This document shows positions 1-64,000 of a stretch of DNA of 64,000 bases, one piece after another. The notes below the pieces were generated by a model that saw only the letters and a program-made list of their open reading frames with translations, ran no database searches and was not told the origin of the DNA. Made by a program: the position numbers and the translations under genes. The DNA is from Brevibacterium aurantiacum (lineage in GTDB: Bacteria; Actinomycetota; Actinomycetes; Actinomycetales; Brevibacteriaceae). Within the stretch, counting starts at the first letter, position 1; each line of letters opens with the position of its first letter. The DNA is taken from positions 1 through 64,000 of the forward strand of contig NZ_FXZB01000004.1 in NCBI RefSeq assembly GCF_900169065.1, read 5' to 3'.

Positions 1-115
1 GAACGGCAGGCTGGAACACCTACGTGGATCGGCGCTGGGGTTCCGGAACCTCACCCACTACATCGCCCGAAGCTTGCTCGAGACGGGAGGATTCAGACCC
101 CGATTACACCCCTAA
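1..115 (+). CDS. ISL3-family transposase, C-terminal fragment (cut by window edge)
   Basis: Reading from base 2 gives 37 codons ending in TAA at 113-115. They include NGRLEHLRGSALGFRNLTHY and IARSLLETGGF, the characteristic C-terminal block of ISL3-family transposases (DDE catalytic core upstream, outside the window). Only the tail is present, so integrity of the enzyme cannot be judged. It would catalyse cut-and-paste movement of the element whose end lies about 12 bases downstream. The frame is open and matches the family tail well, and the adjacent terminal repeat supports the call. Confidence 0.8.
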   Translation, partial: NGRLEHLRGSALGFRNLTHYIARSLLETGGFRPRLHP

Positions 116-127
116 CTGCGAAGAGCC
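1..127 (+). mobile_element. Right end of an ISL3-family insertion sequence
   Basis: The window opens inside an IS. The first 115 bases encode the C-terminus of an ISL3-type transposase. The stretch just after it, read on the minus strand from about 127, begins GGCTCTTCGCAGTTAGG, and GGCTCTTC is the usual outer tip of ISL3-family inverted repeats in coryneform bacteria. The IS end falls inside the reading frame of the neighbouring minus-strand gene, so it inserted into that gene. The left end, the other repeat and the target duplication lie outside the window, so the exact boundary at 127 is inferred. Confidence 0.7.
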
Positions 128-416
128 ACATGTTCTCCAGGTCGGGATAGAGCACGACGAAGACGAGGCTCAGCCCTGTCGAGACGAACACCGTCGCCAA
201 AGGGAAGAACGGGGAGAGAACGATGAGAGCATAGGCGCAGACGAGGAGGAGCATGTATCGAGGTTCATCGATCTCGAACGACCCCGGAATCAGCACAGTC
301 AGCCCCATGATGAGGGCGAGAAGCCGCATAGGCAGATCCACGAAGCGCGGCCCACGGAATACGAGCCACAATCTGTTGGGCGTACTCATGGTGCCGTCGT
401 CTGTCGCTGATGTCAT
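93..416 (-). CDS. Hypothetical small membrane protein, 3' end replaced by IS sequence
   Basis: A 107-residue protein starting at MTSATDDG. It has hydrophobic spans near residues 27-42 and 50-85 (MLLLVCAYALIVL and PLATVFVSTGLSLVFVV), so it is probably an inner-membrane protein of unknown function. The last codons (LFAVRGVIGV) are read from the terminal repeat of the ISL3-type element, so the original C-terminus has been lost at about base 127. The start is uncertain: there is no good ribosome site, ATG 387-389 is an alternative and the frame stays open to 524. It may be non-functional. I do not recognise the family. Confidence 0.45.
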   Translation of the reverse strand: MTSATDDGTMSTPNRLWLVFRGPRFVDLPMRLLALIMGLTVLIPGSFEIDEPRYMLLLVCAYALIVLSPFFPLATVFVSTGLSLVFVVLYPDLENMWLFAVRGVIGV

Positions 417-554
417 GGAGCCTATTGTGCTATGCCCTCGTTCCCGCCGAAGCAGGCGGATCTCATACTTACGTGCGATGCCCGTTCGCGACAAGCAGGC
501 TAGCGTTGTAAAGGCATTCCCCACAGCAGCACGCCCCTCGTGAACAACCCGGAC

Positions 555-610
555 CGTCCCCTTTTGGAACCGGTGATATCACCTCGTCCCCTTGACCTGG
601 TGATATCACC
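555..610. promoter_or_regulatory. Twin palindromic operator with direct repeats
   Basis: The perfect 12-bp palindrome GGTGATATCACC occurs twice, at 572-583 and 599-610, 27 bp apart. Each copy is preceded by the direct repeat CGTCCCCTT (555-563 and 585-593). Two identical dyads in tandem is the usual layout of a cooperative repressor site. It lies upstream of the truncated membrane-protein gene (93-416) and downstream of the 692-904 gene. No regulator gene is adjacent, so the binding protein is unknown. Apart from this element, 417-691 shows no convincing gene. Confidence 0.5.
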
Positions 611-691
611 GATATCCGACAGTGTGCTGGCCCCTGCCGCCACTGCCCGAGTTGGTGCCAGCATGACAGTTCTGAGAGAGAAAATAGCTAG

Positions 692-904
692 CTACGAGCC
701 TAAATTCTGCCTTTCCAGACTGCTTCTCGCTATATAGAGGCACAGCTCGTTTATGCCGATAAGAAATACGCCGGACCCAAGCAGAACGGCGCCTGGGACA
801 TTCATTGCGGTGAAGAGGAGGACGATTCCAGCAATGAAGAGCGGGTAGCTCAACCCGGTGAGGAGAACGGAACGGCGGGCCTGCCCACGCATGTCACTCA
901 TCAC
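692..904 (-). CDS. Hypothetical small two-helix membrane protein
   Basis: About 70 residues starting at GTG 904 or ATG 901. Two hydrophobic segments, roughly residues 14-32 (LTGLSYPLFIAGIVLLFTA) and 36-56, suggest a hairpin membrane protein. Its start overlaps the stop of the preceding small frame (894-1112) within GTGATGAGTGA, a translational-coupling arrangement that supports both being real. I do not recognise a family. It lies in the poorly conserved segment next to the IS and may belong to a strain-specific insertion. Confidence 0.45.
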   Translation of the reverse strand: MMSDMRGQARRSVLLTGLSYPLFIAGIVLLFTAMNVPGAVLLGSGVFLIGINELCLYIARSSLERQNLGS

Positions 905-1112
905 CGACCTGGATTGTGTATTTGGTGTTTTTGTAGGTCACGACTCCGGTGACCAGTTGTTTCACGTGGACGATAGCTCCCTTGAACGAGATTCCGCTGT
1001 TGACGTTGTGGATGCACGTCTTTTTGCCAGGCTTCTTCTTCGTCGCACCTCCGCTGACTGACCCACTGCTGCCAACTTGGAGCGGTTGAGCACCACTCCC
1101 GTCCCACTCCAC
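894..1112 (-). CDS. Hypothetical small lysine-rich protein
   Basis: A 72-residue frame with a GTG start, limited upstream by an in-frame stop at 1134-1136. The first part is Gly/Ser-rich, followed by a basic KKKPGKK stretch and a beta-rich end (IVHVKQLVTGVVTYKNTKYT). One cysteine is present. No signal peptide or known domain is visible, and there is no strong ribosome site. Its stop overlaps the start of the 692-904 membrane protein, the main argument that it is translated. It could be a remnant of a longer gene. Confidence 0.3.
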   Translation of the reverse strand: MEWDGSGAQPLQVGSSGSVSGGATKKKPGKKTCIHNVNSGISFKGAIVHVKQLVTGVVTYKNTKYTIQVGDE

Positions 1113-1118
1113 ACCATG

Positions 1119-1166
1119 CTGACGGCGGCCCAGCTACCAAGTACAAGGTAGCTGGACCGCCGTCAG
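1119..1166 (-). terminator. Long hairpin downstream of gabT
   Basis: Arms 1119-1138 and 1147-1166 pair over 20 bp (19 Watson-Crick plus one G-U) around the 8-nt loop AAGTACAA. It lies 56 bp after the gabT stop on the minus strand and before the small genes below it. There is no U-tract, so it may act as an RNA-stabilising 3' hairpin or a weak terminator rather than a classical intrinsic one. Confidence 0.55.
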
Positions 1167-1221
1167 GTGGTTCTAGAGCGAGTTTGGGCGCTCTGGGTCA
1201 GATCGAGCCGGGGACTTCTGC

Positions 1222-2586
1222 TCAGCCGAGGATCTCGCCGAGGCCTGCTTCGATGACGTCGAATGCTTCATTGAGCAGTTCGTCTGAGATCGTCAGCGGC
1301 GGCAGGAAGCGCAGGATGTTGCCGAAGGTTCCCGTGGTGAGCACGAGGACGCCGTTGTTCGCACAGTAGTCGGCGATCTTCTTGACCAGGTCCGGGTTCG
1401 GATCGATCGAGTCGTGCTGGACGAACTCGGCGGCGATCATGGCACCGCGGCCACGGATGTCACCGACCTCTGGGTACGTGCTCTGGAGCTTGGTGAGACG
1501 TTCGGTGATGATCTCGCCGATGTGGACGGCGTTCTCGACGAGTCCGTCTTCCTCATAGGAGGCGATGGCGCCGAGTGCGGCCGCGCAGGCGACCGGATTG
1601 CCGCCGTAGGTGCCGCCGAGGCGACCCGGTCCGACCGAGTCCATGATCTCCGCGCGACCGGTCACGGCCGAGAGCGGCAGACCGCCGGCGATGCCCTTCG
1701 CCGTCGTGATGAGGTCGGGGACGATGCCCTCCCATTCGGAGGCGAACATCTTGCCCGTGCGGGCGAAGCCGGCCTGAACCTCGTCAGCGACGAAGACGAT
1801 GCCCTTCTCGCGGGCGTACTCGACCAGCGTCGGCAGGAAGCCTTCGGCCGGGACGATGAAGCCGCCCTCACCCTGGATGGGCTCGATGACGATCGCGGCG
1901 ACGTATTCGGAGCCGATCTGCTTCTCGATCATGGTGATGACGCGCTTGGCCGCATCCTCGCCGCTGACCTTGGTGCCGGCCGCGTCGTTGTCGCGGAACG
2001 GGTAGGACATGGGGGCGCGGTAGACCTCACCGGCGAACGGACCGAAGCCGGCCTTGTAGGGAGCGGCCTTCGCGGTCATCGACATGGTCAGGTTGGTGCG
2101 ACCGTGGTAGGCATGGTCGAACACGACGACCGCATCGCGACCGGTGTGGGCACGGGCGATCTTGACGGCGTTCTCGACAGCCTCGGCGCCGGAGTTGAGC
2201 AGGATCGAACGCTTCTCGTGATCGCCGGGTGTCAGGCGGTTGAGCGCCTCAGCGACCTCGACATAGCCCTCGTACGGGTTGACCATGAAGCAGGTGTGGG
2301 TGAACGCTTCGAGCTGTTCGGTAGCGCCCTTGACCACGCGGGGGTTCGAGTTTCCGGCGGTCGTCACGGCGATGCCTGCACCCAGGTCAATGATCTGATT
2401 GCCGTCGACGTCCTTGAGGATTCCGCCGCCGGCGGCGACGATATAGGCGGGCAGGCTCGAGCCGACTCCCGGTGCTACTGCCGACTTGCGTCGTTCCTCG
2501 ATCTCACGGGACTTCGGCCCGGGGATCTCGGTGACGATCTTACGTTCCTGCGGCAGAGCTTCGCCGCCAATTTCCAAAGCTGTCAT
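1222..2586 (-). CDS. gabT: 4-aminobutyrate--2-oxoglutarate aminotransferase
   Basis: A 454-residue class III PLP aminotransferase transferring the amino group of GABA to 2-oxoglutarate, giving succinate semialdehyde and glutamate in the cytoplasm. Visible family marks are NSGAEAVENA (131-140), the AYHGRT segment near 159-164, the PLP-pyridine aspartate in FVADEVQAGF (D268) and the Schiff-base lysine in TTAKGIAGG (K297). Length is normal for GabT. No gabD or GABA permease lies next to it; the gene stands alone between a 3' hairpin and a 208-bp gap upstream. A related omega-amino-acid substrate cannot be excluded from sequence alone. Confidence 0.9.
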   Translation of the reverse strand: MTALEIGGEALPQERKIVTEIPGPKSREIEERRKSAVAPGVGSSLPAYIVAAGGGILKDVDGNQIIDLGAGIAVTTAGNSNPRVVKGATEQLEAFTHTCFMVNPYEGYVEVAEALNRLTPGDHEKRSILLNSGAEAVENAVKIARAHTGRDAVVVFDHAYHGRTNLTMSMTAKAAPYKAGFGPFAGEVYRAPMSYPFRDNDAAGTKVSGEDAAKRVITMIEKQIGSEYVAAIVIEPIQGEGGFIVPAEGFLPTLVEYAREKGIVFVADEVQAGFARTGKMFASEWEGIVPDLITTAKGIAGGLPLSAVTGRAEIMDSVGPGRLGGTYGGNPVACAAALGAIASYEEDGLVENAVHIGEIITERLTKLQSTYPEVGDIRGRGAMIAAEFVQHDSIDPNPDLVKKIADYCANNGVLVLTTGTFGNILRFLPPLTISDELLNEAFDVIEAGLGEILG

Positions 2587-2794
2587 AACGAGAAGATTAG
2601 AGCCTATCGACGGTTCTTGTCACTTACCGTCCGCAGGCTGGTCAGATCACGCGAAACTCGGAACCAGACGATGCGAATTCAGTTGCCGTCGGCGCAGCTG
2701 TCAGAGCATGCGAAACGTGCTCACAGAACGGTTCCAGACCGCTGAGCGAACCGAGGATGCAGTTTCTACCCGCGGTTTTCGTCGAGGTCGAAAT

Positions 2795-4006
2795 TCAGCG
2801 GTTCTGATTCCGCATGTCGACGTCTCTGTTGCGGCTGGGCAGGTCGAGATCGTGTTCGCGCACGGGCGCGACGATCGTCTCCTGGGCCCCGACCACACGG
2901 GCCGCGTCCTCGCCGAGATCGAAGCTGAGCTGCGCTTCAGCGGAGAGATTGCGCTTGACCACGGCCAGGCCGATCGGACCCAGCTCCCAGTGCAGGGCGA
3001 CCGACGACAGCTGCCCCACGGAACGCTCGGCTCCGCGGACCTCAGCGAGCACCTCGGCGCCGGCTTCGGGCTGGATGTGCCCGGATCCGTCGAGATGGAC
3101 GAAGACGAGTCGACGAGGCGGCTGGCCCAGGTTGTGCACGCGCGCCACAGCCTCCTGGCCGCGGTAGCAGCCCTTGGCCAGGTGCACCGAGGTGCGCAGA
3201 AGGTCGAGTTCGCCGACGAGCGACTTGTGGTCGATTTCGTTCACACCGGGACGCCAGGCGGCGATCCGCAGGGCTTCCCAGGCGTCGAAGCCGGCCATCG
3301 TGAAGTCATTCGCCGAGGTGGCCCGCAGGTCAGCGCGGGCGATGATGCCGATGACGAACTGGGTCTCGAGTCCGGGGTGATCCTCCCCTGCCACCCCGAG
3401 GCCGAGATCAACCTGAGCGTACGAGGCCGAGCCGGTCCCGATGTGCGGCCAGGGGTCGGTCCACAGCTGGGTCACCGGCAGGCTGTCCGGCAGGGCGACG
3501 AGTGCGCCGATGCATTGGAACTCGTCGCTGACGTCCTCGATCGTCACCCGCATCATGAAGACCATCTTGCGCAGAAATTCGAGGGTGTCGTCGGTGCGCA
3601 GCTCGCTGATCGCCCACAGCGTTTCACCGTCGTCGACGAGCTTCAGCCAGCCTTCGATGCGGCCGTTCGGGTCCAAGACCAGAGTCTCTGTGGCCACGCC
3701 CGGGGCAAGGGTGTCGAGCTTCTGCGTGGTGATGGAGTTCAGCCAGGTGAGACGATCTGCTCCACTCAGACGCAGGATGCGCAGGTGGGCCAGATCGACG
3801 ATCGCGCCCTTTTCGAGCAGTGCCCGCTGTTCACGCAGCGGTGAACCGTAGTGCAGGGGCGTGTGTGCCAGTTCGCCTTCGCCGAGGACCGCGGTGGAGC
3901 TCAGCGGGCGGCTCAGCGATGAGGGACGCGACTGCGCCGCCTGCGTCTCCGCAGCGTCGGCTTCGCCGTCATGTGCGTTCGAGTCGGGGTCGACCATCTC
4001 AGGCAA
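2795..4006 (-). CDS. ygfZ: YgfZ/GcvT-like folate-binding Fe-S cluster maintenance protein
   Basis: A 403-residue protein of the YgfZ/CAF17 family, tetrahydrofolate-binding relatives of GcvT that support repair or assembly of certain Fe-S enzymes. The diagnostic motif KGCYRGQEAVAR is present at about residues 280-290, with the conserved cysteine. The GcvT-like fold follows a polar N-terminal extension of about 45 residues. The gene is last in a three-gene operon: its start overlaps the end of the FABP-like gene by 8 bp. Pairing of YgfZ with a nitrobindin-like protein recurs in actinobacteria, suggesting a shared role in Fe/haem or nitrosative-stress homeostasis (inference). Confidence 0.88.
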   Translation of the reverse strand: MPEMVDPDSNAHDGEADAAETQAAQSRPSSLSRPLSSTAVLGEGELAHTPLHYGSPLREQRALLEKGAIVDLAHLRILRLSGADRLTWLNSITTQKLDTLAPGVATETLVLDPNGRIEGWLKLVDDGETLWAISELRTDDTLEFLRKMVFMMRVTIEDVSDEFQCIGALVALPDSLPVTQLWTDPWPHIGTGSASYAQVDLGLGVAGEDHPGLETQFVIGIIARADLRATSANDFTMAGFDAWEALRIAAWRPGVNEIDHKSLVGELDLLRTSVHLAKGCYRGQEAVARVHNLGQPPRRLVFVHLDGSGHIQPEAGAEVLAEVRGAERSVGQLSSVALHWELGPIGLAVVKRNLSAEAQLSFDLGEDAARVVGAQETIVAPVREHDLDLPSRNRDVDMRNQNR

Positions 4007-4598
4007 TCTTCTTCAGTCGGGCCGAGGAGTGGGTGGCGAGCTCGTGGCCCAGTGCGGCCATGTCCCAGGCCCACATCAGTTCTCCGCCGACGAGGCCGTA
4101 CATGCGGGTCGAGGCCGTGTACTCCTTCGCGGTCTTGGTCCGGGCGACGACATCGGTGCTGAGATCGATGCGCGGTCCCTTCACGTGACCTGCGTAGAGT
4201 TCCATCACTCCGTGGGGGTGGACGATCTCGGCTTCGATCTCGAATCCGTCGTCATTGGTGCGCAGGGTCTCCACGGCCGCAGCCGTGGTGAAGCTCGGGT
4301 CCTCGGTCGGAATGAGCATTCCCGGGCCCACGTCACCGGCATCGCGCGGACGCACGAGCTGCCAGATTCCTGTCTCCAGGGTCAGGGTCGACTCCAGTTC
4401 CCCGTCCTCACTCAGCAGCCACGCATGCGCGGTGTACTGCAGGAACGGTGTTCCCGGGTGGGCGGTGAATTCGACGCGCTGCCCGAACTGCTTCTCCGGG
4501 GTGTCTGCGTAGCCGACGACTCCGACGCCTTCCCACGAACCGATCAGCCAGGACAGGGGAACGAGCTCGGGATGTACCGAGGAATCAAGTTCGATCAT
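3999..4598 (-). CDS. FABP-like (nitrobindin/DUF1794) heme-binding beta-barrel protein
   Basis: A 199-residue protein of the actinobacterial FABP/THAP4-like family. The hallmark GSWEGVGVVGY segment lies near residues 21-31, and the rest is an alternating-strand ten-stranded barrel ending in YGLVGGELMWAWDMA. Family members bind ferric haem b and act on NO or peroxynitrite. Likely haem contacts are in the C-terminal part, where His residues are conserved (H184 region). It is translated 5 bp after a 38-residue membrane peptide and overlaps ygfZ by 8 bp, so the three are probably co-transcribed. Confidence 0.82.
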   Translation of the reverse strand: MIELDSSVHPELVPLSWLIGSWEGVGVVGYADTPEKQFGQRVEFTAHPGTPFLQYTAHAWLLSEDGELESTLTLETGIWQLVRPRDAGDVGPGMLIPTEDPSFTTAAAVETLRTNDDGFEIEAEIVHPHGVMELYAGHVKGPRIDLSTDVVARTKTAKEYTASTRMYGLVGGELMWAWDMAALGHELATHSSARLKKIA

Positions 4599-4603
4599 TG
4601 AGT

Positions 4604-4720
4604 TCAGCGATTGTCTTTGAACAGCGCCGTGACGACCTTGACTCCGACGCCCAGGGCGCCGAGTGCGGCAATGCCGACGAGACTGGAGAAGACGATTTCG
4701 AGAGCGACGAGGTTATCCAT
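4604..4720 (-). CDS. 38-residue small membrane protein upstream of the FABP-ygfZ pair
   Basis: An ATG at 4718-4720 opens a 38-codon frame ending in TGA at 4604-4606. It starts MDNLVALEIV, runs through a Gly/Ala/Val-rich hydrophobic stretch (SLVGIAALGALGVGVKVV) and ends in the polar tail ALFKDNR. It looks like a single-span membrane peptide. It ends 5 bp before the FABP gene on the same strand, which supports translation as the first cistron. The ribosome site is weak (GGGAG one base before ATG). No known family comes to mind. Confidence 0.5.
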   Translation of the reverse strand: MDNLVALEIVFSSLVGIAALGALGVGVKVVTALFKDNR

Positions 4721-4768
4721 GCTCCCAGTCTACATTTCCATTCCGTGGTGCGCGCACCCAGGCCGAGT

Positions 4769-5572
4769 TCAGAAGGCGATGCGCTCGAGGGAGTAGACGA
4801 CGACACCGCCGAGTGCGATGGGAGTCGCGCCGAGCGCGAGCTGGACGGCGAAGCTGCGGGCCTTCTCCACGTTCTTCTTCAGCTCGAGGTTCTGGGACAG
4901 CTCAAGGCTCACGGCCTGATATTTGCTGTGGGCGATGAGTCCGAGCATGCGGTCGACTCCGGCGACCAGGAGACCCATGATGGCGCCGAGGATCAGCGAG
5001 ACGGGCAGGCTGAGAGAGCTCTCGAAGATGAGGACCGAAAGGATTCCGGCGACCGCTGTCGACATCGCAATCGCCAGCGGTGAGGTGTAGGTCGCGGGCC
5101 AGGGCAAGGCCGTCATGCAGCCTGCGACGATGAGCGAGACGAGGCCCACGACGATGGACTCTTTGTCTCCGGGAACGGTGATCGCGGCAACCCACGTACT
5201 CGCGGACAAGGCGATGACCACGCCAGCAACCTGCGCCGAGACGTTGGCCACGGCGTCCGAAGCACCCATCCCGCGAGTGAGATTCTGCACGAAGGTCCAC
5301 AGCAGACCGAGACCCGCCAGGACCGGGAGCCAGTCCAGATAGGGTGCCGTGTCATCGCGGTACGCCGCGAGCAGTCCGGCCGCACCGAAGAGGAAGAGCA
5401 TGATCGAGGTCGCGCGGGGCTGCGGTGAGTCCGTGAGCCGGGGCCAACCGTAGGCCACGCCGAAGACGATGAGTCCCGTGGCGAGCAGGAACAAGGTGTA
5501 GCCCCAGTACACGGAGGCACTGAGGGCCAGGGCCAGCACCAGGGCAACAGCTACTCGAATCCATCTGATCAC
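4769..5572 (-). CDS. Polytopic membrane protein of unknown function
   Basis: A 267-residue protein that is mostly hydrophobic. I count about eight spans between residues 5 and 215, a charged helix around 218-240 (KYQAVSLELSQNLELKKNVEKA) and a final span before the C-terminus. No transporter or enzyme motif is visible. The charged helix between the last two spans could be a cytosolic coiled coil. It lies upstream of the peptide-FABP-ygfZ operon on the same strand, 48 bp from it, and may be co-transcribed. Probably a conserved actinobacterial integral membrane protein. Confidence 0.72.
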   Translation of the reverse strand: MIRWIRVAVALVLALALSASVYWGYTLFLLATGLIVFGVAYGWPRLTDSPQPRATSIMLFLFGAAGLLAAYRDDTAPYLDWLPVLAGLGLLWTFVQNLTRGMGASDAVANVSAQVAGVVIALSASTWVAAITVPGDKESIVVGLVSLIVAGCMTALPWPATYTSPLAIAMSTAVAGILSVLIFESSLSLPVSLILGAIMGLLVAGVDRMLGLIAHSKYQAVSLELSQNLELKKNVEKARSFAVQLALGATPIALGGVVVYSLERIAF

Positions 5573-5875
5573 AGGACTATCGTGCCTTACTCGGCCGCGA
5601 GGACGCGATTTGAGCCGGTATCGGCGATCCCCCGCCGATGCTCGGGTCGCCCGCGATCACCGACTTTCACGGCCAGCAAGCCGCCTTTTACAGACAACAG
5701 GCAGCCTTCCACAGGCATCAGACCTCCGCTCGCGGGCATCGGACATGAGTCACGTCCGAACCTGGTCACACCTTTGCGCACCAACCTACGCTGATGCGCA
5801 CCAGTTCAAACGGATCGCATCAATTCATCCCGATCGGTCAGCACCCAGGCCCGGACAGGCCATACGGAGGACACC
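5573..5875. other. Intergenic region with degenerate short repeats
   Basis: About 300 bases between divergently transcribed genes. Positions 5690-5745 contain degenerate repeats of roughly 21 bp (variants of CACAGGCATCAG and CGCGGGCATCGG), and TGCGCACCA occurs twice near 5777-5802. A strong ribosome site (CGGAGG at about 5864-5869) precedes the methyltransferase. Small frames here are low-complexity and I do not call them. Promoters for both flanking genes must lie here, but I cannot assign clear -10/-35 elements. Confidence 0.4.
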
Positions 5876-6691
5876 ATGACAACGATGAAGCCGATTTCAC
5901 CCAACGACCACTACTTCGACCACTACCTCTTCGACAACGGCTCGGACCTCGGAGCGCAGCAGCTCAATTCACTCTCCGCCCTCTTCGACGGGACCACCCG
6001 TTCGGTCCTGAGCACTCTGCCCCTCCCCGCATCACCGAACAGTCTGGAGATCGGGGCAGGAAACGGCTCGGTGGCCCGGATGATCGCCGAGCAGACCGGC
6101 GGGCAGGTGGTGGCGATCGACCTCGACACAACACACCTGCCACGAACGCCCGGAGTCGAACCGCACCGTCACGACATTCGCGAGGGAGTCCCCGCTGGCC
6201 CCTTCGACCTCATCCACGCACGGCTCGTCCTCACCCACCTGCCCGCGCGACGAGAGATATTCGCCCAGCTCATCGATGAGTTGGCCCCCGGAGGTTGGCT
6301 CGTTCTCGCAGATGTGGGCCTTGCCGACGAGCTGCTGGTGGCGCCGGAGGAATCCGATCATGATGTCTGGCGCAAGTACAACGATGCGGCGTACCGGCAG
6401 GTCGGTCCGGCCGCCGGACACGACTATCTGTGGGCCGAGCAGACCGAGGCAGCCATGTTCGGTGCCGGGCTCAGCGAGGTTTCCGCAGAGCACCTCGTCC
6501 CGCTTGCCCGCGGCGGCGGTCCTTGGGCCGTCTACCAATCCAACCTCAGCAAGCAAGCCGAGGCACCGCTCCTGGCCACGGGGCTGAGCATGACGGATAT
6601 GGACCGCTACCGCGCCATGCTCACTGACCCCGAATTCCGTGCGCGCTTCTTCTCACTGACATACACGGCAGGACGCAAGCCGAGCGCATAA
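5876..6691 (+). CDS. Class I SAM-dependent methyltransferase
   Basis: A 271-residue cytosolic protein with a Rossmann methyltransferase core. Motif I is LEIGAGNGSVA (about 57-67), followed by the acidic end of strand 2 (VVAIDLD) and the motif IV/post-I region FDLIHARLVLTHLPAR. The substrate is unknown; similar actinobacterial proteins act on small molecules. The start is fixed by CGGAGG seven bases before ATG. It stands alone, divergent from the upstream membrane-protein gene, and ends 134 bp before the glnR-like gene. Confidence 0.82.
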   Translation: MTTMKPISPNDHYFDHYLFDNGSDLGAQQLNSLSALFDGTTRSVLSTLPLPASPNSLEIGAGNGSVARMIAEQTGGQVVAIDLDTTHLPRTPGVEPHRHDIREGVPAGPFDLIHARLVLTHLPARREIFAQLIDELAPGGWLVLADVGLADELLVAPEESDHDVWRKYNDAAYRQVGPAAGHDYLWAEQTEAAMFGAGLSEVSAEHLVPLARGGGPWAVYQSNLSKQAEAPLLATGLSMTDMDRYRAMLTDPEFRARFFSLTYTAGRKPSA

Positions 6692-6763
6692 CCGGCCCCA
6701 CCTCTCCAGCGACCCGGCGCCCTCCTCCCCCGGCTTTGGGGAAGCACACCTTCGCACCCTCGG

Positions 6764-6825
6764 TATACTTTCCCCAGGCCGCATCTTCTGCGGCCGCACC
6801 GAGTCAGAGGAGGTAGGACGAGTAC
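6764..6825 (+). promoter_or_regulatory. Candidate -10 box, leader hairpin and RBS of the glnR-like gene
   Basis: TATACT at 6764-6769 is a good -10 hexamer, though no clear -35 precedes it. It is followed by a small stem (GGCCGCA 6777-6783 with TGCGGCC 6789-6795, loop TCTTC) and AGGAGGT about ten bases before the ATG. This suggests the glnR-mshD-ppk1-mutT1 operon starts here. Confidence 0.4.
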
Positions 6826-7809
6826 ATGCGAATCCTGCACATCTGCCCCACCGCCCGGATCGAATCCCCACTGGCACCGGAATCCCTGCAGTATCTCGGC
6901 CACCAGATCGAACGCCTCAGCCTCGATCAGCTGAGCCGGGCAGACTCCAGCTCGCTCGCTGCCGACATCGTCGTCGCCGACGCCTGCCTGGACCTGTCCT
7001 TGGCGCCTGCCATCGCCGAGGCGGTGGCGCAGACGCGCATCGCAGCTCCGATCATCGTCGTGCTCAGCGAAGGCGGACTGGCCACCGCCTCGGCGAAATG
7101 GAACGTGGCCGACATCGTCCTCACCACTGCCGGCCCCGCCGAGGTGGAGGCCCGCCTGCGCCTGGCACGTGATCACCACCTGGCGCAGACCTCACACGGC
7201 GCCACCTCGTGGGGAGGCGGGGCCGGTGTGAGCGCAACCGGCTCGACAGCCACCACCGGAAGATCGCGGCCCGACCGCCCATCCTGGAACACCAGCGGCC
7301 CCTGGACGAGCGAGGGCGAGCCCATGATCGTCGTCAGCGGCGCCCTGCGCATCGACGAGACCGCGTTCACCGCGCACCTGGGCGAGCGCAGCCTCGACCT
7401 GACCTATCGCGAATTCGCCCTGCTGAAGTTCTTCGCGCTGCACCCCGAACGTGTCTTCACGCGCGACGAGATCCTGCTCGCGGTGTGGGGCGATGACTAC
7501 TTCGGAGGGACCCGCACCGTCGATGTGCATGTCCGCCGAGTGCGTGCGAAACTCGGCAAAGACTTCGAGAACGCCATCCACACCGTCCGCTACGTCGGCT
7601 ACCGCTTCAGCCCCGACTCCGCGGCCGCACACGGCGACGGTGATGAGGCAGAGTCGGACACCGAAGAAACGCCAGACACCGACGCAGCGGTGGGACCCGA
7701 CGAAGCGACGGCCACTGACGAGGCCGCGGAGCACGAACAGCCGGATCACGAACTGCCAGAGCACGAACAGTCAGAAGCAGAGTCGAACGAGGAGGACATG
7801 AAGGTATGA
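6826..7809 (+). CDS. glnR: GlnR-type orphan response regulator (winged helix) with acidic tail
   Basis: A 327-residue OmpR-fold regulator. Residues 1-125 form a degenerate receiver without the usual acidic cluster but with VVADACLDL, like the central aspartate segment of GlnR, a global nitrogen regulator that works without a standard kinase. Residues about 165-265 hold the winged-helix DNA-binding domain (LTYREFALLKFF, RTVDVHVRRVRAKL, VRYVGYRF). The last 65 residues are an unusual Glu/Asp/Thr-rich tail with EHEQP-like repeats, absent from typical GlnR. Immediate linkage to mshD matches the glnR-mshD order of Mycobacterium. Its stop overlaps the mshD start by 4 bp. Confidence 0.72.
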   Translation: MRILHICPTARIESPLAPESLQYLGHQIERLSLDQLSRADSSSLAADIVVADACLDLSLAPAIAEAVAQTRIAAPIIVVLSEGGLATASAKWNVADIVLTTAGPAEVEARLRLARDHHLAQTSHGATSWGGGAGVSATGSTATTGRSRPDRPSWNTSGPWTSEGEPMIVVSGALRIDETAFTAHLGERSLDLTYREFALLKFFALHPERVFTRDEILLAVWGDDYFGGTRTVDVHVRRVRAKLGKDFENAIHTVRYVGYRFSPDSAAAHGDGDEAESDTEETPDTDAAVGPDEATATDEAAEHEQPDHELPEHEQSEAESNEEDMKV

Positions 7810-8774
7810 GAATCGAAGCCAGCGGAGCCGTGACCGGTACCCCGATCACCACCCTCGCCGAGGCGGAGCTGACCTTCCTCGACCGCGTGGCAGCATCCGA
7901 TGGGTCCGCCGAGATCTCCGGCGGACTTCTGGCCATCGCCACCGGCGAGGACGAATCTCATTCCGCGCAGACAGCGTCGAGCGTATGGCGAATCTATGCC
8001 GACGACTCAGCAGACTCGAACGTCGACGCCGGCGCTCTCATCGGCTTCGGCATCCGCGCGCTCCAGGGCGATCGTCATGCGGCCGAATTCCTCATCGACC
8101 CCGATCACCGCGGTCAGGGACTGGGCGAAGAGCTGCTGTCGACGATCCTTCAGGAAGAGCCCGACTCCTGGTGCTGGTCACACGGCGACCACCCAGGCGC
8201 ACAGGCACTGGCGAAGAAGCACAACCTCGGTCGTGACCGCGTTCTCTATCAGATGCGCACCGATCCGGGTCTCTCACTCGATGACCTGCCGCAGACCTCG
8301 GCGCCGGAAGGTGTCACGATCCGCTCCTTCACCACCGGTGATGAGGACGGTTGGCGGCGAGTCAACAACGCGGCCTTCGACTGGCACCCAGAGCAGGGGT
8401 CGCAGACGGCAGAAGACTTCGCCGAGATCATCCAGGCATCCGACTTCGACCAGGATTCGGTGATCCTCGCCATCCGAGATCATCAGGTCATCGGATTCCA
8501 CCAGACCAAGCTCACGGACTTCGGCGCTGAGGGCCGCCTCGGCGAGGTCTATGTCGTCGGGGTCGACCCGAGCATCCATGCCAAGGGCGTGGGCAAGGCG
8601 CTGACGATCGAGGGCATGCGCCGGATGGTCGCCGCCGGTGCGAGTGTGATCGAACTCTACGTCGAATCCGACAATGCCCCGGCGCTAGGCTTGTACGAGC
8701 GGCTGGGGTTCCATGTCGCGGTGGCGCACGTGTCCTACGCGCCGGCTTCCTCGACCGAACGCAATCAGGAGTAG
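7806..8774 (+). CDS. mshD: Mycothiol synthase (two GNAT domains)
   Basis: A 322-residue tandem GNAT acetyltransferase that adds an acetyl group to Cys-GlcN-Ins in the last step of mycothiol synthesis. The N-terminal GNAT half carries [15 protein letters not shown] (near 98-112). The C-terminal half carries the acetyl-CoA loop [14 protein letters not shown] and a terminal [20 protein letters not shown], typical of MshD. The ATGA overlap with the upstream regulator and the 4-bp gap to ppk1 indicate one transcript. Presence of this gene supports an actinobacterial origin. Confidence 0.9.
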
Positions 8775-8778
8775 AGCG

Positions 8779-10919
<2,141 letters not shown>

Positions 10920-10923
<4 letters not shown>

Positions 10924-11894
10924 GCGCGAAATCGGTCGGTTCCGCGCAGGCCTCCTCGCGCGTCACCGCAGATATCCTCGCCGCCGGGGCCCTGTGCTGG
11001 CGCCAGGGCAGCGAGGGCATCGAGGTCGCCCTCATCCACCGCCCCCGCTACAACGACTGGTCCTGGCCCAAGGGCAAGGTGGAGTCGAGAGAGACCCTCC
11101 CTGAGACTGCCGTTCGTGAGGTCAAGGAGGAGACGGGGCTCGACATCACCCTCGGCATTCCTCTGCCCTCGGCCGAATACATGGTCGGTGGAAAGAACCT
11201 CAAGAAGGTCTTCTACTGGTCGGCACAGGTCAAGAGCGAGAACACCTTCGCGCCGATGAACAAAGCCGAGGTCGATGAGGTGAGATGGCTTCCCGTCGGC
11301 GAGGCCCGCACGAAGCTGACGTCCTACGCCGATCGCGACCAACTCGATGCCCTGGAGAAGTACGATGCGACCGACGCCCTTCGCGCCTGGCCGCTGATCC
11401 TCGTCCGGCACGGCAAGGCCTTTCCCCGCGCGAAGTGGCATGAGACGGAGCACGTGCGCCCGCTGCTGGCGCTGGGCACCCGCCAGGCCATGGCCCTGAC
11501 CGGGCTGCTCTCGGCATGGGGCACGAAGAAACTGATCTCGAGTCCTTGGAAGCGGTGTGTGGCCACGCTGGCTCCCCTGTCTGCGGCGACAGGCAAGTCG
11601 ATCAGGAAGGTCTCGTGCCTGAGCGAGAAGGCAAGTTCAGCGAACCCCGACAAGACCTCGCGGTACATCGAGAAGCTGCTGGAAAAAGGCAAGCCGGTCA
11701 TCTACTGCACCCACCGGCCGGTCCTGCCGCTGATCCTCTCGGTCTATGCCAAGCACGCCCCGCAGCGCATCGCGGAGAAGCTGCCGAAGGAGGACCCCTA
11801 CCTCAAACCCGGTGAGATCATCGTCGCGTATGTGCGTCCGGGGGCTGTGCCTCGCATCGTCGAGTTCGAACGGATCCGCCCGATCGACGCCTGA
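10920..11894 (+). CDS. mutT1: Two-domain NUDIX hydrolase / histidine phosphatase (MutT1-like)
   Basis: A 324-residue fusion. Residues about 15-145 form a NUDIX domain with a clear Nudix box ([20 protein letters not shown], then TG). Residues about 155-315 form a histidine-phosphatase domain with the LVRHGKA motif. Mycobacterial MutT1 has this architecture and degrades 8-oxo-dGTP and diadenosine polyphosphates. The start is TTG at 10920, overlapping the ppk1 stop (TTGA), with GGAAGAGG upstream. Co-translation with ppk1 suggests linked control of nucleotide/polyphosphate metabolism and oxidative damage (inference). Confidence 0.85.
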
Positions 11895-11896
11895 GG

Positions 11897-11980
11897 CTCG
11901 GCGTGTCTTTGCCTCGGCGCGTCTTTGCCTCGGCGTGTCTGCACCCGGGTTTCGGCGTGTCTGCACCCGGGTTTCGGCGT
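11897..11980. repeat. Intergenic tandem repeats built on CGGCGTGTC
   Basis: Immediately after the mutT1-like gene, a 16-bp unit CTCGGCGTGTCTTTGC occurs at 11897-11912 and, with one change, at 11913-11928. A perfect 22-bp repeat beginning CGGCGTGTCTGCACCC follows at 11931-11952 and 11953-11974, and another partial CGGCGTGTC lies at 11975. It resembles a small VNTR. It is placed between mutT1 and the pst promoter; no coding frame uses it. Confidence 0.75.
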
Positions 11981-12175
11981 GTCCGTCACTGCGCCTAGGC
12001 GTGTTCGCCTCAAGATTTCAGCGTGCCCGTGACTGGACTTCACCCGTAATGACTGGTCACAGCGTCACCCGAAATGCCGGGCTTCAGCCCTCCGACGTGT
12101 CGTCCCGACAACGATCCTTTCATGAATTCACCCCGGCCTGTGATGGAGCACTCACTCGGACTTGAAGCCTTCAGG

Positions 12176-12197
12176 GTTCATTCATCTTCCATTCACT
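12176..12197 (+). promoter_or_regulatory. Candidate PHO box upstream of pstS
   Basis: Two adjacent 11-nt units, GTTCATTCATC and TTCCATTCACT, match at most positions of the actinobacterial PHO-box unit (G[G/T]TCAYYYR..). They lie about 95 bp upstream of the pstS start. Known knowledge: PhoP binds such direct repeats to activate pst under phosphate limitation. Between box and gene there is also an inverted TTACAC (12215-12220)/GTGTAA (12233-12238). No phoP/phoR gene is in the window. Confidence 0.5.
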
Positions 12198-12291
12198 TAG
12201 CCACTCCCCGAGCTTTACACACGATCCTTAGCGTGTAACACGAAAGATCGAGCAATCTCGAACAGTGTTCTCATATTCGAAAGGCATCTTC

Positions 12292-13395
12292 GTGAAGCTG
12301 AAGCACCTGGCACCCTCCGCTGCAATCCTCGCAGTCGGCGCACTCACCCTGTCGGCATGCGGCGGAACCTCCGCCACCGGAGAGGAAGCAAGCAGCGGTG
12401 GCGACAGCGACCTGCAGGGCACCCTCACCGGCATCGGCGCTTCATCGCAGAAGGCTGCGATGGACGCATGGACCGCCGACTTCGCCTCGGAGAACTCCGG
12501 CGTGACCGTCAACTACTCCCCCGATGGCTCGGGTGCAGGCCGCGAGCAGTTCCTGGCTGGCAACGCTCAGTTCGCCGGCTCTGACGCTCACCTCGACGAT
12601 GACGAAGTCGAGCAGGGCAAAGAAGCTTGCGGCGCCGATGGAGCCTACGAGTTCCCCGTCTACATCTCCCCGATCGCGGTGGCGTTCAACGTCGAGGGTG
12701 TCGACGAACTCAACCTCTCCCCTGCAACGATCGCCAAGATCTTCAAGGGCGAAATCAGCACGTGGAACGACGAGGCAATCAAGGCCGATAACCCGGATGC
12801 TGATCTGCCTGACACGAAGATCACCGCCGTGCACCGTTCCGATGACTCCGGCACCACGGAGAACTTCGCCGAGTACCTCAAGGCCACAGCCGAGAAGGAC
12901 TGGGACGCTGAGGTCAGCGGAGACTTCCCGAAGGACTTCGGTGGCGAAGCTGCACAGGGCACCGATGGTGTCGTGCAGACCGTTTCCGACACCGATGGAG
13001 CCATCGGCTACGCCGACGCTTCCGCTGTCGGTTCACTGGGCAAGGCCAAGGTGAAGGTCGGCGAGGAATTCGTCGAGCTCTCCGCCGATGCCGCCTCGAA
13101 GGTCGTCGACGCTTCCGAGAAGGTCGAAGGCCGCAGCGAAGGCGACCTCGCCTTCGATCTGGCTCGCGACACCACCGAGTCGGGCGCCTACCCGATCGTC
13201 CTCGTGTCCTACCACGTCGTCTGCTCGTCCTACAAGGACCAGGAGACCGTGGACATGGTCAAGGCCTGGGAGAAGTTCGTCGTCTCCGAAGAAGGACAGA
13301 AGTCGGCAGCGGATTCCGCTGGCTCGGCTCCACTGTCTGACGACCTGCGTTCGCAGATCGAAACAGTCATCGATTCGATCAAGGTTGAAGGCTGA
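12292..13395 (+). CDS. pstS: Phosphate ABC transporter substrate-binding lipoprotein
   Basis: A 367-residue PstS. It has a lipoprotein signal with lipobox LSAC near residue 22 (AAILAVGALTLSAC), so it is anchored outside the membrane, where it binds inorganic phosphate. Phosphate-loop motifs include GASSQKAAMDAW, PDGSGAGREQF and HRSDDSGTTENF. I prefer GTG 12292 (MKLKHLAP, AAAGG upstream), which gives a normal signal peptide; a GTG at 12265 in frame would add nine residues. It is followed by a strong hairpin and then pstC-pstA-pstB. Confidence 0.95.
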   Translation: MKLKHLAPSAAILAVGALTLSACGGTSATGEEASSGGDSDLQGTLTGIGASSQKAAMDAWTADFASENSGVTVNYSPDGSGAGREQFLAGNAQFAGSDAHLDDDEVEQGKEACGADGAYEFPVYISPIAVAFNVEGVDELNLSPATIAKIFKGEISTWNDEAIKADNPDADLPDTKITAVHRSDDSGTTENFAEYLKATAEKDWDAEVSGDFPKDFGGEAAQGTDGVVQTVSDTDGAIGYADASAVGSLGKAKVKVGEEFVELSADAASKVVDASEKVEGRSEGDLAFDLARDTTESGAYPIVLVSYHVVCSSYKDQETVDMVKAWEKFVVSEEGQKSAADSAGSAPLSDDLRSQIETVIDSIKVEG

Positions 13396-13427
13396 GACTT
13401 GGCCACTGACCTGCAGAATTGATCAGT

Positions 13428-13462
13428 CGAGAAGCGGCGCAGCGACCCTGCGCCGCTTCTCG
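13428..13462 (+). terminator. Intercistronic hairpin between pstS and pstC
   Basis: A perfect 15-bp GC-rich stem (13428-13442 with 13448-13462) around the loop CGACC, without a long U-run. Its place between pstS and pstC suggests partial termination or mRNA stabilisation, giving more PstS than membrane subunits, as is common in binding-protein operons. Confidence 0.6.
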
Positions 13463-13514
13463 GTGCCTAGGGATCCGTGAACCGGATCCACCACAAGTTT
13501 CATGAGGAGCACTT

Positions 13515-14522
13515 GTGCCGACCAGCACACAGACCACAGAGTCCGGCCCTGCCGGAGCACCTGAACCGGGCTCACGCGGTGAGTCCGGGGCGGGCCAGAA
13601 GCCCAAAGCCGTCGTTCGTCCCGGAGACCGGATCTTCTCGGCCGCGACGCTCATCGCCGGCATCCTGATCCTGCTCATCCTGGTAGGAGTCGCCCTGTTC
13701 CTTCTGGCGCAGTCCAAGGACACCATCGAAGCCCAGATCACCGATCCGAGCTCGATCACCGGCGGCAAGGGATTCTTCTCCTACGTCTGGCCACTTATCA
13801 TCGGCACACTGATCTCCTCCGCCATCGCCCTGCTCGTGGCGACTCCGTTCGCACTGGGCATCGCATTGTTCACCACGCACATGTCGCCTCGGAAGCTCGC
13901 GCCGCTCCTCGGCTACGTCATCGACCTGCTCGCCGCGATCCCCTCCGTCGTCTACGGACTGTGGGGAATCGCCCTGGCCGGCAACCTCACCGCGTTCTAC
14001 CTGTGGCTGTCGAAGTGGTTCGGCTGGATTCCGATCTTCGCCCCAGACGCGAACGGCGATGTGTCGAACACCGGGCGTACCCTGCTGACGGCTTCCCTCG
14101 TGCTCGCCATCATGATCCTGCCGATCATCACCTCCCTGACCCGCGAGGTCTTCCTGCAGACTCCCCGCCTGCAGGAGGAAGCTGCTCTCGCTCTCGGCGC
14201 CACGCGCTGGGAGATGATCCGCATGTCGGTGCTGCCGTTCGGAAAGTCCGGCATCGCCTCGGCGACCATGCTCGGCCTCGGCCGCGCGCTCGGCGAAACC
14301 ATGGCTGTGGCCATGATCCTCTCCCCTGGACTGCTCACCGCATCCCTGGTGGTCAGCGGCAATCAGACCATCGCCTCTGAGATCGCTCAGAACTTCCCCG
14401 AAGCCGCCGGACTGCGACTGTCCGAGCTGATCACAGTCGGCCTCGTCCTGTTCGTCATCACCCTGCTGGTGAACATGGGCGCACGTGCAATTGTTGCCAA
14501 GACCTCGGTGAAGGGCAGTTGA
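13515..14522 (+). CDS. pstC: Phosphate ABC transporter permease PstC
   Basis: A 335-residue membrane subunit of the high-affinity phosphate importer. After a polar N-terminus of about 35 residues come six membrane spans. The ABC-coupling loop EEAALALGATRWEMIRMSVLPFGKSGI lies at about residues 223-249. The GTG start has GAGGAG upstream. The pstC stop at 14520-14522 lies two bases before the pstA ATG, so translation is probably coupled. Confidence 0.94.
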   Translation: MPTSTQTTESGPAGAPEPGSRGESGAGQKPKAVVRPGDRIFSAATLIAGILILLILVGVALFLLAQSKDTIEAQITDPSSITGGKGFFSYVWPLIIGTLISSAIALLVATPFALGIALFTTHMSPRKLAPLLGYVIDLLAAIPSVVYGLWGIALAGNLTAFYLWLSKWFGWIPIFAPDANGDVSNTGRTLLTASLVLAIMILPIITSLTREVFLQTPRLQEEAALALGATRWEMIRMSVLPFGKSGIASATMLGLGRALGETMAVAMILSPGLLTASLVVSGNQTIASEIAQNFPEAAGLRLSELITVGLVLFVITLLVNMGARAIVAKTSVKGS

Positions 14523-14524
14523 GA

Positions 14525-15664
14525 ATGTTGACTACTACGAACAATTCGACGACCACGTCTCGCGCCCTCACCTCCAAGCAGCTGCCCAAAATCACACCAT
14601 GGGTGATTGCGGCCGCCTCGATCATCGTCGCGACCATCATCAGCTTCATCGCCTTCGGCGGCTTCAACATCCCTGTCGTCGCAGTCCTCGCCGGGCTCAT
14701 CAACGTCGTGGCCGTCTTCACGCTCTCCGGAGCCTACGAAGGCCGCCGCAAGGCCACCGACCGGGTGGCGACCACCGTCGTCACCTCTTCGTTCATCCTC
14801 GCCTGTGTTCCCCTCATCTCTCTGCTCTGGATGACCATCGCCAAGGGCGGAGCCGCTATCAGCTTCGACCTCCTCACCCGCACGATGCTCGGCATGAAGG
14901 GCGTCCTCGACCAGCAGTACGTCGCCGGCGAAGCAACAATCGCAGGCGGCTTCTACCACGCGATCGTCGGCACCGTCCTGATCACGGCCATGGCATGCGT
15001 CATCTCGATCCCCATCGGTGTGCTGACGGCCATCTACCTCGTCGAATACTCCGGCAAGAACAAGCTGGGCAAGGCCATCACCTTCCTCGTCGACGTGATG
15101 ACCGGCATCCCCTCGATCGTCGCCGGACTCTTCGCCTTCGCCCTGTTCTCCACCATCGTGGGCTTCATCATGCCGGATGCGGCAGGCATTGCGAAGACAG
15201 GCTTCACAGCCGCCGTAGCACTGTCGGTGCTCATGATTCCGATCGTCGTGCGCAACACGGAGGAGATCCTGCGTCTGGTCCCCATGGACCTGCGCGAGGC
15301 GTCCTACGCTCTGGGCGTGCCGAAGTGGAAGACGATCGTCAAGATCGTTCTGCCCACCTCGGTGTCGGGCATCCTCTCCGGCATCACCATTGCGATCGCC
15401 CGTGTCATCGGCGAAACCGCACCGATCATGGTCACCGCCGGATTCGCCAAGGCACTCAACTGGAACCTGTTCTCCGGCTGGATGTCGACCCTGCCCACCT
15501 ACATCTACGACTCGCAGCTGCGTCCCGTCTCCCCCGGTGACGCGGCCCTGGCCAGCTCGGAGCGAGCCTGGGCAGCAGCCCTCGTCCTCGTCACCTTGGT
15601 CATGGTCCTCAACCTCCTCGCCCGCGTCATCGCGAGGGTGCTCGCCCCGAAGACAGGGCGCTGA
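14525..15664 (+). CDS. pstA: Phosphate ABC transporter permease PstA
   Basis: A 379-residue partner permease to PstC with about eight hydrophobic spans. The coupling loop LREASYALGVPKWKTIVKIV and the segment IVEYS-like YLVEYSGKNKLGK are typical of PstA. ATG 14525 is chosen; a TTG at 14519 in the same frame would overlap the pstC stop. The N-terminus is Thr/Ser-rich and cytosolic. It works with pstB and pstS in phosphate import. Confidence 0.93.
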   Translation: MLTTTNNSTTTSRALTSKQLPKITPWVIAAASIIVATIISFIAFGGFNIPVVAVLAGLINVVAVFTLSGAYEGRRKATDRVATTVVTSSFILACVPLISLLWMTIAKGGAAISFDLLTRTMLGMKGVLDQQYVAGEATIAGGFYHAIVGTVLITAMACVISIPIGVLTAIYLVEYSGKNKLGKAITFLVDVMTGIPSIVAGLFAFALFSTIVGFIMPDAAGIAKTGFTAAVALSVLMIPIVVRNTEEILRLVPMDLREASYALGVPKWKTIVKIVLPTSVSGILSGITIAIARVIGETAPIMVTAGFAKALNWNLFSGWMSTLPTYIYDSQLRPVSPGDAALASSERAWAAALVLVTLVMVLNLLARVIARVLAPKTGR

Positions 15665-15727
15665 TGAAGCGCTGAGACCCTGACGCACCCCATACTTGTT
15701 ACAGACATTCCACAGATAGGGAAACAC

Positions 15728-16507
15728 ATGTCCAAGCAGATCGACATCAAGGATCTCGACATCTTCTACGGGGACTTCCGCGCCGTCGACGGTGTGCAGA
15801 TGCAGATCAAGCCCCGCTCGGTCACGGCCCTCATCGGCCCTTCCGGCTGCGGCAAGTCAACCGTGCTGCGCACCCTCAACCGGATGCACGAAGTCATTCC
15901 GGGCGCCAGCGTCTCGGGCGAAGTGCTCATGGACGGCAACGACATCTACGGTGCCGGCGTCGACCCGGTCAACGTGCGTCGCGAGGTCGGCATGGTCTTC
16001 CAGCGCGCGAACCCGTTCCCCACGATGAGCATCAAGGAGAACGTGCTGGCCGGCGTGCGCCTCAACAGCAAGCGCATGTCGAAGTCCGAGGCCGATGACC
16101 TCACCGAGCGTGCACTGCGCGGCGCCAACCTCTGGAACGAGGTCAAGGACCGCCTCAACCTGCCCGGCTCCGGACTCTCCGGTGGTCAGCAGCAGCGCCT
16201 GTGCATCGCCCGCGCGATCGCCGTCGAGCCCGAGGTCCTGCTCATGGACGAACCATGCTCCGCACTCGACCCGATCTCCACCCTGGCCATCGAGGACCTC
16301 ATCAACGACCTCAAGGACCAGTACACGGTCGTCATCGTCACTCACAACATGCAGCAGGCCGCTCGCGTGTCCGACAAGACCGCGTTCTTCAACATCGCCG
16401 GCACCGGCAAGCCGGGCAAGCTCATCGAGTTCAACGAGACCTCGACGATCTTCTCCAACCCGGAGAAGGAAGAGACCGAGAACTACATCTCCGGCCGCTT
16501 CGGATGA
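15728..16507 (+). CDS. pstB: Phosphate ABC transporter ATP-binding protein
   Basis: A 259-residue ATPase energising phosphate import. Walker [10 protein letters not shown] (about 38-46), Q-loop VFQRANPFP, signature LSGGQQQRL, Walker [13 protein letters not shown] and the switch histidine in VTHNMQQA are all intact. It is the last gene of the pst operon and is followed by a long hairpin shared with the convergent HxlR gene. No phoU follows; a PhoU-like DUF47 protein is instead encoded with Pit at 22.5 kb. Confidence 0.96.
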
Positions 16508-16578
16508 TCTGAGGCGGCTGCAGGAGCAGCCGTGACTACGGCTCGCCGAGGTTGGCTGCAGTTCTCATCGAGAATTTC

Positions 16579-16640
16579 CAACGGGTGGTAACTTCGTCTC
16601 GATCCAAGCGCCTGGGTCGAGACGAAGTTACCACCCGTTG
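16579..16640. terminator. Perfect 24-bp stem hairpin between pstB and the HxlR gene (copy 1 of a repeated element)
   Basis: Arms 16579-16602 and 16617-16640 are exact reverse complements. The 14-nt centre TCCAAGCGCCTGGG can extend the stem by four pairs. It sits between convergent genes (pstB and the HxlR regulator), so it can end transcripts from both sides. A diverged copy with the same 24/14/24 layout is at 20603-20664, also after a plus-strand operon and before an HxlR-like 3' end. Confidence 0.75.
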
Positions 16641-16660
16641 CCTGCATTCACGGACTGCAG

Positions 16661-17305
16661 TCACGGCAGATTGTGGGCGACCTCATCGAGGGGTGTGCTG
16701 AAGGCACGGGTGAACTCTTTCAGCAGCGTCGCCGGGCCTTTGGCTGTGACTGCTCCCGAAGAGATCGCGGCGTCGATGTCGCCATCTGCGAGCAACCTGC
16801 GCAGACTCGAACCTCCGAGACGCAGATCCGCGTCGGGAAAGGGCCCCGTTGCGACCGAGACCGCGGTGGCAGACACATCTGCGTGGGCGGTGGCCGGACC
16901 TGCAGTCACTTCGACGCTGAAGGCCTGGACCTTTTCGTCTGTGCGCGCAGTCAGCAGGGCGGCTGCGAGCGAATTGTCGGTCGGCACCTCATTCTCACGC
17001 GGGACGTCCATCTGGCGTGCGCCCCAACGGCCCAGACCGACCACAATGGGCTCAAGGCCCTGGCCGTATTCGCTGAGTCGGTAGACGACGTTCCGGCCGT
17101 CCAAGACCCTCTCGACGACTGACGCATCTTCGAAGTCGCGCAGTCTGCTGGTCAACAGGTTCGACGGAATACCGGGGATCCCCTGCCGGAGTTCATTGAA
17201 GCGCTTCGGGCCCACAAGCAGATCACGCAGGATCACCAGAGACCACCGCTCCCCCACAAGCTCTGCGGCTCGAGCCAGACCACAGTACTGTCCATATGAC
17301 TTCAT
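16661..17305 (-). CDS. HxlR-family transcriptional regulator with C-terminal SCP2-like domain
   Basis: The N-terminal winged helix (about residues 1-100) has the family pattern: an early cysteine (YGQYCGLARA), ELVGERWSLVILRDLLVGPKRFNEL, then LTSRLRDFEDASVV and YRLSEYG. Residues about 110-214 form a second alpha/beta domain resembling sterol-carrier/effector domains of larger HxlR proteins. I favour ATG 17305 (MKSYGQY); GTG 17314 is in frame upstream. It is divergent from a RibD-C-type reductase gene and probably controls it and itself through the inverted repeat in the shared promoter. Confidence 0.8.
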   Translation of the reverse strand: MKSYGQYCGLARAAELVGERWSLVILRDLLVGPKRFNELRQGIPGIPSNLLTSRLRDFEDASVVERVLDGRNVVYRLSEYGQGLEPIVVGLGRWGARQMDVPRENEVPTDNSLAAALLTARTDEKVQAFSVEVTAGPATAHADVSATAVSVATGPFPDADLRLGGSSLRRLLADGDIDAAISSGAVTAKGPATLLKEFTRAFSTPLDEVAHNLP

Positions 17306-17326
17306 GGTTGACACCCTAGCAACAGA

Positions 17327-17349
17327 AGTTCATCATGAGAACTGCAGTT
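17327..17349. promoter_or_regulatory. Inverted-repeat operator candidate in the HxlR/reductase divergent promoter
   Basis: AGTTC (17327-17331) and GAACT (17339-17343) form an inverted repeat around ATCATGA. An overlapping perfect palindrome AACTGCAGTT lies at 17340-17349. The segment is AT-rich and lies between two divergent starts, where HxlR-type repressors usually bind. Assignment to the adjacent regulator is inference. Confidence 0.35.
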
Positions 17350-17406
17350 TATTTTTTAAAGTTCACTATCGCCTTGCCGCACAGATCGCTCAATGAGGAG
17401 AATCCC

Positions 17407-17967
17407 ATGACCCGCAAACTCATCACCAGCCTCTTCCATTCGCTCGACGGCGTCGCCTCCGCCCCCAACCTGTTCCAGTTCGACTCATTCGATGATGACC
17501 TGGGTCAGTGGATGACCGGAGCCATCAACAGTGTCGACGACTGCGTTCTGGGCCGAACCTCCTACGAGGAGTGGGCAGGCTACTGGCCGAACATCACGTC
17601 GGGCGAAGACACCATATTCGCCGACTTCATCAACTCCACACCGAAGCATGTCGCCTCACGGAGCCTGTCTCCCGAAGATCTCACCTGGTCCAATTCGACG
17701 CTCATCAACGGAGATCTCATTGAGTACGTCAGGGCGTTGAAGGAAGGCCCTGGCGCAAACATCGCGGTGCAGGGCTCGCTGTCCGTTGTCAGCCAGCTCC
17801 TCGACGCAGAGCTCATCGACGAACTGACTCTGGCCATCCATCCCGTTGTCGCCGGCAGCGGCCGCGCGATCTTCGACGGCAATGCACCCAAGCGCCTGTC
17901 TCTGACCGACGTGCAGAGAACCTCCAAGGGCAATCTGCTCGTCACCTACGCGCCGCGGCAGGCCTGA
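17407..17967 (+). CDS. Dihydrofolate reductase family protein (RibD C-terminal domain)
   Basis: A 186-residue reductase-fold protein of the RibD-C/YyaP type. It starts MTRKLITSLFHSLDGVASAP, has the substrate-side segment VLGRTSYEEWAGYWP and the nucleotide-loop region IAVQGSLSVVSQLLDAELIDELTLAIHPVVAGSGRAIF. These proteins bind NADPH; the substrate is usually unknown. ATG 17407 is preceded by GAGGAG, so the upstream in-frame ATG at 17335 is not needed. It is divergent from the HxlR regulator, a common pairing. Confidence 0.85.
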   Translation: MTRKLITSLFHSLDGVASAPNLFQFDSFDDDLGQWMTGAINSVDDCVLGRTSYEEWAGYWPNITSGEDTIFADFINSTPKHVASRSLSPEDLTWSNSTLINGDLIEYVRALKEGPGANIAVQGSLSVVSQLLDAELIDELTLAIHPVVAGSGRAIFDGNAPKRLSLTDVQRTSKGNLLVTYAPRQA

Positions 17968-18109
17968 CAGCGGCCGGGCCACGGCACGACTGGCAGCAGC
18001 CCGAACACCAGGTCCAGCGCCGGGCCAAATCTCGGCAGCGAGTCCCCCTGAACATGGCCTGGGAGTTGCCTCCTCAATCAACCGAATGACCTTCCCAGCA
18101 ACACATCGC

Positions 18110-18129
18110 CGATATATCGTTATATATCG
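18110..18129. promoter_or_regulatory. PadR operator candidate (repeated ATATATCG)
   Basis: The palindrome CGATATATCG (18110-18119) is followed by ATATATCG within TTATATATCGT, giving two AT-rich half-sites just before the padR-like gene, whose ribosome site TGGAGGT is at about 18151-18157. PadR proteins commonly repress their own operon through such sites. No other element with this sequence was seen in the window. Confidence 0.45.
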
Positions 18130-18161
18130 TCAGAGCGATACATTCAGACCTGGAGGTCATC

Positions 18162-18719
18162 ATGAACGAGCCATTCAATCACGGAGGTTTCTCTCGCCGA
18201 GGCGGCGATTGGGGCGGTTCCAACATCTGGGAGGCGATGGAGCAGCTGCGCTCTTCCTTCAACCCCAAACAGCCTTTCCGCATGAACCGTGGAGACGTCC
18301 GCGCCGGGATCCTCACATTGCTGGCCGAGGCCCCGATGCACGGCTACCAGATCATCCAAGAGATCGAAGAACGCAGCGGCGGCAGTTGGAAGCCCAGCCC
18401 GGGGTCGGTCTACCCGACGCTGCAGCTGCTCACCGATGAGGGACTCATCAGCGCGGAGTCCTCCAGCGGGCGCAAGACCTATTCGCTCACCGAGGCCGGA
18501 CGCGAACAGGTCGAATCCGAACCGGAGTCCAGTGCTCCGTGGGAGACGACGAAGAAGCCCGACGCACCAAGAGCCGCAAACCTGGCCAAGGCCGGCGTCG
18601 AGTTGGCCCAGGCAGCGGCTCAGGTCGGTCGTACCGGCAGCAAAGAACAGGTCGCTGAGGCGGTCACTGCTCTCGAGGAGACCAAGCGCAGGCTGTATTC
18701 GATCCTCGCCGAGGACTGA
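18162..18719 (+). CDS. PadR-family transcriptional regulator
   Basis: A 185-residue PadR protein. After a 45-residue Gly/Arg/Phe-rich extension, the winged helix runs through GDVRAGILTLLAEAPMHGYQIIQEIEERSGGSWKPSPGSVYPTL, then LLTDEGLIS and RKTYSLTEAGR. A C-terminal helical region (about 125-185) should mediate dimerisation. It ends 3 bp before the UbiB-like kinase gene, so the two are one operon. The upstream ATATATCG repeats suggest autoregulation. Confidence 0.88.
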   Translation: MNEPFNHGGFSRRGGDWGGSNIWEAMEQLRSSFNPKQPFRMNRGDVRAGILTLLAEAPMHGYQIIQEIEERSGGSWKPSPGSVYPTLQLLTDEGLISAESSSGRKTYSLTEAGREQVESEPESSAPWETTKKPDAPRAANLAKAGVELAQAAAQVGRTGSKEQVAEAVTALEETKRRLYSILAED

Positions 18720-18722
18720 CAC

Positions 18723-20504
18723 GTGAAGGAGAGGACCCTTCGGGCTCGCTACGGTCGCATCCTCCGATTCGCTGCGATCCAGATGATCGTGGCCTGGTGG
18801 TTCGAGTTGACGCTGCCGCGAATCGGCCTGGGTCGGTTCGCGGCCCGGGGCCGGATAGACCGGTGGCGTTCGAGCGCCAAACGGTTCCGCGCCCTGGCCG
18901 TCGAGCTCGGCGGGCTGATGATCAAAGTCGGTCAGTTCCTCTCCTCGCGTATGGATGTGCTCCCACCTGAGATCACCAAGGAACTGGAGGGGCTGCAGGA
19001 CGAGGCCGCCCCTGTTCCGTTCGAGCAGATCCGCACCCTCGCCGAGGCGCAGCTGGGGATGGATCTCAACGACGCTTTCGTCTCCTTCGATCCGCGCCCG
19101 CTGGCTGCCGCGTCCTTGGGTCAGGCGCATTCGGCGACTCTGACCTCGGACAATGCCGAGGAGCTCGGATTCGCCGAGGTGGTCGTCAAGGTCCAGCGTC
19201 CAGGCATCGCCGCTGTCATCGCCGTCGATCTGCGCGCCCTGCGCCGGATCGCCGGCTGGCTCTCCCGAGTCCGGTTGATCTCCCGACGGGTCGATATGCC
19301 GGCACTGGTCGAAGAGTTCGCCCATGTCAGTCTCGAGGAGATCGACTATCTCCATGAAGCCGCGAATGCGGAGGCCTTCGCCATGGACGCGGCAGCATCG
19401 GCAACCGGGTCGGCGACACCGTCGGCGGCACGGTCGGCGGACGCGTCAGATGCTGCTCCTGCGGTCGAGTCAGCCCGGGTGCAGGCCCCGCGGATCGTCT
19501 GGGAACAGACCACACCACAGGTCCTGACCATGGAAGATGTCACAGCAATCAAGGCCAACGACATCACCAATCTGCGCCGAGCCGGGATCGACCCCCACAA
19601 GGTTGCAACAACTTTCGCGCACACGATGTTCGACCAGCTCTTCCGCACCGGCTTCTTCCATGCCGATCCCCATCCCGGCAATATCTTCGTGACACCTTCT
19701 CACCCGGGCACAACCTCGGCGGGGCCGAACTGGCACCTGACCTTCGTTGACTTCGGAATGATGGGGCACGTGCCCGAGAACCTGCGCGCGGGCCTGCGGG
19801 AACTCATCATCGCTGTGGCGCTGCGAGATTCCCGCCGCCTCGTCGCCAGCGTCGAACTCATCGGGGTTCTGCTCGACGGCGCGGACACGGAGGAACTCGA
19901 GCGCTCCCTCACGGGACTCTTCGCACGATTCGGAGGCATGGGGTTCGCGCAGCTGCGCGACGTCGATGAGAAGGAGCTGCGGGCCTTCTCCACGGATTTC
20001 GAATCAGTGGTGCGGGATCTGCCTGTGCAGCTGCCGGAGAACCTCTTCCTCATCATCCGCTCGCTGTCCATGGTCTCGGGCCTGTGCAGTTCGCTCAATC
20101 CTTCATTCAACATCTGGGAGGTCGTCGAACCCTATGCCAGGGAGCTGATCGAGGAGGAGAAGGGCGGCGTCGCCGGCACTGCGGCCAAGGAAGCCCTCAA
20201 CTTCGTGCGCCTGACGCTGGGTCTGCCGGGACGACTCGACAGCCTGGTGCAGAGGCTCGAGAACGGCGAACTATCGGTAGCCACTCCAAAACTGGACCGC
20301 CGGGTCGCCGGCCTCGAACTCCTGGCCCGCGGCGTGATCTCTGCCGTCCTGTTCACCGGCTTCGTCATCGGCGGTGCTGTGTTGCTGCCGACGACGAGGT
20401 TGGGTGGCATACTGCTGCTCATCGCTTCGGCGCCGGCGCTCATCCACAGTCTGACCACCCTGCTGCGGCACAGGAGGCTCACACTCCGACAACGGAGTCG
20501 GTGA
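18723..20504 (+). CDS. UbiB/ABC1 (AarF) family atypical kinase with two C-terminal membrane helices
   Basis: A 593-residue UbiB-type protein starting at GTG. It has the family KxGQ motif (LMIKVGQFLSSRMDVLPPE), the Ala-rich loop PLAAASLGQAH, the invariant lysine strand VVVKVQRPG, catalytic FHADPHPGNIF and metal-binding FVDFGMMGH. Two hydrophobic spans end the chain (about 535-555 and 560-580). An insertion of about 35 residues, almost only Ala, Ser, Asp and Thr (DAAASATGSATPSAARSAD region, near 220-255), interrupts the kinase lobe and is unusual. UbiB proteins support lipid or quinone metabolism at the membrane; the role with PadR is unknown. Confidence 0.88.
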   Translation: MKERTLRARYGRILRFAAIQMIVAWWFELTLPRIGLGRFAARGRIDRWRSSAKRFRALAVELGGLMIKVGQFLSSRMDVLPPEITKELEGLQDEAAPVPFEQIRTLAEAQLGMDLNDAFVSFDPRPLAAASLGQAHSATLTSDNAEELGFAEVVVKVQRPGIAAVIAVDLRALRRIAGWLSRVRLISRRVDMPALVEEFAHVSLEEIDYLHEAANAEAFAMDAAASATGSATPSAARSADASDAAPAVESARVQAPRIVWEQTTPQVLTMEDVTAIKANDITNLRRAGIDPHKVATTFAHTMFDQLFRTGFFHADPHPGNIFVTPSHPGTTSAGPNWHLTFVDFGMMGHVPENLRAGLRELIIAVALRDSRRLVASVELIGVLLDGADTEELERSLTGLFARFGGMGFAQLRDVDEKELRAFSTDFESVVRDLPVQLPENLFLIIRSLSMVSGLCSSLNPSFNIWEVVEPYARELIEEEKGGVAGTAAKEALNFVRLTLGLPGRLDSLVQRLENGELSVATPKLDRRVAGLELLARGVISAVLFTGFVIGGAVLLPTTRLGGILLLIASAPALIHSLTTLLRHRRLTLRQRSR

Positions 20505-20602
20505 GTGTCGGGGCGCCGGACAGCAGCGTCAATCAGCTCAAGCCGATGCCTCCAGGGAGTTGCATACTCTATTCCCAAGCATCCACTCGCAGGGGCGAAG
20601 CC

Positions 20603-20664
20603 CAACGATTGGTAAGTTTTAGTCGATTCAAGCACGCGGGTCGACAAGGACTTACCAACCGTTG
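20603..20664. repeat. Diverged copy of the 24/14/24 hairpin element (copy 2)
   Basis: Arms 20603-20626 and 20641-20664 pair at 20 of 24 positions plus two G-U, with a 14-nt centre TTCAAGCACGCGGG resembling that of the first copy (TCCAAGCGCCTGGG). It follows the UbiB-like gene by about 100 bp. Both copies are followed by CTGCATTCA and then by HxlR 3'-end sequence, so they appear to be homologous rather than chance hairpins. Confidence 0.65.
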
Positions 20665-20780
20665 TCTGCATTCAGGCTGTCTGCCCACATTTGGACCACA
20701 ACATGGTCGAGAACCGCTCCATACGCGCGGGAGAATTCGGTCAACAGCTCTGCCGGGCCATCGGAGATTACCAGTGCGAG
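20665..20780 (-). pseudogene. Remnant of an HxlR-family regulator 3' end
   Basis: Read on the minus strand, this stretch gives DGPAELLTEFSRAYGAVLDH, matching KGPATLLKEFTRAFSTPLDE at the C-terminus of the HxlR protein encoded at 16661-17305. The frame breaks about 12 codons upstream (TGA) and no helix-turn-helix part is present. Up to 20946 nothing else coding is seen. I read it as a decayed paralogue that kept its 3' hairpin. Confidence 0.5.
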
Positions 20781-20946
20781 CCGTCATGTCTTCGACAGCG
20801 GAACCGGCAGACAACTGACACTGATCGTGGCTGAGCTCCGCGACACTCGCCCTCCACTCCGACTGGAATTCTGCCGGCCCACCCATCCACGACTCAATCC
20901 GCTCCGAATCAGCTGATGTACGACGAGAGTCTTCGAAAGGATCGTC

Positions 20947-21408
20947 ATGACAACTCATACAGTTTCATCATCAGCTCACACCACCCGCACCAGCGTCCAA
21001 CTCGTCTCTGGTCTCTTCGGCGCAGTGTTCCTCCTCGTGGGCATCCTGGGCTTCGTTCCAGGTATCACCCAGGACCTGGACACGATCATGTTCGCCGGAC
21101 ATCATTCACAAGCCGCGCTGCTGGGGATCTTCCAAGTCTCGGTGCTGCACAACATCGTCCACCTGCTCTTCGGCATCGTCGGACTGCTCGGGCTCAGGTC
21201 ACGCGGACTGGCCAAGACATACCTCATCGTCGGAGGCATCGTCTACGCGGTGCTGTGGATCTACGGACTCGTCGTTCCGATGGAGTCGATGGGCAACTTC
21301 GTTCCGCTCAACACCGCCGACAACTGGCTGCACTTCGTCCTCGCCGTCGCCATGGTCACGACCGGGATCGTCTTCGGTTGGAAGACCAGCGCTGCGGCTC
21401 AGAAGTGA
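20947..21408 (+). CDS. DUF4383 four-helix membrane protein
   Basis: A 153-residue integral membrane protein with four hydrophobic spans (about 17-40, 62-85, 92-112 and 125-145). The conserved feature of DUF4383 is a histidine-rich segment at span 2 (SVLHNIVHLLFGIVGLLGLRS), and a matching NWLHFVLA in span 4. The function is unknown. AAGGA lies eight bases before ATG. It is monocistronic and convergent with pit. Confidence 0.82.
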   Translation: MTTHTVSSSAHTTRTSVQLVSGLFGAVFLLVGILGFVPGITQDLDTIMFAGHHSQAALLGIFQVSVLHNIVHLLFGIVGLLGLRSRGLAKTYLIVGGIVYAVLWIYGLVVPMESMGNFVPLNTADNWLHFVLAVAMVTTGIVFGWKTSAAAQK

Positions 21409-21468
21409 TGCACGGCAGTAACACATGCCAGTGAGGCGCACCCCGCGGCGCAGTAGTGACGATTCAGA

Positions 21469-22479
21469 TCAGCCGACGAAGGTCCGGACCACCAGGCCGA
21501 TGCAGATCGCCAATGCCGCTGCCGCGGGGATGGTCAGAATCCAGACCCCGGCGATGGGCAGGATGAAACGGGCACGGGCGCGACCCTTGCGACCGGCGTA
21601 CTGAGTGCCCAAGATCGCTGATCCTAGAATGAATGTCAGCGACACGGGGACTCGCATGATGAGTGCTGCGGTGTACATGAGCACCGTGGCGGTGCCGTCC
21701 GCTGCCACAGATTTCAGAGGATCGAGTCCAGCCATGCGCACCGACAGGGTGCGCACCACCCGCCATCCGCTCAATCCGGTACCGATCGCCAATGCCCCGG
21801 CGATGATCAGTCGCACCGGCCAGGAGATCTCGACCACGGAGAGTTCGGTGTACGGGTTGGCCTCGACCGCAAGGAGGCCGACCATGACCAGGGCCGCGAT
21901 CTTCTGTGCGTCCTGGATGCCGTGGACCAGCGACAACGAGGCGGTGAGGACCGAGTCGACCATGCGGGCACCGCGGAAGAGCGGCTTCGGCGGAGAAGCC
22001 GCGAAGGTCTTCGACAGCAGAGCCGTCAGACCCCATGAGAGCAGGAAGCCGAGAATCGGCGAGAGCACCAGCGGCAGGATCACCGAGTCGAGGGCTTCCG
22101 CGGAGTTGACCGAGAAGCCCAGCACGATGCCGGCACCCAGGAGTCCGCCGATGAGACAGTGCGTGGAAGACACCGGCAACGCGAGATAGTACGTGAACAG
22201 ACTCCACGCCGTTGCTGCGACGAAGGCGATGATCAGGGACGTGAGGATGACTTCGGGGTCGCCGTCGAAGTGGACGATCTGGTTGGCCACGACGGAGGCG
22301 ATTCCCTCGCCCAGCAGTGCCCCGATGAAGTTGAAGACCACGGCCAGGCCCAGGGCCCACCGTGCATTGATGGACCGTCCGACGACAGCGTTTCCGATGG
22401 TCAGCGCTGCATCATGGAAACCGTTCGAACCGGCGAAGATCACCGCGGTCACGATGACTCCCGCCAAGAGCAGATCCAC
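21469..22479 (-). CDS. pit: Low-affinity inorganic phosphate transporter (Pit family)
   Basis: A 336-residue PiT-family permease with about ten spans. The two family signatures are present: GSNGFHDAALTIGNAV near the N-terminus (the GANDVANA-like repeat, here with a divergent FHDA) and SSTHCLIGGLLGAG at about 100-115. A second inverted-repeat half carries LVHGIQDAQK (about residue 190). It imports metal-phosphate driven by protons. It follows the DUF47 gene by 3 bp. Confidence 0.9.
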   Translation of the reverse strand: MDLLLAGVIVTAVIFAGSNGFHDAALTIGNAVVGRSINARWALGLAVVFNFIGALLGEGIASVVANQIVHFDGDPEVILTSLIIAFVAATAWSLFTYYLALPVSSTHCLIGGLLGAGIVLGFSVNSAEALDSVILPLVLSPILGFLLSWGLTALLSKTFAASPPKPLFRGARMVDSVLTASLSLVHGIQDAQKIAALVMVGLLAVEANPYTELSVVEISWPVRLIIAGALAIGTGLSGWRVVRTLSVRMAGLDPLKSVAADGTATVLMYTAALIMRVPVSLTFILGSAILGTQYAGRKGRARARFILPIAGVWILTIPAAAALAICIGLVVRTFVG

Positions 22480-22482
22480 GGA

Positions 22483-23103
22483 CTACGACTCCTTGATCGC
22501 TATGGCGGCGACGACCTTGCCCAGCTCGGTGAAGCCGTATGCGGCGCGAACGAAGGCCTGTCCCAGCTGCGAGACGGCGGCCATGTAGGTCAGGCCCCGC
22601 TTCGAGTTCGGAACAGCATCGGACATTCGCCACTGCAGAGCCTCGACCTGGTAGGTGAGGCGATTGATGGAGTCGACGTAGTCCCACTGATCCAATTTGC
22701 CCGGCAGTCGGGTAACCATGCGGGAAGTGTGGTCCGTCTGGTTAGACAGGACGGCCAGGGTTTCGAGGACGCCTGAGGGCAGCTGATCGAATGCTTCAGA
22801 GGCGAGGACGAAACCAGCACCGTGGAGAAGATGGCAGATATCGCGCATGTGATGACCGAGCAGGTACAGGTCATTGCGATCGAAGGGGGTGATGTAGTTC
22901 TCGCGCAGCGCACGAAGCACGGCTCCCATGTCTTCATCGGCTTGATCGCCGATCTCGCGGAGGCGGTCTGCGACCTGCCGGCGTTCGCTGACTTCGATGC
23001 CGGAGAGTTCGGCAAGCACCAGGTTGCATTGCCTCATCTGTCCGACCAGGTCGGAGAGACGTTCGTAGAAGACAGTGTCCTGCGGTACTCGCTTGAGCCG
23101 CAT
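22483..23103 (-). CDS. DUF47 PhoU-like Pit accessory protein
   Basis: A 206-residue all-helical cytosolic protein of the DUF47 (PhoU-like) family, which typically partners and regulates Pit transporters. Core helices contain YERLSDLVGQM, NYITPFDRNDLYLLGHHMRDICHLL and later VEALQWRMSDAVPNSKRG. I start it at ATG 23103 (MRLKRVPQ), which has GGAGGA just upstream, rather than at a farther in-frame ATG. The interval 23104-23385 upstream holds no gene I can support. Confidence 0.88.
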   Translation of the reverse strand: MRLKRVPQDTVFYERLSDLVGQMRQCNLVLAELSGIEVSERRQVADRLREIGDQADEDMGAVLRALRENYITPFDRNDLYLLGHHMRDICHLLHGAGFVLASEAFDQLPSGVLETLAVLSNQTDHTSRMVTRLPGKLDQWDYVDSINRLTYQVEALQWRMSDAVPNSKRGLTYMAAVSQLGQAFVRAAYGFTELGKVVAAIAIKES

Positions 23104-23385
23104 GCGCTCCTCCTGCCCGGGGCCCGGTCGAGCCGGACGAATGTGCATGTTGCTTCAATTGTATGTGCCGGACGCTGAACCGAGAGCGCCTCTCGGCGGT
23201 AGGCCGCTCGAAGCGGCTGAATTTGGAGCCCGGGGCTTCAGATCCAGCGTCCGGTGGCCACGAGGGCCACCCACAACGATACTCGCTCACACTCATGAGT
23301 CCACCGCCGAGGCGGGTGAACGAGAGTTGACAATCTCACAGTCGCGCACCGGGTCAGGTGCTCCGCATACGGTCAGGTCGCCTGC

Positions 23386-23973
23386 TCAGTCCAGTCCGCC
23401 GTGGCGGTGGGAGATGGCGGCATCCTTGAGGTCCTTCGCGAACTGCCGCAGCCGCGTGGCCGCCTCGACGTCGTCGGTGCCTTCGGCGCACATGCCGACA
23501 AACGCGGCAGCCCGAAGGAGGGCGATGACGACATCCCCACGGAAAGCGCCGGCAAGGATCTCATCGATGGCACGGGCCACCTCGTCGGGACCTGCGGGCA
23601 GCTCCACCCCGGCGAGGATGTCGTCGAGGCCGAGCCCGTCGGTCACCCTGCGCTGCCCAGCTGAGAACATGTCGGCGAGCTCACGCGGAGCGGTGAGTAT
23701 CCACTCCCGCAGCGCATACAGGCGCCAGAGCGCTCCCGGCGCGGAGACAGCGGGAGCCGCAGACCACATCTCGGCGATCACCTCGAGACCGATGTCGTCG
23801 GCCAACTCCACGAATCGCTTCGTCGCGGCCTCGTCGCGCTGTCCGCGCGAGTCTCCGAGGAGGAGCGCCGCGGTGGCATGAGAGGTCTCTGATCTGGTCA
23901 CCGGGTCACTCGTGTCGCTGATGGAATCGAGATCGGCCAGAGGTATCGGGCGGTGGAAGCGTGGCTGTGTCAT
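23386..23973 (-). CDS. Conserved hypothetical protein
   Basis: A 195-residue acidic, mainly helical soluble protein. Segments such as VTRSETSHATAALLLGDSRG, LWRLYALREWILTAPRELADMF and FRGDVVIALLRAAAFVGMCAEG suggest an actinobacterial helical-bundle family, but I recognise no catalytic motif. There is no signal peptide or membrane span. It is divergent from the 24142 gene and isolated from pit by about 280 bp. Codon usage and GC content match its neighbours. Confidence 0.65.
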   Translation of the reverse strand: MTQPRFHRPIPLADLDSISDTSDPVTRSETSHATAALLLGDSRGQRDEAATKRFVELADDIGLEVIAEMWSAAPAVSAPGALWRLYALREWILTAPRELADMFSAGQRRVTDGLGLDDILAGVELPAGPDEVARAIDEILAGAFRGDVVIALLRAAAFVGMCAEGTDDVEAATRLRQFAKDLKDAAISHRHGGLD

Positions 23974-24141
23974 CGTCAGAGCAGTCTAGTCCCCCACTCT
24001 GACCGGTGCTCCATCCTGAGCCGGCTTTCGCCTCCCGGTCAGGTTTCATTCGTCACGTTCACAGTGGCCACTACTAAACTGGTGACAAATTCGTGCCTGC
24101 GACCCGCAGGTCACGAGTGCAGACAACGAGGAGGAACTCCC

Positions 24142-25080
24142 GTGGCAAAATCATCAGTGGCGAAGAAGGGCCTGGACAAGGCAGCGAAGTTCGCTGTCAA
24201 CGAGGACGGGTCCCTCAATCCCCGTGCCCAGTCGATGCTGTCGAGGCTTCTGTCGGTCCAGCGCCCCGTGGCTCTCGCCTATGTGCGCAGCCTGCGTCGC
24301 CGGAACCCGGATGCGACTCCGGAAGAGCTCATCAAGATCATCCGTCGCCATTACCTCGCCCTGACCACCTCGGGCGGAGTAGCTGTCGGCGCCACCGCCG
24401 CCGTTCCAGGACTGGGTACGACCGCAGCATTGGGTGTGGCCACAGCAGAGACTGCCGGCTTCCTCGAAGGGACCGCGCTGTTTGCTCAGGCGATCTCTGA
24501 GATCCACGGACTTCCGGTCCAGGACTCCAAGCGCGCGAATGCGCTGGTGCTGGGACTGATGCTCGGCAAGGACGGAAAGAATCTCGTCCAGAAGTTCAGC
24601 AAGCAGTCCGGCGGTTCGGAGTCGATGTTCGGCAACTGGGGTTCGACAGTGACCAAGCAGCTGCCTGCTCCAGTCGTCGATCTGCTGGTACGGAAACTGC
24701 GCAAGACCTTCATCCGCAAATTCGCCGCACGTGCCGGTGGCTCACTGGTCGGTCGTCTGCTGCCCTTCGGCATCGGCGCGATCATCGGCGGTGTGGTCAA
24801 CGCTCAGATGGCCCGCAAGGTTGCCGAAGAGTCATCCGAGGCCTTCGGTGACGCGCCCACGATCTTCCCGCTGGAGACCGATCCCGAGTACGTCGCACCG
24901 AAGAAGGATCGCAAGCTGCTGGCCGGGCTGAAGAACGTTGCGGCGCTGCGCGGCAAGATCAAGAAGAACAAGGCCATCGAGTCCGATGTCATCGACGAGG
25001 CTGCCGAGGAGTATCCCACTGCACCGGATGCCCTCCCTCGCACCTACACCGGTGACGAGCATCCTGAACTCGGAAAATGA
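24142..25080 (+). CDS. Conserved hypothetical membrane-associated protein (EcsC-like?)
   Basis: A 312-residue protein starting at GTG 24142 (MAKSSVAKKG) behind GAGGAGGAA; an upstream in-frame ATG gives an implausible N-terminus. It has a basic N-terminal half, a Gly-rich hydrophobic stretch at about 95-135 (GGVAVGATAAVPGLGTTAAL), a second at about 205-225 (GSLVGRLLPFGIGAIIGGVV) and a charged C-terminus. The two Gly-rich amphipathic regions resemble EcsC-type proteins, but similarity is weak. Role unknown; the gene precedes tRNA-Lys. Confidence 0.7.
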   Translation: MAKSSVAKKGLDKAAKFAVNEDGSLNPRAQSMLSRLLSVQRPVALAYVRSLRRRNPDATPEELIKIIRRHYLALTTSGGVAVGATAAVPGLGTTAALGVATAETAGFLEGTALFAQAISEIHGLPVQDSKRANALVLGLMLGKDGKNLVQKFSKQSGGSESMFGNWGSTVTKQLPAPVVDLLVRKLRKTFIRKFAARAGGSLVGRLLPFGIGAIIGGVVNAQMARKVAEESSEAFGDAPTIFPLETDPEYVAPKKDRKLLAGLKNVAALRGKIKKNKAIESDVIDEAAEEYPTAPDALPRTYTGDEHPELGK

Positions 25081-25119
25081 TCAGTGAGTGAATCCTGCTG
25101 GTCCCCACTGAGAACCGGT

Positions 25120-25149
25120 TTGAGTATTCGGGCCCCTTACCTCTAATAT
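25120..25149 (+). promoter_or_regulatory. Promoter of tRNA-Lys
   Basis: TTGAGT (25120-25125) and TAATAT (25144-25149) form a sigma-70-type pair with an 18-bp spacer. The predicted start of transcription is some 50 nt before the tRNA. The AT-rich -10 region stands out in this GC-rich genome. Confidence 0.6.
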
Positions 25150-25205
25150 TATTGAGTCTCCGACAACACTTCCGTGGCGCTTGTCCACGCGGTCTCGTTG
25201 GGGCG

Positions 25206-25278
<73 letters not shown>

Positions 25279-25287
25279 CCCGAAAGC

Positions 25288-25330
25288 AAGACCCCGCGAT
25301 CCCTGTGAAGACAAGGGATCGCGGGGTCTT
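25288..25330 (+). terminator. Intrinsic terminator after tRNA-Lys
   Basis: A perfect 17-bp stem (25288-25304 with 25314-25330) around a 9-nt loop begins ten bases after the tRNA, with only a short T-run at its end. The convergent MmyB-type regulator gene ends at 25339, so the hairpin may serve both strands. Confidence 0.8.
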
Positions 25331-25338
25331 TGCATCTC

Positions 25339-26193
25339 TCAGTCGGATGAGATCTTCTGCGAACCGACGACGCCGAGCAGCTGCAGCTGTTCTGCCGCGT
25401 TGGTGCCCTCCATCGGGAAGAACACAAGCAGAGAGATGTCGTCGTCGGGCGTCAGCAGGACTTCGCATCGAAGCTCGAGCAATCCGACCTCCGGGTGGAC
25501 GAAGACCTTGGTGTCCGAGTGGTGGACTGCCACATCGTGACGCTCCCAGAGCTCCTTGAACTCGTCGCTGACAGCAATGAGATCCCGGACGAATTTCCTT
25601 ACGTGAGCTTCGCCTGACCTGCGGGCGTAGGTGGCCCGCAAGTCGCTGACGTGGGCTGCGGAGATGCGATCCCAGTGCTCCGGGGGCATCGCCCGAGTGT
25701 CGGGGTCGGCGAACCACTCCCAGATGAGATTCCTGCCGCGTCCAGGCTCTCCTGCCAGGCCGTCGAGAAGTATGCGACCCAGAGAGTTCTCCCAGACGAT
25801 TTCGCCGAGGTCGGTGACGATCACCGCGGGAAGATCCACGAGCCGGTTGGCAACAGCGATGAGACCGGGACGCACGTGACCGTCTGAGCTGCGCGGCGGC
25901 ACCGGGTGGCCGGCGAGGTGCAGCATGTGGTCGCGCTGATCGCGGTCGCACTGCAGCGCACGAGCCACCGCCGAAACCACTCCGATCGACGGGGTCGATC
26001 CCCGCCCTTGTTCGAGGCGAGCGTAGTAGTCGACCGATACTCCAGCGAGCATGGCAACCTCTTCGCGCCGCAGTCCAGGAGTGCGGCGACGATGCGTGTG
26101 GCCGGTCCCCACATCTTCTGGCCGCAGCTGCTCCCGTCGACGGCGGATGAAGTCAGCGAACCCAGAACGATCAGTCATCTCCTGATTGTCCAT
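25339..26193 (-). CDS. XRE-family regulator with MmyB-type ligand-binding domain
   Basis: A 284-residue regulator. The N-terminal helix-turn-helix (about 10-90) carries FIRRRREQL, RTPGLRREEVAMLAGVSVDY and YARLEQGRGSTPS, typical of the MmyB subgroup. Residues about 110-275 form the PAS-like MmyB ligand domain, possibly lipid-binding, with NLIWEWFADPDTR and HVRKFVRDLIAVSDEF. These proteins usually repress a divergent oxidoreductase gene; here that is the aldo/keto reductase at 26280. A perfect palindrome lies between them. ATG 26178 is an alternative start. Confidence 0.88.
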   Translation of the reverse strand: MDNQEMTDRSGFADFIRRRREQLRPEDVGTGHTHRRRTPGLRREEVAMLAGVSVDYYARLEQGRGSTPSIGVVSAVARALQCDRDQRDHMLHLAGHPVPPRSSDGHVRPGLIAVANRLVDLPAVIVTDLGEIVWENSLGRILLDGLAGEPGRGRNLIWEWFADPDTRAMPPEHWDRISAAHVSDLRATYARRSGEAHVRKFVRDLIAVSDEFKELWERHDVAVHHSDTKVFVHPEVGLLELRCEVLLTPDDDISLLVFFPMEGTNAAEQLQLLGVVGSQKISSD

Positions 26194-26210
26194 CCGATCG
26201 GCCGATGTAA

Positions 26211-26231
26211 CCAGGGACAGTCTGTCCCTGG
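26211..26231. promoter_or_regulatory. Perfect 21-bp palindromic operator
   Basis: CCAGGGACAG (26211-26220) and CTGTCCCTGG (26222-26231) flank a single central T. It lies between the divergent starts of the MmyB-type regulator and the aldo/keto reductase, the position expected for a shared operator. The binding protein is inferred from location. Confidence 0.65.
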
Positions 26232-26279
26232 ATCGACAGGGCCTCGTGCCATCGACACCGTCCTGCCAGGCTTGAGGTC

Positions 26280-27281
26280 ATGAGCACATACACAGAGAAT
26301 CCAACCGTCAACACTCGCCGACTCGGAACGCAGGGACCTCGCGTCACATCTCCCGGACTGGGTGCCATGAGCATGTCCGGAGCCTATGGACCGACACGGT
26401 ACGAGGAGAGCATCGCCGCCATCCACTCGTATGTGGATGCCGGGGGAACACTCATCGACACCGGAGACTTCTACGGTGCCGGTCACAATGAAATGCTCAT
26501 CGGCGCCGCACTGCGTGAGCGCAACCGTGAGGACGTCGTGATCTCACTGAAATTCGGCGCCGTCCTTGCACCCGATGGTTCGTTCATCGGATTCGACACT
26601 CGTCCAGACGCGATCCGAAACTCTCTGGCCTATTCGCTGAAGCGCTTGGGCACGGACCACGTCGACATCTACCGGCCGGCTCGGCTCGACCCGAGTGTGC
26701 CCATCGAGGAGACTGTGGGCGCCATCAGCGACCTCGTCGATGCCGGATACGTCCGCCACATCGGGCTCAGCGAGGTCGGATCAGAGACTATTCGTCGGGC
26801 GGCGGCGACAGCGCCCATCAGCGACCTGCAGATCGAATACTCACTGCTCAGCCGCGGCATCGAAGAGAATGGGATTCTGGCTGCATGCCGTGAACTCGGC
26901 ATCGGAGTCACGGCATACGGGGCTTTGGCCAAGGGTCTGTTTGCAGGTTCCGTGGGAGGGACTCGCGCGATGTTCCCGCGCTTCCAGGGGGACAACCTAG
27001 TCCACAATCAGCGGATCGCCTCCACCCTCGCGGAAATCGCTGCAGCGCGGGACGTGACGCTTCCTCAGCTGGCGATCGCATGGGTGGCCGCTCAAGGTGA
27101 GGACATCGTGCCGGTCGTCGGGTCTCGCACTGCTGAGCAGGTGGCCGCCACCGTTTCCAGCAATGGAGTGCGCCTGAGCGCCGATGATCTGGCGGTCATC
27201 GACTCAGCTCTGGCCGACAGCGAAGTCCGGGGCGATCGCTATCCGTCCGAACAGATGATGCTCTTGGACAGCGAACGCTGA
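26280..27281 (+). CDS. Aldo/keto reductase lacking the usual catalytic His
   Basis: A 333-residue TIM-barrel aldo/keto reductase of the AKR13-like group. The catalytic Asp and Tyr are seen in TLIDTGDFYG and the Lys in VISLKFG. The position normally occupied by His (YxxHRxD) reads YRPARLDPSVPIEETVGA, so His is replaced by Ala. The NADPH-binding end is VVGSRTAEQV. Either this is an altered-activity enzyme or a change in this strain. It is controlled, I infer, by the divergent MmyB-type regulator through the palindrome upstream. Confidence 0.87.
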   Translation: MSTYTENPTVNTRRLGTQGPRVTSPGLGAMSMSGAYGPTRYEESIAAIHSYVDAGGTLIDTGDFYGAGHNEMLIGAALRERNREDVVISLKFGAVLAPDGSFIGFDTRPDAIRNSLAYSLKRLGTDHVDIYRPARLDPSVPIEETVGAISDLVDAGYVRHIGLSEVGSETIRRAAATAPISDLQIEYSLLSRGIEENGILAACRELGIGVTAYGALAKGLFAGSVGGTRAMFPRFQGDNLVHNQRIASTLAEIAAARDVTLPQLAIAWVAAQGEDIVPVVGSRTAEQVAATVSSNGVRLSADDLAVIDSALADSEVRGDRYPSEQMMLLDSER

Positions 27282-27319
27282 GGACACGGCCGGTCGGCCG
27301 CACGACACCGAATGTTCAC

Positions 27320-27571
27320 TCAGCGTTCAAGGCGGCCGCCGAAGGCCTGCTCAAGGGGAATGCTTCCGTCCTGCCAAGGAGTGAGCGCCCAGGCCACCAC
27401 ATATGCGCCGACGCCCAGAACTGGAAGCAGGAACGAGATGAGGACGAGCAGGCGCATCAGCCACACGTTCATTCCAGTGGCCTCGGCGAGACCGCCTGCA
27501 ATACCGCCGAGAACCCGGTCGGGCCCGCGACGGAAACCAACTTTGCGAATGGAATCAAATAGTTTTCTCAT
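27320..27571 (-). CDS. PspC-domain membrane protein
   Basis: An 83-residue protein starting at ATG 27571 (MRKLFDSIRK, GAAGG upstream). The PspC domain is clear: RRGPDRVLGGIAGGLAEATGMNVWLMRLLVL followed by a hydrophobic span to about residue 65 (VLISFLLPVLGVGAYVVAWALTP). PspC proteins sense or signal envelope stress. No pspA is nearby. It is convergent with the aldo/keto reductase gene. Confidence 0.85.
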   Translation of the reverse strand: MRKLFDSIRKVGFRRGPDRVLGGIAGGLAEATGMNVWLMRLLVLISFLLPVLGVGAYVVAWALTPWQDGSIPLEQAFGGRLER

Positions 27572-27784
27572 GCCTTCAACAGTACGCAGATTCCGCTGTC
27601 TGCACAGGGGTGCTGACCGTCGAACCGGGATGAGGGAAACCGGAATGGCACCCTTTGGGGGCGCTGGCAAGGGAAGGGCCACCTCGGCGGCCATCTGCTT
27701 TCAATTCTCGCTGTATGAGACGACGATCACAGGTTTTGGGCGCGCCTTCTCGGGGGCCGACAGCAAGGGCGGTTACGATTAACG

Positions 27785-27796
27785 GGTTGTGCAACC
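27785..27796. promoter_or_regulatory. Short inverted repeat before the peptide/PH-MarR operon
   Basis: GGTTG and CAACC flank TG in GGTTGTGCAACC, about 50 bp before the 54-residue peptide gene. MarR proteins often bind TTG-N-CAA-type dyads, so it could be an autoregulatory site for the MarR-like domain encoded downstream. It is short and could be chance. Confidence 0.25.
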
Positions 27797-27844
27797 AATT
27801 GTCCGCATCTGCCATCCCAGCAACGCGGCAAAGAGGAGTCCGTT

Positions 27845-28009
27845 GTGAAGTGGTTGAAAAAGGCCGTCCTCACGCTCGTCGTCATTTTTGTGGCGTTCTA
27901 TCTGTTCAGTCGGCCAGAAGATTCAGCCGAGGCAGTGCGGAACGCTTTCGAAGCAGTGGGTACCGGTGTCGGCTCACTGGTCACTTTCTTCACTTCCCTG
28001 TCCGCGTAG
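27845..28009 (+). CDS. 54-residue single-span membrane protein
   Basis: GTG at 27845 with GAGGAG eight bases upstream opens 54 codons ending in TAG 28007-28009. The start MKWLKKAVLT is basic, followed by a span LVVIFVAFYLF and then an acidic, amphipathic C-terminal part (EDSAEAVRNAFEAVGTGVGS). It probably sits in the membrane with the C-terminus outside. Only 21 bp separate it from the PH-MarR gene, so they are likely co-transcribed. It is short and easily missed by automated calls. Confidence 0.7.
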   Translation: MKWLKKAVLTLVVIFVAFYLFSRPEDSAEAVRNAFEAVGTGVGSLVTFFTSLSA

Positions 28010-28030
28010 CCGCGCAGGAAGCAGCCTGAC

Positions 28031-29329
28031 GTGTTCGGGGCACTGACCGACCCGAGAGTCGAAGATCATCTCATCGCTGAAGAGGGCGAAATCGTCGTCG
28101 ACGAAGTTCGCCGCCATTTCCTTGCCTTCGTCTCCCCCACGCTCATCATTCTGCTGGGCCTGGCCGTTGCCGCCCTGAGCTTCACAGTCCCGATCGATTT
28201 CGCGTCGATCCCATTGGGAATCGGTGCCGCCATTGCCCTGTTCGGCGTCTACCGTGCACTGTTCGTGCACATGGACCGGTTCGTCATCACGAACATGCGC
28301 GTGTTCCGCATCCATGGGATCTTCACTCAGCACAAGGCCACGATGCCGATGGCACGTATCCTCGATATCTCGGTCCATAAGCCCCTGATGGGCCGGATCT
28401 TCAGATACGGTCACTTCGTCTTCGAATCCGCTGCCCAGGACCAGGGCCTGCGCGACATCCGCTACGTCGGCCGGCCAGACGAACGAGACCTCACCATCCA
28501 AACGGTGATTCAGCGTTCCGGACTGCGCTCGGCCATCACCTCGCTCAACACCAGGGACGAAGACGACGACGAGGAGCTCCCGGACGGTGACGACCTCGTC
28601 ACCGGCGCCTCGGCCGACATCGACGCCGACACGGACTTCGATTCCGACGCCGACCAGGAATTCGATTCGGATGAGGAGCTCAGGGCCGAACACCAGCCAC
28701 GCTTCAGCGCCGGCACGCGGACCGGTCAGTACCCGGCAGTGCGCACCGGAGTCGGCCCCAATGTGGACACCGAAGAGTGGAACACGATGGAGTTCAACAC
28801 CGATCACGGCTTCCGGGACTCGGAGGAGTTCAGGATCGGCAACGCCTCACCGGCCTTGAACGATCCGGTCTCAATGGCCGCGAGCGCGTGGGAGATGCGA
28901 TGGCCCGAACGCGATCGGATGCAGACTGCCACCGAACTGATGCGGGCCCACCGCTTCCTCATCGACAGTCTCGATGAGAAGCTGCGCCCGCTGGGACTCA
29001 CCTACGCACGCTATGAAGCCCTGCTCCTCCTGTTCTTCGATCAGAGAGGCGCTCTCCCCCTCGTCGAACTCACCGATCAGCTGCAGGTCGACACCAGCTC
29101 ATCCTTCTCCACAGTGCGGTGGCTGGAGGACAACGATCTGCTCGAAAGGGCGCTGGAACCCGGTGACGACGGAGAGGTCTTCGCTGAGATCACGCCCAAG
29201 GGACGTGCGCTGACCGACAGGGCCAGTCAGATCGTCGCCGATGCCCGCTTCGGCCTGGACACGATGTCAGATGCCGAATGCCGTCAGCTCACCAACCTGC
29301 TGGCGAGGCAACGCCGCATCCGGGACTGA
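28031..29329 (+). CDS. Membrane PH-domain protein fused to a MarR-type winged helix
   Basis: A 432-residue protein from a GTG start. Two membrane spans (about 33-54 and 57-79) precede a bacterial PH domain (bPH/DUF304-like; VITNMRVFRIHGIFTQHKAT, then MPMARILDISV) to about 165. A strongly acidic linker follows (about 176-222). Residues 285-432 form a complete MarR-type winged helix: LTYARYEALLLLFF, LPLVELTDQLQVDTSSSFSTV, RWLEDNDLLER and EITPKGRALTD. The frame is continuous. An internal ATG at 28787 (Met253) could start a separate MarR protein. As read, it is a membrane-tethered MarR regulator, which is unusual. Confidence 0.75.
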   Translation: MFGALTDPRVEDHLIAEEGEIVVDEVRRHFLAFVSPTLIILLGLAVAALSFTVPIDFASIPLGIGAAIALFGVYRALFVHMDRFVITNMRVFRIHGIFTQHKATMPMARILDISVHKPLMGRIFRYGHFVFESAAQDQGLRDIRYVGRPDERDLTIQTVIQRSGLRSAITSLNTRDEDDDEELPDGDDLVTGASADIDADTDFDSDADQEFDSDEELRAEHQPRFSAGTRTGQYPAVRTGVGPNVDTEEWNTMEFNTDHGFRDSEEFRIGNASPALNDPVSMAASAWEMRWPERDRMQTATELMRAHRFLIDSLDEKLRPLGLTYARYEALLLLFFDQRGALPLVELTDQLQVDTSSSFSTVRWLEDNDLLERALEPGDDGEVFAEITPKGRALTDRASQIVADARFGLDTMSDAECRQLTNLLARQRRIRD

Positions 29330-29362
29330 AGGCAGACGCTCGGAGTTCCGCGGCAGCGAATG

Positions 29363-30616
29363 TCAGACTGTCTCCGGTTGCCGACGGGCGAAGTCCGGAG
29401 CATGCTCGGGAGTGATACCGATTCCGAGGATGCGCGCCGGAATCACGGTCAGTGCCGGGAACGTCTTCAGCAGCCAGAGGACCGGCGCCGGCGGGCGGAT
29501 GACTCCGCCGTTGTGGACGACCGGCTCGACCATCGCGTGGATGCCTCCCTGCAGCAGCTCAACCGCTTTCGTCGTCAGCAGCCGTCTGCGCTGCACACGC
29601 CTGAGGTCGCTGGTGGACACGCTTCCCGTCCGCAGCGCCTCCGCCAGCAGACGAGCCGTGGCCACACCGTCTTGGACTGCCAGATTGACGCCGACTCCGC
29701 CCAGCGGGCTCATGGCATGGGCCGCATCACCGATGCACAGCACCCCGTCGACGAACCAGCGCTTGGCCTCATTGCGCCTGACATCAAGGAGCTTCACATC
29801 CTCAAGCCGCAGCGCTGCAACATCGCCTGCCAGCACGGGGAAGGTCTCGGCGACCGCGCGGCGAAGAGACTCGATCCCCTGCTCACGGAAGCGTGTGTCC
29901 TCGCCCTTCGGGATGAGGCGGGCCATCTGGACGTGACCGTCGCGCGGAATCGCGACGAACACGTTGCCGCCCTTGGCGCGAGGAGCGATGGATTCGGCCA
30001 GCTGCGCCTGGGTGTCGATCCGGAACCACCACACGTCGATCGTGGACCGCAGCTCCCGCATCGACAGCTGCGCCTCGTCCCGAGCCTTCGACCAGCGACC
30101 GTCAGCGGCGACGACGAGTGGTGCCCGCAGCTCGGTCTCACCGTCGGGAGCCTGTACATGAACACCGACGACTCGGTCGCCGTCCCAGATCAGCGAGGTC
30201 ATCTCGGCCCCCATGCGCAGATCGAACCCGGGTTCGTCCTCCCCTGCCTTGGCCAGCAGATTGAGGAAGTCCCACTGAGGTGCGATCGTCATGAACGGAT
30301 GCGGCGTGTTCAACCTGGACAGGTCGCCGAGGATGTAGTCCCGACCGTCGTCACCCGCGAGACTGATGTTGGTCACCCTGCGGTGGGTGATGCGAGCGAA
30401 TTCGTTGTAGAGACCCAGCTCGTCCAGAAGCCGCAGTGTTGATGGGTGGATCGTGTCACCGCGGAAATCGCGGAAGAAGTCGGTGTGCTTCTCCAGCACC
30501 ACAACCTTGACACCACCGCGGGCCAGGAGCAGCCCGGCAACGATTCCGGCGGGCCCGCCTCCGGAGATGATGCAGTCACAGTCGGCATCGAGTTGGTCGT
30601 GCGCAGCGTCTGTCAT
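29363..30616 (-). CDS. FAD-dependent monooxygenase (PHBH/UbiH fold)
   Basis: A 417-residue class A flavoprotein hydroxylase. The FAD-binding GxGxxG motif is SGGGPAGIVAGLLLARGG near residues 18-35, the NADPH/FAD DG motif is VVAADGRWS (about 167-175), and the second FAD motif is LCIGDAAHAMSPLGGVGVNL (about 293-312). The substrate is unknown. ATG 30616 is preceded by GAGGAG. It is convergent with the PH-MarR gene, with no obvious operon partner. The C-terminal portion contains membrane-interacting hydrophobic residues but no true span. Confidence 0.88.
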   Translation of the reverse strand: MTDAAHDQLDADCDCIISGGGPAGIVAGLLLARGGVKVVVLEKHTDFFRDFRGDTIHPSTLRLLDELGLYNEFARITHRRVTNISLAGDDGRDYILGDLSRLNTPHPFMTIAPQWDFLNLLAKAGEDEPGFDLRMGAEMTSLIWDGDRVVGVHVQAPDGETELRAPLVVAADGRWSKARDEAQLSMRELRSTIDVWWFRIDTQAQLAESIAPRAKGGNVFVAIPRDGHVQMARLIPKGEDTRFREQGIESLRRAVAETFPVLAGDVAALRLEDVKLLDVRRNEAKRWFVDGVLCIGDAAHAMSPLGGVGVNLAVQDGVATARLLAEALRTGSVSTSDLRRVQRRRLLTTKAVELLQGGIHAMVEPVVHNGGVIRPPAPVLWLLKTFPALTVIPARILGIGITPEHAPDFARRQPETV

Positions 30617-30706
30617 GACACGCTCCTCAGCATTGTGTTCCTCAGCATTGCGGGCACAGAATCGATGCTAGACCACGAGGAGACCGATTGACATGGGGCG
30701 GCGAAC

Positions 30707-32458
30707 TCACACAGTCCTGCGTCCCACCCCGGAGACCTTCTCAGTGACGTCGAAGCGCTCACGGTAGCGACCGGTGAGCAGTCGCCACTGCGAATGCAGC
30801 GCGGTCGAGGAGTTGAACACGAGCAGGGTCAGCGGATACAGCACCCACTGCAGCCACATGGTCACCCGACGCACCGGTGGAACGTGGACCGGCCGGGGCG
30901 GCAGCAGCGAGTTGAAGACGATGACGGAAGCAATGAGACCGACCATGCCGATCTGCTGGATCAGACCGACCGTCATCGGCATCCGCTCGATGAGGTCCGT
31001 AACCTCTCCTGTCTGGGTTGCCACAGCGAAGGGAATCCACCCGCCGACTGCGATGATCACAGAGATCGAGGCCAGGCTGACATGACCTTCGATGAGTGAG
31101 AGGAAGCGGAGGAACCCGGGCCAGAAGGGTGTTCGAGCAGTCCCGGAGAAGACCCTCACCCCTACATAGGGCACATCGCTGGCACCGTATGACCAACGGC
31201 TGAGCTGCTTGAACTGAGCCACCATCGTGTCCCTGAATCCGCCGGCGAGGACAGCATCCTGGTAGATCGGAACGTGGATGGGCACGACACGGTAGTCACC
31301 GTCGAAGTGGAACCAGCTCCTCCAGTACTGGTGGCCGTCTTCGACGATCGTCTTCTTCGACCAGAACCCCATGTCGACGAGCGCGGTCAGTGGCTGAGAG
31401 TGGGAGGCGAAGTTGCGCAGCGAGAGAGGGCGGACCGTGGTCGTGAGATTCCAGAAGCAGTTCGCGCTCGCGACGACACGAGAGGGCGCGGGCGCCTCCC
31501 AGATGTTCGTGAGGTAGAGGCTGATGGGTTGGAACGCGAGGTGGGCGCGATCGGGCGCGAGCACATATTCGTAGGCGACATAGTCGAAATACGCCTCGTG
31601 GGGTGTGTTGTCGCAGTCGAGGCTGGTCACGAGCACCGACTCGGGATCGATCCCGTTCGCCTCCACCCAATGAGCCAGCCGCTGACCGGCGTAGGTGATG
31701 TTCGCGCCCTTTCCCGCAATCTCTCCCGGGATTCCGGCCGGATGCTCGACGAGGACGAAGGCCGCAAAACCGTCACCGTACTCGGCCGCCAGGCGACGTG
31801 CCGTCTCAGCCATCCGAGGCCCGCCGCGTTCCTCATAGGCGAAGAAGACGACGATCTTAGAGGGCGAGGTCGAGGTGTGCAGGAGGGAGCGGATTCCGTC
31901 GGCGACCACATCGTAGGGCTCGTGGTAGGCAGCGACCACGACAGCATGGAGCACGGACGAGGGACGCATCACTGCACCTGGGTTCTCGCGCACTCGGGCA
32001 ATCGTCGCGGCGTGCTGCTGCGCCCGGAACCCAGACCAGGGATAGGGACGTGAGGGCTGTCCGTCCAGCGCCCGTTCGACATCGAGCAGCCTGGCGCCCC
32101 AGTCCACTCGGGAGCTGCGCCGGAAGCGCACAAATCCTCGTGAAACGTCGACGGCTCCGCGCATCGCCCGAAACAGAGTGAGTCCGACAACGGTGAAGAC
32201 GTAGATCGCCCCGGCAGTCGCGTCGATGAACGGCAGGACGAACACCAATCCGATGGCGGAGAAGCTCACGATCGCCGGCAGTGCTTCGAAGCACCTGTAG
32301 GCCCTCGTGCGCGGCCCCGTGGGAAGTTCGAGCTCATCGGCAGGACGGTGGACCGCGGAATTCAGTTCACGAATCGTTCTCACACTGTCGATCCTGTGTG
32401 AAGATCCTGACCGACTGTTGGTCCGCAGATGCAGGCCAGGTGAATACTGGACATGCAT
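30707..32458 (-). CDS. Membrane GT2-like glycosyltransferase
   Basis: A 583-residue protein. Two membrane spans (about 58-95) precede a GT-A domain: VLHAVVVAAYHEPYDVVADGIRSLL, metal-binding SLDCDNTPHEAYF (about 278-290), acceptor-side DMGFWSKKTIVEDGHQYWR and the QxxRW-like QFKQLSRWSYGAS. Three or four spans follow at 465-560. It most likely assembles or exports a cell-surface polysaccharide. The start is uncertain: a GTG 75 bp inside (VRTIREL, AGGA upstream) is an alternative. It starts 23 bp after the amino-sugar kinase gene, so it may be in that operon. Confidence 0.78.
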   Translation of the reverse strand: MHVQYSPGLHLRTNSRSGSSHRIDSVRTIRELNSAVHRPADELELPTGPRTRAYRCFEALPAIVSFSAIGLVFVLPFIDATAGAIYVFTVVGLTLFRAMRGAVDVSRGFVRFRRSSRVDWGARLLDVERALDGQPSRPYPWSGFRAQQHAATIARVRENPGAVMRPSSVLHAVVVAAYHEPYDVVADGIRSLLHTSTSPSKIVVFFAYEERGGPRMAETARRLAAEYGDGFAAFVLVEHPAGIPGEIAGKGANITYAGQRLAHWVEANGIDPESVLVTSLDCDNTPHEAYFDYVAYEYVLAPDRAHLAFQPISLYLTNIWEAPAPSRVVASANCFWNLTTTVRPLSLRNFASHSQPLTALVDMGFWSKKTIVEDGHQYWRSWFHFDGDYRVVPIHVPIYQDAVLAGGFRDTMVAQFKQLSRWSYGASDVPYVGVRVFSGTARTPFWPGFLRFLSLIEGHVSLASISVIIAVGGWIPFAVATQTGEVTDLIERMPMTVGLIQQIGMVGLIASVIVFNSLLPPRPVHVPPVRRVTMWLQWVLYPLTLLVFNSSTALHSQWRLLTGRYRERFDVTEKVSGVGRRTV

Positions 32459-32481
32459 TTGCCGTCGCCGGCGCGACTAAC

Positions 32482-33501
32482 TCAGACCCACAGCACTCCC
32501 GGCTGCGGCCGCAATCGCCTCTGCCCCACCAGATTCGCCAAGGTCAGCGCCCCGCTGAGCGGATCGCCGGCGGGTTCGACAACGGCCGCCCCTGGCCTCA
32601 GGCGCAGAGCCTCAGCACGAAACGCCTCGACGAGAGACTCACCTGCCCGGCGCAGACCACCGCTGAGCGTGACTCGGGATGCGGCGTCGACTCCTTGGCC
32701 TCCGGCTGCGATCGCACTGCGCGCGGCCTCGCGTCCAGCCTCGGCCAACAGTGCGCTGGCCACGGGATCACCCGCACCGGCGCGGCCAGCCACGTCGACG
32801 GCGAACTCGGCGAGGAGTCCTGCTCGATCGCTGCGCGTGTAGAACTGTGCAGGCCACGTGCCCGGTTCGCCGAATCTCTGTCGTGCCGCCTCAAGCAGAC
32901 CGGCGCCTCGATCATCGACTCCGTCGTGGCACTTCAGCGCTGCCTCGAGTGCCTGTCTACCCACCCAGGCACCGCCCCCGCGGTCACCGAAGAGATGCCC
33001 CCAACCGTCGACTCTCCTCCACTTCGGCAACAGCATTCCCTGCGGGTCGGGCCCGGGATGGGCGATGGCGATTGCTCCCGTGCCCAGGACCGTCACCGCT
33101 CCCCCACAACCCGATAGGGCGCCGAGGTGGGCCGTCAACGCATCGATCGCCACCGCCGCTTCTGCTTTCGCCTCCACCACCAGTGATCGCGCAAGCTCCC
33201 CGACGTCGGCGCTCAGTGAGGCGATGCCGGTGGCACCGATGCCGACTCCGCGGATCGACTCGACATGGTCCGGCCATGCTTCCTTGGCCGCGACGACGAG
33301 CCGCCGGATCTGCTGTGGGGCGTTGCTGCCCTCGGCTCCGATGGAGACCCCGGGGCCGGTAAGGACCCCCAGCGGCTCGGCCGCGACACCGTCGGCCGTG
33401 GCGCCGTCAGCAGTCGTGCTCGCAGCATTCGCGTCGAAGGGTGCGATCGCGACGCGACTGCCGGTGCCACCGATGTCGATGCCGAGGACGAAACCGCTCA
33501 T
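32482..33501 (-). CDS. N-acetylglucosamine kinase (BadF/BadG-type ATPase fold)
   Basis: A 339-residue ASKHA-fold sugar kinase. Phosphate-1 motif GIDIGGTGSRVAI (7-19), central GTGAIAIAH and the metal-binding FGDRGGGAWVGRQALEAAL (about 170-190) match NagK/MurK-type N-acetylglucosamine kinases. It would produce GlcNAc-6-P (possibly also MurNAc-6-P) in the cytoplasm. Its start overlaps the murQ stop (ATGA), so it is part of the cell-wall recycling operon. Whether it prefers GlcNAc or MurNAc cannot be told from the sequence. Confidence 0.85.
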   Translation of the reverse strand: MSGFVLGIDIGGTGSRVAIAPFDANAASTTADGATADGVAAEPLGVLTGPGVSIGAEGSNAPQQIRRLVVAAKEAWPDHVESIRGVGIGATGIASLSADVGELARSLVVEAKAEAAVAIDALTAHLGALSGCGGAVTVLGTGAIAIAHPGPDPQGMLLPKWRRVDGWGHLFGDRGGGAWVGRQALEAALKCHDGVDDRGAGLLEAARQRFGEPGTWPAQFYTRSDRAGLLAEFAVDVAGRAGAGDPVASALLAEAGREAARSAIAAGGQGVDAASRVTLSGGLRRAGESLVEAFRAEALRLRPGAAVVEPAGDPLSGALTLANLVGQRRLRPQPGVLWV

Positions 33502-34439
33502 GAGGTCTCGCGTCCCGATTCAGCAGACACTGCCGCAATCGCAGCCTTGACTGAGCCGTCGGAGTCCGCGAGATGCTTCGCCGCGGCCTGGGGCGTCACC
33601 GAGGTGAAGGAGACGACCAACGCCGTTTTGAGTTCGCCGTCGCAGTCCTCCAGCAGCTCACGGGCAGCAGCATCAGACAGGTCGGCTGCTTCGCAGAGGA
33701 TCCGCACGGTCCGTTCCCGCAGTTTGTCATTCGTGGCGACCACGGAGACCATGAGGTTTCGCCAGGTGCGACCCAGCGCGATCATCAGCGCCGTCGAGAA
33801 CCCATTGAGCGTCAGCTTCTGCGCCGTTCCGGCCTTGAGCCGGGTCGAACCCGTCACCACTTCGGGTCCGGTGTCGAGCAGAATATGGTCAGCAGCCGCC
33901 TCGGCGACGGGGGCAGCGGGGTTGTTCGAGATGAGCACGGTGTGCGCGCCCACCTCACCGGCGGCTTCCAATGCCCCGCGAACATAGGGTGTCGAACCGC
34001 TCGCGGCGATTCCGATCGCCACGTCGTCGGGACCGAGCTTTCCCGCAGCTCTGCGACCGTCGCCGGTGGAGTCCTCGGCGTTCTCCACCGCGTTGACCAG
34101 CGCCGCCTGGCCACCGGCGATGTGCCCGACCACGCGCCCAGGTTCGAGGTTGAATGTCGGCAGAAGTTCGCTGGCGTCGAGTACTCCCAACCGGCCCGAG
34201 GTGCCGGCACCGAAGTAGTGGACGGTACCGCCTCGGCGCATTCGCTCGGCCGCGATGTCGACGAGTTCTGCCAGCTGCGGCAGGGCCGCCCGCACCGCGG
34301 CCAGGACGGCGTGGTCCTCATCATTCATCACCTGCAGGACACCCAGGGTGTCGAGGTCGTCGAGTCCCGCGCTGCGGGGGTTGCGCTGTTCGGTCGGCGA
34401 CAGCGGGCCCGGGGACGGTGGCTGCTGGGACTGGGTCAT
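33498..34439 (-). CDS. murQ: N-acetylmuramic acid 6-phosphate etherase
   Basis: A 313-residue SIS-domain lyase that removes D-lactate from MurNAc-6-P, giving GlcNAc-6-P. The substrate-binding loop is VHYFGAGTSGRLGVLDASELLPTF, followed by IAGGQAALVNAVENAEDS and IGIAASGSTPYVRGALEAA. The start ATG 34439 (MTQSQQPP) overlaps the symporter stop by one base; an upstream extension is Arg-rich and unconvincing. The adjacent anmK, kinase and transporter support the role in peptidoglycan recycling. Confidence 0.93.
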   Translation of the reverse strand: MTQSQQPPSPGPLSPTEQRNPRSAGLDDLDTLGVLQVMNDEDHAVLAAVRAALPQLAELVDIAAERMRRGGTVHYFGAGTSGRLGVLDASELLPTFNLEPGRVVGHIAGGQAALVNAVENAEDSTGDGRRAAGKLGPDDVAIGIAASGSTPYVRGALEAAGEVGAHTVLISNNPAAPVAEAAADHILLDTGPEVVTGSTRLKAGTAQKLTLNGFSTALMIALGRTWRNLMVSVVATNDKLRERTVRILCEAADLSDAAARELLEDCDGELKTALVVSFTSVTPQAAAKHLADSDGSVKAAIAAVSAESGRETS

Positions 34440-35944
34440 CAGCGGTTGCTGCCTTCCACCTCGGCGACGGTGCTGCGGGTCTGAGCCTTGGGGTGGCGCA
34501 GGGACAGGAGCCCGCCGATCACGACCATGACGATGACGCCGAGGAGCGGGTACCACTGCCAGGCGACCCACACCTCGCCGGTGATGTACTTCTCCATGAC
34601 GAAGAAGAAGGCGTTGACCGCGACTGCCAGGGCGAAGGTGATGTTCGCGTCCACAGCGGTGGCGCGCTTGTTGACCATGCCGAACACGAACGCCCCGAGC
34701 AGCCCGCCGTAGGTGATGCCCGCGACGCCCAAGGCCAGGATGACGATGTTGCCCTCATCGGATTGGAAGACGGTGGCGGGGAGGATGAAGGCGATGCCCC
34801 AGCCGATCGTCGCCCAGCGCCCGACCTTGAAGCCCTCGGCGTCGGTCATCGGCGTCTTCTTCAACCGTGCATAGACGTCGTTGACCGTCGAGGAGGACAG
34901 TGCGGACAGAGACGAGGACAGGGTCGACATGGCCGCAGCGAGGATGCCGGCCAGCAGCAGACCCGAGACGCCGGGTGGCAGACCCTCGATGATGAAGAGC
35001 GGGAAGATCTCGTCGTCACGGCTCAGACCCAGATCGGCCGGCAGCGCGTGATCGTAGTAGGCCCACAGCGCCAGGCCGACCGCGAGGAAGATCGCGAACT
35101 GGACGAAGACGACGACGCCGGAGACGATGAGCGCCTTCTGCGCCTCGATCTTCGAGCGGCAGGACAGGAGACGCTGGACGATGAGCTGGTCGGAGCCGTG
35201 GGAGGCCATGGCGAAGACCGCGCCGCCGAGCAGCGAGGGGATGAACGAGTCGGGAGCCGAGATCGGATTGCCTTCGAAGATGAACATGTTCAGCTTGTCG
35301 GCCGACGCCGCCTCGCTCAACCAGCCACCGCCGAGGGCAGCGGTGATGACGATGATCGCCAGCAGACCGCCCACGACGTAGAGGCACATCTGAGCCACAT
35401 CGACCCAGACCACGGCCTTGATGCCGCCGATGAAGGTGTAGGCGATCGTGACGAGTGAGAGGACGACGATGATGACGAAGTAGTTCGTGTGGATGCCCAG
35501 GCCGTCGAGGATGACTTTGACCGGGATGGCGGCGGCCAGCACGCGGATGCCGTCTGCCAGCAGGCGCGTGAACAGGAAGGTCACACCCGCGGTTGTCTGG
35601 GTCGAGGTGCCGAAGCGTTTGCCAAGGTAGGCGTACGCGGTGAGCATCTCACCGTCGTAGTAGCGCGGGAGCATGAAGAAGGCGACGACGACTCGGCCGA
35701 GGATGTAGCCCAGGCCCAGCTGCAGGTAGTTGATGTCGCCGAGGTAGCTCATGACCGGAATGCCGATCACGGTCAGGGCGCTGGTCTCCGTGGCGACCAC
35801 GGACAGACACACCGCCCACCACGGGATGTTCCGACCACCCAGGAAGTAGCCTTGGAGGTCCTTCTGCTTTCCGCTGAGCTTCAGGCCCAACCACGCCGTG
35901 GCGACGAGGTAGGCGATGATCACCAGAAGGTCGATGATCTGCAT
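34439..35944 (-). CDS. Sodium:solute symporter (SSS family), probable amino-sugar importer
   Basis: A 501-residue symporter with 13 predicted spans. Family marks are GGRNIPWWAVCLSVVATETSALT (spans 1-2), GGIKAVVWVDVAQMCLYVVGG (about 175-195) and MSTLSSSLSALSSSTVNDV (about 340-358), part of the Na2-binding region. The substrate is inferred only from context: it lies between anmK and murQ, so anhydro-MurNAc, MurNAc or GlcNAc is likely. It could replace a PTS or ABC importer in this pathway. Confidence 0.88.
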   Translation of the reverse strand: MQIIDLLVIIAYLVATAWLGLKLSGKQKDLQGYFLGGRNIPWWAVCLSVVATETSALTVIGIPVMSYLGDINYLQLGLGYILGRVVVAFFMLPRYYDGEMLTAYAYLGKRFGTSTQTTAGVTFLFTRLLADGIRVLAAAIPVKVILDGLGIHTNYFVIIVVLSLVTIAYTFIGGIKAVVWVDVAQMCLYVVGGLLAIIVITAALGGGWLSEAASADKLNMFIFEGNPISAPDSFIPSLLGGAVFAMASHGSDQLIVQRLLSCRSKIEAQKALIVSGVVVFVQFAIFLAVGLALWAYYDHALPADLGLSRDDEIFPLFIIEGLPPGVSGLLLAGILAAAMSTLSSSLSALSSSTVNDVYARLKKTPMTDAEGFKVGRWATIGWGIAFILPATVFQSDEGNIVILALGVAGITYGGLLGAFVFGMVNKRATAVDANITFALAVAVNAFFFVMEKYITGEVWVAWQWYPLLGVIVMVVIGGLLSLRHPKAQTRSTVAEVEGSNR

Positions 35945-35983
35945 GGTGTTTCTCCTTCATACAAGGGGTGTGCGTTTCTTCGC

Positions 35984-36008
35984 GAGGCCTGCATCGGTGC
36001 AGGGCCTC
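35984..36008 (-). terminator. Hairpin between anmK and the symporter gene
   Basis: GAGGCCTGCA and TGCAGGGCCTC pair with a single bulge around TCGG. It lies in the 96-bp gap between anmK and the symporter. No U-tract follows, so partial attenuation is more likely than full termination. A 14-bp direct repeat, GGTCTCATCGGTCC, at 36020-36033 and 36037-36050 spans the anmK stop. Confidence 0.45.
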
Positions 36009-36040
36009 ATCAGTTCAGTGGTCTCATCGGTCCGCCGGTC

Positions 36041-37252
36041 TCATCGGTCCAGGATTCTCAGGCGTGTGGGTCTGGCTTCCAGAGGCTCGGGCAGGTTCAG
36101 CGGGCCGCGTCCCGGACTCAGCCGTCCGGCGATGCTCGAATGCGCGGCACCGGTGAGGTTCGGCTCGGTGCCTGCGAGTCCGTTCCAGCTCAGCCATCCG
36201 AGCAGCGCCATAAGGAGGGCTTCTTTGGCACCTTCGGGCAGCCCGAAGGCCTGATCCGTGCTGGTCAGGGTGATGCCGGGGCCGAGCTCCGAGGCCATTC
36301 GTCCCAGCAGCGTCGGGTTCCGGGTGCCCCCGCCGGAGGCGATGACCGTGGTGACGCCGTGTGCGTGGCAGGCATCGGCGACCGTGCGCGCGGTCAGCGC
36401 CGTGACCGTCGCGATGGCATCATGCTCGCCGAGGTGGGTCCTGGGTTCGAGGAATCCATCGAGGTAGTCCGCGTGGAAGAGTTCCTTGCCCGTCGACTTC
36501 GGTGCCGGAAGTTGGTAGTACGGATCGGCCAGCAGCTGCTCGAGCAGCTCCTCATCGACCCGACCGCGTGCGGCCAGCTCCCCGTCACGGTCGAAGCCCG
36601 CCTCCCCTTTGGTGATCCTGCGGGCGAGGATGTCGATGAGTGCATTGGCGGGGCCGGTGTCGAAGGCCAGCGGTGCGCGCTCGGGCGCGAGGACCGTGAT
36701 GTTGGCGATGCCGCCGAGGTTGAGCACCGCAATCGGAGCCTCGACGTCACCGACAAGGAGGCTGTCGAGGATTCCGACGAGCGGGGCGCCCTGCCCACCG
36801 GCGGCAACGTCGCGGGCACGGACGTCGGAGAGTACGGGAGCTCCGGTCGCCTCGGCGATCCATGCCGGTTGGCCGATCTGCAGTGTGGAGGTGACGGCAC
36901 CCTCGGTGATGTCGTGGCGCACGGTCTGCCCGTGGGAGACGATGAGCTCGGCCTCGACTCCGGTTTCGGTGCAGAGGTCGCTGACGGCCTGGGCGCAGAA
37001 GCGGCCCAAGCGGGCATCGACACTGGAGACCAAGGACAGGGGGACGTCGGCAGGCTCGAGCAGACGCAGGATGTCGCGGCGCAGCTGCTGGTCGAATTCG
37101 ACCTCTCGGCTGGCGAGGATGCGGACACCAAGTTCGGAGAGACCAGCCGCCTGGCGGACACTCAGCTCGTCACCGTCATCGTGGATGAAATCAGCGAGGA
37201 CGACGTCGAGGGCATCGGCGGACGTTCCTGTCATCAGGCCGGCGATGATCAT
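36041..37252 (-). CDS. anmK: Anhydro-N-acetylmuramic acid kinase
   Basis: A 403-residue AnmK, which cleaves the 1,6-anhydro ring of anhydro-MurNAc and phosphorylates it to MurNAc-6-P. The N-terminal phosphate loop GLMTGTSADALDVVLADF, SHGQTVRHD, NLGGIANITVLAP, FDTGPANALID and the Gly-rich ASGGGTRNPTLLGRM are all intact. Its ATG overlaps the stop of the GntR regulator gene (ATGA). With murQ and the kinase it gives a complete route from anhydro-MurNAc to GlcNAc-6-P. Confidence 0.95.
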   Translation of the reverse strand: MIIAGLMTGTSADALDVVLADFIHDDGDELSVRQAAGLSELGVRILASREVEFDQQLRRDILRLLEPADVPLSLVSSVDARLGRFCAQAVSDLCTETGVEAELIVSHGQTVRHDITEGAVTSTLQIGQPAWIAEATGAPVLSDVRARDVAAGGQGAPLVGILDSLLVGDVEAPIAVLNLGGIANITVLAPERAPLAFDTGPANALIDILARRITKGEAGFDRDGELAARGRVDEELLEQLLADPYYQLPAPKSTGKELFHADYLDGFLEPRTHLGEHDAIATVTALTARTVADACHAHGVTTVIASGGGTRNPTLLGRMASELGPGITLTSTDQAFGLPEGAKEALLMALLGWLSWNGLAGTEPNLTGAAHSSIAGRLSPGRGPLNLPEPLEARPTRLRILDR

Positions 37253-37971
37253 GGGCGGCCTCCTCCGTGGGTGTCGGGCAGGGTGAGTACGCTGCGGATC
37301 TTGTAGCGATCTCCGCGATAGACCGAGCGAACGAATTCGAAGGGCACGCCGTCGGCTCCTCGGGAGGTGCGTTCGAAGAGCAGTGCCGTTGACTGTTCGG
37401 GAACTCCGAGGATCTTCGCCTCGCCCGCGTCGAGGAGGGTCGGTTCGATCGTCTGCACACTGTGGTTGAGAGAGATGGAGAAGCGCGAGGCCAGCAGTTC
37501 GTAGAACGAACTGTTCTCCAGGTCCGCAGGCTTCAGACCGGGGACGAGGGCGGCGGGGATGTGCAGTTCCTCAAGTGCGAGTGGTTCGTCATCGGCCAGG
37601 CGCAGACGCAGAATTGCGATGACCTCGGCATCATCGTCGATGTGGAGCCTGCGCCCGATGTGGGCGCCGGCCTTGGTCACGTCGAAGGAGACCACGCGCG
37701 ACCCCGGGCGCATACCGCGGGCGACCATGTCTTCTGTGAAGGAGCTCGCTGCCAGTGGCTGGTCGAGTTTCGGGCCGAGGGCGAAGACGCCTGCGCCATG
37801 GCGACGGCGGACGACGCCCTTGGAGACCAGTTCGTCGATGGCGCGGCGCAGGGTCATCCGCGAGATGCCCAGCGCTTCGGCGAGCTGGCGTTCGGGCGGG
37901 AACTGCTCGCCGGCGGCCATCGTCTCAAGGCGGTCGAGGAGCTGATCCCGAATCGAGTGGAATTTGGTCAC
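37249..37971 (-). CDS. GntR/HutC-family regulator of the amino-sugar recycling operon
   Basis: A 240-residue regulator. The N-terminal winged helix has FPPERQLAEALGISRMTLRRAIDEL and VSKGVVRRRHGAGVFAL; residues about 75-235 form a UTRA effector domain that typically binds phosphorylated sugars. I prefer GTG 37971 (MTKFHSIRD) since an upstream GTG at 38013 falls inside a palindrome likely to be the operator. It is the first gene of the anmK-symporter-murQ-kinase operon. By analogy with NagR/DasR, GlcNAc-6-P may be the ligand (inference). Confidence 0.87.
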   Translation of the reverse strand: MTKFHSIRDQLLDRLETMAAGEQFPPERQLAEALGISRMTLRRAIDELVSKGVVRRRHGAGVFALGPKLDQPLAASSFTEDMVARGMRPGSRVVSFDVTKAGAHIGRRLHIDDDAEVIAILRLRLADDEPLALEELHIPAALVPGLKPADLENSSFYELLASRFSISLNHSVQTIEPTLLDAGEAKILGVPEQSTALLFERTSRGADGVPFEFVRSVYRGDRYKIRSVLTLPDTHGGGRP

Positions 37972-38006
37972 GTGACTATTGAGGCATAGGACACACCTGG
38001 AAATCA

Positions 38007-38019
38007 AGACCACTGGTCT
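38007..38019. promoter_or_regulatory. Palindromic operator, GntR-type
   Basis: AGACCACTGGTCT is a perfect 13-bp dyad (AGACCA-C-TGGTCT) between the divergent GntR and YghZ-like genes. It contains the AGACCA/TGGTCT half-sites characteristic of NagR/DasR-like regulators, although in the opposite order to the classical dre element. Confidence 0.6.
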
Positions 38020-38122
38020 GACTTTTACGATTTGAGGACAGATGAGAGGGCATCAGCCGTGTCCGCGGGTACGACTAAGCTGAGGGTCAGCACTCGAGTC
38101 TTTTCCCGCCGCAGGAGGCACC

Positions 38123-39163
38123 GTGTATCAAGCAGCCGATGACCGCTACGAATCGATGAGCTATCGCCCGGTCGGTCGCTCCGGACTCGTCCTCCCCGCC
38201 CTGTCGTTGGGGCTGTGGCACAACTTCGGCGATGATGTTGCCTTCCAGAATCAGCGTGACATCGTGCGCCGGGCCTTCGACTTAGGCATCACCCACTTCG
38301 ACCTCGCGAACAACTACGGTCCACCTCCCGGCTCGGCCGAGACCAACTTCGGGCGACTGCTGCGCGAAGATCTCCATCCCTACCGCGACGAGCTCATCAT
38401 CTCGACCAAGGCCGGGTGGGCGATGCATCCCGGCCCTTACGGCGGACCGGGCGGCAGCCGCAAATACCTGTTGGCCAGTCTCGACGCCTCGCTGAAGCGG
38501 CTCGGCCTCGACTATGTCGACATCTTCTACTCTCACCGCCCCGATGCCTCGACTCCCCTCGAGGAGACCATCGGCGCCCTCGACACCGCGGTGCGTTCGG
38601 GCCGTGCCCTCTACGCCGGCATCTCCTCATATTCGGCCGCCGACACAGCCCGCGCCTCGGCGCTGGCGAAGGAGCTGGGCACTCCGCTGCTCATCCACCA
38701 ACCCTCGTATTCGATGTTCAACCGGTGGATCGAATCCGATGGCCTCCTCGATACGACCGATTCCGAGGGGCTGGGCGTCATCGCGTTCTCCCCACTCGCA
38801 CAGGGTCTGCTCACCGACAAATACCTCGGCGGAGTTCCCGAAGAGTCACGGGCAGGAAAGTCCACTCCTTCGTTCAAGGATGGCTTCCTCTCCGAGGACA
38901 ACCTCGAGCGCATTCGCGGGCTGAATGATCTCGCCGAAGCTCGCGGTCAGTCACTGGCACAGATGGCGCTGAGCTGGGCGCTGCGCGATGATCGTGTGTC
39001 CTCTCTTGTCATCGGTTCCAGCCGGGTCGCCCAGCTCGAACACAATGTCGCGGCGCTGAATTCGGAACCATTCAGCGCCGAGGAACTGGCCGCCATCGAT
39101 ACGTTCGCCGTCGATTCCGGCGTCGACATCTGGGGAGATGCCCGCCGCAGCACTCAGGAGTGA
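38123..39163 (+). CDS. YghZ-like aldo/keto reductase
   Basis: A 346-residue aldo/keto reductase close to L-glyceraldehyde 3-phosphate reductase YghZ. Catalytic Asp/Tyr are in THFDLANNYGPPPGSAE, Lys in IISTKAGW and His in FYSHRPDASTPLEET. The GWAMHPGPYG loop is typical of this subgroup. NADPH contacts are at VIGSSRVAQLEHN. GTG 38123 is the start. It faces away from the GntR gene across the candidate operator and could be under the same control. Confidence 0.88.
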   Translation: MYQAADDRYESMSYRPVGRSGLVLPALSLGLWHNFGDDVAFQNQRDIVRRAFDLGITHFDLANNYGPPPGSAETNFGRLLREDLHPYRDELIISTKAGWAMHPGPYGGPGGSRKYLLASLDASLKRLGLDYVDIFYSHRPDASTPLEETIGALDTAVRSGRALYAGISSYSAADTARASALAKELGTPLLIHQPSYSMFNRWIESDGLLDTTDSEGLGVIAFSPLAQGLLTDKYLGGVPEESRAGKSTPSFKDGFLSEDNLERIRGLNDLAEARGQSLAQMALSWALRDDRVSSLVIGSSRVAQLEHNVAALNSEPFSAEELAAIDTFAVDSGVDIWGDARRSTQE

Positions 39164-39209
39164 AACTCGACGAGAGCCGAGCACGGGGCGAGAAACGCCT
39201 GCAGTCGCG

Positions 39210-40349
39210 TCATTCGTGGGCGGCTTCGAGCAGGACCCCGGTGTGTGGGGCCCAGCGCGGTCGGAATGCATAGACGCAGGCCAGCCGCACGAGTGCTGAG
39301 CGCTCATAGGTGCGGACCCGGTCTGGATCCAGTCCGCTCGCCGAGGTGATCCGAGAGATCTCCCCGATCACCACCTCGGCGTCGTCCTGGGTCCAGATCC
39401 CCTGGTGACTGCGCCACTGCGCGTGCGCGCGCAGGTTGCCCAGGTCGAGTTCGCGTTCGCCGAGGCAGGCCGTGTCGACGTCGAGCAGTCCGGGTCCGGC
39501 CACCGGATCCCACATGACCTGCTTGTCATGGAGGTCGCGGTGGATCGGACCCCAGTTCCGCTCCCCCGCCGAGGAATTGTTCCCGTCTGCCAAGGACGCG
39601 CCGTCGCTGAGGAGGTCGGCGCTGACCTGCGTGATCAGAGCATCAACCTCGGCGAGCTTCTCTCCGAGGTGGACGCGGGCACGATCGCGCCACTCGTTGA
39701 GCACCTGCACTTCCGAGCTCGCCGAATGGACCGGCATCGACGGCATCGCCGCAGCAATCGTGTTCGTCGCGGCACTCGTGTCCGCTCCAGCAGTCATGTC
39801 CGTCTCAGTGGTCGTGTCGGTCGTGGATGCGGCGAGCGCCCAAGCGTCGAGAGCTTCAGCCCAGGCACGCGACCAATCAGCACCCAAGCGCTGTGGATCA
39901 TGGAGTTCGACGCCCGGCAGTGCACTGAGGACGACGGTCGAATCATCCGCGGTGAGCACGGTCGGCAATGCGAAGCCGTTCCGGAACGCTTCGGCCCGGT
40001 CCTGTCCGGCGACGATTCCATCCGCTTTGGACGAGCGCACGCATTTGGCGAAGCGTCCATCGGCCAGGCGGATCACGGCTCTCTTCCCCGGCCGATGCGA
40101 GACCACGCGGTTCCCAGCGGTGCCGAGCAGTCGCTCGAGTCCCGGCAGCTTCGAGTCTCTGCCTTCCTCGAGCATGTCCACTCGACCGTTGCTGAGGAAC
40201 CCTGACCTGATCGCAGACCCGTGCTGAGCTTCGAGCGCGATCCGACCTCGGCTGGCGGGCCAGGCACGGCACACAGTCCACTTCTGGCCTTCGATCGTGA
40301 CGAATTCGGGGATGTCAGACACCGTTTGTGCCGCAGGTCCTGGCGTCAT
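39210..40349 (-). CDS. APH-fold phosphotransferase, second of a pair (HRDLHDKQ variant)
   Basis: A 379-residue kinase-like protein at the end of the six-gene glycosyltransferase operon. The catalytic loop is HRDLHDKQVMW (H270), with Gln where aminoglycoside phosphotransferases have Asn, and the metal-binding strand is GLLDVDTACLG. An Ala/Thr-rich insertion (about 174-200) lies before it. The N-terminal lobe is divergent. Its ATG overlaps the stop of the sister kinase (ATGA). The Q variant also occurs in maltokinases, so a sugar or sugar-lipid acceptor is possible. The acceptor is unknown. Confidence 0.72.
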   Translation of the reverse strand: MTPGPAAQTVSDIPEFVTIEGQKWTVCRAWPASRGRIALEAQHGSAIRSGFLSNGRVDMLEEGRDSKLPGLERLLGTAGNRVVSHRPGKRAVIRLADGRFAKCVRSSKADGIVAGQDRAEAFRNGFALPTVLTADDSTVVLSALPGVELHDPQRLGADWSRAWAEALDAWALAASTTDTTTETDMTAGADTSAATNTIAAAMPSMPVHSASSEVQVLNEWRDRARVHLGEKLAEVDALITQVSADLLSDGASLADGNNSSAGERNWGPIHRDLHDKQVMWDPVAGPGLLDVDTACLGERELDLGNLRAHAQWRSHQGIWTQDDAEVVIGEISRITSASGLDPDRVRTYERSALVRLACVYAFRPRWAPHTGVLLEAAHE

Positions 40350-41614
40350 TTCGACACCCGGCTCGCGTTCGCGGACAGAGCCTGCTGAGCTGCATTGATG
40401 GTCTGCATTGTGGCCTGCTGCCAATCCGGTCGGCATGTGCGCCACGGTTCGACGGCCGTGACGAGCATGGCCCAGGCGGCCCATGCCTCCACATCGACAT
40501 CGACTCCGCCTGCTGCTCGGTAGCCGTCGAGGAACCCGGCCTCGAGTGACGTGCCTTCCTCGTCGGTGCGTCGCCGACAGGCGGCCACCCAGCGGCCAAG
40601 GTCCATCCCGACAGGGCCGACACCGGCCCGGTCGAGATCGATGATGCGGCATTCCGAATGACCGACAAGCACCTGGTCGGGGCTGAGGTCCCCATGAATC
40701 GCACGGGCGCCGCCATCGGCTGCAGCACCGGTGAGGGGTTCGTTCCCGATCCGCTGTCGAAGCTCCCGGACGATGTCCTGGACGGACCTGCCCACTTCGG
40801 GCAGCAGCTGCGCCAGCAGCGTCGCGGTTTCCTCGGCTTGATCAAACGGCGATGGAGAGGAACCGGAGACCACCTCGGCGGGGGTGTGGCGGTGAAGTTC
40901 TGCGATGATGACTCCCACTTCCTCGGCCACAGCGAGGTCGGGAGACGTCTCCAGGTCACCCGTCCCCCACCAGGGAGAGCCCACAGCCGTTCCTTTGCTG
41001 CCGATGGGTTCGACAGGGAGGGTCGGCAGACCCCAATCGGTCCACTGTTTGGCGGTCTCGACCAGGTGCTGCTGGGAGCGGGTGCCGATGCGAATGAACT
41101 CGGGAGCCCCCGCGTGCTCTGGCGAATGTTTGAGCAGAACTCTCCGTCCGGGGTTGTAGCCGATGACATCGATCTCACCGTTCAACCGCGCAATCGCGCG
41201 AGCAGTCTCCTTCCCCAGCTTCGAATCCGCCGCCACCGATCCACTCAGCAGCACACTGCCGGTGGCACCGGCGGATCGTGGTTCGCTGCATTCGTGCACA
41301 GTGATCGTCTCATCGTGCCGGGCAGCCCGCCTGCGAATATTGACGAGCTTGTCAGCGCTGGTCACAACCGCAGTCCACCCCCAGTCCTCAAGCCCGCCGA
41401 GGCGGCTCCCGGCTTCCCGCGACCAGGACACGATGGCATTGCGACCGGGTTTGACGCGGATGCGGTTGGGCACGACGGGAAAGCCTAAGCGCTGCGAGAG
41501 TGCCTCGGCTGATCTGAGCTCGGTCACGTACGGCAGGTTCGCGAACTCCGCCGTTGCCTCATCGAGTTCTGCCGTTGCCTCATCATCGATTCCATGAAGG
41601 TCCGTCATGGTCAC
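40346..41614 (-). CDS. APH-fold phosphotransferase, first of a pair (HGDLSPDQ variant)
   Basis: A 422-residue kinase-like protein. The catalytic loop is AIHGDLSPDQVLV (H307), again with Gln in place of Asn, and the metal site is CRIIDLDRAGVGP. It has a longer N-terminal region with a beta-rich lobe. I choose GTG 41614: it overlaps the ABC-transporter stop (GTGA) and has AGGAGG seven bases upstream; an ATG six bases later is less well placed. It is followed by a paralogous kinase, so the operon encodes two related phosphotransferases of unknown acceptor. Confidence 0.74.
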   Translation of the reverse strand: MTMTDLHGIDDEATAELDEATAEFANLPYVTELRSAEALSQRLGFPVVPNRIRVKPGRNAIVSWSREAGSRLGGLEDWGWTAVVTSADKLVNIRRRAARHDETITVHECSEPRSAGATGSVLLSGSVAADSKLGKETARAIARLNGEIDVIGYNPGRRVLLKHSPEHAGAPEFIRIGTRSQQHLVETAKQWTDWGLPTLPVEPIGSKGTAVGSPWWGTGDLETSPDLAVAEEVGVIIAELHRHTPAEVVSGSSPSPFDQAEETATLLAQLLPEVGRSVQDIVRELRQRIGNEPLTGAAADGGARAIHGDLSPDQVLVGHSECRIIDLDRAGVGPVGMDLGRWVAACRRRTDEEGTSLEAGFLDGYRAAGGVDVDVEAWAAWAMLVTAVEPWRTCRPDWQQATMQTINAAQQALSANASRVSK

Positions 41615-43497
41615 GCCCTTACCTCCTGAGGAATATTTCCCATCTGGGAATCTTCGGCCTGTGTGCGCATCCACTCGGCGACGCGTGTGCCGGGATTGCC
41701 TGCCAGCTCGCTCGGCGATCCGTCTTCGACGATCTGTCCGTCTTCGAGCCACAGCACCCGGTCGAGGCCGCGGATCATGGCCAGATCGTGAGTGATGACG
41801 ATGCTGGTGCGCCCTTCGGTCAGCATGGAGACCGAGTCTGTGACCTGTCCCCGGGTCGCCGGGTCGAGGCCCGAGGTCGCTTCGTCGAAGACGACGACGG
41901 GGGCGTCGCGCACCAATGCCCTGGCGATGGCCAGGCGCTGGCGCTGCCCACCGGAGAGGGTGTCGCCGCGGTTGCCCAACACGGTGTCGTAACCGTCGGG
42001 CAGTCCTTGGATGAAATCATCGGCTGAGGCGGCACGGGCCGCGGCCTCCACCTCGGCGTCGGTGGCATCCAAGCGACCGTAGCGGATGTTCTCCCGCACG
42101 GTCGCGGCGAACAGCACCGATTCCTGCAGAAGCACGGACATGCTCGACCGCAGGGAGGCTCTGGTGACGTTGTGGGTGCCGTAGCCGTCGATGAAGATCG
42201 ATCCCGATTCCGGCTGCGAGAGCCTCAGCAGGTAGCTCATCAGTGTGGATTTCCCGGCCCCTGAGGCGCCGAGGATTCCGACCTTCTGACCCGCGGGAAT
42301 GAGCAGATTGAGATCATCGAACAACGGGTTTCCATGACCATCGGTCGAGGTGATGCGGTCGAAGACGACATCACCGGCAACGGGTCCCATGGTGAGCGCA
42401 CCGGGGGCGTCGGCAATCTCGATCGGTTCGTCGAGGAGGTCCGCGATCCGCTCCCCCGATGCGGTGGCGCGGGCGATCCGGCCGGTGTATTTGGCCATAT
42501 CGCGCAGCGGCTTCATCGCGATCTTGAGGTACATGAGGAACAGCACCAGATCGCCCGGGGACATGGCCCCACGCAGCACCTGATAGCTGCCGAAGATGAG
42601 CACGAGAGCCTGGGAGATGCCGACGAGCACATCGGTCGAGCGCTCGAGGCCGGCGGCGAGGCGACGTGCCCGCACTCCCGCCTTGAGTGCGCGTTCGTTG
42701 CCGTTGGCGAATTCGCGTGCCACTGTGCCTTCGAGACCGTAGGCCTGGACGACGCGGATGGCGCCGAGGGCCTCAGCAGCGGAGCCGACGAGCCTGCCTT
42801 CGCCCTTACGGGTCGAACGCGAAGCCGTCGTGATCTTCGGGGTCGCGATCTTCGAGAGCACCCCGTAGATCGCGGCCGTGATGAGCACGATGGCGCTGAG
42901 GATCGGGTCGAGGATGACCATGACGACGAGGAGGACGGCCAGGGTGATGACGTTGCCCACCAGCGGAAGACCGGCCGTCACCGCCACTTCCTGGAGGCGT
43001 CCGATATCGCCGACGAGGCGCTGAGAGGTGTCTCCGATCGAGGCCCGCGAGTGGTACTTCAGCGACAGGGCCTGCACATGTTCGAAGACCCGTGAGCGCA
43101 GCTGGGTCGCAACCCGGGCGCCGACGAGTGCGAAGCAGATGGTCGAGGCATAGTTCGCCACGGCCCTGCCCGCCACGATGACCGCCAGACCGATCGCGGC
43201 GGCGGCCAGGGTCATCCCGACGTTGGATCCGACGCCGATGGTCGGCCCGATCTCTGCGCCCAGGGCAGAGGTCACCGCATCAATGGCGATCTTGAGCGGC
43301 CAGGGTTCGAGGATGCGGAAGATGACGTCGCAGAACAGTGCGGCCAGCCCGCCGAGGATGAGCCACTTGTGCTGGCCCAGGTGCGGGGTGAGGATTCGCA
43401 GGGTTCGCTTCAGTGCCCCGGGCGAGATCTTCGTCCGGGACTTCTTCGACTGCGAAGCCTGCTGCGACTTCTGCTCTGGTTGTGGGGTCTGACTCAT
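41611..43497 (-). CDS. ABCB-type ABC exporter (fused permease-ATPase half transporter)
   Basis: A 628-residue half transporter. Residues about 30-330 form a six-span type-1 exporter domain, preceded by a Gln/Ser/Lys-rich cytosolic tail. The ATPase domain has Walker A GASGAGKST, Q-loop VLLQESVLFAATVRENIRYG, signature LSGGQRQRLAIARAL, Walker B VVVFDEATSGLD and switch His in IVITHD, all intact. As a homodimer it would flip or export a lipid- or sugar-linked product across the membrane. Start ATG 43497 overlaps the preceding glycosyltransferase stop by four bases. Confidence 0.9.
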   Translation of the reverse strand: MSQTPQPEQKSQQASQSKKSRTKISPGALKRTLRILTPHLGQHKWLILGGLAALFCDVIFRILEPWPLKIAIDAVTSALGAEIGPTIGVGSNVGMTLAAAAIGLAVIVAGRAVANYASTICFALVGARVATQLRSRVFEHVQALSLKYHSRASIGDTSQRLVGDIGRLQEVAVTAGLPLVGNVITLAVLLVVMVILDPILSAIVLITAAIYGVLSKIATPKITTASRSTRKGEGRLVGSAAEALGAIRVVQAYGLEGTVAREFANGNERALKAGVRARRLAAGLERSTDVLVGISQALVLIFGSYQVLRGAMSPGDLVLFLMYLKIAMKPLRDMAKYTGRIARATASGERIADLLDEPIEIADAPGALTMGPVAGDVVFDRITSTDGHGNPLFDDLNLLIPAGQKVGILGASGAGKSTLMSYLLRLSQPESGSIFIDGYGTHNVTRASLRSSMSVLLQESVLFAATVRENIRYGRLDATDAEVEAAARAASADDFIQGLPDGYDTVLGNRGDTLSGGQRQRLAIARALVRDAPVVVFDEATSGLDPATRGQVTDSVSMLTEGRTSIVITHDLAMIRGLDRVLWLEDGQIVEDGSPSELAGNPGTRVAEWMRTQAEDSQMGNIPQEVRA

Positions 43498-44669
43498 ACC
43501 GGCTCCATGACGAACGGTTCCAGGATCTCCTGGCACCGGCTGGTCCACGAATGATGGGCCAGGGCTTCGGATCGGGCGGCAGCACCCATACGATGACGCA
43601 CTTCGGCGTCGTCGATGAGGTTCTGCAGGGCAGCACTCAGGGCACCGGTGTCATCGGCGGGCACCAGTGTCGCGGCATCTGTGCCTTCGAGAACTGCGGG
43701 AATCGATCCCACGGCTGAAGCGACGATGGGCAGCCCTGCGGCGAGGTACTCGTAGATCTTCAGCGGTGAGAAGTAGTTCTCCCCCGCCGGGTACGGGGCC
43801 ACGGCGATATCGAAGGTGCGCAGGTGCGCCGGGATCTCTTCGGGGGCCAGCGCACCGTGGAAGGTCACGCGACCGCCGAGGCGACGGGCCTTCGCCTGCT
43901 GTTGCAGAGCCTCCGATTCCGGCCCATGCCCGAGGATGTCGAGATGGAAGTTTCCCTGCAGCCCCGCGCAGGCCTCGATCAGTCGATCAGTGCCGTGCCA
44001 GGGTTTGAGGGTTCCCACGAATCCGATCCGCACCGCACGGCTGCCTGATGCGTCCCGGGCGGTCGCGGTGGGGGTGATCCGGTCCGTGTTCACACCGTTG
44101 GGGACGACCGAGACATCGCTCAGACCCGGGTAGTCCCGGTTCACCCAGCCGGCGACCGCATCACTGACGCAGACGATCCGCTCGGCTCCGACGAAGCTGT
44201 GGGCCGTGGTCCGAGCCGCGTGCTCGTCGTGGACGAGCCCACGATGCTGCTTCTGCTCAGCGAGCAGCGGTGCGTTGACCTCAAGGACCAATGGCGCGCC
44301 GAGGCGGCTGCTGATTTCGGCTCCGGCCGTGGAGAACAGCGAATACCGTTCATAGACGAGGTCAAAGCCCTGGTCGGCTCCCGCATCCGGATCGGAAACG
44401 GTGTCGACGACCATATCGGCGAGCATGTCGGACAGGCGCATGAGGGCGATCTCGCGTTGGCTTCGGTCCAGTCCGCGTGGCACCTCGAGCCGGGTGATGT
44501 CGACGTCGGCGAGGTCGGCTGGGATGTCGTCATCGGTGCGGGTGCAGAAGATGCTGACCTCGTGGCCGAGGCTCCTGAAGGTGCGGACGACTTCCTGCAC
44601 GTGGACGCTCGCGCCCTTGGTGCCGAAGACTCCGATGCCCGGGTCGAGCAGAATGTAGGCGATTCTCAT
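43494..44669 (-). CDS. GT4-family glycosyltransferase (second)
   Basis: A 391-residue GT-B enzyme. The N-terminal acceptor domain has GIGVFGTKGASVHVQEVVRTF; the C-terminal nucleotide-sugar domain has IGFVGTLKPWHGTDRLIEA and the EX7E-like donor motif region in YPAGENYFSPLKIYEYLAAG. The sugar and acceptor are unknown. Both ends overlap neighbours by four bases (upstream GT4, downstream exporter), so its product is probably made in stoichiometric amounts with them. Confidence 0.85.
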   Translation of the reverse strand: MRIAYILLDPGIGVFGTKGASVHVQEVVRTFRSLGHEVSIFCTRTDDDIPADLADVDITRLEVPRGLDRSQREIALMRLSDMLADMVVDTVSDPDAGADQGFDLVYERYSLFSTAGAEISSRLGAPLVLEVNAPLLAEQKQHRGLVHDEHAARTTAHSFVGAERIVCVSDAVAGWVNRDYPGLSDVSVVPNGVNTDRITPTATARDASGSRAVRIGFVGTLKPWHGTDRLIEACAGLQGNFHLDILGHGPESEALQQQAKARRLGGRVTFHGALAPEEIPAHLRTFDIAVAPYPAGENYFSPLKIYEYLAAGLPIVASAVGSIPAVLEGTDAATLVPADDTGALSAALQNLIDDAEVRHRMGAAARSEALAHHSWTSRCQEILEPFVMEPV

Positions 44670-46039
44670 GACACGTACTCCAGTTCGCGGTCAGCATTCG
44701 GTGCGGCTTGGTCGGTGTTCGACGCGGCCTGATCAGCGTTTGGTGCGGCGCGGCCGGCGTTCGGTAGGGCGCGGCCGGCCTGGTCGACCAGTCCGGACAG
44801 TTCGCGGGCCTGGGCCGCCGAGTCGTGCAGCCGGCACACCAGATCTCTCGCGGCGTCGGTGATCTCTCGCACGGAATCCGGGGCTTCTCGCAGACGGCGG
44901 ACCACCTCGGCGATGGCGGTGGTGATCTGTTCGGGATCGCTCCCGTCGTCGACGAGCCAGCCGGTCTCACCATCGATGATGACCTCGGGCACCGCCGTGA
45001 CATTGCCGGCCACACAGGGAATTCCAGTGGCCATGCCTTCGAGCAGCACGGTCGGCAGGCCATCGGCGTTGCCGTCGGTGCCGATGACGAAGGGGGCGAC
45101 GAGGAGGTCGTGGCTGACGAAAATCTCGCGGACCTCGGACTGGGTCAGAGCACCGTGCATGTCGACGAGCTCGGTGAGATGCAGAGTGTCGATGAGCTCA
45201 CGCAGCTCGTCCTCGAGCGGACCTGTGCCGACGAGGTCGAGGTGGCAGGGCAGGCCGCGATCGCGCAGCCGGGCAAGTGCAGTGAGCAGATGCCCGAAGC
45301 CCTTCTTCTCGACGAGGCGACCGACTGCCAGCAGCGAGGGAATCGCCTGCGCCGCGCCACTTGGCTGCTCGGCGATGGTGGGACGGTAGGGGAAACGCTC
45401 AAGTTCGAGACCGTTGCGCACGACGACGATCCGTTCGCTGAGTTCGGGTCCCAGGATGCGGTGCAGATAGCTGTGGTTGTAGTCGCTGATGGCGATGACG
45501 TGGTCGGCGCCTGCGACCTTCCGGCTCAGATCCTCGAGTTCGACGCTCTCATGGAAGATGTCCTTCGCATGTGTGGTGAACGAGTACGGAATAGCGGTCA
45601 GGGCTGAGGCGGCTCTGGCCACGGTCGTCGCCACCGAGGCAAAGTGGGCGTGGAGGTGGGTGACCTCGTGTTCGAGTGCCAAGCGGGCCACGGCCACTGC
45701 CTGGACGGCATCGTCGTGGCCGAGTTCGGCAAGGTCGCCGAGGTGGGCCTGCAGACCGGAGGCGATCTTCGGATCCTGCAGGCTGTCCTGCCAGGTCTGC
45801 CAGTAGCTACGGGCGCTCGAGGGCCGTTCGACGTGAATGACGGGCGCCTTGACCCTGGCCAGCTCCGGGTGGAAGCGGGTGTCGGTCGTGGGACGGAGGG
45901 AGAAGATGACGAGCTCTTCACCGGCGGCTTCCCTGGCGAGGATTTCGGAGACGATGAAGGTCTCAGAGAACCGGGGATACATCTTCAGCACGTAGGCCCG
46001 GCGGACGGAAGGCTTGGTGGGAGTGTGATCAGCCTGCAT
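44666..46039 (-). CDS. GT4-family glycosyltransferase (first) with repetitive C-terminal tail
   Basis: A 457-residue GT-B enzyme. It has an N-terminal MYPRFSETFIVSEILARE, middle HLHAHFASVATTVA and C-terminal donor domain with VGRLVEKKGFGHLLTAL, LVGTGPLEDELREL and GTDGNADGLPTVLLEGMATG. This resembles colanic-acid/WcaL-type transferases. Start ATG 46039 has GGAG upstream and overlaps the previous gene by 11 bp. The last 40 residues are tandem seven-residue repeats of the type NADQAAP, outside the catalytic fold. Confidence 0.85.
   Translation of the reverse strand: MQADHTPTKPSVRRAYVLKMYPRFSETFIVSEILAREAAGEELVIFSLRPTTDTRFHPELARVKAPVIHVERPSSARSYWQTWQDSLQDPKIASGLQAHLGDLAELGHDDAVQAVAVARLALEHEVTHLHAHFASVATTVARAASALTAIPYSFTTHAKDIFHESVELEDLSRKVAGADHVIAISDYNHSYLHRILGPELSERIVVVRNGLELERFPYRPTIAEQPSGAAQAIPSLLAVGRLVEKKGFGHLLTALARLRDRGLPCHLDLVGTGPLEDELRELIDTLHLTELVDMHGALTQSEVREIFVSHDLLVAPFVIGTDGNADGLPTVLLEGMATGIPCVAGNVTAVPEVIIDGETGWLVDDGSDPEQITTAIAEVVRRLREAPDSVREITDAARDLVCRLHDSAAQARELSGLVDQAGRALPNAGRAAPNADQAASNTDQAAPNADRELEYVS
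44691..44785 (-). repeat. 21-bp tandem repeats in the C-terminal tail of a GT4 gene
   Basis: About four imperfect in-frame repeats of 21 bp encode NAGRAAP, NADQAAS, NTDQAAP and NADREL. Since the unit is a multiple of three, copy-number change would alter tail length without a frameshift. The boundaries are approximate. Confidence 0.6.
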
Positions 46040-47264
46040 AGCGAATCTCCTTGATCGAAGTGATGCTGCCACGGCTTGCTGCAGCTGAGTCTGTGCCGAT
46101 TGTCTCGGCGTCTGTGCCGATGAGTTCGGCTGCGAGATGTGCGATGGTCTGGAGCCCGGCGAGGTCGACATTCGAACGGTCGATCGAGTGGCCCACCCGA
46201 TCTCCGAACCAGTCGTTGAGCGCGGCGACGCTCACCTCGGAGAAGGCGCAGGTGTCGACGGCTCCGACGGCAGCGAGCGCTTCTGCCCGCCGAGGTTGTT
46301 CCGCGCGATGGCTGTTGCGGGGGACGACGAGAGCTGGGGTCGCAGTCGCCATCACCTCGCTCAGAGTGTTGTAGCCGCCCATGCAGACAACGGCGCTGGC
46401 CGAGGCGATGAGACCGGGAATGTCATCGCTGTGTCGAATGACCGTCGTCTCTTTCGCTGCGGTGCGTTTGAGTGCTTCGAAGTCTGCGAAGTCCATCTGC
46501 GGGCCGGTCACGACCAGGTGGTTGTACCCTGCCGGTGGCTGTGAGCGCACGGCGATCGAGGCGAGTTCGGCGCCGTCGGAGCCGCCGCCCAGACAGGTGA
46601 GCACGAACTTTCCCGGCGTGGTTGTGGCCCGGTCATCGGGGCGTTCCATGGCCAGGTACCCGGTGCATTCGGCGATGCGGGCGAGTTCCGTCGGCACCTC
46701 GCCGGTCGTGCGAGGGTCGTAGACGTCAGGATCGCCGTAGATCCAGACCGCGTCGAAGGAGTCCGCAACAGCACCGGGGCCGCCCACGCGATTCCATTCC
46801 CGCTCGATCACCTTGGGTGAGTCGAGGACCTCGCGCAGGCCGAGGACCGTCCGGCATCCACGGGCACGAACGTGGCGAAGTGCTTCTCTGAGTTCGCCGT
46901 CGATGCCGAAGGGGTGCCGGTCAACGATGAAGAGCTCCGGGTCCTGCTGGTCGAGGATCGCCTTGATGGCGGCCTTCCGAAGCGAGCTGAGTCCCTCCAT
47001 CGACGAGGCGAGCGCCCGCGGCTGGTATCCACCGGCTGCAGGAGTCACACCTGGAAGAATCACCCAGTCCCACCCTGCCGGCAGGTCGAAGCGGGTGGCT
47101 TCGGGATTGCCTGCGATCAGCAGTCCGCTCACTCGTCGACCGGTCAGTGCGGGAAGTGACTTGGCCATGGCGAAGGCCAGTGCACGGTTGCGGCGGATGT
47201 GCCCCAGGCCCAGCGAGTCGTGGGAGAACAGTGCGATTCTCAAAGTGGAATTCATAGTTCTCAT
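46029..47264 (-). CDS. MurG/MGT-like glycosyltransferase (GT28-type)
   Basis: A 411-residue GT-B enzyme with the N-terminal signature FSHDSLGLGHIRRNRALAFA, close to predicted glycosyltransferases of the COG4671 group related to MurG. The C-terminal donor-binding segment is VVCMGGYNTLSEVMATATP then LVVPRNSHRAEQPRRAEAL. It would transfer a sugar from a nucleotide donor to an unknown acceptor. It is the first of six overlapping genes. ATG 47264 and 47255 are both possible; neither has a strong ribosome site, and direct repeats lie only 13 bp upstream, so the message may be leaderless. Confidence 0.82.
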   Translation of the reverse strand: MRTMNSTLRIALFSHDSLGLGHIRRNRALAFAMAKSLPALTGRRVSGLLIAGNPEATRFDLPAGWDWVILPGVTPAAGGYQPRALASSMEGLSSLRKAAIKAILDQQDPELFIVDRHPFGIDGELREALRHVRARGCRTVLGLREVLDSPKVIEREWNRVGGPGAVADSFDAVWIYGDPDVYDPRTTGEVPTELARIAECTGYLAMERPDDRATTTPGKFVLTCLGGGSDGAELASIAVRSQPPAGYNHLVVTGPQMDFADFEALKRTAAKETTVIRHSDDIPGLIASASAVVCMGGYNTLSEVMATATPALVVPRNSHRAEQPRRAEALAAVGAVDTCAFSEVSVAALNDWFGDRVGHSIDRSNVDLAGLQTIAHLAAELIGTDAETIGTDSAAASRGSITSIKEIRYAG

Positions 47265-47276
47265 CTTGTCGCGCGC

Positions 47277-47296
47277 AATTAAGATGGAATTAAGAT
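47277..47296 (-). promoter_or_regulatory. Direct repeats AATTAAGAT with 11-bp spacing, OmpR-type site candidate
   Basis: AATTAAGAT occurs at 47277-47285 and 47288-47296, identical and one helical turn apart. On the coding strand this reads ATCTTAATT twice. OmpR/PhoB-family dimers bind such head-to-tail repeats. It lies between the OmpR-type regulator gene and the glycosyltransferase operon. Its closeness to the start codon (12 bases) would place it over a -10 region of a leaderless message, so repression or a dual -10 role is as likely as activation. Confidence 0.45.
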
Positions 47297-47340
47297 TCAG
47301 ATGAGAAGACTCTTAGGGTCGAATTCGGTCGACATCGAAC

Positions 47341-48000
47341 TCAGTCGACGCGGTAGCCGAATCCTCGCACCGTGGTGACGAAGTCGCTGCCGAGCTTCTT
47401 GCGCAGATACCCCACGTAGACATCGACGACGTTGGAGCCGGGATCGAAGTCGAATCCCCACACGTGGGACAGCAGCTGTTCTCGTGAGAGCACATTGCCG
47501 CGGTTCTGCAGCAGGATCTCTGCCAAGGACAGCTCCCGGGCGGAGAGGTCGATGATCTTGTCTGCCACCCAGACCTGGCGCTTGAGCAGGTCGATGCGCA
47601 CGTCGCCGCGGACGAGTTCCGTCTGCGGTGCTTCGGTGGCGGTCTCTTTGAGCCGCAGTCTGATGCGGGCCAGCAGCTCGCCGAATCTGAACGGTTTGAT
47701 CATGTAGTCCGCCGCACCGGACTCGAGCGCGAAGATCGTGTCATCGGCGTTGTCGCGTGCGGTGAGAACGAGGACCGGAAGATCGGGTCTGTCTTTGCGC
47801 AGCTGGCTGAGCACGCTGAATCCGTCGAGGCCCGGCAGGCCGATGTCGAGGACGAGCAGGTCGAAGTCTCCTGTCAGCGCCAGATCACGGCCGGTGATCC
47901 CATCGGCGGCGATCTCAGTGACGAAGCCTGCGGCTTTGAGCCCTTTGGCGATGAAGGCGGAGATCCGCGCCTCATCTTCGACAACGAGAATTCTGTTCAC
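47341..48000 (-). CDS. OmpR-family response regulator
   Basis: A 219-residue regulator. The receiver has the acidic pair VVEDE (8-9), phospho-acceptor Asp52 in LLVLDIGLPGLDG and Lys102 in YMIKPF. The C-terminal winged helix (about 125-219) has DLSARELSLAEILLQN, VDVYVGYLRKKLG and VRGFGYRVD. Its start overlaps the stop of the histidine kinase by four bases. It lies directly before the six-gene glycosyltransferase operon, with a tandem repeat between, so that operon is its most likely target. Confidence 0.92.
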   Translation of the reverse strand: MNRILVVEDEARISAFIAKGLKAAGFVTEIAADGITGRDLALTGDFDLLVLDIGLPGLDGFSVLSQLRKDRPDLPVLVLTARDNADDTIFALESGAADYMIKPFRFGELLARIRLRLKETATEAPQTELVRGDVRIDLLKRQVWVADKIIDLSARELSLAEILLQNRGNVLSREQLLSHVWGFDFDPGSNVVDVYVGYLRKKLGSDFVTTVRGFGYRVD

Positions 48001-49442
48001 TGCGGTCCTTTCGGCAGGATCATTCGGAACTGGGCGCCCCTGGAGACGTGGTCGAGGACTACGGTGCCTCCGTGCGCCTCGGCGATGGCCCTGATGATGG
48101 ACAGTCCGAGTCCGAAGCCGTGTCCTTCTGTCGACCCTCGACTGAATCGTTCGAAGACGCCGGCAGCGATCTCATCCGGGACTCCGCTTCCTTCATCGCG
48201 GACCCAGATGTGGACGTTGTCATCGACTACGCGGGCGCCGAAGGTGATCGACTGGTCCTCCTCGGTGTGTTCGACGGCGTTTGAGGCCAACTGAAGCAGA
48301 GCCTGCGTCAGCCGCTGTCGATCACCGGTGAGGACGATTGCCGGTGGAGTCTCGATCCGCCAATCACGCTGCCCCAGCCCTTTGGCCTTGGCCAGGGACT
48401 CGTTGAGCAGGGACGGTACGTCGACCTGTTCCGGTCGGACGAAGTCGGGGCGCCGAGATCGCGCCAGAATCAGCAGCTCCTCGACGAGTCGGGCCATCCG
48501 ATCGGTTTCGTCGAGCAGCATCGTCCGGGTCTCATCGACGTCATCGACGTCGCTGGAGTCCATGGTCTCAAGATGGCCGCTGAGGATGGTCAGGGGTGTG
48601 CGGAGCTCATGGCCGACGTCGTCGAGGAAGCGCCGCTGTGTTTCGAAGGAGGCTTCGAGGCGGTCGAGCATGTCGTTGAATGTGCGTCCGAGCTCGGCGA
48701 TGTCGTCATGGCCTCGTGTGGTGATTCGGCTGCTGAGATCGCCGCCGGAGATCGACTGTGCGGTCTGTCGCAACTCGGTGACCGGGGCCAGAAGCTTCCT
48801 GGCCAGCACCAACGAGATTCCCGAGATGAGCAGTGCGGCGGCCAGTGCGACGATGATGTAGATCTGCATGACGTGTGTGAGATCGGTGTGGCTGGCGGTG
48901 ACGTTGTGGACGACGACGAACGACCCCGGGCCGTTGGCAGTACCCGAGTTGGTTCCGCCAGCTGAGTCGCCAGCGGATGCATTCCCAGCGGGCGCGTTTC
49001 CACCGGGCCCGGAAGTGATCGGCAGTACGTAGCCCTCGTATTCATCGCCGTCGATCGTCAGTTTGATCTCCCCGCCGTCAGCGGACACTCCGGCCACGGC
49101 CTCCTCGAACTCCTGGGAACGATTCACCGCGGAGTTCGGGTCTCCTTGGTAGAGGACGCGACCATCGGTGAGGAAGGCGAAGAGGGTTTCGTCCTCGTCC
49201 GGCCGATTCTGGGCGAGGAACTGGGTGAGGATCTGATCGACGGAGGTGAAGCGCTCCCCTGTTTCGGGATCGACACCGTTCTGGGCGAAGGAGCGCATCT
49301 CTGCGATCTCCTGAGTCATGGAGGCAGAGTTCCGCCCCTCGACGTTGTTCGCTTCGACGGTATAGAGGACGAGTCCGACGACGGTGAGTGCGAGTACGGA
49401 GAGAATGGCGACCGCGATCGTCAGTCGGTTCTGAACGGTCAT
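47997..49442 (-). CDS. Membrane sensor histidine kinase
   Basis: A 481-residue kinase starting at ATG 49442 (MTVQNRLTI). Span 1 is at about 8-28, followed by an extracytoplasmic domain of about 165 residues with a Gly/Ala/Asn-rich end, and span 2 at about 193-214. Then come HAMP, the HisKA helix with FLDDVGHELRTPLT (His278) and the ATPase with N-box ASNAVEH, G1 VRDEGSGVP and G2 HGFGLGLSI. A longer upstream open frame overlaps the poly-Asp gene and is not used. It pairs with the adjacent OmpR-type regulator. The signal is unknown; the preceding poly-Asp protein may contribute. Confidence 0.9.
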   Translation of the reverse strand: MTVQNRLTIAVAILSVLALTVVGLVLYTVEANNVEGRNSASMTQEIAEMRSFAQNGVDPETGERFTSVDQILTQFLAQNRPDEDETLFAFLTDGRVLYQGDPNSAVNRSQEFEEAVAGVSADGGEIKLTIDGDEYEGYVLPITSGPGGNAPAGNASAGDSAGGTNSGTANGPGSFVVVHNVTASHTDLTHVMQIYIIVALAAALLISGISLVLARKLLAPVTELRQTAQSISGGDLSSRITTRGHDDIAELGRTFNDMLDRLEASFETQRRFLDDVGHELRTPLTILSGHLETMDSSDVDDVDETRTMLLDETDRMARLVEELLILARSRRPDFVRPEQVDVPSLLNESLAKAKGLGQRDWRIETPPAIVLTGDRQRLTQALLQLASNAVEHTEEDQSITFGARVVDDNVHIWVRDEGSGVPDEIAAGVFERFSRGSTEGHGFGLGLSIIRAIAEAHGGTVVLDHVSRGAQFRMILPKGPQ

Positions 49443-49455
49443 CCTGATGCGACGC

Positions 49456-49995
49456 TCAGTCGTCGTCATCATCGCCATCATCATCGTCGTCGCCGTCGTC
49501 GCCGTCGTCGTCGCCGTCATCATCGTCGTCGTCATCGTCGTCGTCATCGCCGCCGGAGCCGCCGCCGTCGGAGTTGGCGGAGGCAGCGGGCACTTCGCGC
49601 GGCGGGTTGGGCACCGGCTCATAGGAATGTTCGAGTTCCTCGGGCTCGGACGAGTCGTCGGAAGAATTCGAGGACTGACTCGAGTCGGTGGGCTGATCGG
49701 CAGAGCCGTCTGCTGACTCGGTTGCGTCGGCCGATTCGGTCGCACCTGCGGATTCGGATCCATCGGCGCTCGCGGGCGCCGAGGTCTCTGGGGTGACTTC
49801 GACCGGGGTGAGATCTGGTGGCTCCGGCTGAGCAGAGGTCCTGACGATGATGACTGCAACCAAAGCGAGCACGACAACCAGACCAGCGATCACGCCGCCC
49901 AGAATCTTCGATCGTCCTTCCACGCTCTCAACACTGCCCAAGGCCGGAAGGTTTGTCGAGCGATCCGCGATGAGAGTCTTCTTAGACCAGGTCAA
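49456..49995 (-). CDS. Single-span membrane protein with extracytoplasmic poly-aspartate tail
   Basis: A 179-residue protein. A short basic N-terminus precedes one membrane span (about 32-52, LGGVIAGLVVVLALVAVIIV). A Ser/Ala/Glu/Asp/Thr-rich linker follows (55-145), then an almost pure Asp/Gly tail of about 30 residues at the very C-terminus (GGDDDDDDDDDDD type). With this topology the tail is outside the cell. Such tails bind divalent cations such as Ca2+ (general chemistry). It ends 13 bp before the kinase gene, so it is the first gene of the sensory operon. No family is recognised. The triplet GAC/GAT tract could change length in frame. Confidence 0.72.
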   Translation of the reverse strand: MTWSKKTLIADRSTNLPALGSVESVEGRSKILGGVIAGLVVVLALVAVIIVRTSAQPEPPDLTPVEVTPETSAPASADGSESAGATESADATESADGSADQPTDSSQSSNSSDDSSEPEELEHSYEPVPNPPREVPAASANSDGGGSGGDDDDDDDDDDDGDDDGDDGDDDDDGDDDDD

Positions 49996-50072
49996 CCGCG
50001 CACTGCCAGGGATCGTCGGAGTCCCTGTGATACCGTGAGCGCCGACCGCACAGCCCCAGGCAGGAGCCCCTG

Positions 50073-50858
50073 ATGAGTGAGAACCGTCTGCCCGATGACG
50101 AGGCCCGGTTCGAGGAATCCGAAAGCAGTGACTCTCATCACGACGGCCCGACCGAGGCCCCCAAAGAGAGCACTGACTCCTCCGACGAGAGCCCCTGGGC
50201 CGCGATCAAACCGTGGAAGGGTAAGGCCGCGCGTCTGGACAAGGTGCTGCTCTTCCTCATCATCGGCGTCCCACTCGTCTACCTGGGACTCATGCCGCTG
50301 CGTCCTTGGATGCTGGTCAACGCCCCGGTCCTGCAGGAATTCATCAACGGCGCCAAGACCGCTGTCGTTGCCGCAGGTGCCTACGCCCGCGTCGGTGAGA
50401 TTCCGCTGTGGCTCGTCATCGTTGCCGGATTCATCGGAATGGCGAAACTCGACTGGGCCTTCTGGTTGGCCGGCCGACGCTGGGGCGACGGAATTCTACG
50501 GCTCTTCGCCCAAAACGAGCGACAGATCAAACGCATCGAATCCCTCAAGCGGATCCCGAACTGGGCGCTCTTCCTCATGACCATCGTCTCGCGCTGCCCG
50601 GGAGTACCGGGAACTCTCGTCTACCTCGTCGCCGGCTGGACACGGATGCGGTTATCGCTGTTCCTCATCGCCGACCTCCTGGGCTGCCTGATCTTCACTC
50701 TCATCTGGACGACCTTGGGCTATCAGCTGGGCGAAGCCGCCGTCGATATCCTCAAGGTCGTCGACAAGTACGCGCTGTGGCTGACCTTGGCGATCATCGT
50801 CGGCATCTTCGTCATCACCTATATCCGGGAGTACCGGAAGCAGAAGAACGCTCAGTGA
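50073..50858 (+). CDS. DedA-family (VTT-domain) membrane protein
   Basis: A 261-residue protein. After a 55-residue acidic, Ser-rich cytosolic N-terminus the DedA core has the segment FWLAGRRWGDGILRLF and re-entrant SRCPGVPGTLVYLVAGWTRMRL, with about five hydrophobic spans. DedA proteins act as undecaprenyl-phosphate or lipid flippases, and this core keeps the Arg and Pro of the VTT motif. AGGAG stands before ATG. It is divergent from the poly-Asp gene, so a promoter shared with the sensory operon is possible (77-bp gap). Confidence 0.85.
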   Translation: MSENRLPDDEARFEESESSDSHHDGPTEAPKESTDSSDESPWAAIKPWKGKAARLDKVLLFLIIGVPLVYLGLMPLRPWMLVNAPVLQEFINGAKTAVVAAGAYARVGEIPLWLVIVAGFIGMAKLDWAFWLAGRRWGDGILRLFAQNERQIKRIESLKRIPNWALFLMTIVSRCPGVPGTLVYLVAGWTRMRLSLFLIADLLGCLIFTLIWTTLGYQLGEAAVDILKVVDKYALWLTLAIIVGIFVITYIREYRKQKNAQ

Positions 50859-50883
50859 GCTCCCACTTCACACGTCGGTGAGC

Positions 50884-51726
50884 TCAGGCTCCGAAGGACA
50901 GGAAGGTCTCGCGCATTCGAGTCGGATCGGCCTTGCGTCCGCTGAAGAGTTCGAAGGCGTCGATTGCCTGATTGACGGCCATCCCTGAACCGTCGAGGGT
51001 CCGGCACCCTTTGGCCTTGGCCTCCCTGAGCAGCTGCGTTTCGAGTGGGAAGTACACGACGTCGGCGACCCAGGTCTGCGAATCCAGCAGGTCCGTGTCG
51101 AAGGGCGTCCCCGGAAAGGCCGCCATTCCGACCGGGGTGGCGTTGACGATTCCGTCCGCCGAGGTGATGGCCGGTTCCAGCTCCGACATCGAGATTGCGC
51201 GGACGTCGTCCCCGATCTCGGCGGCCAGGTCCTGTGCCCGCTCGGCGCTGATGTCGGCGATGACGAGGTCCTTGACACCCGACTCAGACAGGGCGAAGGC
51301 GACGGCACGGCCCGCTCCGCCGGCACCGATCTGCACCACGCGGTCCCGTGCCGCACCCTCGAGCCCGGCTTCGAAACCTCGCGCAAACCCGGTGACATCG
51401 GTGTTGTGACCCGTCGTGCGCCCGGCTTCGTCGATGACGACCGTGTTGACCGAGCCGATGCGGCGAGCGCCGGGGTCGACCTCGTCGAGTAGCTCGATGA
51501 CCTGCTGCTTGAAGGGGTGGGTGATGTTGAGGCCGTCGAAGCCGAGGTGCACGGCCGATGTCAGCAGCTCAGCCAACGGCACAGAGGTCAGTCGCTCCTC
51601 GGCGATGTCGATCGTGCGGTAGATCGTGGTCAGATCGTGCGCGATGCCTTCGTTCTCGTGCATGCGCGGGGTGCGGGAGGCGGAAATGCCTTCGCCGATG
51701 AGTCCCAGGAGCAGTGACCGGGTCAT
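50884..51726 (-). CDS. qsuD: Quinate/shikimate dehydrogenase (catabolic type)
   Basis: A 280-residue AroE-fold dehydrogenase. The substrate domain has ISASRTPRMHENEG and GFDGLNITHPFKQQ with the catalytic Lys, then NTVVIDEAGRTTGHNTDVTGF with the catalytic Asp. The nucleotide loop is GAGGAGRAVAFAL. The sequence is very close to the Corynebacterium quinate/shikimate dehydrogenase QsuD, which acts mainly with NAD on quinate and shikimate. ATG 51726 (MTRSLLLG) is chosen. It follows qsuC in the same operon. Confidence 0.87.
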   Translation of the reverse strand: MTRSLLLGLIGEGISASRTPRMHENEGIAHDLTTIYRTIDIAEERLTSVPLAELLTSAVHLGFDGLNITHPFKQQVIELLDEVDPGARRIGSVNTVVIDEAGRTTGHNTDVTGFARGFEAGLEGAARDRVVQIGAGGAGRAVAFALSESGVKDLVIADISAERAQDLAAEIGDDVRAISMSELEPAITSADGIVNATPVGMAAFPGTPFDTDLLDSQTWVADVVYFPLETQLLREAKAKGCRTLDGSGMAVNQAIDAFELFSGRKADPTRMRETFLSFGA

Positions 51727-51772
51727 AGTCTCACTTTCGTGTGGTGCGTGTTCACGTGGTGCGTGCGGTGTT

Positions 51773-52210
51773 TCAGGTGTCGAGCTTGTCGGCCAGGATC
51801 TCCATCGCGTGCACATACCCCTGGGCTCCGGCGCCGGCGATGACTGCAGCGGCTACGGGTGAGAGGTAGGAGTGGTGGCGGAACGATTCGCGGGCGTGCG
51901 GGTTGCTCAGGTGCACTTCGATGATCGGGTGATCGTAGGATTTGAGCGCATCGTGGAGAGCCAGCGACGTGTGCGTGTAGGCGCCGGCGTTGATGATGGC
52001 ACCCACGGTGGTCTCTCGGGCTTCGTGCACGGCATCGATGAGGTCGCCCTCATGGTTGCTCTGGATGCAACGGACGCGCAGGCCCACCTCGGCGGCACTT
52101 GCGGTGCACATGTCCTCGATATCGGCCAGCGTGGTGTAACCGTAGATTTCGGGTTCGCGGACGCCGAGGAGGTTGAGGTTGGGTCCGTTGAGGACGATAA
52201 CGGTCTGCAT
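51773..52210 (-). CDS. qsuC: Type II 3-dehydroquinate dehydratase
   Basis: A 145-residue AroQ-type dehydratase interconverting 3-dehydroquinate and 3-dehydroshikimate. It has the N-terminal LNGPNLNLLGVREPEIYGYTT with the active-site Arg/Tyr loop, IQSNHEGDLIDAVHEA, and the catalytic segment IINAGAYTHTSLALHDAL, EVHLSNPHARESFRHHSYLS. Length is standard. GTG 52216, overlapping the IclR stop, is a possible alternative start two codons upstream. Position next to qsuD and qsuB indicates a catabolic role (QsuC); a second, biosynthetic enzyme should exist elsewhere. Confidence 0.9.
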   Translation of the reverse strand: MQTVIVLNGPNLNLLGVREPEIYGYTTLADIEDMCTASAAEVGLRVRCIQSNHEGDLIDAVHEARETTVGAIINAGAYTHTSLALHDALKSYDHPIIEVHLSNPHARESFRHHSYLSPVAAAVIAGAGAQGYVHAMEILADKLDT

Positions 52211-52212
52211 GG

Positions 52213-52962
52213 TCACCTGGGCAATCTGGCGGCGATCGCGGCCGCCGTCTCGGTCAGCTGGGGAACGAATTCGATGAGTTCGTCAAGGGTTCGGCGGAAC
52301 ACCGGTGCGGCCAATGCGAGGGCGGCCAGCAGCCGTCCGTCGAGGTCGAAGACGGGGACTGCCAGGGCGTTCATGCCGATGTCGTTTTCCTCGGACTGTC
52401 CCGCCCAGCCGGTGGTGCGGATCTGTTCGAGCTTGGTTCGCAGCTGTGCGGGATCGGTGATGGAGTTCGGGGTCCGCGGCTCCAATTCGAGCTTGCCGAT
52501 CGTGTCATCGCTGTTCGGGTCGTGGGCGAGCAGCGCCTGCCCCAGCGCCGAGGTGTGCAGCGGAGAGTCGTCACCGGGATCCGTCGTGGTCCGAAACTGC
52601 GGACCGTCGACCGTGATCACCGTGAGCGCAGCATTGCCACGACGGACGGAAAGGATGCTTGACTCCCCCGTGGACGCCGTCAGCGCCTGGAGCAGGTCCT
52701 TGGAGGATCCGGCGAAACCACGACGATGAGCCACCTTCTGCCCGAGACGGAAGACTTCCAGTCCCAGGGTGTAGGCCTTGGTGGAGGGATCGTAGTCGGC
52801 GTATCCGGATTCGACGAGGCCGCCGAGCAGCCTATAGGCGGTGCTGAAGGGATGGCCGGTGAGCTCCGCGGCCCTGGCGGCACTGATGCCCTCCGCGTGA
52901 TCGCCGAGGAGCTCGAGCATATCGAAGGCCTTGGTCACGGAGTTGGATCCCTTTGCCGGCAT
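52213..52962 (-). CDS. IclR-family regulator of the quinate/shikimate cluster
   Basis: A 249-residue IclR protein. The winged helix has SVTKAFDMLELLGDHAEGISAARAAELTGHPFSTAYRLLGGLVESGYADYD; the effector domain (about 85-245) includes LGQALLAHDPNSDD and GMNALAVPVFDLDGRLLAALALAAPV. It is first in the qsuC-qsuD operon and divergent from the transporter gene. In Corynebacterium the equivalent cluster is controlled by a LysR protein (QsuR), so an IclR regulator here is a regulatory difference. Ligand unknown; chorismate, quinate or shikimate are candidates. Confidence 0.9.
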   Translation of the reverse strand: MPAKGSNSVTKAFDMLELLGDHAEGISAARAAELTGHPFSTAYRLLGGLVESGYADYDPSTKAYTLGLEVFRLGQKVAHRRGFAGSSKDLLQALTASTGESSILSVRRGNAALTVITVDGPQFRTTTDPGDDSPLHTSALGQALLAHDPNSDDTIGKLELEPRTPNSITDPAQLRTKLEQIRTTGWAGQSEENDIGMNALAVPVFDLDGRLLAALALAAPVFRRTLDELIEFVPQLTETAAAIAARLPR

Positions 52963-52999
52963 TCTTCGCCTCCTTGCTTCGACTGCTTGGTTCGACTGA

Positions 53000-53101
53000 G
53001 TGAACTGAACGTGGCTCGTTTACGTGAACTGAACGTTGACAGACTATGTCATCTCGATCGCACTGTAAACCACACTGTAACAACGACTTCCATATTATGG
53101 C
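53000..53101. promoter_or_regulatory. Divergent promoter of the qsu cluster with repeats and an IclR-type site
   Basis: GTGAACTGAACGT occurs at 53000-53012 and 53024-53036 (24 bp apart). CACTGTAA occurs at 53061-53068 and 53073-53080. CCATATTATGG at 53090-53100 is a perfect dyad within TTCCATATTATGGCAA, resembling IclR/PcaR-class sites. The three elements lie between the IclR gene and the transporter gene, so one or more should be its operators. Confidence 0.5.
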
Positions 53102-53122
53102 AATAGAGAGATGCGAGGAAGC

Positions 53123-54445
53123 ATGATCAACGCGACCGAAGACGCTCGTCCCGCCAAGACCCCGTTCCGGGCGGCGCTGTCGAGCTGGACGGGTTCGGCT
53201 CTCGAGTACTACGACTTCGCGGTCTACGGAACCGCCGCGGCACTGGTGCTCAATTTCCTGTTCTTCCCGGACACAACCGCTCCGGGCATGGCCATCCTTC
53301 TGGCGATGGGCACAGTCGGCGTCGCATATGTGGTTCGTCCGCTGGGCGCGCTGATCATGGGACCCCTGGGCGATCGCTACGGACGGAAGTTCGTCCTCAT
53401 GCTCACCCTGTTCCTCATGGGGTTCTCGACCTTCGTCGTCGGCTGCCTGCCCACCTTCGACCAGGTCGGATACCTCGCGCCGGCACTTCTGGTGCTGTGT
53501 CGCGTGATCCAGGGACTCTCCGCTGCCGGTGAACAGGCGAGCGCGATCAGCGTCTCCCTCGAACACTCCCAGGAGACTAAGCGCGCCTGGACGACGAGCT
53601 GGACGCTGCACGGCACGCAGTTCGGCACCCTCCTGGCCACCGCGGTCTTCATCCCCTTCACTGCATTCCTCCCAGAGGAGGCGCTATTCAGCTGGGGCTG
53701 GCGCGTACCCTTCTGGCTCTCGGCACTTGTGGTGCTCACCGCTTGGCTGATTCGCCGGGGCCTCGACGAGCCACCTGCGTTCAAGGAGGCCCGCAATCAG
53801 AATCCTCCGCTGCTGGCCGTCTTCCGCTGGCACAAGGCCGCAGTCCTACGTGTTGCCTCGTGCGCCATGGTCAACACCGTGAACATGGTCTTCACCGTCT
53901 GGTCGCTGTCGTTCGCCACCTCGATCGTCGGCCTCGAACGATCGACCATGCTGCTGGTGTCGGTCATCGCCAACGGCGTGGCTCTGTTCGCCATCCCTCT
54001 GGCCGCGATCCTCTCCGACCGCATCGGCCGCAAGCCCGTCTTCATCACCGGAGCCCTGGGTGCCGGACTGATGATGTTCCCCTACCTGGCAGCGGTCTCG
54101 AGCGGAAACTGGACCCTCATCTTCATCTGCGGTGCGATCATGTCCGGTTGCGCCTATTCGATGGCCAACTCGATCTGGCCCTCGTTCTACGCGGAGATGT
54201 TCCCCACCACGGTGCGCGTCACCGGGCTGGCCCTGGGCACGCAGATCGGCTTCGCCGTCTCCGGCGGACTCGCTCCGGTGCTGGCTTCGGCCGTTGCCGG
54301 TGCCTCGGGAGAGAATTGGATCTCGGTCGCCGGGTTCACCGCCGGTGTCTGTGTCTTCACGGCGCTAGCCGCCATGACGGCGAAGGAGACCAAGGCGCTC
54401 AGCCTCGAAGAGATCGACACAGTGCACGAGGCACGCTCACGCTGA
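53123..54445 (+). CDS. qsuA: MHS-family (MFS) aromatic acid/shikimate symporter
   Basis: A 440-residue 12-span major-facilitator permease of the metabolite:H+ symporter group. The MHS signature WTGSALEYYDFAVYGTAAALV occurs in span 1, GALIMGPLGDRYGRKFVL between spans 2 and 3, and RVIQGLSAAGEQASA in span 4. It probably imports quinate or shikimate. I choose ATG 53123 (MINATEDA), with GAGGA upstream; an in-frame ATG four codons earlier is possible. qsuB follows by 54 bp. Confidence 0.87.
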   Translation: MINATEDARPAKTPFRAALSSWTGSALEYYDFAVYGTAAALVLNFLFFPDTTAPGMAILLAMGTVGVAYVVRPLGALIMGPLGDRYGRKFVLMLTLFLMGFSTFVVGCLPTFDQVGYLAPALLVLCRVIQGLSAAGEQASAISVSLEHSQETKRAWTTSWTLHGTQFGTLLATAVFIPFTAFLPEEALFSWGWRVPFWLSALVVLTAWLIRRGLDEPPAFKEARNQNPPLLAVFRWHKAAVLRVASCAMVNTVNMVFTVWSLSFATSIVGLERSTMLLVSVIANGVALFAIPLAAILSDRIGRKPVFITGALGAGLMMFPYLAAVSSGNWTLIFICGAIMSGCAYSMANSIWPSFYAEMFPTTVRVTGLALGTQIGFAVSGGLAPVLASAVAGASGENWISVAGFTAGVCVFTALAAMTAKETKALSLEEIDTVHEARSR

Positions 54446-54499
54446 GGAGCATGCCGGTGACGAAGAATTGCCCGTGACGAGAAGTAAGGAAGGACGTCC

Positions 54500-56404
54500 A
54501 TGCGAACGTCGATAGCAACAGTGTGCCTGTCAGGAACCCTGGAGGAGAAGCTTCGGGCCGCAGCACGGGCCGGCTTCGACGGAGTCGAGATCTTCGAACA
54601 GGACCTCGTCGTCTCCCCCGACTCCCCTGAGGCCATCGCGAAGCTGGCTGGCGAGCTGGGCATCAGCCTCGATCTGTATCAGCCCTTCCGGGATCTCGAG
54701 GGCGTCGAGGAAGCACAGTTTCAGAAGAACCTGAAGCGTGCGGAGACGAAATTCCAGCTCATGGCTCGACTCGGGATCGACACCATTCTGCTGTGTTCGA
54801 ACGTCGGGACAGCCACCATCTCCGATGACGGCGTGGTCGTCGAACAGCTGCGTCGCCTCGGCGATCTTGCTGACTCCTACGGGGTCAACGTCGCCTATGA
54901 GGCCCTGGCGTGGGGTCGGTTCGTCTCCGAATACGACCATGCCTGGGATCTGGTGAAGGCCGCCGACCACCCACGGATCGGCACCTGCCTCGACAGCTTC
55001 CACATCCTCTCGCGCAACACAGATCTGAGCCGCATCGCGGAGATCCCAGGCGAGAAGATCTTCTTCCTCCAGCTCGCCGATGCACCCGCACTGACCATGG
55101 ATGTCCTCAGCTGGTCCCGCCACCACCGGGTCTTCCCCGGCGAGGGCGCCTGGGATCTCAGCGACTTCCTGACCAGGATCGCGGCCACGGGCTACGCCGG
55201 ACCAGTGTCGCTTGAGGTCTTCAACGACTCGTTCCGCCAGAGCGACACCAACCGCACCGCCGTCGACGGCCTGCGCTCCCTGCGCTGGCTCGAGGCCAGC
55301 ATCGCCGATACACCCGGGAAGGCGGCTGAGTCTCAGCAGTCTGCTGGATCTGCCGGCCCGGGATCGGCACTGGATCTGCAGCCCCTGCCAGAGGTGGAGG
55401 AGCCGCGGGGCATCAACTATGTCGAGCTGAGCACCGACGACCTCGGCACCCTGACTCGCCAGATGCACCAGCTCGGGTTCCAGTTCATCGGCTACCACCG
55501 CAGCAAACCCCACGTGCAGCTGTGGCTGCGGGGGCAGGCCCGGATCATCGTCAGCGAGGTGACCGAGGAAGCGGGCACCACCTCGGCGCCGGTGAACGGC
55601 ACGTTCCTGCGCGGAATCGGATTCGAAGTCACCGACTCTCAGTCGGCCATGGACCGCGCCGCGCTCCTGCACGCTGAGGAAGTGCCGCGCGATCAGGCGC
55701 ACGACGACGAGGTGCTGCGCGGAGTCTTCGCCCCCGACGGCTCCGAGGTCTTCTTCCACCAGTTCGACGCGGCGACGCCGGCGTGGATCAAGGAGTTCGG
55801 GCACGATCACGACGAACAGGTCTCCCACATCGACCATGTGAACCTGGCCCAGCCGTCGAACCACTACGACGAGGCTGTCCTGTTCTACACCTCGCTGCTG
55901 GCGCTTCACGCCCAGTCCTCACAGGACGTGCCGAGCCCATCAGGCCTGGTCAGGTCGCAGGTCATGTCGAGCACCGACGGTTCGGTTCGGATGCCGCTCA
56001 ACGTCTCACCGCAGCCGAATGCCGAAGCCGTCGCGGGTCGTGGAATCGGCTCGGTCGTCGAGGCCTACCCGGAGCACGTGGCCGTGGCCTGCGAGGACAT
56101 CTTCCAGGCCGCCGCGACTGCGCTCTCCCGCGGACTCGACTTCCTCCCTGTGCCCCAGAACTACTATGAGGACCTCGACTCCCGGTTCGATCTCGACCTG
56201 GAATTCCTGCAGCGGCTGCAGGAGAACCACGTCCTCTACGATTGGGACGAACACGGTGAGTTCCTGCACTTCTACACGTCGACGATCGGTTCCGTGTTCT
56301 TCGAGATGATCGAACGCCGAGGTGACTACCTCGGATTCGGCGCTCCCGACGCTCCGGTCCGGTTGGCCGCACAGCATCGGAAGAACTCACAGCGGGGCGC
56401 ATGA
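54500..56404 (+). CDS. qsuB: 3-Dehydroshikimate dehydratase fused to an HPPD-like domain
   Basis: A 634-residue protein. The N-terminal TIM-barrel dehydratase (about 1-275) converts 3-dehydroshikimate to protocatechuate; the four metal ligands are E134, D165, Q191 and E239 (YEALAWG, TCLDSFHIL, FFLQLAD, SLEVFND). The C-terminal half (about 310-620) is a vicinal-oxygen-chelate, HPPD-like domain with HVNLAQPSNHYDEAVLFYTSL and a metal-ligand segment HFYTSTIGSVFFEMIERR. The whole closely matches Corynebacterium QsuB. It ends the branch from quinate to protocatechuate; no pca genes follow here. Confidence 0.93.
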   Translation: MRTSIATVCLSGTLEEKLRAAARAGFDGVEIFEQDLVVSPDSPEAIAKLAGELGISLDLYQPFRDLEGVEEAQFQKNLKRAETKFQLMARLGIDTILLCSNVGTATISDDGVVVEQLRRLGDLADSYGVNVAYEALAWGRFVSEYDHAWDLVKAADHPRIGTCLDSFHILSRNTDLSRIAEIPGEKIFFLQLADAPALTMDVLSWSRHHRVFPGEGAWDLSDFLTRIAATGYAGPVSLEVFNDSFRQSDTNRTAVDGLRSLRWLEASIADTPGKAAESQQSAGSAGPGSALDLQPLPEVEEPRGINYVELSTDDLGTLTRQMHQLGFQFIGYHRSKPHVQLWLRGQARIIVSEVTEEAGTTSAPVNGTFLRGIGFEVTDSQSAMDRAALLHAEEVPRDQAHDDEVLRGVFAPDGSEVFFHQFDAATPAWIKEFGHDHDEQVSHIDHVNLAQPSNHYDEAVLFYTSLLALHAQSSQDVPSPSGLVRSQVMSSTDGSVRMPLNVSPQPNAEAVAGRGIGSVVEAYPEHVAVACEDIFQAAATALSRGLDFLPVPQNYYEDLDSRFDLDLEFLQRLQENHVLYDWDEHGEFLHFYTSTIGSVFFEMIERRGDYLGFGAPDAPVRLAAQHRKNSQRGA

Positions 56405-56495
56405 CAGCGGTGACGATCAGCGCAGCCAACGTTGAAGTCAGTGCAGAAGAGGTGGAATCTGGCAGGTTCCGGAATCTTCTGGCAAGGTATTGCTC

Positions 56496-56810
56496 ATGAG
56501 CAATGAACAGATCTTCGACGGGCCGTTGGCTCGTGCCGCCCGCGCCCTGGTTCGCGTGTCCGTGAAGGACGTTGCGTCCAAAGCTGATGTGAAGAAGTCC
56601 GAACTCAGAGACTTCGAAAAGGGACGCGATGACCTCACCGAACTCCAGGAGCACCGCATTCGCGAAGCCCTCGAAGAATTCGGAGCCAAGTTCGTCCACG
56701 ATGAATCACAAGGCGGCTACGGCGTCCGCTTGAAGTTCAACCGCGCCAAGGTTCGCGCCATCGAACGCTGGGAAGACGAAGGCGGAACCGCCGCCGAAGA
56801 CGACGTCTGA
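56496..56810 (+). CDS. Small helix-turn-helix protein
   Basis: A 104-residue protein beginning MSNEQIFDGPLARAARALVRVS. Residues 10-65 resemble an XRE-type helix-turn-helix with the second helix replaced by KDVASKADVKKSELRDFEKG. The C-terminal part has the conserved GGYGVRLKF stretch and an acidic end. It is probably a DNA-binding protein of a small actinobacterial or proteobacterial family; its target is unknown. It follows qsuB by 92 bp and is ended by a strong bidirectional hairpin. Confidence 0.75.
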   Translation: MSNEQIFDGPLARAARALVRVSVKDVASKADVKKSELRDFEKGRDDLTELQEHRIREALEEFGAKFVHDESQGGYGVRLKFNRAKVRAIERWEDEGGTAAEDDV

Positions 56811-56823
56811 GACCACCCAAGCA

Positions 56824-56876
56824 GACGAGAAGCTGCCCCGACCGTGCGATGTGCGCGGTCGGGGCAGCTTCTCGTC
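56824..56876. terminator. Bidirectional terminator between the small HTH gene and gap
   Basis: A perfect 21-bp stem (56824-56844 with 56856-56876) and an 11-nt loop lie between two convergent genes. It ends 48 bp before the gap stop and 14 bp after the HTH gene stop. A short T-run is seen on the plus strand. Confidence 0.8.
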
Positions 56877-56924
56877 TCACTGGACACTCAGCTGATGAGT
56901 CAGCCTGGAGAGTCGCTTGGAGGG

Positions 56925-57920
56925 TCAGCCTTCGGCGATGAGCTCCAGGTTGTCGACGACACGGTTGGAGAAGCCCCATTCGTTGTCGTACCAGGCGACG
57001 ACCTTGACCATCTTGCCCTCGACGCGAGTCAGCGCGGAATCGAAGATCGAGGATGCGGCCTGGCCGACGATGTCGCTGGAAACAATAGGTTCGGTCTCGT
57101 ACTCGAGGATGCCCTTGAGCTCTCCGTCGGCAGCCGTGCGGTAGGCCTCAAGCACCTCGTCGCGGGTGACCTCACGGGACACGATGGTGTTGATCTCGAC
57201 GATGGAGCCGACCGGCACGGGCACGCGCAAGGCATCGCCGCTGAGCTTGCCGTCAAGCTGCGGAAGCACCAGGCCGATGGCCTTGGCGGCCCCTGTCGAT
57301 GTCGGGATGATGTTCTCTGCTGCGGCTCGGGCACGACGGGGATCCTTGTGCGGTCCGTCCTGGACCATCTGGTCGCCGGTGTAGGCGTGGACCGTGGTCA
57401 TGAAGCCCTGTTCGATGCCGGCCAGGTCGTCGAGGACCTTCGCCAGCGGAGCCAGAGCATTCGTGGTGCATGAGGCGTTGGAGATGATGGTGTGTTCGGG
57501 CTTGTAGGCCTCGGTGTTCACGCCATAGGCCAGCGTGACGTCTGCACCCTTCGAAGGGGCACTGACGAGGACCTTCTTCGCACCGGCAGTGATGTGAGCC
57601 TGTGCCTTCTCAGCCTTGGTGAAGCGGCCCGTGGATTCGAGGACCACGTCGACGTCCAATTCTTTCCAAGGGAGATTTTCCGGGTTCTTCTCGGCGAGGA
57701 TTGCGATCGACTTTCCGTCGATGATGAGCTTGTCGTCGGCGACCTCGACAGGGAATCCGAAGCGACCGAGCGTAGTGTCGAACTTGAGCAGCCTCGCCAG
57801 GTCCTCGATGGGGCCGAGGTCATTGATGGCGACGACCTCCAAGTCACTGCCGCGTTCAAACAGCGCGCGCAGGGTGCTGCGTCCGATACGACCGAAACCG
57901 TTGATGGCGATGCGAGTCAA
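56925..57920 (-). CDS. gap: Glyceraldehyde-3-phosphate dehydrogenase
   Basis: A 331-residue type I GAPDH. NAD site INGFGRIGR (5-13) with Asp34 in AINDLGP, catalytic Cys151 in SNASCTTN and His178 in TTVHAY. A TTG start at 57918-57920 (MTRIAING) is chosen since AGGAG lies five bases upstream and the protein then begins normally; longer starts add odd residues. The NDLGPIEDLARLLKFDTTLG pattern resembles proteobacterial-type gap rather than the usual actinobacterial gap-pgk-tpi gene. It is monocistronic, so it may be a second, laterally acquired gap (inference). Confidence 0.92.
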   Translation of the reverse strand: MTRIAINGFGRIGRSTLRALFERGSDLEVVAINDLGPIEDLARLLKFDTTLGRFGFPVEVADDKLIIDGKSIAILAEKNPENLPWKELDVDVVLESTGRFTKAEKAQAHITAGAKKVLVSAPSKGADVTLAYGVNTEAYKPEHTIISNASCTTNALAPLAKVLDDLAGIEQGFMTTVHAYTGDQMVQDGPHKDPRRARAAAENIIPTSTGAAKAIGLVLPQLDGKLSGDALRVPVPVGSIVEINTIVSREVTRDEVLEAYRTAADGELKGILEYETEPIVSSDIVGQAASSIFDSALTRVEGKMVKVVAWYDNEWGFSNRVVDNLELIAEG

Positions 57921-58172
57921 TGTCACTCCTTGCGAGGGGTTCTCCTTGTGGGTACATCTCAATAGTCTCGCGTTCAGACGAACCGCAACAGTGGCCAGCG
58001 AGACATTCTACGCAAGGTTCTAGCCAGATGTATTGCCAGATGTCGCAAGTTTCTGGCCAACGGTTTCACAGTGTTTCTGCAACGCCTCCGCAAGGGTGAA
58101 AACGGGGTGAGGATTCGCGTGAAAGTGCGTGGTGAATCGCGGGTGAGAGTGCAGGTGGGAACGGGGAACTTC

Positions 58173-59210
58173 TCAGCCGGAGAACGTGTGCCGGTATTCG
58201 TTGGGAGACGTCGAGAGGATGCGCTGGAAGTGCATGCGCAGGTTCGCACCGGTACCGAGTCCTACCTGGTCAGCGATCTGCTCGATGCCGAGATCACTGT
58301 TCTCGAGGAGTTCCCTGGCCAGGTCGACGCGGGCCCGCAGCACCCACTGCATCGGGGTGTAGCCGGTGTCATCGACGAAGCGCCGTGAGAATGTACGCAC
58401 GGAGACCCCTGCATTGGCCGCGAGATCTGTCAGCGTCAGTGATTCACCGAGGTGCTGCAGCGCCCATTCGCGGGTGTCCGCGAAGACCTCACCAAGAGGG
58501 TCCGGCACGCTGCGCGGCACATACTGGGCCTGGCCTGCACTGCGGTAGGCAGCTGCGACGAGCCTGCGTGCGACCTGGTTGGACAGGCCAACGCCATGGT
58601 CGCGGCGGATGAGGTGGAGACAGAGATCAATCGCCGAGGCTGCACCTGCCGAGGTCAGCAGCTCACCTTCATCGATGAACAGAACATTCTCGTCGACCTC
58701 GATCGAGGGATAGCGTCGGGCGAGTTCCTTCGCAGTCGACCAGTGGGTCGTGGCTCGTCTGCCGGCGAGCAGACCGGTGCGCGCGAGGACGAAGGTGCCC
58801 GTCGAGATCGCGGCGATTCGGGAGCCGCGTTCGAACGCCGATAGCAGAGCCCCGACGACGGCAGCCGATGGTTCGTCGTCGACGACCGAGGTGGCTCCGG
58901 GGATGATGATCGTCTCTGCCGACTCCAAGGCGTCCAGGCCGACATCGACGCTGTAGGAGAGTCCGTCGGCCCCGGTGATCACCCCGGCTGCGGCCCCGCA
59001 GACCTCGACCGAGTACGGCCAGGTTCCGCCCGGAAGGATGCCGCCCGGGTGGACCGAGTCGGTGGCGCTGACCGCATTGGAGCCGCGGCCGAAGACCTGG
59101 ACTGGGACGCCGAGGTCGATGGCAGACACCCCGTCCAGAGCCAGCACGAGAATGCGGTGCGGCTGCGAACGGGGTGTTCTGCGCAGAGGTGTTCGGGAGT
59201 CATCAGTCAT
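58173..59210 (-). CDS. GlxA-type AraC-family regulator with DJ-1/PfpI-like domain
   Basis: A 345-residue regulator. Residues about 18-205 form a DJ-1/PfpI-like domain; the nucleophile elbow reads AAISTGTFVLARTGLL, where active members have Cys, so it is likely a ligand-binding, non-catalytic domain. Residues about 245-345 form an AraC DNA-binding region with LTDLAANAGVSVRTFSRRFVDD and IADQVGLGTGANLRMHFQR. The start is ATG 59210. The gene is followed upstream by a carboxymuconolactone decarboxylase-like gene in the same direction; that gene may be its target. Confidence 0.87.
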   Translation of the reverse strand: MTDDSRTPLRRTPRSQPHRILVLALDGVSAIDLGVPVQVFGRGSNAVSATDSVHPGGILPGGTWPYSVEVCGAAAGVITGADGLSYSVDVGLDALESAETIIIPGATSVVDDEPSAAVVGALLSAFERGSRIAAISTGTFVLARTGLLAGRRATTHWSTAKELARRYPSIEVDENVLFIDEGELLTSAGAASAIDLCLHLIRRDHGVGLSNQVARRLVAAAYRSAGQAQYVPRSVPDPLGEVFADTREWALQHLGESLTLTDLAANAGVSVRTFSRRFVDDTGYTPMQWVLRARVDLARELLENSDLGIEQIADQVGLGTGANLRMHFQRILSTSPNEYRHTFSG

Positions 59211-59246
59211 GATTGCTCTTCAGTCTAGGCAATCAGACCGCCCGGA

Positions 59247-59591
59247 TCAGCTGTGGTCGTGGACTCCGGTGAGTTTGAAGCCGAGGCGTCCGTGGGCGAA
59301 TGCTCCACCGGCCCGAATCGCCGAGGCGGTCCAGGCGGTCTCTGCCAGCTCGGTCTCCGAAGCGCCGGCTTTGACCGCGGCGTTCGAGTGCGCATCGATG
59401 CAGTAGGCGCACTGGGTCGTCAGTCCGACGGCATAGGCGATGAGTTCGCGGTACTTCAGCGGGATCTCGCGTCCGTCCTCGGCGAAGACTGCATTGTTGA
59501 AATCACCGAAGGCCTTGAGGATATCCGGAGTGGTCTCCTTGTAGGCCTTGTCGTACTTTCCGTCGCCCTCGCGATCGAAGAAATCAGTCAT
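59247..59591 (-). CDS. Carboxymuconolactone decarboxylase/AhpD-like protein
   Basis: A 114-residue helical protein of the CMD family. The redox motif is CAYCIDAHSNAA (about 61-72) with both Cys and the downstream His of AhpD-type proteins. A typical role is peroxide or thiol-disulfide handling, although some members are decarboxylases. AGGAGGT precedes the ATG. It is co-directional with the GlxA-type regulator, 36 bp from it, so they may be co-transcribed. Confidence 0.87.
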   Translation of the reverse strand: MTDFFDREGDGKYDKAYKETTPDILKAFGDFNNAVFAEDGREIPLKYRELIAYAVGLTTQCAYCIDAHSNAAVKAGASETELAETAWTASAIRAGGAFAHGRLGFKLTGVHDHS

Positions 59592-59703
59592 GGTGCGCTA
59601 CCTCCTGGGATCGAAAACGTTCCAGATAGCCATGCTACCGCCGGTGGCAAGAGGGTGCGTCCGTTTCGTCACACAGCGACGGAATCCAGCACTGGAGCCT
59701 CAG

Positions 59704-61554
59704 TCAGATGATGCCGGGCTGAGCCACGTACGGCTGCGGAGCGATGCTGGGTGCAGCAGCGGCTGGCGCGGCAGCGCTAGGTGCGGAATCGTTCGGAGCG
59801 GCTGCGTTCGGTGCGGCGGCACCTGGTGCAGGAGTGCTCGCCGCCACTGCAGAAGTGTTCGGCACTGGTGCGGAGGGAGCGGCGGTGCCGACGTCGTTCA
59901 CGGGTTCGGCAGCGGACGCCACCGGCGACGTAGCGGCGGATTCGGACTTCGGGGGAACCGCCTCGGCGATGGCCTCGAACATGGCCAGGGTCCCGTGCTG
60001 CTGGGCCAGGCTCACCGGCTGGGGGTCGCTGGAGAGCTTGACGCCCACGGTCTGGGTGGCGCGGTCGATGTAGAGCATCTGGCCGTGGATGCCGATGCCG
60101 ATGACCACGTCGCGGCTGGCCGAGGGCACCCAGAACTGGCTGCGGTACATGCCACCGGGGTAGGACTGACCGGACGGGGAATCGGCGAAGACCTGGGCGG
60201 AGTCGGCCGCTCCGGTGAAGATGTCGTCGATCCACTGGCCGGAGAGGACACGCACTCCCTCGGCGGTGGTGCCGCCGCGGGCGATCATCTCACCGAACCT
60301 GGTCAGGTCGCGCAGGGTGGTGCTGATGGCGCCGTCGGCGATGGAACCGCCCCACCGGTCCTGGCAGACCTGGGCCGCGTGGGCCGCACCGATCTTCGAC
60401 CATACGTATTCGCTGGCGATGACGGAGAAGGGCTGCCCGACGACGGCTTCGCAGATCCAGGCCAGGACGTCGGTCTCGCAGCTGCGGTAGACGTAGGCCC
60501 CGCCGTGCTCGCGGTCGCTGGTCAGGCCCTTGAGGAAGTCCTTGATTCCGTTCGCCGAGGTGGCTGTCCGCGGCGCGAAGTCGACCGCCTCGAACAGGGC
60601 CCGGATCTCGGAGCCTTCCTTGAGGTATTCCTCGGAGAACTTGATGCCCGATCGCATGTCGAGAAGATCGCGGATGGTCGCTCCGGCATATCCGCTCTCG
60701 GCCAGTGCCGGCACGCGGGTGGTGACCAGGTCGTCTGGTGAGAGAAGGCCCGCGTCGGTGAGTGCGCCGATGACGGCGGAGACGATGGACTTGCTGATCG
60801 AGAACAGCATGTGCTGGCGGGCCGGCTTCATCGGCCAGGCGTATTCCTCTTCCAGCGCGATGCCGTCGCGGGAGACCATCCACGCATCGGTGAATGTGTT
60901 GGCCAGAACGTCACCGACGGTCGACCATTTCTCGTCGGCACCGGACCACTTCTCGCGGTCGATGGGCAGGGGACGGAAGTCGTTCTCTTCGGTCACAAGA
61001 TCGCGGACCGGGCCGATGCCACGCGGGATGCCGCCGACAGGGAAGATCTCCTCCATCCGAGTCAGTGAGAACGCGAAGTACTCCGGCCACTTCCAGGAAT
61101 CGAGGTCGATGCGTTCGAGGATCGCCTCGGACGGGTCGACGATGGCGTCTTCGCTCGCCGAGGTGAGGTCGCCGGCGCGCGGCAGTGGGGGCAGTCCTGC
61201 TATGTCCTGCGGTTCAGCTGTCGGGTCGACGGCGCTTGGCGGCTCGGTTGTTCCGCGTCCATTCTCGGCACCCGCTGGGCCAGCAGGAACGTCACCGGCC
61301 TCCGGTGGGAGCTGTGCAGGGTCGGCTGGTGGTTCGGTCGGATCCGCCTGGAGCTCAACCGCGGGAACGTGGTCGGCCGATCCGGCAGGAGGTACGGGTG
61401 CGGCAGGAGGTACGGGTGAGGCGGCGTTGTCGCCGGTCTGCTCTGTCTGCGCTGCCGCTGGCTTGATGCCTTTGGTGTTTCCCGAAAGAGCACCGAAGCG
61501 ACGTTTGCCTGGTTCGTCGGGGGAACCGGGCAGGGTCTTGTCCCCATCTGCCAT
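59704..61554 (-). CDS. NylB-like serine hydrolase (beta-lactamase fold) with Pro/Ala-rich ends
   Basis: A 616-residue protein. The central beta-lactamase/esterase domain (about 180-520) has SxxK as SISKS, a Tyr in YRSCETD, and the LLDMRSGIKFSEEYL loop typical of 6-aminohexanoate-dimer-hydrolase-like enzymes. Residues 1-140 and about 540-616 are low-complexity Pro/Ala/Glu-rich. There is no signal peptide, so it appears cytosolic. The unstructured flanks are much longer than usual for this family. GAGG precedes the ATG. Substrate unknown. Confidence 0.8.
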   Translation of the reverse strand: MADGDKTLPGSPDEPGKRRFGALSGNTKGIKPAAAQTEQTGDNAASPVPPAAPVPPAGSADHVPAVELQADPTEPPADPAQLPPEAGDVPAGPAGAENGRGTTEPPSAVDPTAEPQDIAGLPPLPRAGDLTSASEDAIVDPSEAILERIDLDSWKWPEYFAFSLTRMEEIFPVGGIPRGIGPVRDLVTEENDFRPLPIDREKWSGADEKWSTVGDVLANTFTDAWMVSRDGIALEEEYAWPMKPARQHMLFSISKSIVSAVIGALTDAGLLSPDDLVTTRVPALAESGYAGATIRDLLDMRSGIKFSEEYLKEGSEIRALFEAVDFAPRTATSANGIKDFLKGLTSDREHGGAYVYRSCETDVLAWICEAVVGQPFSVIASEYVWSKIGAAHAAQVCQDRWGGSIADGAISTTLRDLTRFGEMIARGGTTAEGVRVLSGQWIDDIFTGAADSAQVFADSPSGQSYPGGMYRSQFWVPSASRDVVIGIGIHGQMLYIDRATQTVGVKLSSDPQPVSLAQQHGTLAMFEAIAEAVPPKSESAATSPVASAAEPVNDVGTAAPSAPVPNTSAVAASTPAPGAAAPNAAAPNDSAPSAAAPAAAAPSIAPQPYVAQPGII

Positions 61555-61886
61555 AGTTCGCCTCCACCTGTCTCGACCGGCACGGACTGCCGATCTGCAT
61601 GGATGAGCCTACCTGCAGGAGAAGAACCATCACAGTTGAGTTCGAGGTTCAGGCAACATTTCGAGCCACATCGCGTGGGACGACAGGCGTTCTACCAGGC
61701 ACGTCACCCCAATCGGTTACTTATCAGTTATTCAACTTACAGTTCGGTGTTCTCGGCGCGTTCTGCGCTGATCGCACCCTAGTCGTACTCCCCACCTCGA
61801 CACAACGCCGCCGTGTTGAGACTCCTGTGCACACGTAGGGGTAGCGACTCTCCACATGCGTCTCGGCACGTGGTCTCCGCGACCTG
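61555..61886. other. Intergenic region between the hydrolase and chrA
   Basis: This 332-bp stretch is lower in GC than its surroundings near 61715-61745 (TTACTTATCAGTTATTCAAC), which is probably promoter sequence for the hydrolase gene on the minus strand. No frame with a start, ribosome site and plausible protein was found. No repeat longer than ten bases stands out apart from a short GTTCGAGGTTCAGG run. Confidence 0.4.
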
Positions 61887-63191
61887 TCAGAGGAACACGA
61901 AACCGATCAGGCCAGCGGCGATGACTGCGGCCCAGGCAGGCAGCTTCCATTTCACCTGGGCGATGAAGACGCCCACGGCGAGCGCCAAAGTGGCAGGTGA
62001 GGTGATGCCCTGGGTGAATACCGGATCGTAGAGGGCTGCAGCGAGGATGCCGACCACGGCGGCGTTGACTCCCAGCAGGGCCCGGCGCACGGCCTTCGCG
62101 CTGCGAAGTCGCTCCCAGAAGGGCAAGGCCGCGATGACGAGGAGGGCTGCAGGCAGAAAGATCGCCAGCAACGCGATGGCCGCACCGATCAATCCTGTCG
62201 GCCCCGTTGTTGTGGAGGCGCCGAGGAATGCGGCGAATGTGAATAGGGGTCCTGGGACTGCCTGTGCGGCGCCGTACCCGGCGAGGAAGGAATCGTGGCC
62301 CACAAGACCGGTCGCGACGGTCTCCGCTTCAAGCAGCGGAAGCACCACATGCCCTCCGCCGAAGACGAGCGCACCGGCTCGGTAGAACACATCGACCAGG
62401 CGCAGACTCGCATCACCGGTGAATGCGGTCAGGATCGGCAGTGCCACGAGCAGCACCACGAAGGTCGTCAGCGCAATGATGCCGACCTTTCGAGAGGTGC
62501 GCACCCCGAAGTCTGGTCGCGCACTGCCTCCATCGGACTGCTCATCCGCATCCGGGCCCTTCGACGCACCGCCTTGAGCGGCTTTGTCTCGTGCCGCTTC
62601 GTCTTGAGCGGCTTCTCGGCGCAGCCAGGCAAGTCCGACGACACCGCCGAGGACGATCGCCGCCACCTGGACGAGCGGGCTCGGGATGAGCAGGATGATG
62701 ATCATCGCGGCCCCGGCGATGGTGGCACGTTTGGCGTCCGGCGTCAGGCTCTTCGCCATCCCGAGCACCGCCTGCGCGACCACGGCCACGGCGGCGGCCT
62801 TCAGTCCGGCCAGCCACCCCATGCCCGTATCCCCACCGAATGCTGCGACGCCGAGGGCGAAGGCGACGAGCACGATGGCCGAGGGCATGGTGAAGGCGAA
62901 CCAGGCAGCCACCAGTCCGCCGAGGCCCGCCCGCTGCAGTCCGATCGCCATGCCCACCTGGCTGGAGGCAGGTCCGGGCAGGAACTGACACAGTGCCACC
63001 AGGTCCGCGTAGGCGCCGTCGGAGAGCCACTTACGACGGGCGACGAAGGTCTCACGAAAGAACCCGAGATGGGCGACCGGTCCACCGAACGAGGTCACAC
63101 CGAGACGCAGGAACGCCCAGAACACTTCACCGATCGTGCCGGGATTCCTGCGCTCATTCCCCACGTCTGCCATCGCTTCGCCCATTCTCAC
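61887..63191 (-). CDS. chrA: Chromate efflux transporter ChrA
   Basis: A 434-residue long-chain CHR transporter with two homologous halves joined by an acidic, Ala/Asp/Lys-rich linker (about 195-225). Half 1 has FLRLGVTSFGGPVAHLGFFRETFV and QFLPGPASSQVGMAIG; half 2 repeats the pattern with GALVFGGGHVVLPLLE and AAQAVPGPLFTFAAFLG. About ten to eleven spans are predicted. It exports chromate, probably driven by the proton gradient. Starts GTG 63191, ATG 63185 and ATG 63173 are all possible. Confidence 0.88.
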   Translation of the reverse strand: MRMGEAMADVGNERRNPGTIGEVFWAFLRLGVTSFGGPVAHLGFFRETFVARRKWLSDGAYADLVALCQFLPGPASSQVGMAIGLQRAGLGGLVAAWFAFTMPSAIVLVAFALGVAAFGGDTGMGWLAGLKAAAVAVVAQAVLGMAKSLTPDAKRATIAGAAMIIILLIPSPLVQVAAIVLGGVVGLAWLRREAAQDEAARDKAAQGGASKGPDADEQSDGGSARPDFGVRTSRKVGIIALTTFVVLLVALPILTAFTGDASLRLVDVFYRAGALVFGGGHVVLPLLEAETVATGLVGHDSFLAGYGAAQAVPGPLFTFAAFLGASTTTGPTGLIGAAIALLAIFLPAALLVIAALPFWERLRSAKAVRRALLGVNAAVVGILAAALYDPVFTQGITSPATLALAVGVFIAQVKWKLPAWAAVIAAGLIGFVFL

Positions 63192-63316
63192 TATTCTGGC
63201 CGGGCCGGCTCAGGCGAACCGTCATATCGGTCGAATACGTCGATGAACTTCAGGACAACTTTTCTGCCCTGTCCGCGCGGGTACGACGCCGGGCACGACA
63301 CATTGACCTTTTACCG

Positions 63317-63937
63317 TTACACCAGTCCCTGGTCTTCAGCCACGCGGATTGCCCGTGACCGAGATTCGACGCCGAGCTTCGTGAACACATTGACCAGATG
63401 GCTCTTCACGGTCGCCTCGGTGACGAAGAGCTCCTGCGCGATCTGCGCATTTGAGGCACCGGTGGCCAGCAGCTTCACCACGTCGCGTTCGCGGCGAGTC
63501 AGCTTCGGGCCCGGGTTGCGCATCGCAGCGACGACCTTCGATGAGATCTCGGGAGGCAGGTAGGTCTCCCCGCGCGAAGCCTTCTCGATCGCAGTCGAGA
63601 TGTCTTCAGGGTTGATGTCCTTGAGCAGGTATCCGGCCGCTCCGGCATTGAGAGCGGCGACGATCTCCGAGTCGTTGTCGAAGGTCGTGAGGATGAGGAC
63701 CGCGGGTTTGCTCGGCCGCGCGTTCAGCCGCTTCGTCACCTCGATGCCGTCGATGCCCTCTCCCAGACGCAGATCGCAGAGCACCACATCGGGCGCGAGC
63801 TCATCGACCAGCTCCAGCGCCTCCTCACCGGTGCTGGCCTCCCCGATGACGGCGATGTGGTCAGGTGCGTCGATGACGGACCGCAGGCCGGCCCGCACCA
63901 CGGGATGGTCATCGACGAGGATCACTCGAATCGTCAT
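63317..63937 (-). CDS. NarL/FixJ-family response regulator
   Basis: A 206-residue regulator. The receiver has VDDHP (D9-D10), phospho-acceptor Asp55 in VVLCDLRLGE and Lys106 in GYLLKDINP. The LuxR-type helix-turn-helix is at about 146-200: LTRRERDVVKLLATGASNAQIAQELFVTEATVKSHLVNVFTKLG. The start overlaps an upstream stop (ATGA). The kinase gene runs beyond the window. It is 125 bp from chrA and in the same direction. Confidence 0.92.
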   Translation of the reverse strand: MTIRVILVDDHPVVRAGLRSVIDAPDHIAVIGEASTGEEALELVDELAPDVVLCDLRLGEGIDGIEVTKRLNARPSKPAVLILTTFDNDSEIVAALNAGAAGYLLKDINPEDISTAIEKASRGETYLPPEISSKVVAAMRNPGPKLTRRERDVVKLLATGASNAQIAQELFVTEATVKSHLVNVFTKLGVESRSRAIRVAEDQGLV

Positions 63938-64000
63938 GCGCTGTCTCCTTGTGTGCGTTGTCCTTCGACGTCCCCACCTTCGCCGAGGTGGTTCTGTCGG
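63934..64000 (-). CDS. Partial C-terminus, probable sensor kinase partner of the NarL-type regulator
   Basis: On the minus strand from the window edge, 21 codons (RQNHLGEGGDVEGQRTQGDS and a final Ala) end in TGA at 63934-63936, overlapping the start of the response regulator by four bases. The tail is polar and shows no motif, but the position immediately upstream of a NarL-type regulator and the ATGA overlap fit the end of its histidine kinase gene. Confidence 0.45.
   Translation of the reverse strand, partial: RQNHLGEGGDVEGQRTQGDSA

What the first reader, a model, noticed from the sequence alone, without database searches (positions are those of the whole stretch)
39210..47264. Six overlapping genes: three glycosyltransferases, one exporter and two variant kinases
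From 47264 down to 39210, each gene overlaps the next (11 bp or ATGA/GTGA), which implies fixed stoichiometry. The set could build a short glycan on an acceptor, phosphorylate it and export it through the ABCB-type transporter. No acceptor or sugar-nucleotide gene is included. I know of no named system with this exact composition; it is the best candidate here for an undescribed pathway.
Basis: partly seen in the sequence, partly recalled or inferred. Interest (0 to 1): 0.85.

Follow-up and report, generated by a model that had tools for sequence, protein, structure and literature searches.

The report
Conserved operon for exporting phosphorylated glycan
Six tightly packed genes that stay together in the same order across many actinobacteria, and also sit on some Proteobacteria plasmids, most likely build a charged sugar chain, phosphorylate it and pump it out of the cell; I found no description of such a system in the open-access papers I could search.

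Summary
Genes at 47264-39210 (- strand) overlap at all five junctions: a GT28/MurG-like transferase, two GT4 transferases, an ABCB exporter and two APH-fold kinases. Closest named relatives are Brevibacterium.

It is a conserved unit. 71 of 80 named actinobacterial loci (23 genus or family labels) carry g1-g4 followed by two kinases; seven more run off contig ends and two Arthrobacter loci lack one or both kinases. The kinases keep HxDxxxxQ and, nearly always, DxD. They are fused to each other in ten loci and to the exporter in two.

The same six genes sit on Paracoccus and Pseudorhodobacter plasmids and on plasmids of 18 of 5,426 E. coli genomes, there followed by an AlgE-type outer-membrane channel and a UDP-sugar dehydrogenase. 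A UDP-glucose dehydrogenase gene lies near 23 of the 80 loci.

A CTTAAT-N5-CTTAAT box, unique in this genome, lies just before g1.

Best reading: a kinase-modified uronic-acid glycan, assembled in the cytoplasm and exported by the ABC transporter. Acceptor, order of steps and product are inferred. My ten paper searches found no description. "MGT" and "fixed stoichiometry" are not supported.

The parts
46029..47264 (-). g1: GT28/MurG-like glycosyltransferase with (Y/F)SHDxxGLGHxRR and MGGYNT motifs, first gene of the set
44666..46039 (-). g2: GT4 glycosyltransferase, best NCBIfam scores EpsE and WcaL (below cut-off); overlaps g1 by 11 bp
43494..44669 (-). g3: GT4 glycosyltransferase, best solved relatives PimA-type; ATGA overlap
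41611..43497 (-). g4: ABCB-type exporter (membrane domain plus ATPase); ATGA overlap
40346..41614 (-). g5: APH-fold kinase with an extra N-terminal part; HGDxxxxQ and DxD; GTGA overlap
39210..40349 (-). g6: second APH-fold kinase with an extra N-terminal part; HRDxxxxQ and DxD; ATGA overlap
47341..48000 (-). OmpR-family response regulator, probable regulator of the set
47997..49442 (-). sensor histidine kinase partner (start codon inferred)
47278..47294 (-). CTTAAT-N5-CTTAAT direct repeat just upstream of g1; candidate response-regulator site

Best explanation
An ABC-dependent glycan assembly and export pathway with two dedicated carbohydrate kinases. g1 (GT28, MurG-like), g2 and g3 (GT4) build a short or medium anionic glycan on the cytoplasmic side from nucleotide sugars, with UDP-glucuronic acid a likely donor. 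g5 and g6 phosphorylate the glycan, and g4 exports it; phosphorylation probably marks the chain as finished or exportable. In bacteria with an outer membrane an AlgE-type barrel can complete secretion. A two-component system acting on a direct-repeat box upstream of g1 switches the set on. Shown: gene content, order, overlaps, fusions, conserved catalytic residues, neighbours and the box. Inferred: sugars, acceptor, order of steps, role of the phosphates, regulator-box binding.
For: Fusions: g5-g6 in 10 ORFs and g4-g5 in 2, of 111 loci scanned, plus g5-g6 in Paracoccus and Pseudorhodobacter. Kinase residues: H, D, Q and first D of DxD in 44 of 45 g5 rows (the other is a piece of the split L113 gene) and 46 of 46 g6 rows; second D in 43 of 45 and 45 of 46. 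Uronic-acid and export links: UGD in 23 of 80 loci, 11 labels, 17 of them directly after g6 on the same strand; AlgE (PF13372, E 1.1e-23) plus nucleotide-sugar dehydrogenase after g6 in E. coli; AlgE plus heparinase II/III-like protein with a diverged version on Candidatus Manganitrophus plasmids. Regulation: exact box once in the 4.15-Mb genome, within two mismatches in 19 of 31 Brevibacterium sequences; HK and RR both in 40 of 80 loci, 15 labels. Distances of g1-g4 correlate at r 0.79-0.90 over 703 pairs.
Against: No glycan is known to me for any carrier. UGD is present in all 25 genus genomes with or without the operon (38 of 39 genomes match in all), and in this genome it lies elsewhere; 57 of 80 loci have no UGD in the stretch held, so its link rests on position in a minority. 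AlgE and heparinase neighbours come from diderms and may reflect a changed product; the Paracoccus locus lists neither. The kinases could act on a free sugar instead of the glycan. E. coli kinases match g5 and g6 only weakly (6.6e-49 and 1.8e-27) and barely tell them apart. Two Arthrobacter loci keep g1-g4 but have one kinase or none (L116, L103). 40 of 80 loci show no two-component pair in the stretch held, and 12 of 31 Brevibacterium sequences have three or more mismatches to the box.
Confidence: 0.5

Rival explanations
1. A phosphorylated glycolipid flipped by an MsbA/PglK-like step. g1 starts on a membrane lipid, g2 and g3 extend it, kinases phosphorylate it, g4 flips it, as in lipopolysaccharide core assembly.
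For: g4 scores best against MsbA-type NCBIfam models, though below their cut-offs; g3 is nearest to PimA among solved structures by sequence; g1 is GT28-like, a class that includes lipid-acceptor enzymes (recalled); no polymerase or ligase in the set.
Against: The E. coli version carries an AlgE-type barrel, which suits a soluble anionic chain better than a lipid; g4 also matches the glucan exporter NdvA.
Confidence: 0.25
2. A secreted small glycoside or antibiotic, with the APH genes as self-resistance kinases.
For: APH fold matches drug phosphotransferases.
Against: No scaffold-making enzyme recurs near the set; only UGD and a two-component pair recur in 5 or more genera within the stretches held; kept in many genera; motifs are HxDxxxxQ rather than the N of drug kinases (the N is recalled).
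Confidence: 0.1
3. Kinases are sugar-salvage enzymes that feed nucleotide-sugar supply (sugar 1-phosphates), and only the GTs and exporter act on the glycan.
For: g5 profile matches maltokinase chains; no pyrophosphorylase is needed if housekeeping enzymes supply it.
Against: g5 is fused to the exporter in two genomes and to g6 in ten loci; two different kinases are kept together in 71 of the 73 named loci that are long enough to show them.
Confidence: 0.12

Closest known systems
ABC-dependent O-antigen assembly with the WbdD kinase (E. coli O9a), PMC3482155, abstract read
   Same: Cytoplasmic glycan, exported by an ABC transporter, with a kinase that phosphorylates the glycan and stops chain growth.
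   Different: WbdD has a eukaryotic-type kinase domain joined to a methyltransferase and a coiled coil; here two APH-fold kinases and no methyltransferase. The O9a transporter is a two-gene ABC type (recalled), here an ABCB half-transporter. Homology of the kinases was not tested.
Sinorhizobium meliloti msbA2 operon (SMb21188-SMb21191), PMC3687685 and PMC12239276, passages read
   Same: Two glycosyltransferases plus an MsbA-type exporter for an unknown polysaccharide, activated by a two-component system (ExoS/ChvI); exporter loss harmful only if the upstream GTs remain.
   Different: Only the ABC gene matches our profiles (E 4.5e-87); no g1, g2, g3, g5 or g6 match at E 1e-3 in the 14-kb stretch. 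First gene described as a putative acyltransferase. No kinase match.
Rhizobial redA-redB type loci (R. etli CIAT 652, Mesorhizobium WSM1497)
   Same: g1-like and g2-like genes side by side.
   Different: Third GT is a second g1-like protein, exporter is a different 904-aa ABC protein (weak g4 match), no APH gene annotated in the stretches seen.
AlgE alginate secretion channel (PF13372)
   Same: Outer-membrane protein of this family follows g6 on E. coli plasmids.
   Different: Alginate uses a synthase-dependent inner-membrane complex (recalled); here an ABC exporter.
Maltokinase and other APH-fold kinases (4o7o, 3csv, 3i0o)
   Same: Fold and catalytic HxD and DxD.
   Different: Extra N-terminal parts, Q in place of the N recalled for drug kinases, pairing, fusion to an exporter. 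(Maltokinase too has Q there, recalled.)

Membership tests
ABC-dependent glycan export with capping kinase (WbdD type) | Glycosyltransferases and ABC exporter in one operon | tested here: met
   gene content and order; co-transcription itself not tested
ABC-dependent glycan export with capping kinase (WbdD type) | Kinase joined to a methyltransferase | tested here: not met
   Pfam finds only APH in g5 and g6
ABC-dependent glycan export with capping kinase (WbdD type) | Kinase acts on the chain end | not testable with these tools
   needs biochemistry
S. meliloti MsbA2 operon | Homologous glycosyltransferases | tested here: not met
   Only the ABC gene matches
APH drug-resistance kinases | APH fold with HxD and DxD catalytic residues | tested here: met
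APH drug-resistance kinases | Asn in HxDxxxxN (recalled) | tested here: not met
   Gln in 44 of 45 g5 rows (the other row is a gap) and 46 of 46 g6 rows; one diverged Manganitrophus kinase has Asn
Macrolide-type glycosyltransferase (MGT) | Score above the curated family cut-off | tested here: not met
   18.5 bits against a cut-off of 260
MurG | Score above the curated family cut-off | tested here: not met
   32.2 bits against a cut-off of 250.25
Alginate-type secretion | AlgE-family outer-membrane channel | tested here: inconclusive
   present in the E. coli and Manganitrophus versions, not listed in Paracoccus; none expected in a monoderm such as this one
Anti-phage defence systems (PADLOC) | Specific match to a defence model | tested here: not met
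   g4 matches mad3 (3.4e-32), mad8 and AriA through its ATPase part and the RR weakly matches SduA; g1-g3, g5, g6 and HK match nothing

The most novel reading that the evidence does not exclude
A previously undescribed cross-phylum secretion system in which two APH-fold kinases, physically coupled to an ABC exporter, phosphorylate a uronic-acid glycan as the licence for its export; it is widespread in actinobacteria, occurs on Proteobacteria plasmids (in E. coli with an AlgE-type channel), and is switched by its own two-component system.
Probability: 0.4. Interest if true: 0.8.

Novelty: new variant of a known kind. Interest (0 to 1): 0.64.

Why it matters
A six-gene set kept in order from Actinomyces and Rothia to Arthrobacter and Brevibacterium, and found on E. 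coli conjugative plasmids (10 of 10 Escherichia records typed so), implies a surface or secreted glycan that my searches found unassigned. It would give 'aminoglycoside phosphotransferase' annotations of this type a non-resistance role, and it makes a clear prediction (phosphorylated uronic-acid glycan, kinase-dependent export) that gene removal in a harmless cheese or soil actinobacterium could test.

Tried and rejected
Defence system: PADLOC gave nothing specific. Phage carriage: no match for the E. coli g5 kinase in phage records and no relative of g1 in viral contigs. UGD as a strict partner: rejected, it occurs with and without the operon in the genus. Recurrent acceptor or lipid gene near the operon: none in 5 or more genera except UGD and the two-component pair, after setting aside antisense shadows by position; four further families reached only 3 or 4 genera. 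S. meliloti msbA2 as a homologue: rejected except for the exporter family. Promoter and terminator scans found nothing. Papers: ten searches gave no description of the set in the titles and abstracts listed; most subscription journals are not held. A first junction count limited the start codons to those before the profile match and was replaced.

Caveats. The relaxed box pattern (25 of 64 non-Brevibacterium loci, 2 on the reverse strand, 0.23 expected per strand) was widened, and related loci are not independent. The named loci are the best 80 of 565 confirmed relatives of g1, so they favour close relatives. Of the 14 loci taken from the g5 hits, nine show several members of the set together (L068, L070-L076, L081; three cut by contig ends), one is a contig edge with kinases only (L069) and four are other APH genes (L077-L080). 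Of the ORFs listed I dropped L100_40, an antisense reading. One search assigns 14 g5-g6 pairs to one ORF, some only because the two profiles cross-match; one search is the stricter fusion count. In L113 g5 is in two pieces, and g4 of L113 and g1 of L156 appear in two pieces; both loci are counted as complete. The distance correlation covers g1-g4 only. Searches hold some genomes twice (unnamed and named copies).
Full report
What is in the sequence. The window lies in contig C45 of a 4.15-Mb genome of 70 contigs. Its closest named relatives at this locus are Brevibacterium. Between 47264 and 39210 on the minus strand there are six ORFs, each overlapping the next: 11 bp, ATGA, ATGA, GTGA, ATGA. 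Pfam assigns GT28 C-terminal (g1), GT4 (g2, g3), ABC membrane plus ATPase (g4) and APH (g5, g6). A response regulator (48000-47341) and a histidine kinase (49442-47997) lie directly upstream on the same strand. Downstream genes (aldo-keto reductase, GntR regulator, anmK) recur in many Brevibacterium loci; elsewhere only weak aldo-keto reductase matches were seen.

Is it a unit? Within the genus, 16 of 25 genomes (this one included) have a strong g1 match (E below 1e-50) and nine do not, so it is accessory there. In an even sample of the phylum, 19 of 396 genomes match the g1 profile at E 1e-20 or better, one of them weakly and with a stop inside. A scan of named genomes with the g1 alignment confirmed 565 relatives and kept the best 80. 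Of those 80, 71 have g1-g4 and at least two kinase motifs; seven are cut by contig ends; L116 has one kinase and L103 none. Four Arthrobacter or Pseudarthrobacter loci have a third kinase (L110, L115, L118, L125). Distances of g1-g4 are correlated (r 0.79 to 0.90, 703 pairs).

Coupling. Overlap geometry is largely conserved (counts in the observation check). Paracoccus aestuarii and Pseudorhodobacter turbinis plasmids also have fused kinases. A kinase fused to an exporter is the strongest hint that phosphorylation and export are linked.

The kinases. g5 and g6 are separate but related families: in the 44 loci searched each profile also picks up members of the other. The catalytic H and D, the Q of HxDxxxxQ and the first D of DxD are kept in 44 of 45 g5 rows, the remaining row at each place being a piece of the split L113 gene, and in 46 of 46 g6 rows; the second D in 43 of 45 and 45 of 46. 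At the usual lysine place in strand 3 (assigned by eye), g6 reads K in 41 of 46 rows, g5 reads R in 23 and K in 21 of 45. Models are confident (mean pLDDT 90.2 for g6, 89.9 for g5), and the nearest solved structures are APH-fold kinases, among them spectinomycin, choline and maltose kinases. Both have an added N-terminal part. They look like active small-molecule or carbohydrate kinases, not pseudokinases; that is inference from residues.

Neighbours in other lineages. Only two further families recur in five or more genera within the stretches held: UDP-glucose dehydrogenase and the two-component pair. UGD lies in 23 of 80 named loci, 11 labels (one is a weak partial match at a contig edge). 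In 17 of the 23 it follows g6 on the same strand, in four it lies downstream on the other strand, in two only upstream. HK and RR are both present in 40 of 80 loci, 15 labels. In this genome UGD is on contig C42, with no glycan genes near it that I recognised by eye.

Outside actinobacteria. On E. coli plasmids the six genes are followed by an Alginate_exp outer-membrane protein and a nucleotide-sugar dehydrogenase. Profile E-values for the E. coli proteins are 1.8e-100 (g1), 2.4e-138 (g2), 3.1e-123 (g3), 1.2e-182 (g4), 6.6e-49 (g5) and 1.8e-27 (g6). 18 of 5,426 complete E. coli genomes carry it at 99% identity or more, all on plasmids (which finds only near matches). The Paracoccus locus has a two-component pair beside it but no AlgE or UGD in the listed stretch. 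Candidatus Manganitrophus plasmids have a diverged, larger version: g1-like and g2-like transferases, two APH kinases, an ABC exporter (split in two genes in L175-L177), AlgE family and a heparinase II/III-like protein. Together these point to an acidic, uronic-acid glycan that can pass a barrel channel.

Regulation. CTTAAT-N5-CTTAAT at 47278-47294 occurs once, as an exact match, in the whole genome and not in the backward control. Of 31 Brevibacterium sequences (window included, some genomes twice), 10 have the exact box, 7 one mismatch and 2 two mismatches, all 31-33 bases before the profile start of g1; 12 have three or more mismatches. The consensus resembles the PmrA box (recalled); the response regulator scores 176 bits against the PmrA model, below its cut-off, and 207 against CzcR/CopR, also below. 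In other genera a looser repeat is common (caveats in Tried and rejected). The box ends 13 bases before the first ATG of g1, so the transcript may be very short-leadered, or translation may start at the next ATG; not tested.

How it probably works. g1-g3 assemble the chain in the cytoplasm, g5 and g6 phosphorylate it, g4 exports it. A precedent for a phosphate that ends chain growth in ABC-dependent export is WbdD (PMC3482155, abstract). A precedent for two GTs plus an MsbA-like exporter whose loss hurts only when the GTs remain is S. meliloti MsbA2 (PMC12239276, passages; PMC3687685, passages), but its GTs do not match our profiles. PMC5596199 (passages) notes that the msbA2 operon is upregulated in a transcriptome; I drew nothing more from it.

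Verdict. Real, conserved, undescribed in the open papers that ten searches could reach, mechanism plausible but undemonstrated. I rate it a new variant of ABC-dependent glycan export.

Noticed in passing
L170 8623-18801 (NZ_CP012501.1) and 17 further E. coli plasmids: The six-gene set with AlgE and UGD sits on E. coli plasmids, next to an IS630 transposase in L170; the same L170 stretch carries an annotated heat-stable enterotoxin gene a few kilobases upstream.
   Followed up: partly
L166 and L167 (Rhizobium etli, Mesorhizobium plasmids): Rhizobial loci pair a g1-like gene with a second g1-like transferase, a g2-like gene and a different 904-aa ABC protein; cyclase genes lie close by in both and a cyclic-nucleotide-binding protein in L167. 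Possibly a sister system.
   Followed up: partly
L110, L115, L118, L125 (Arthrobacter, Pseudarthrobacter): A third APH-type kinase gene lies in the set, after g6.
   Followed up: no
L174-L177 (Candidatus Manganitrophus plasmids): Diverged version with heparinase-like genes, and in three of the four also radical SAM and histidine phosphatase genes; several genes are annotated in pieces, perhaps assembly errors.
   Followed up: no
window 49453-49560 approx: Asp-rich, low-complexity stretch just upstream of the histidine kinase start that I chose; the true start of the kinase is uncertain.
   Followed up: no
window 36041-38013: anmK (anhydro-N-acetylmuramic acid kinase) with an adjoining GntR/UTRA regulator just beyond the set; probably cell-wall recycling, unrelated.
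   Followed up: no
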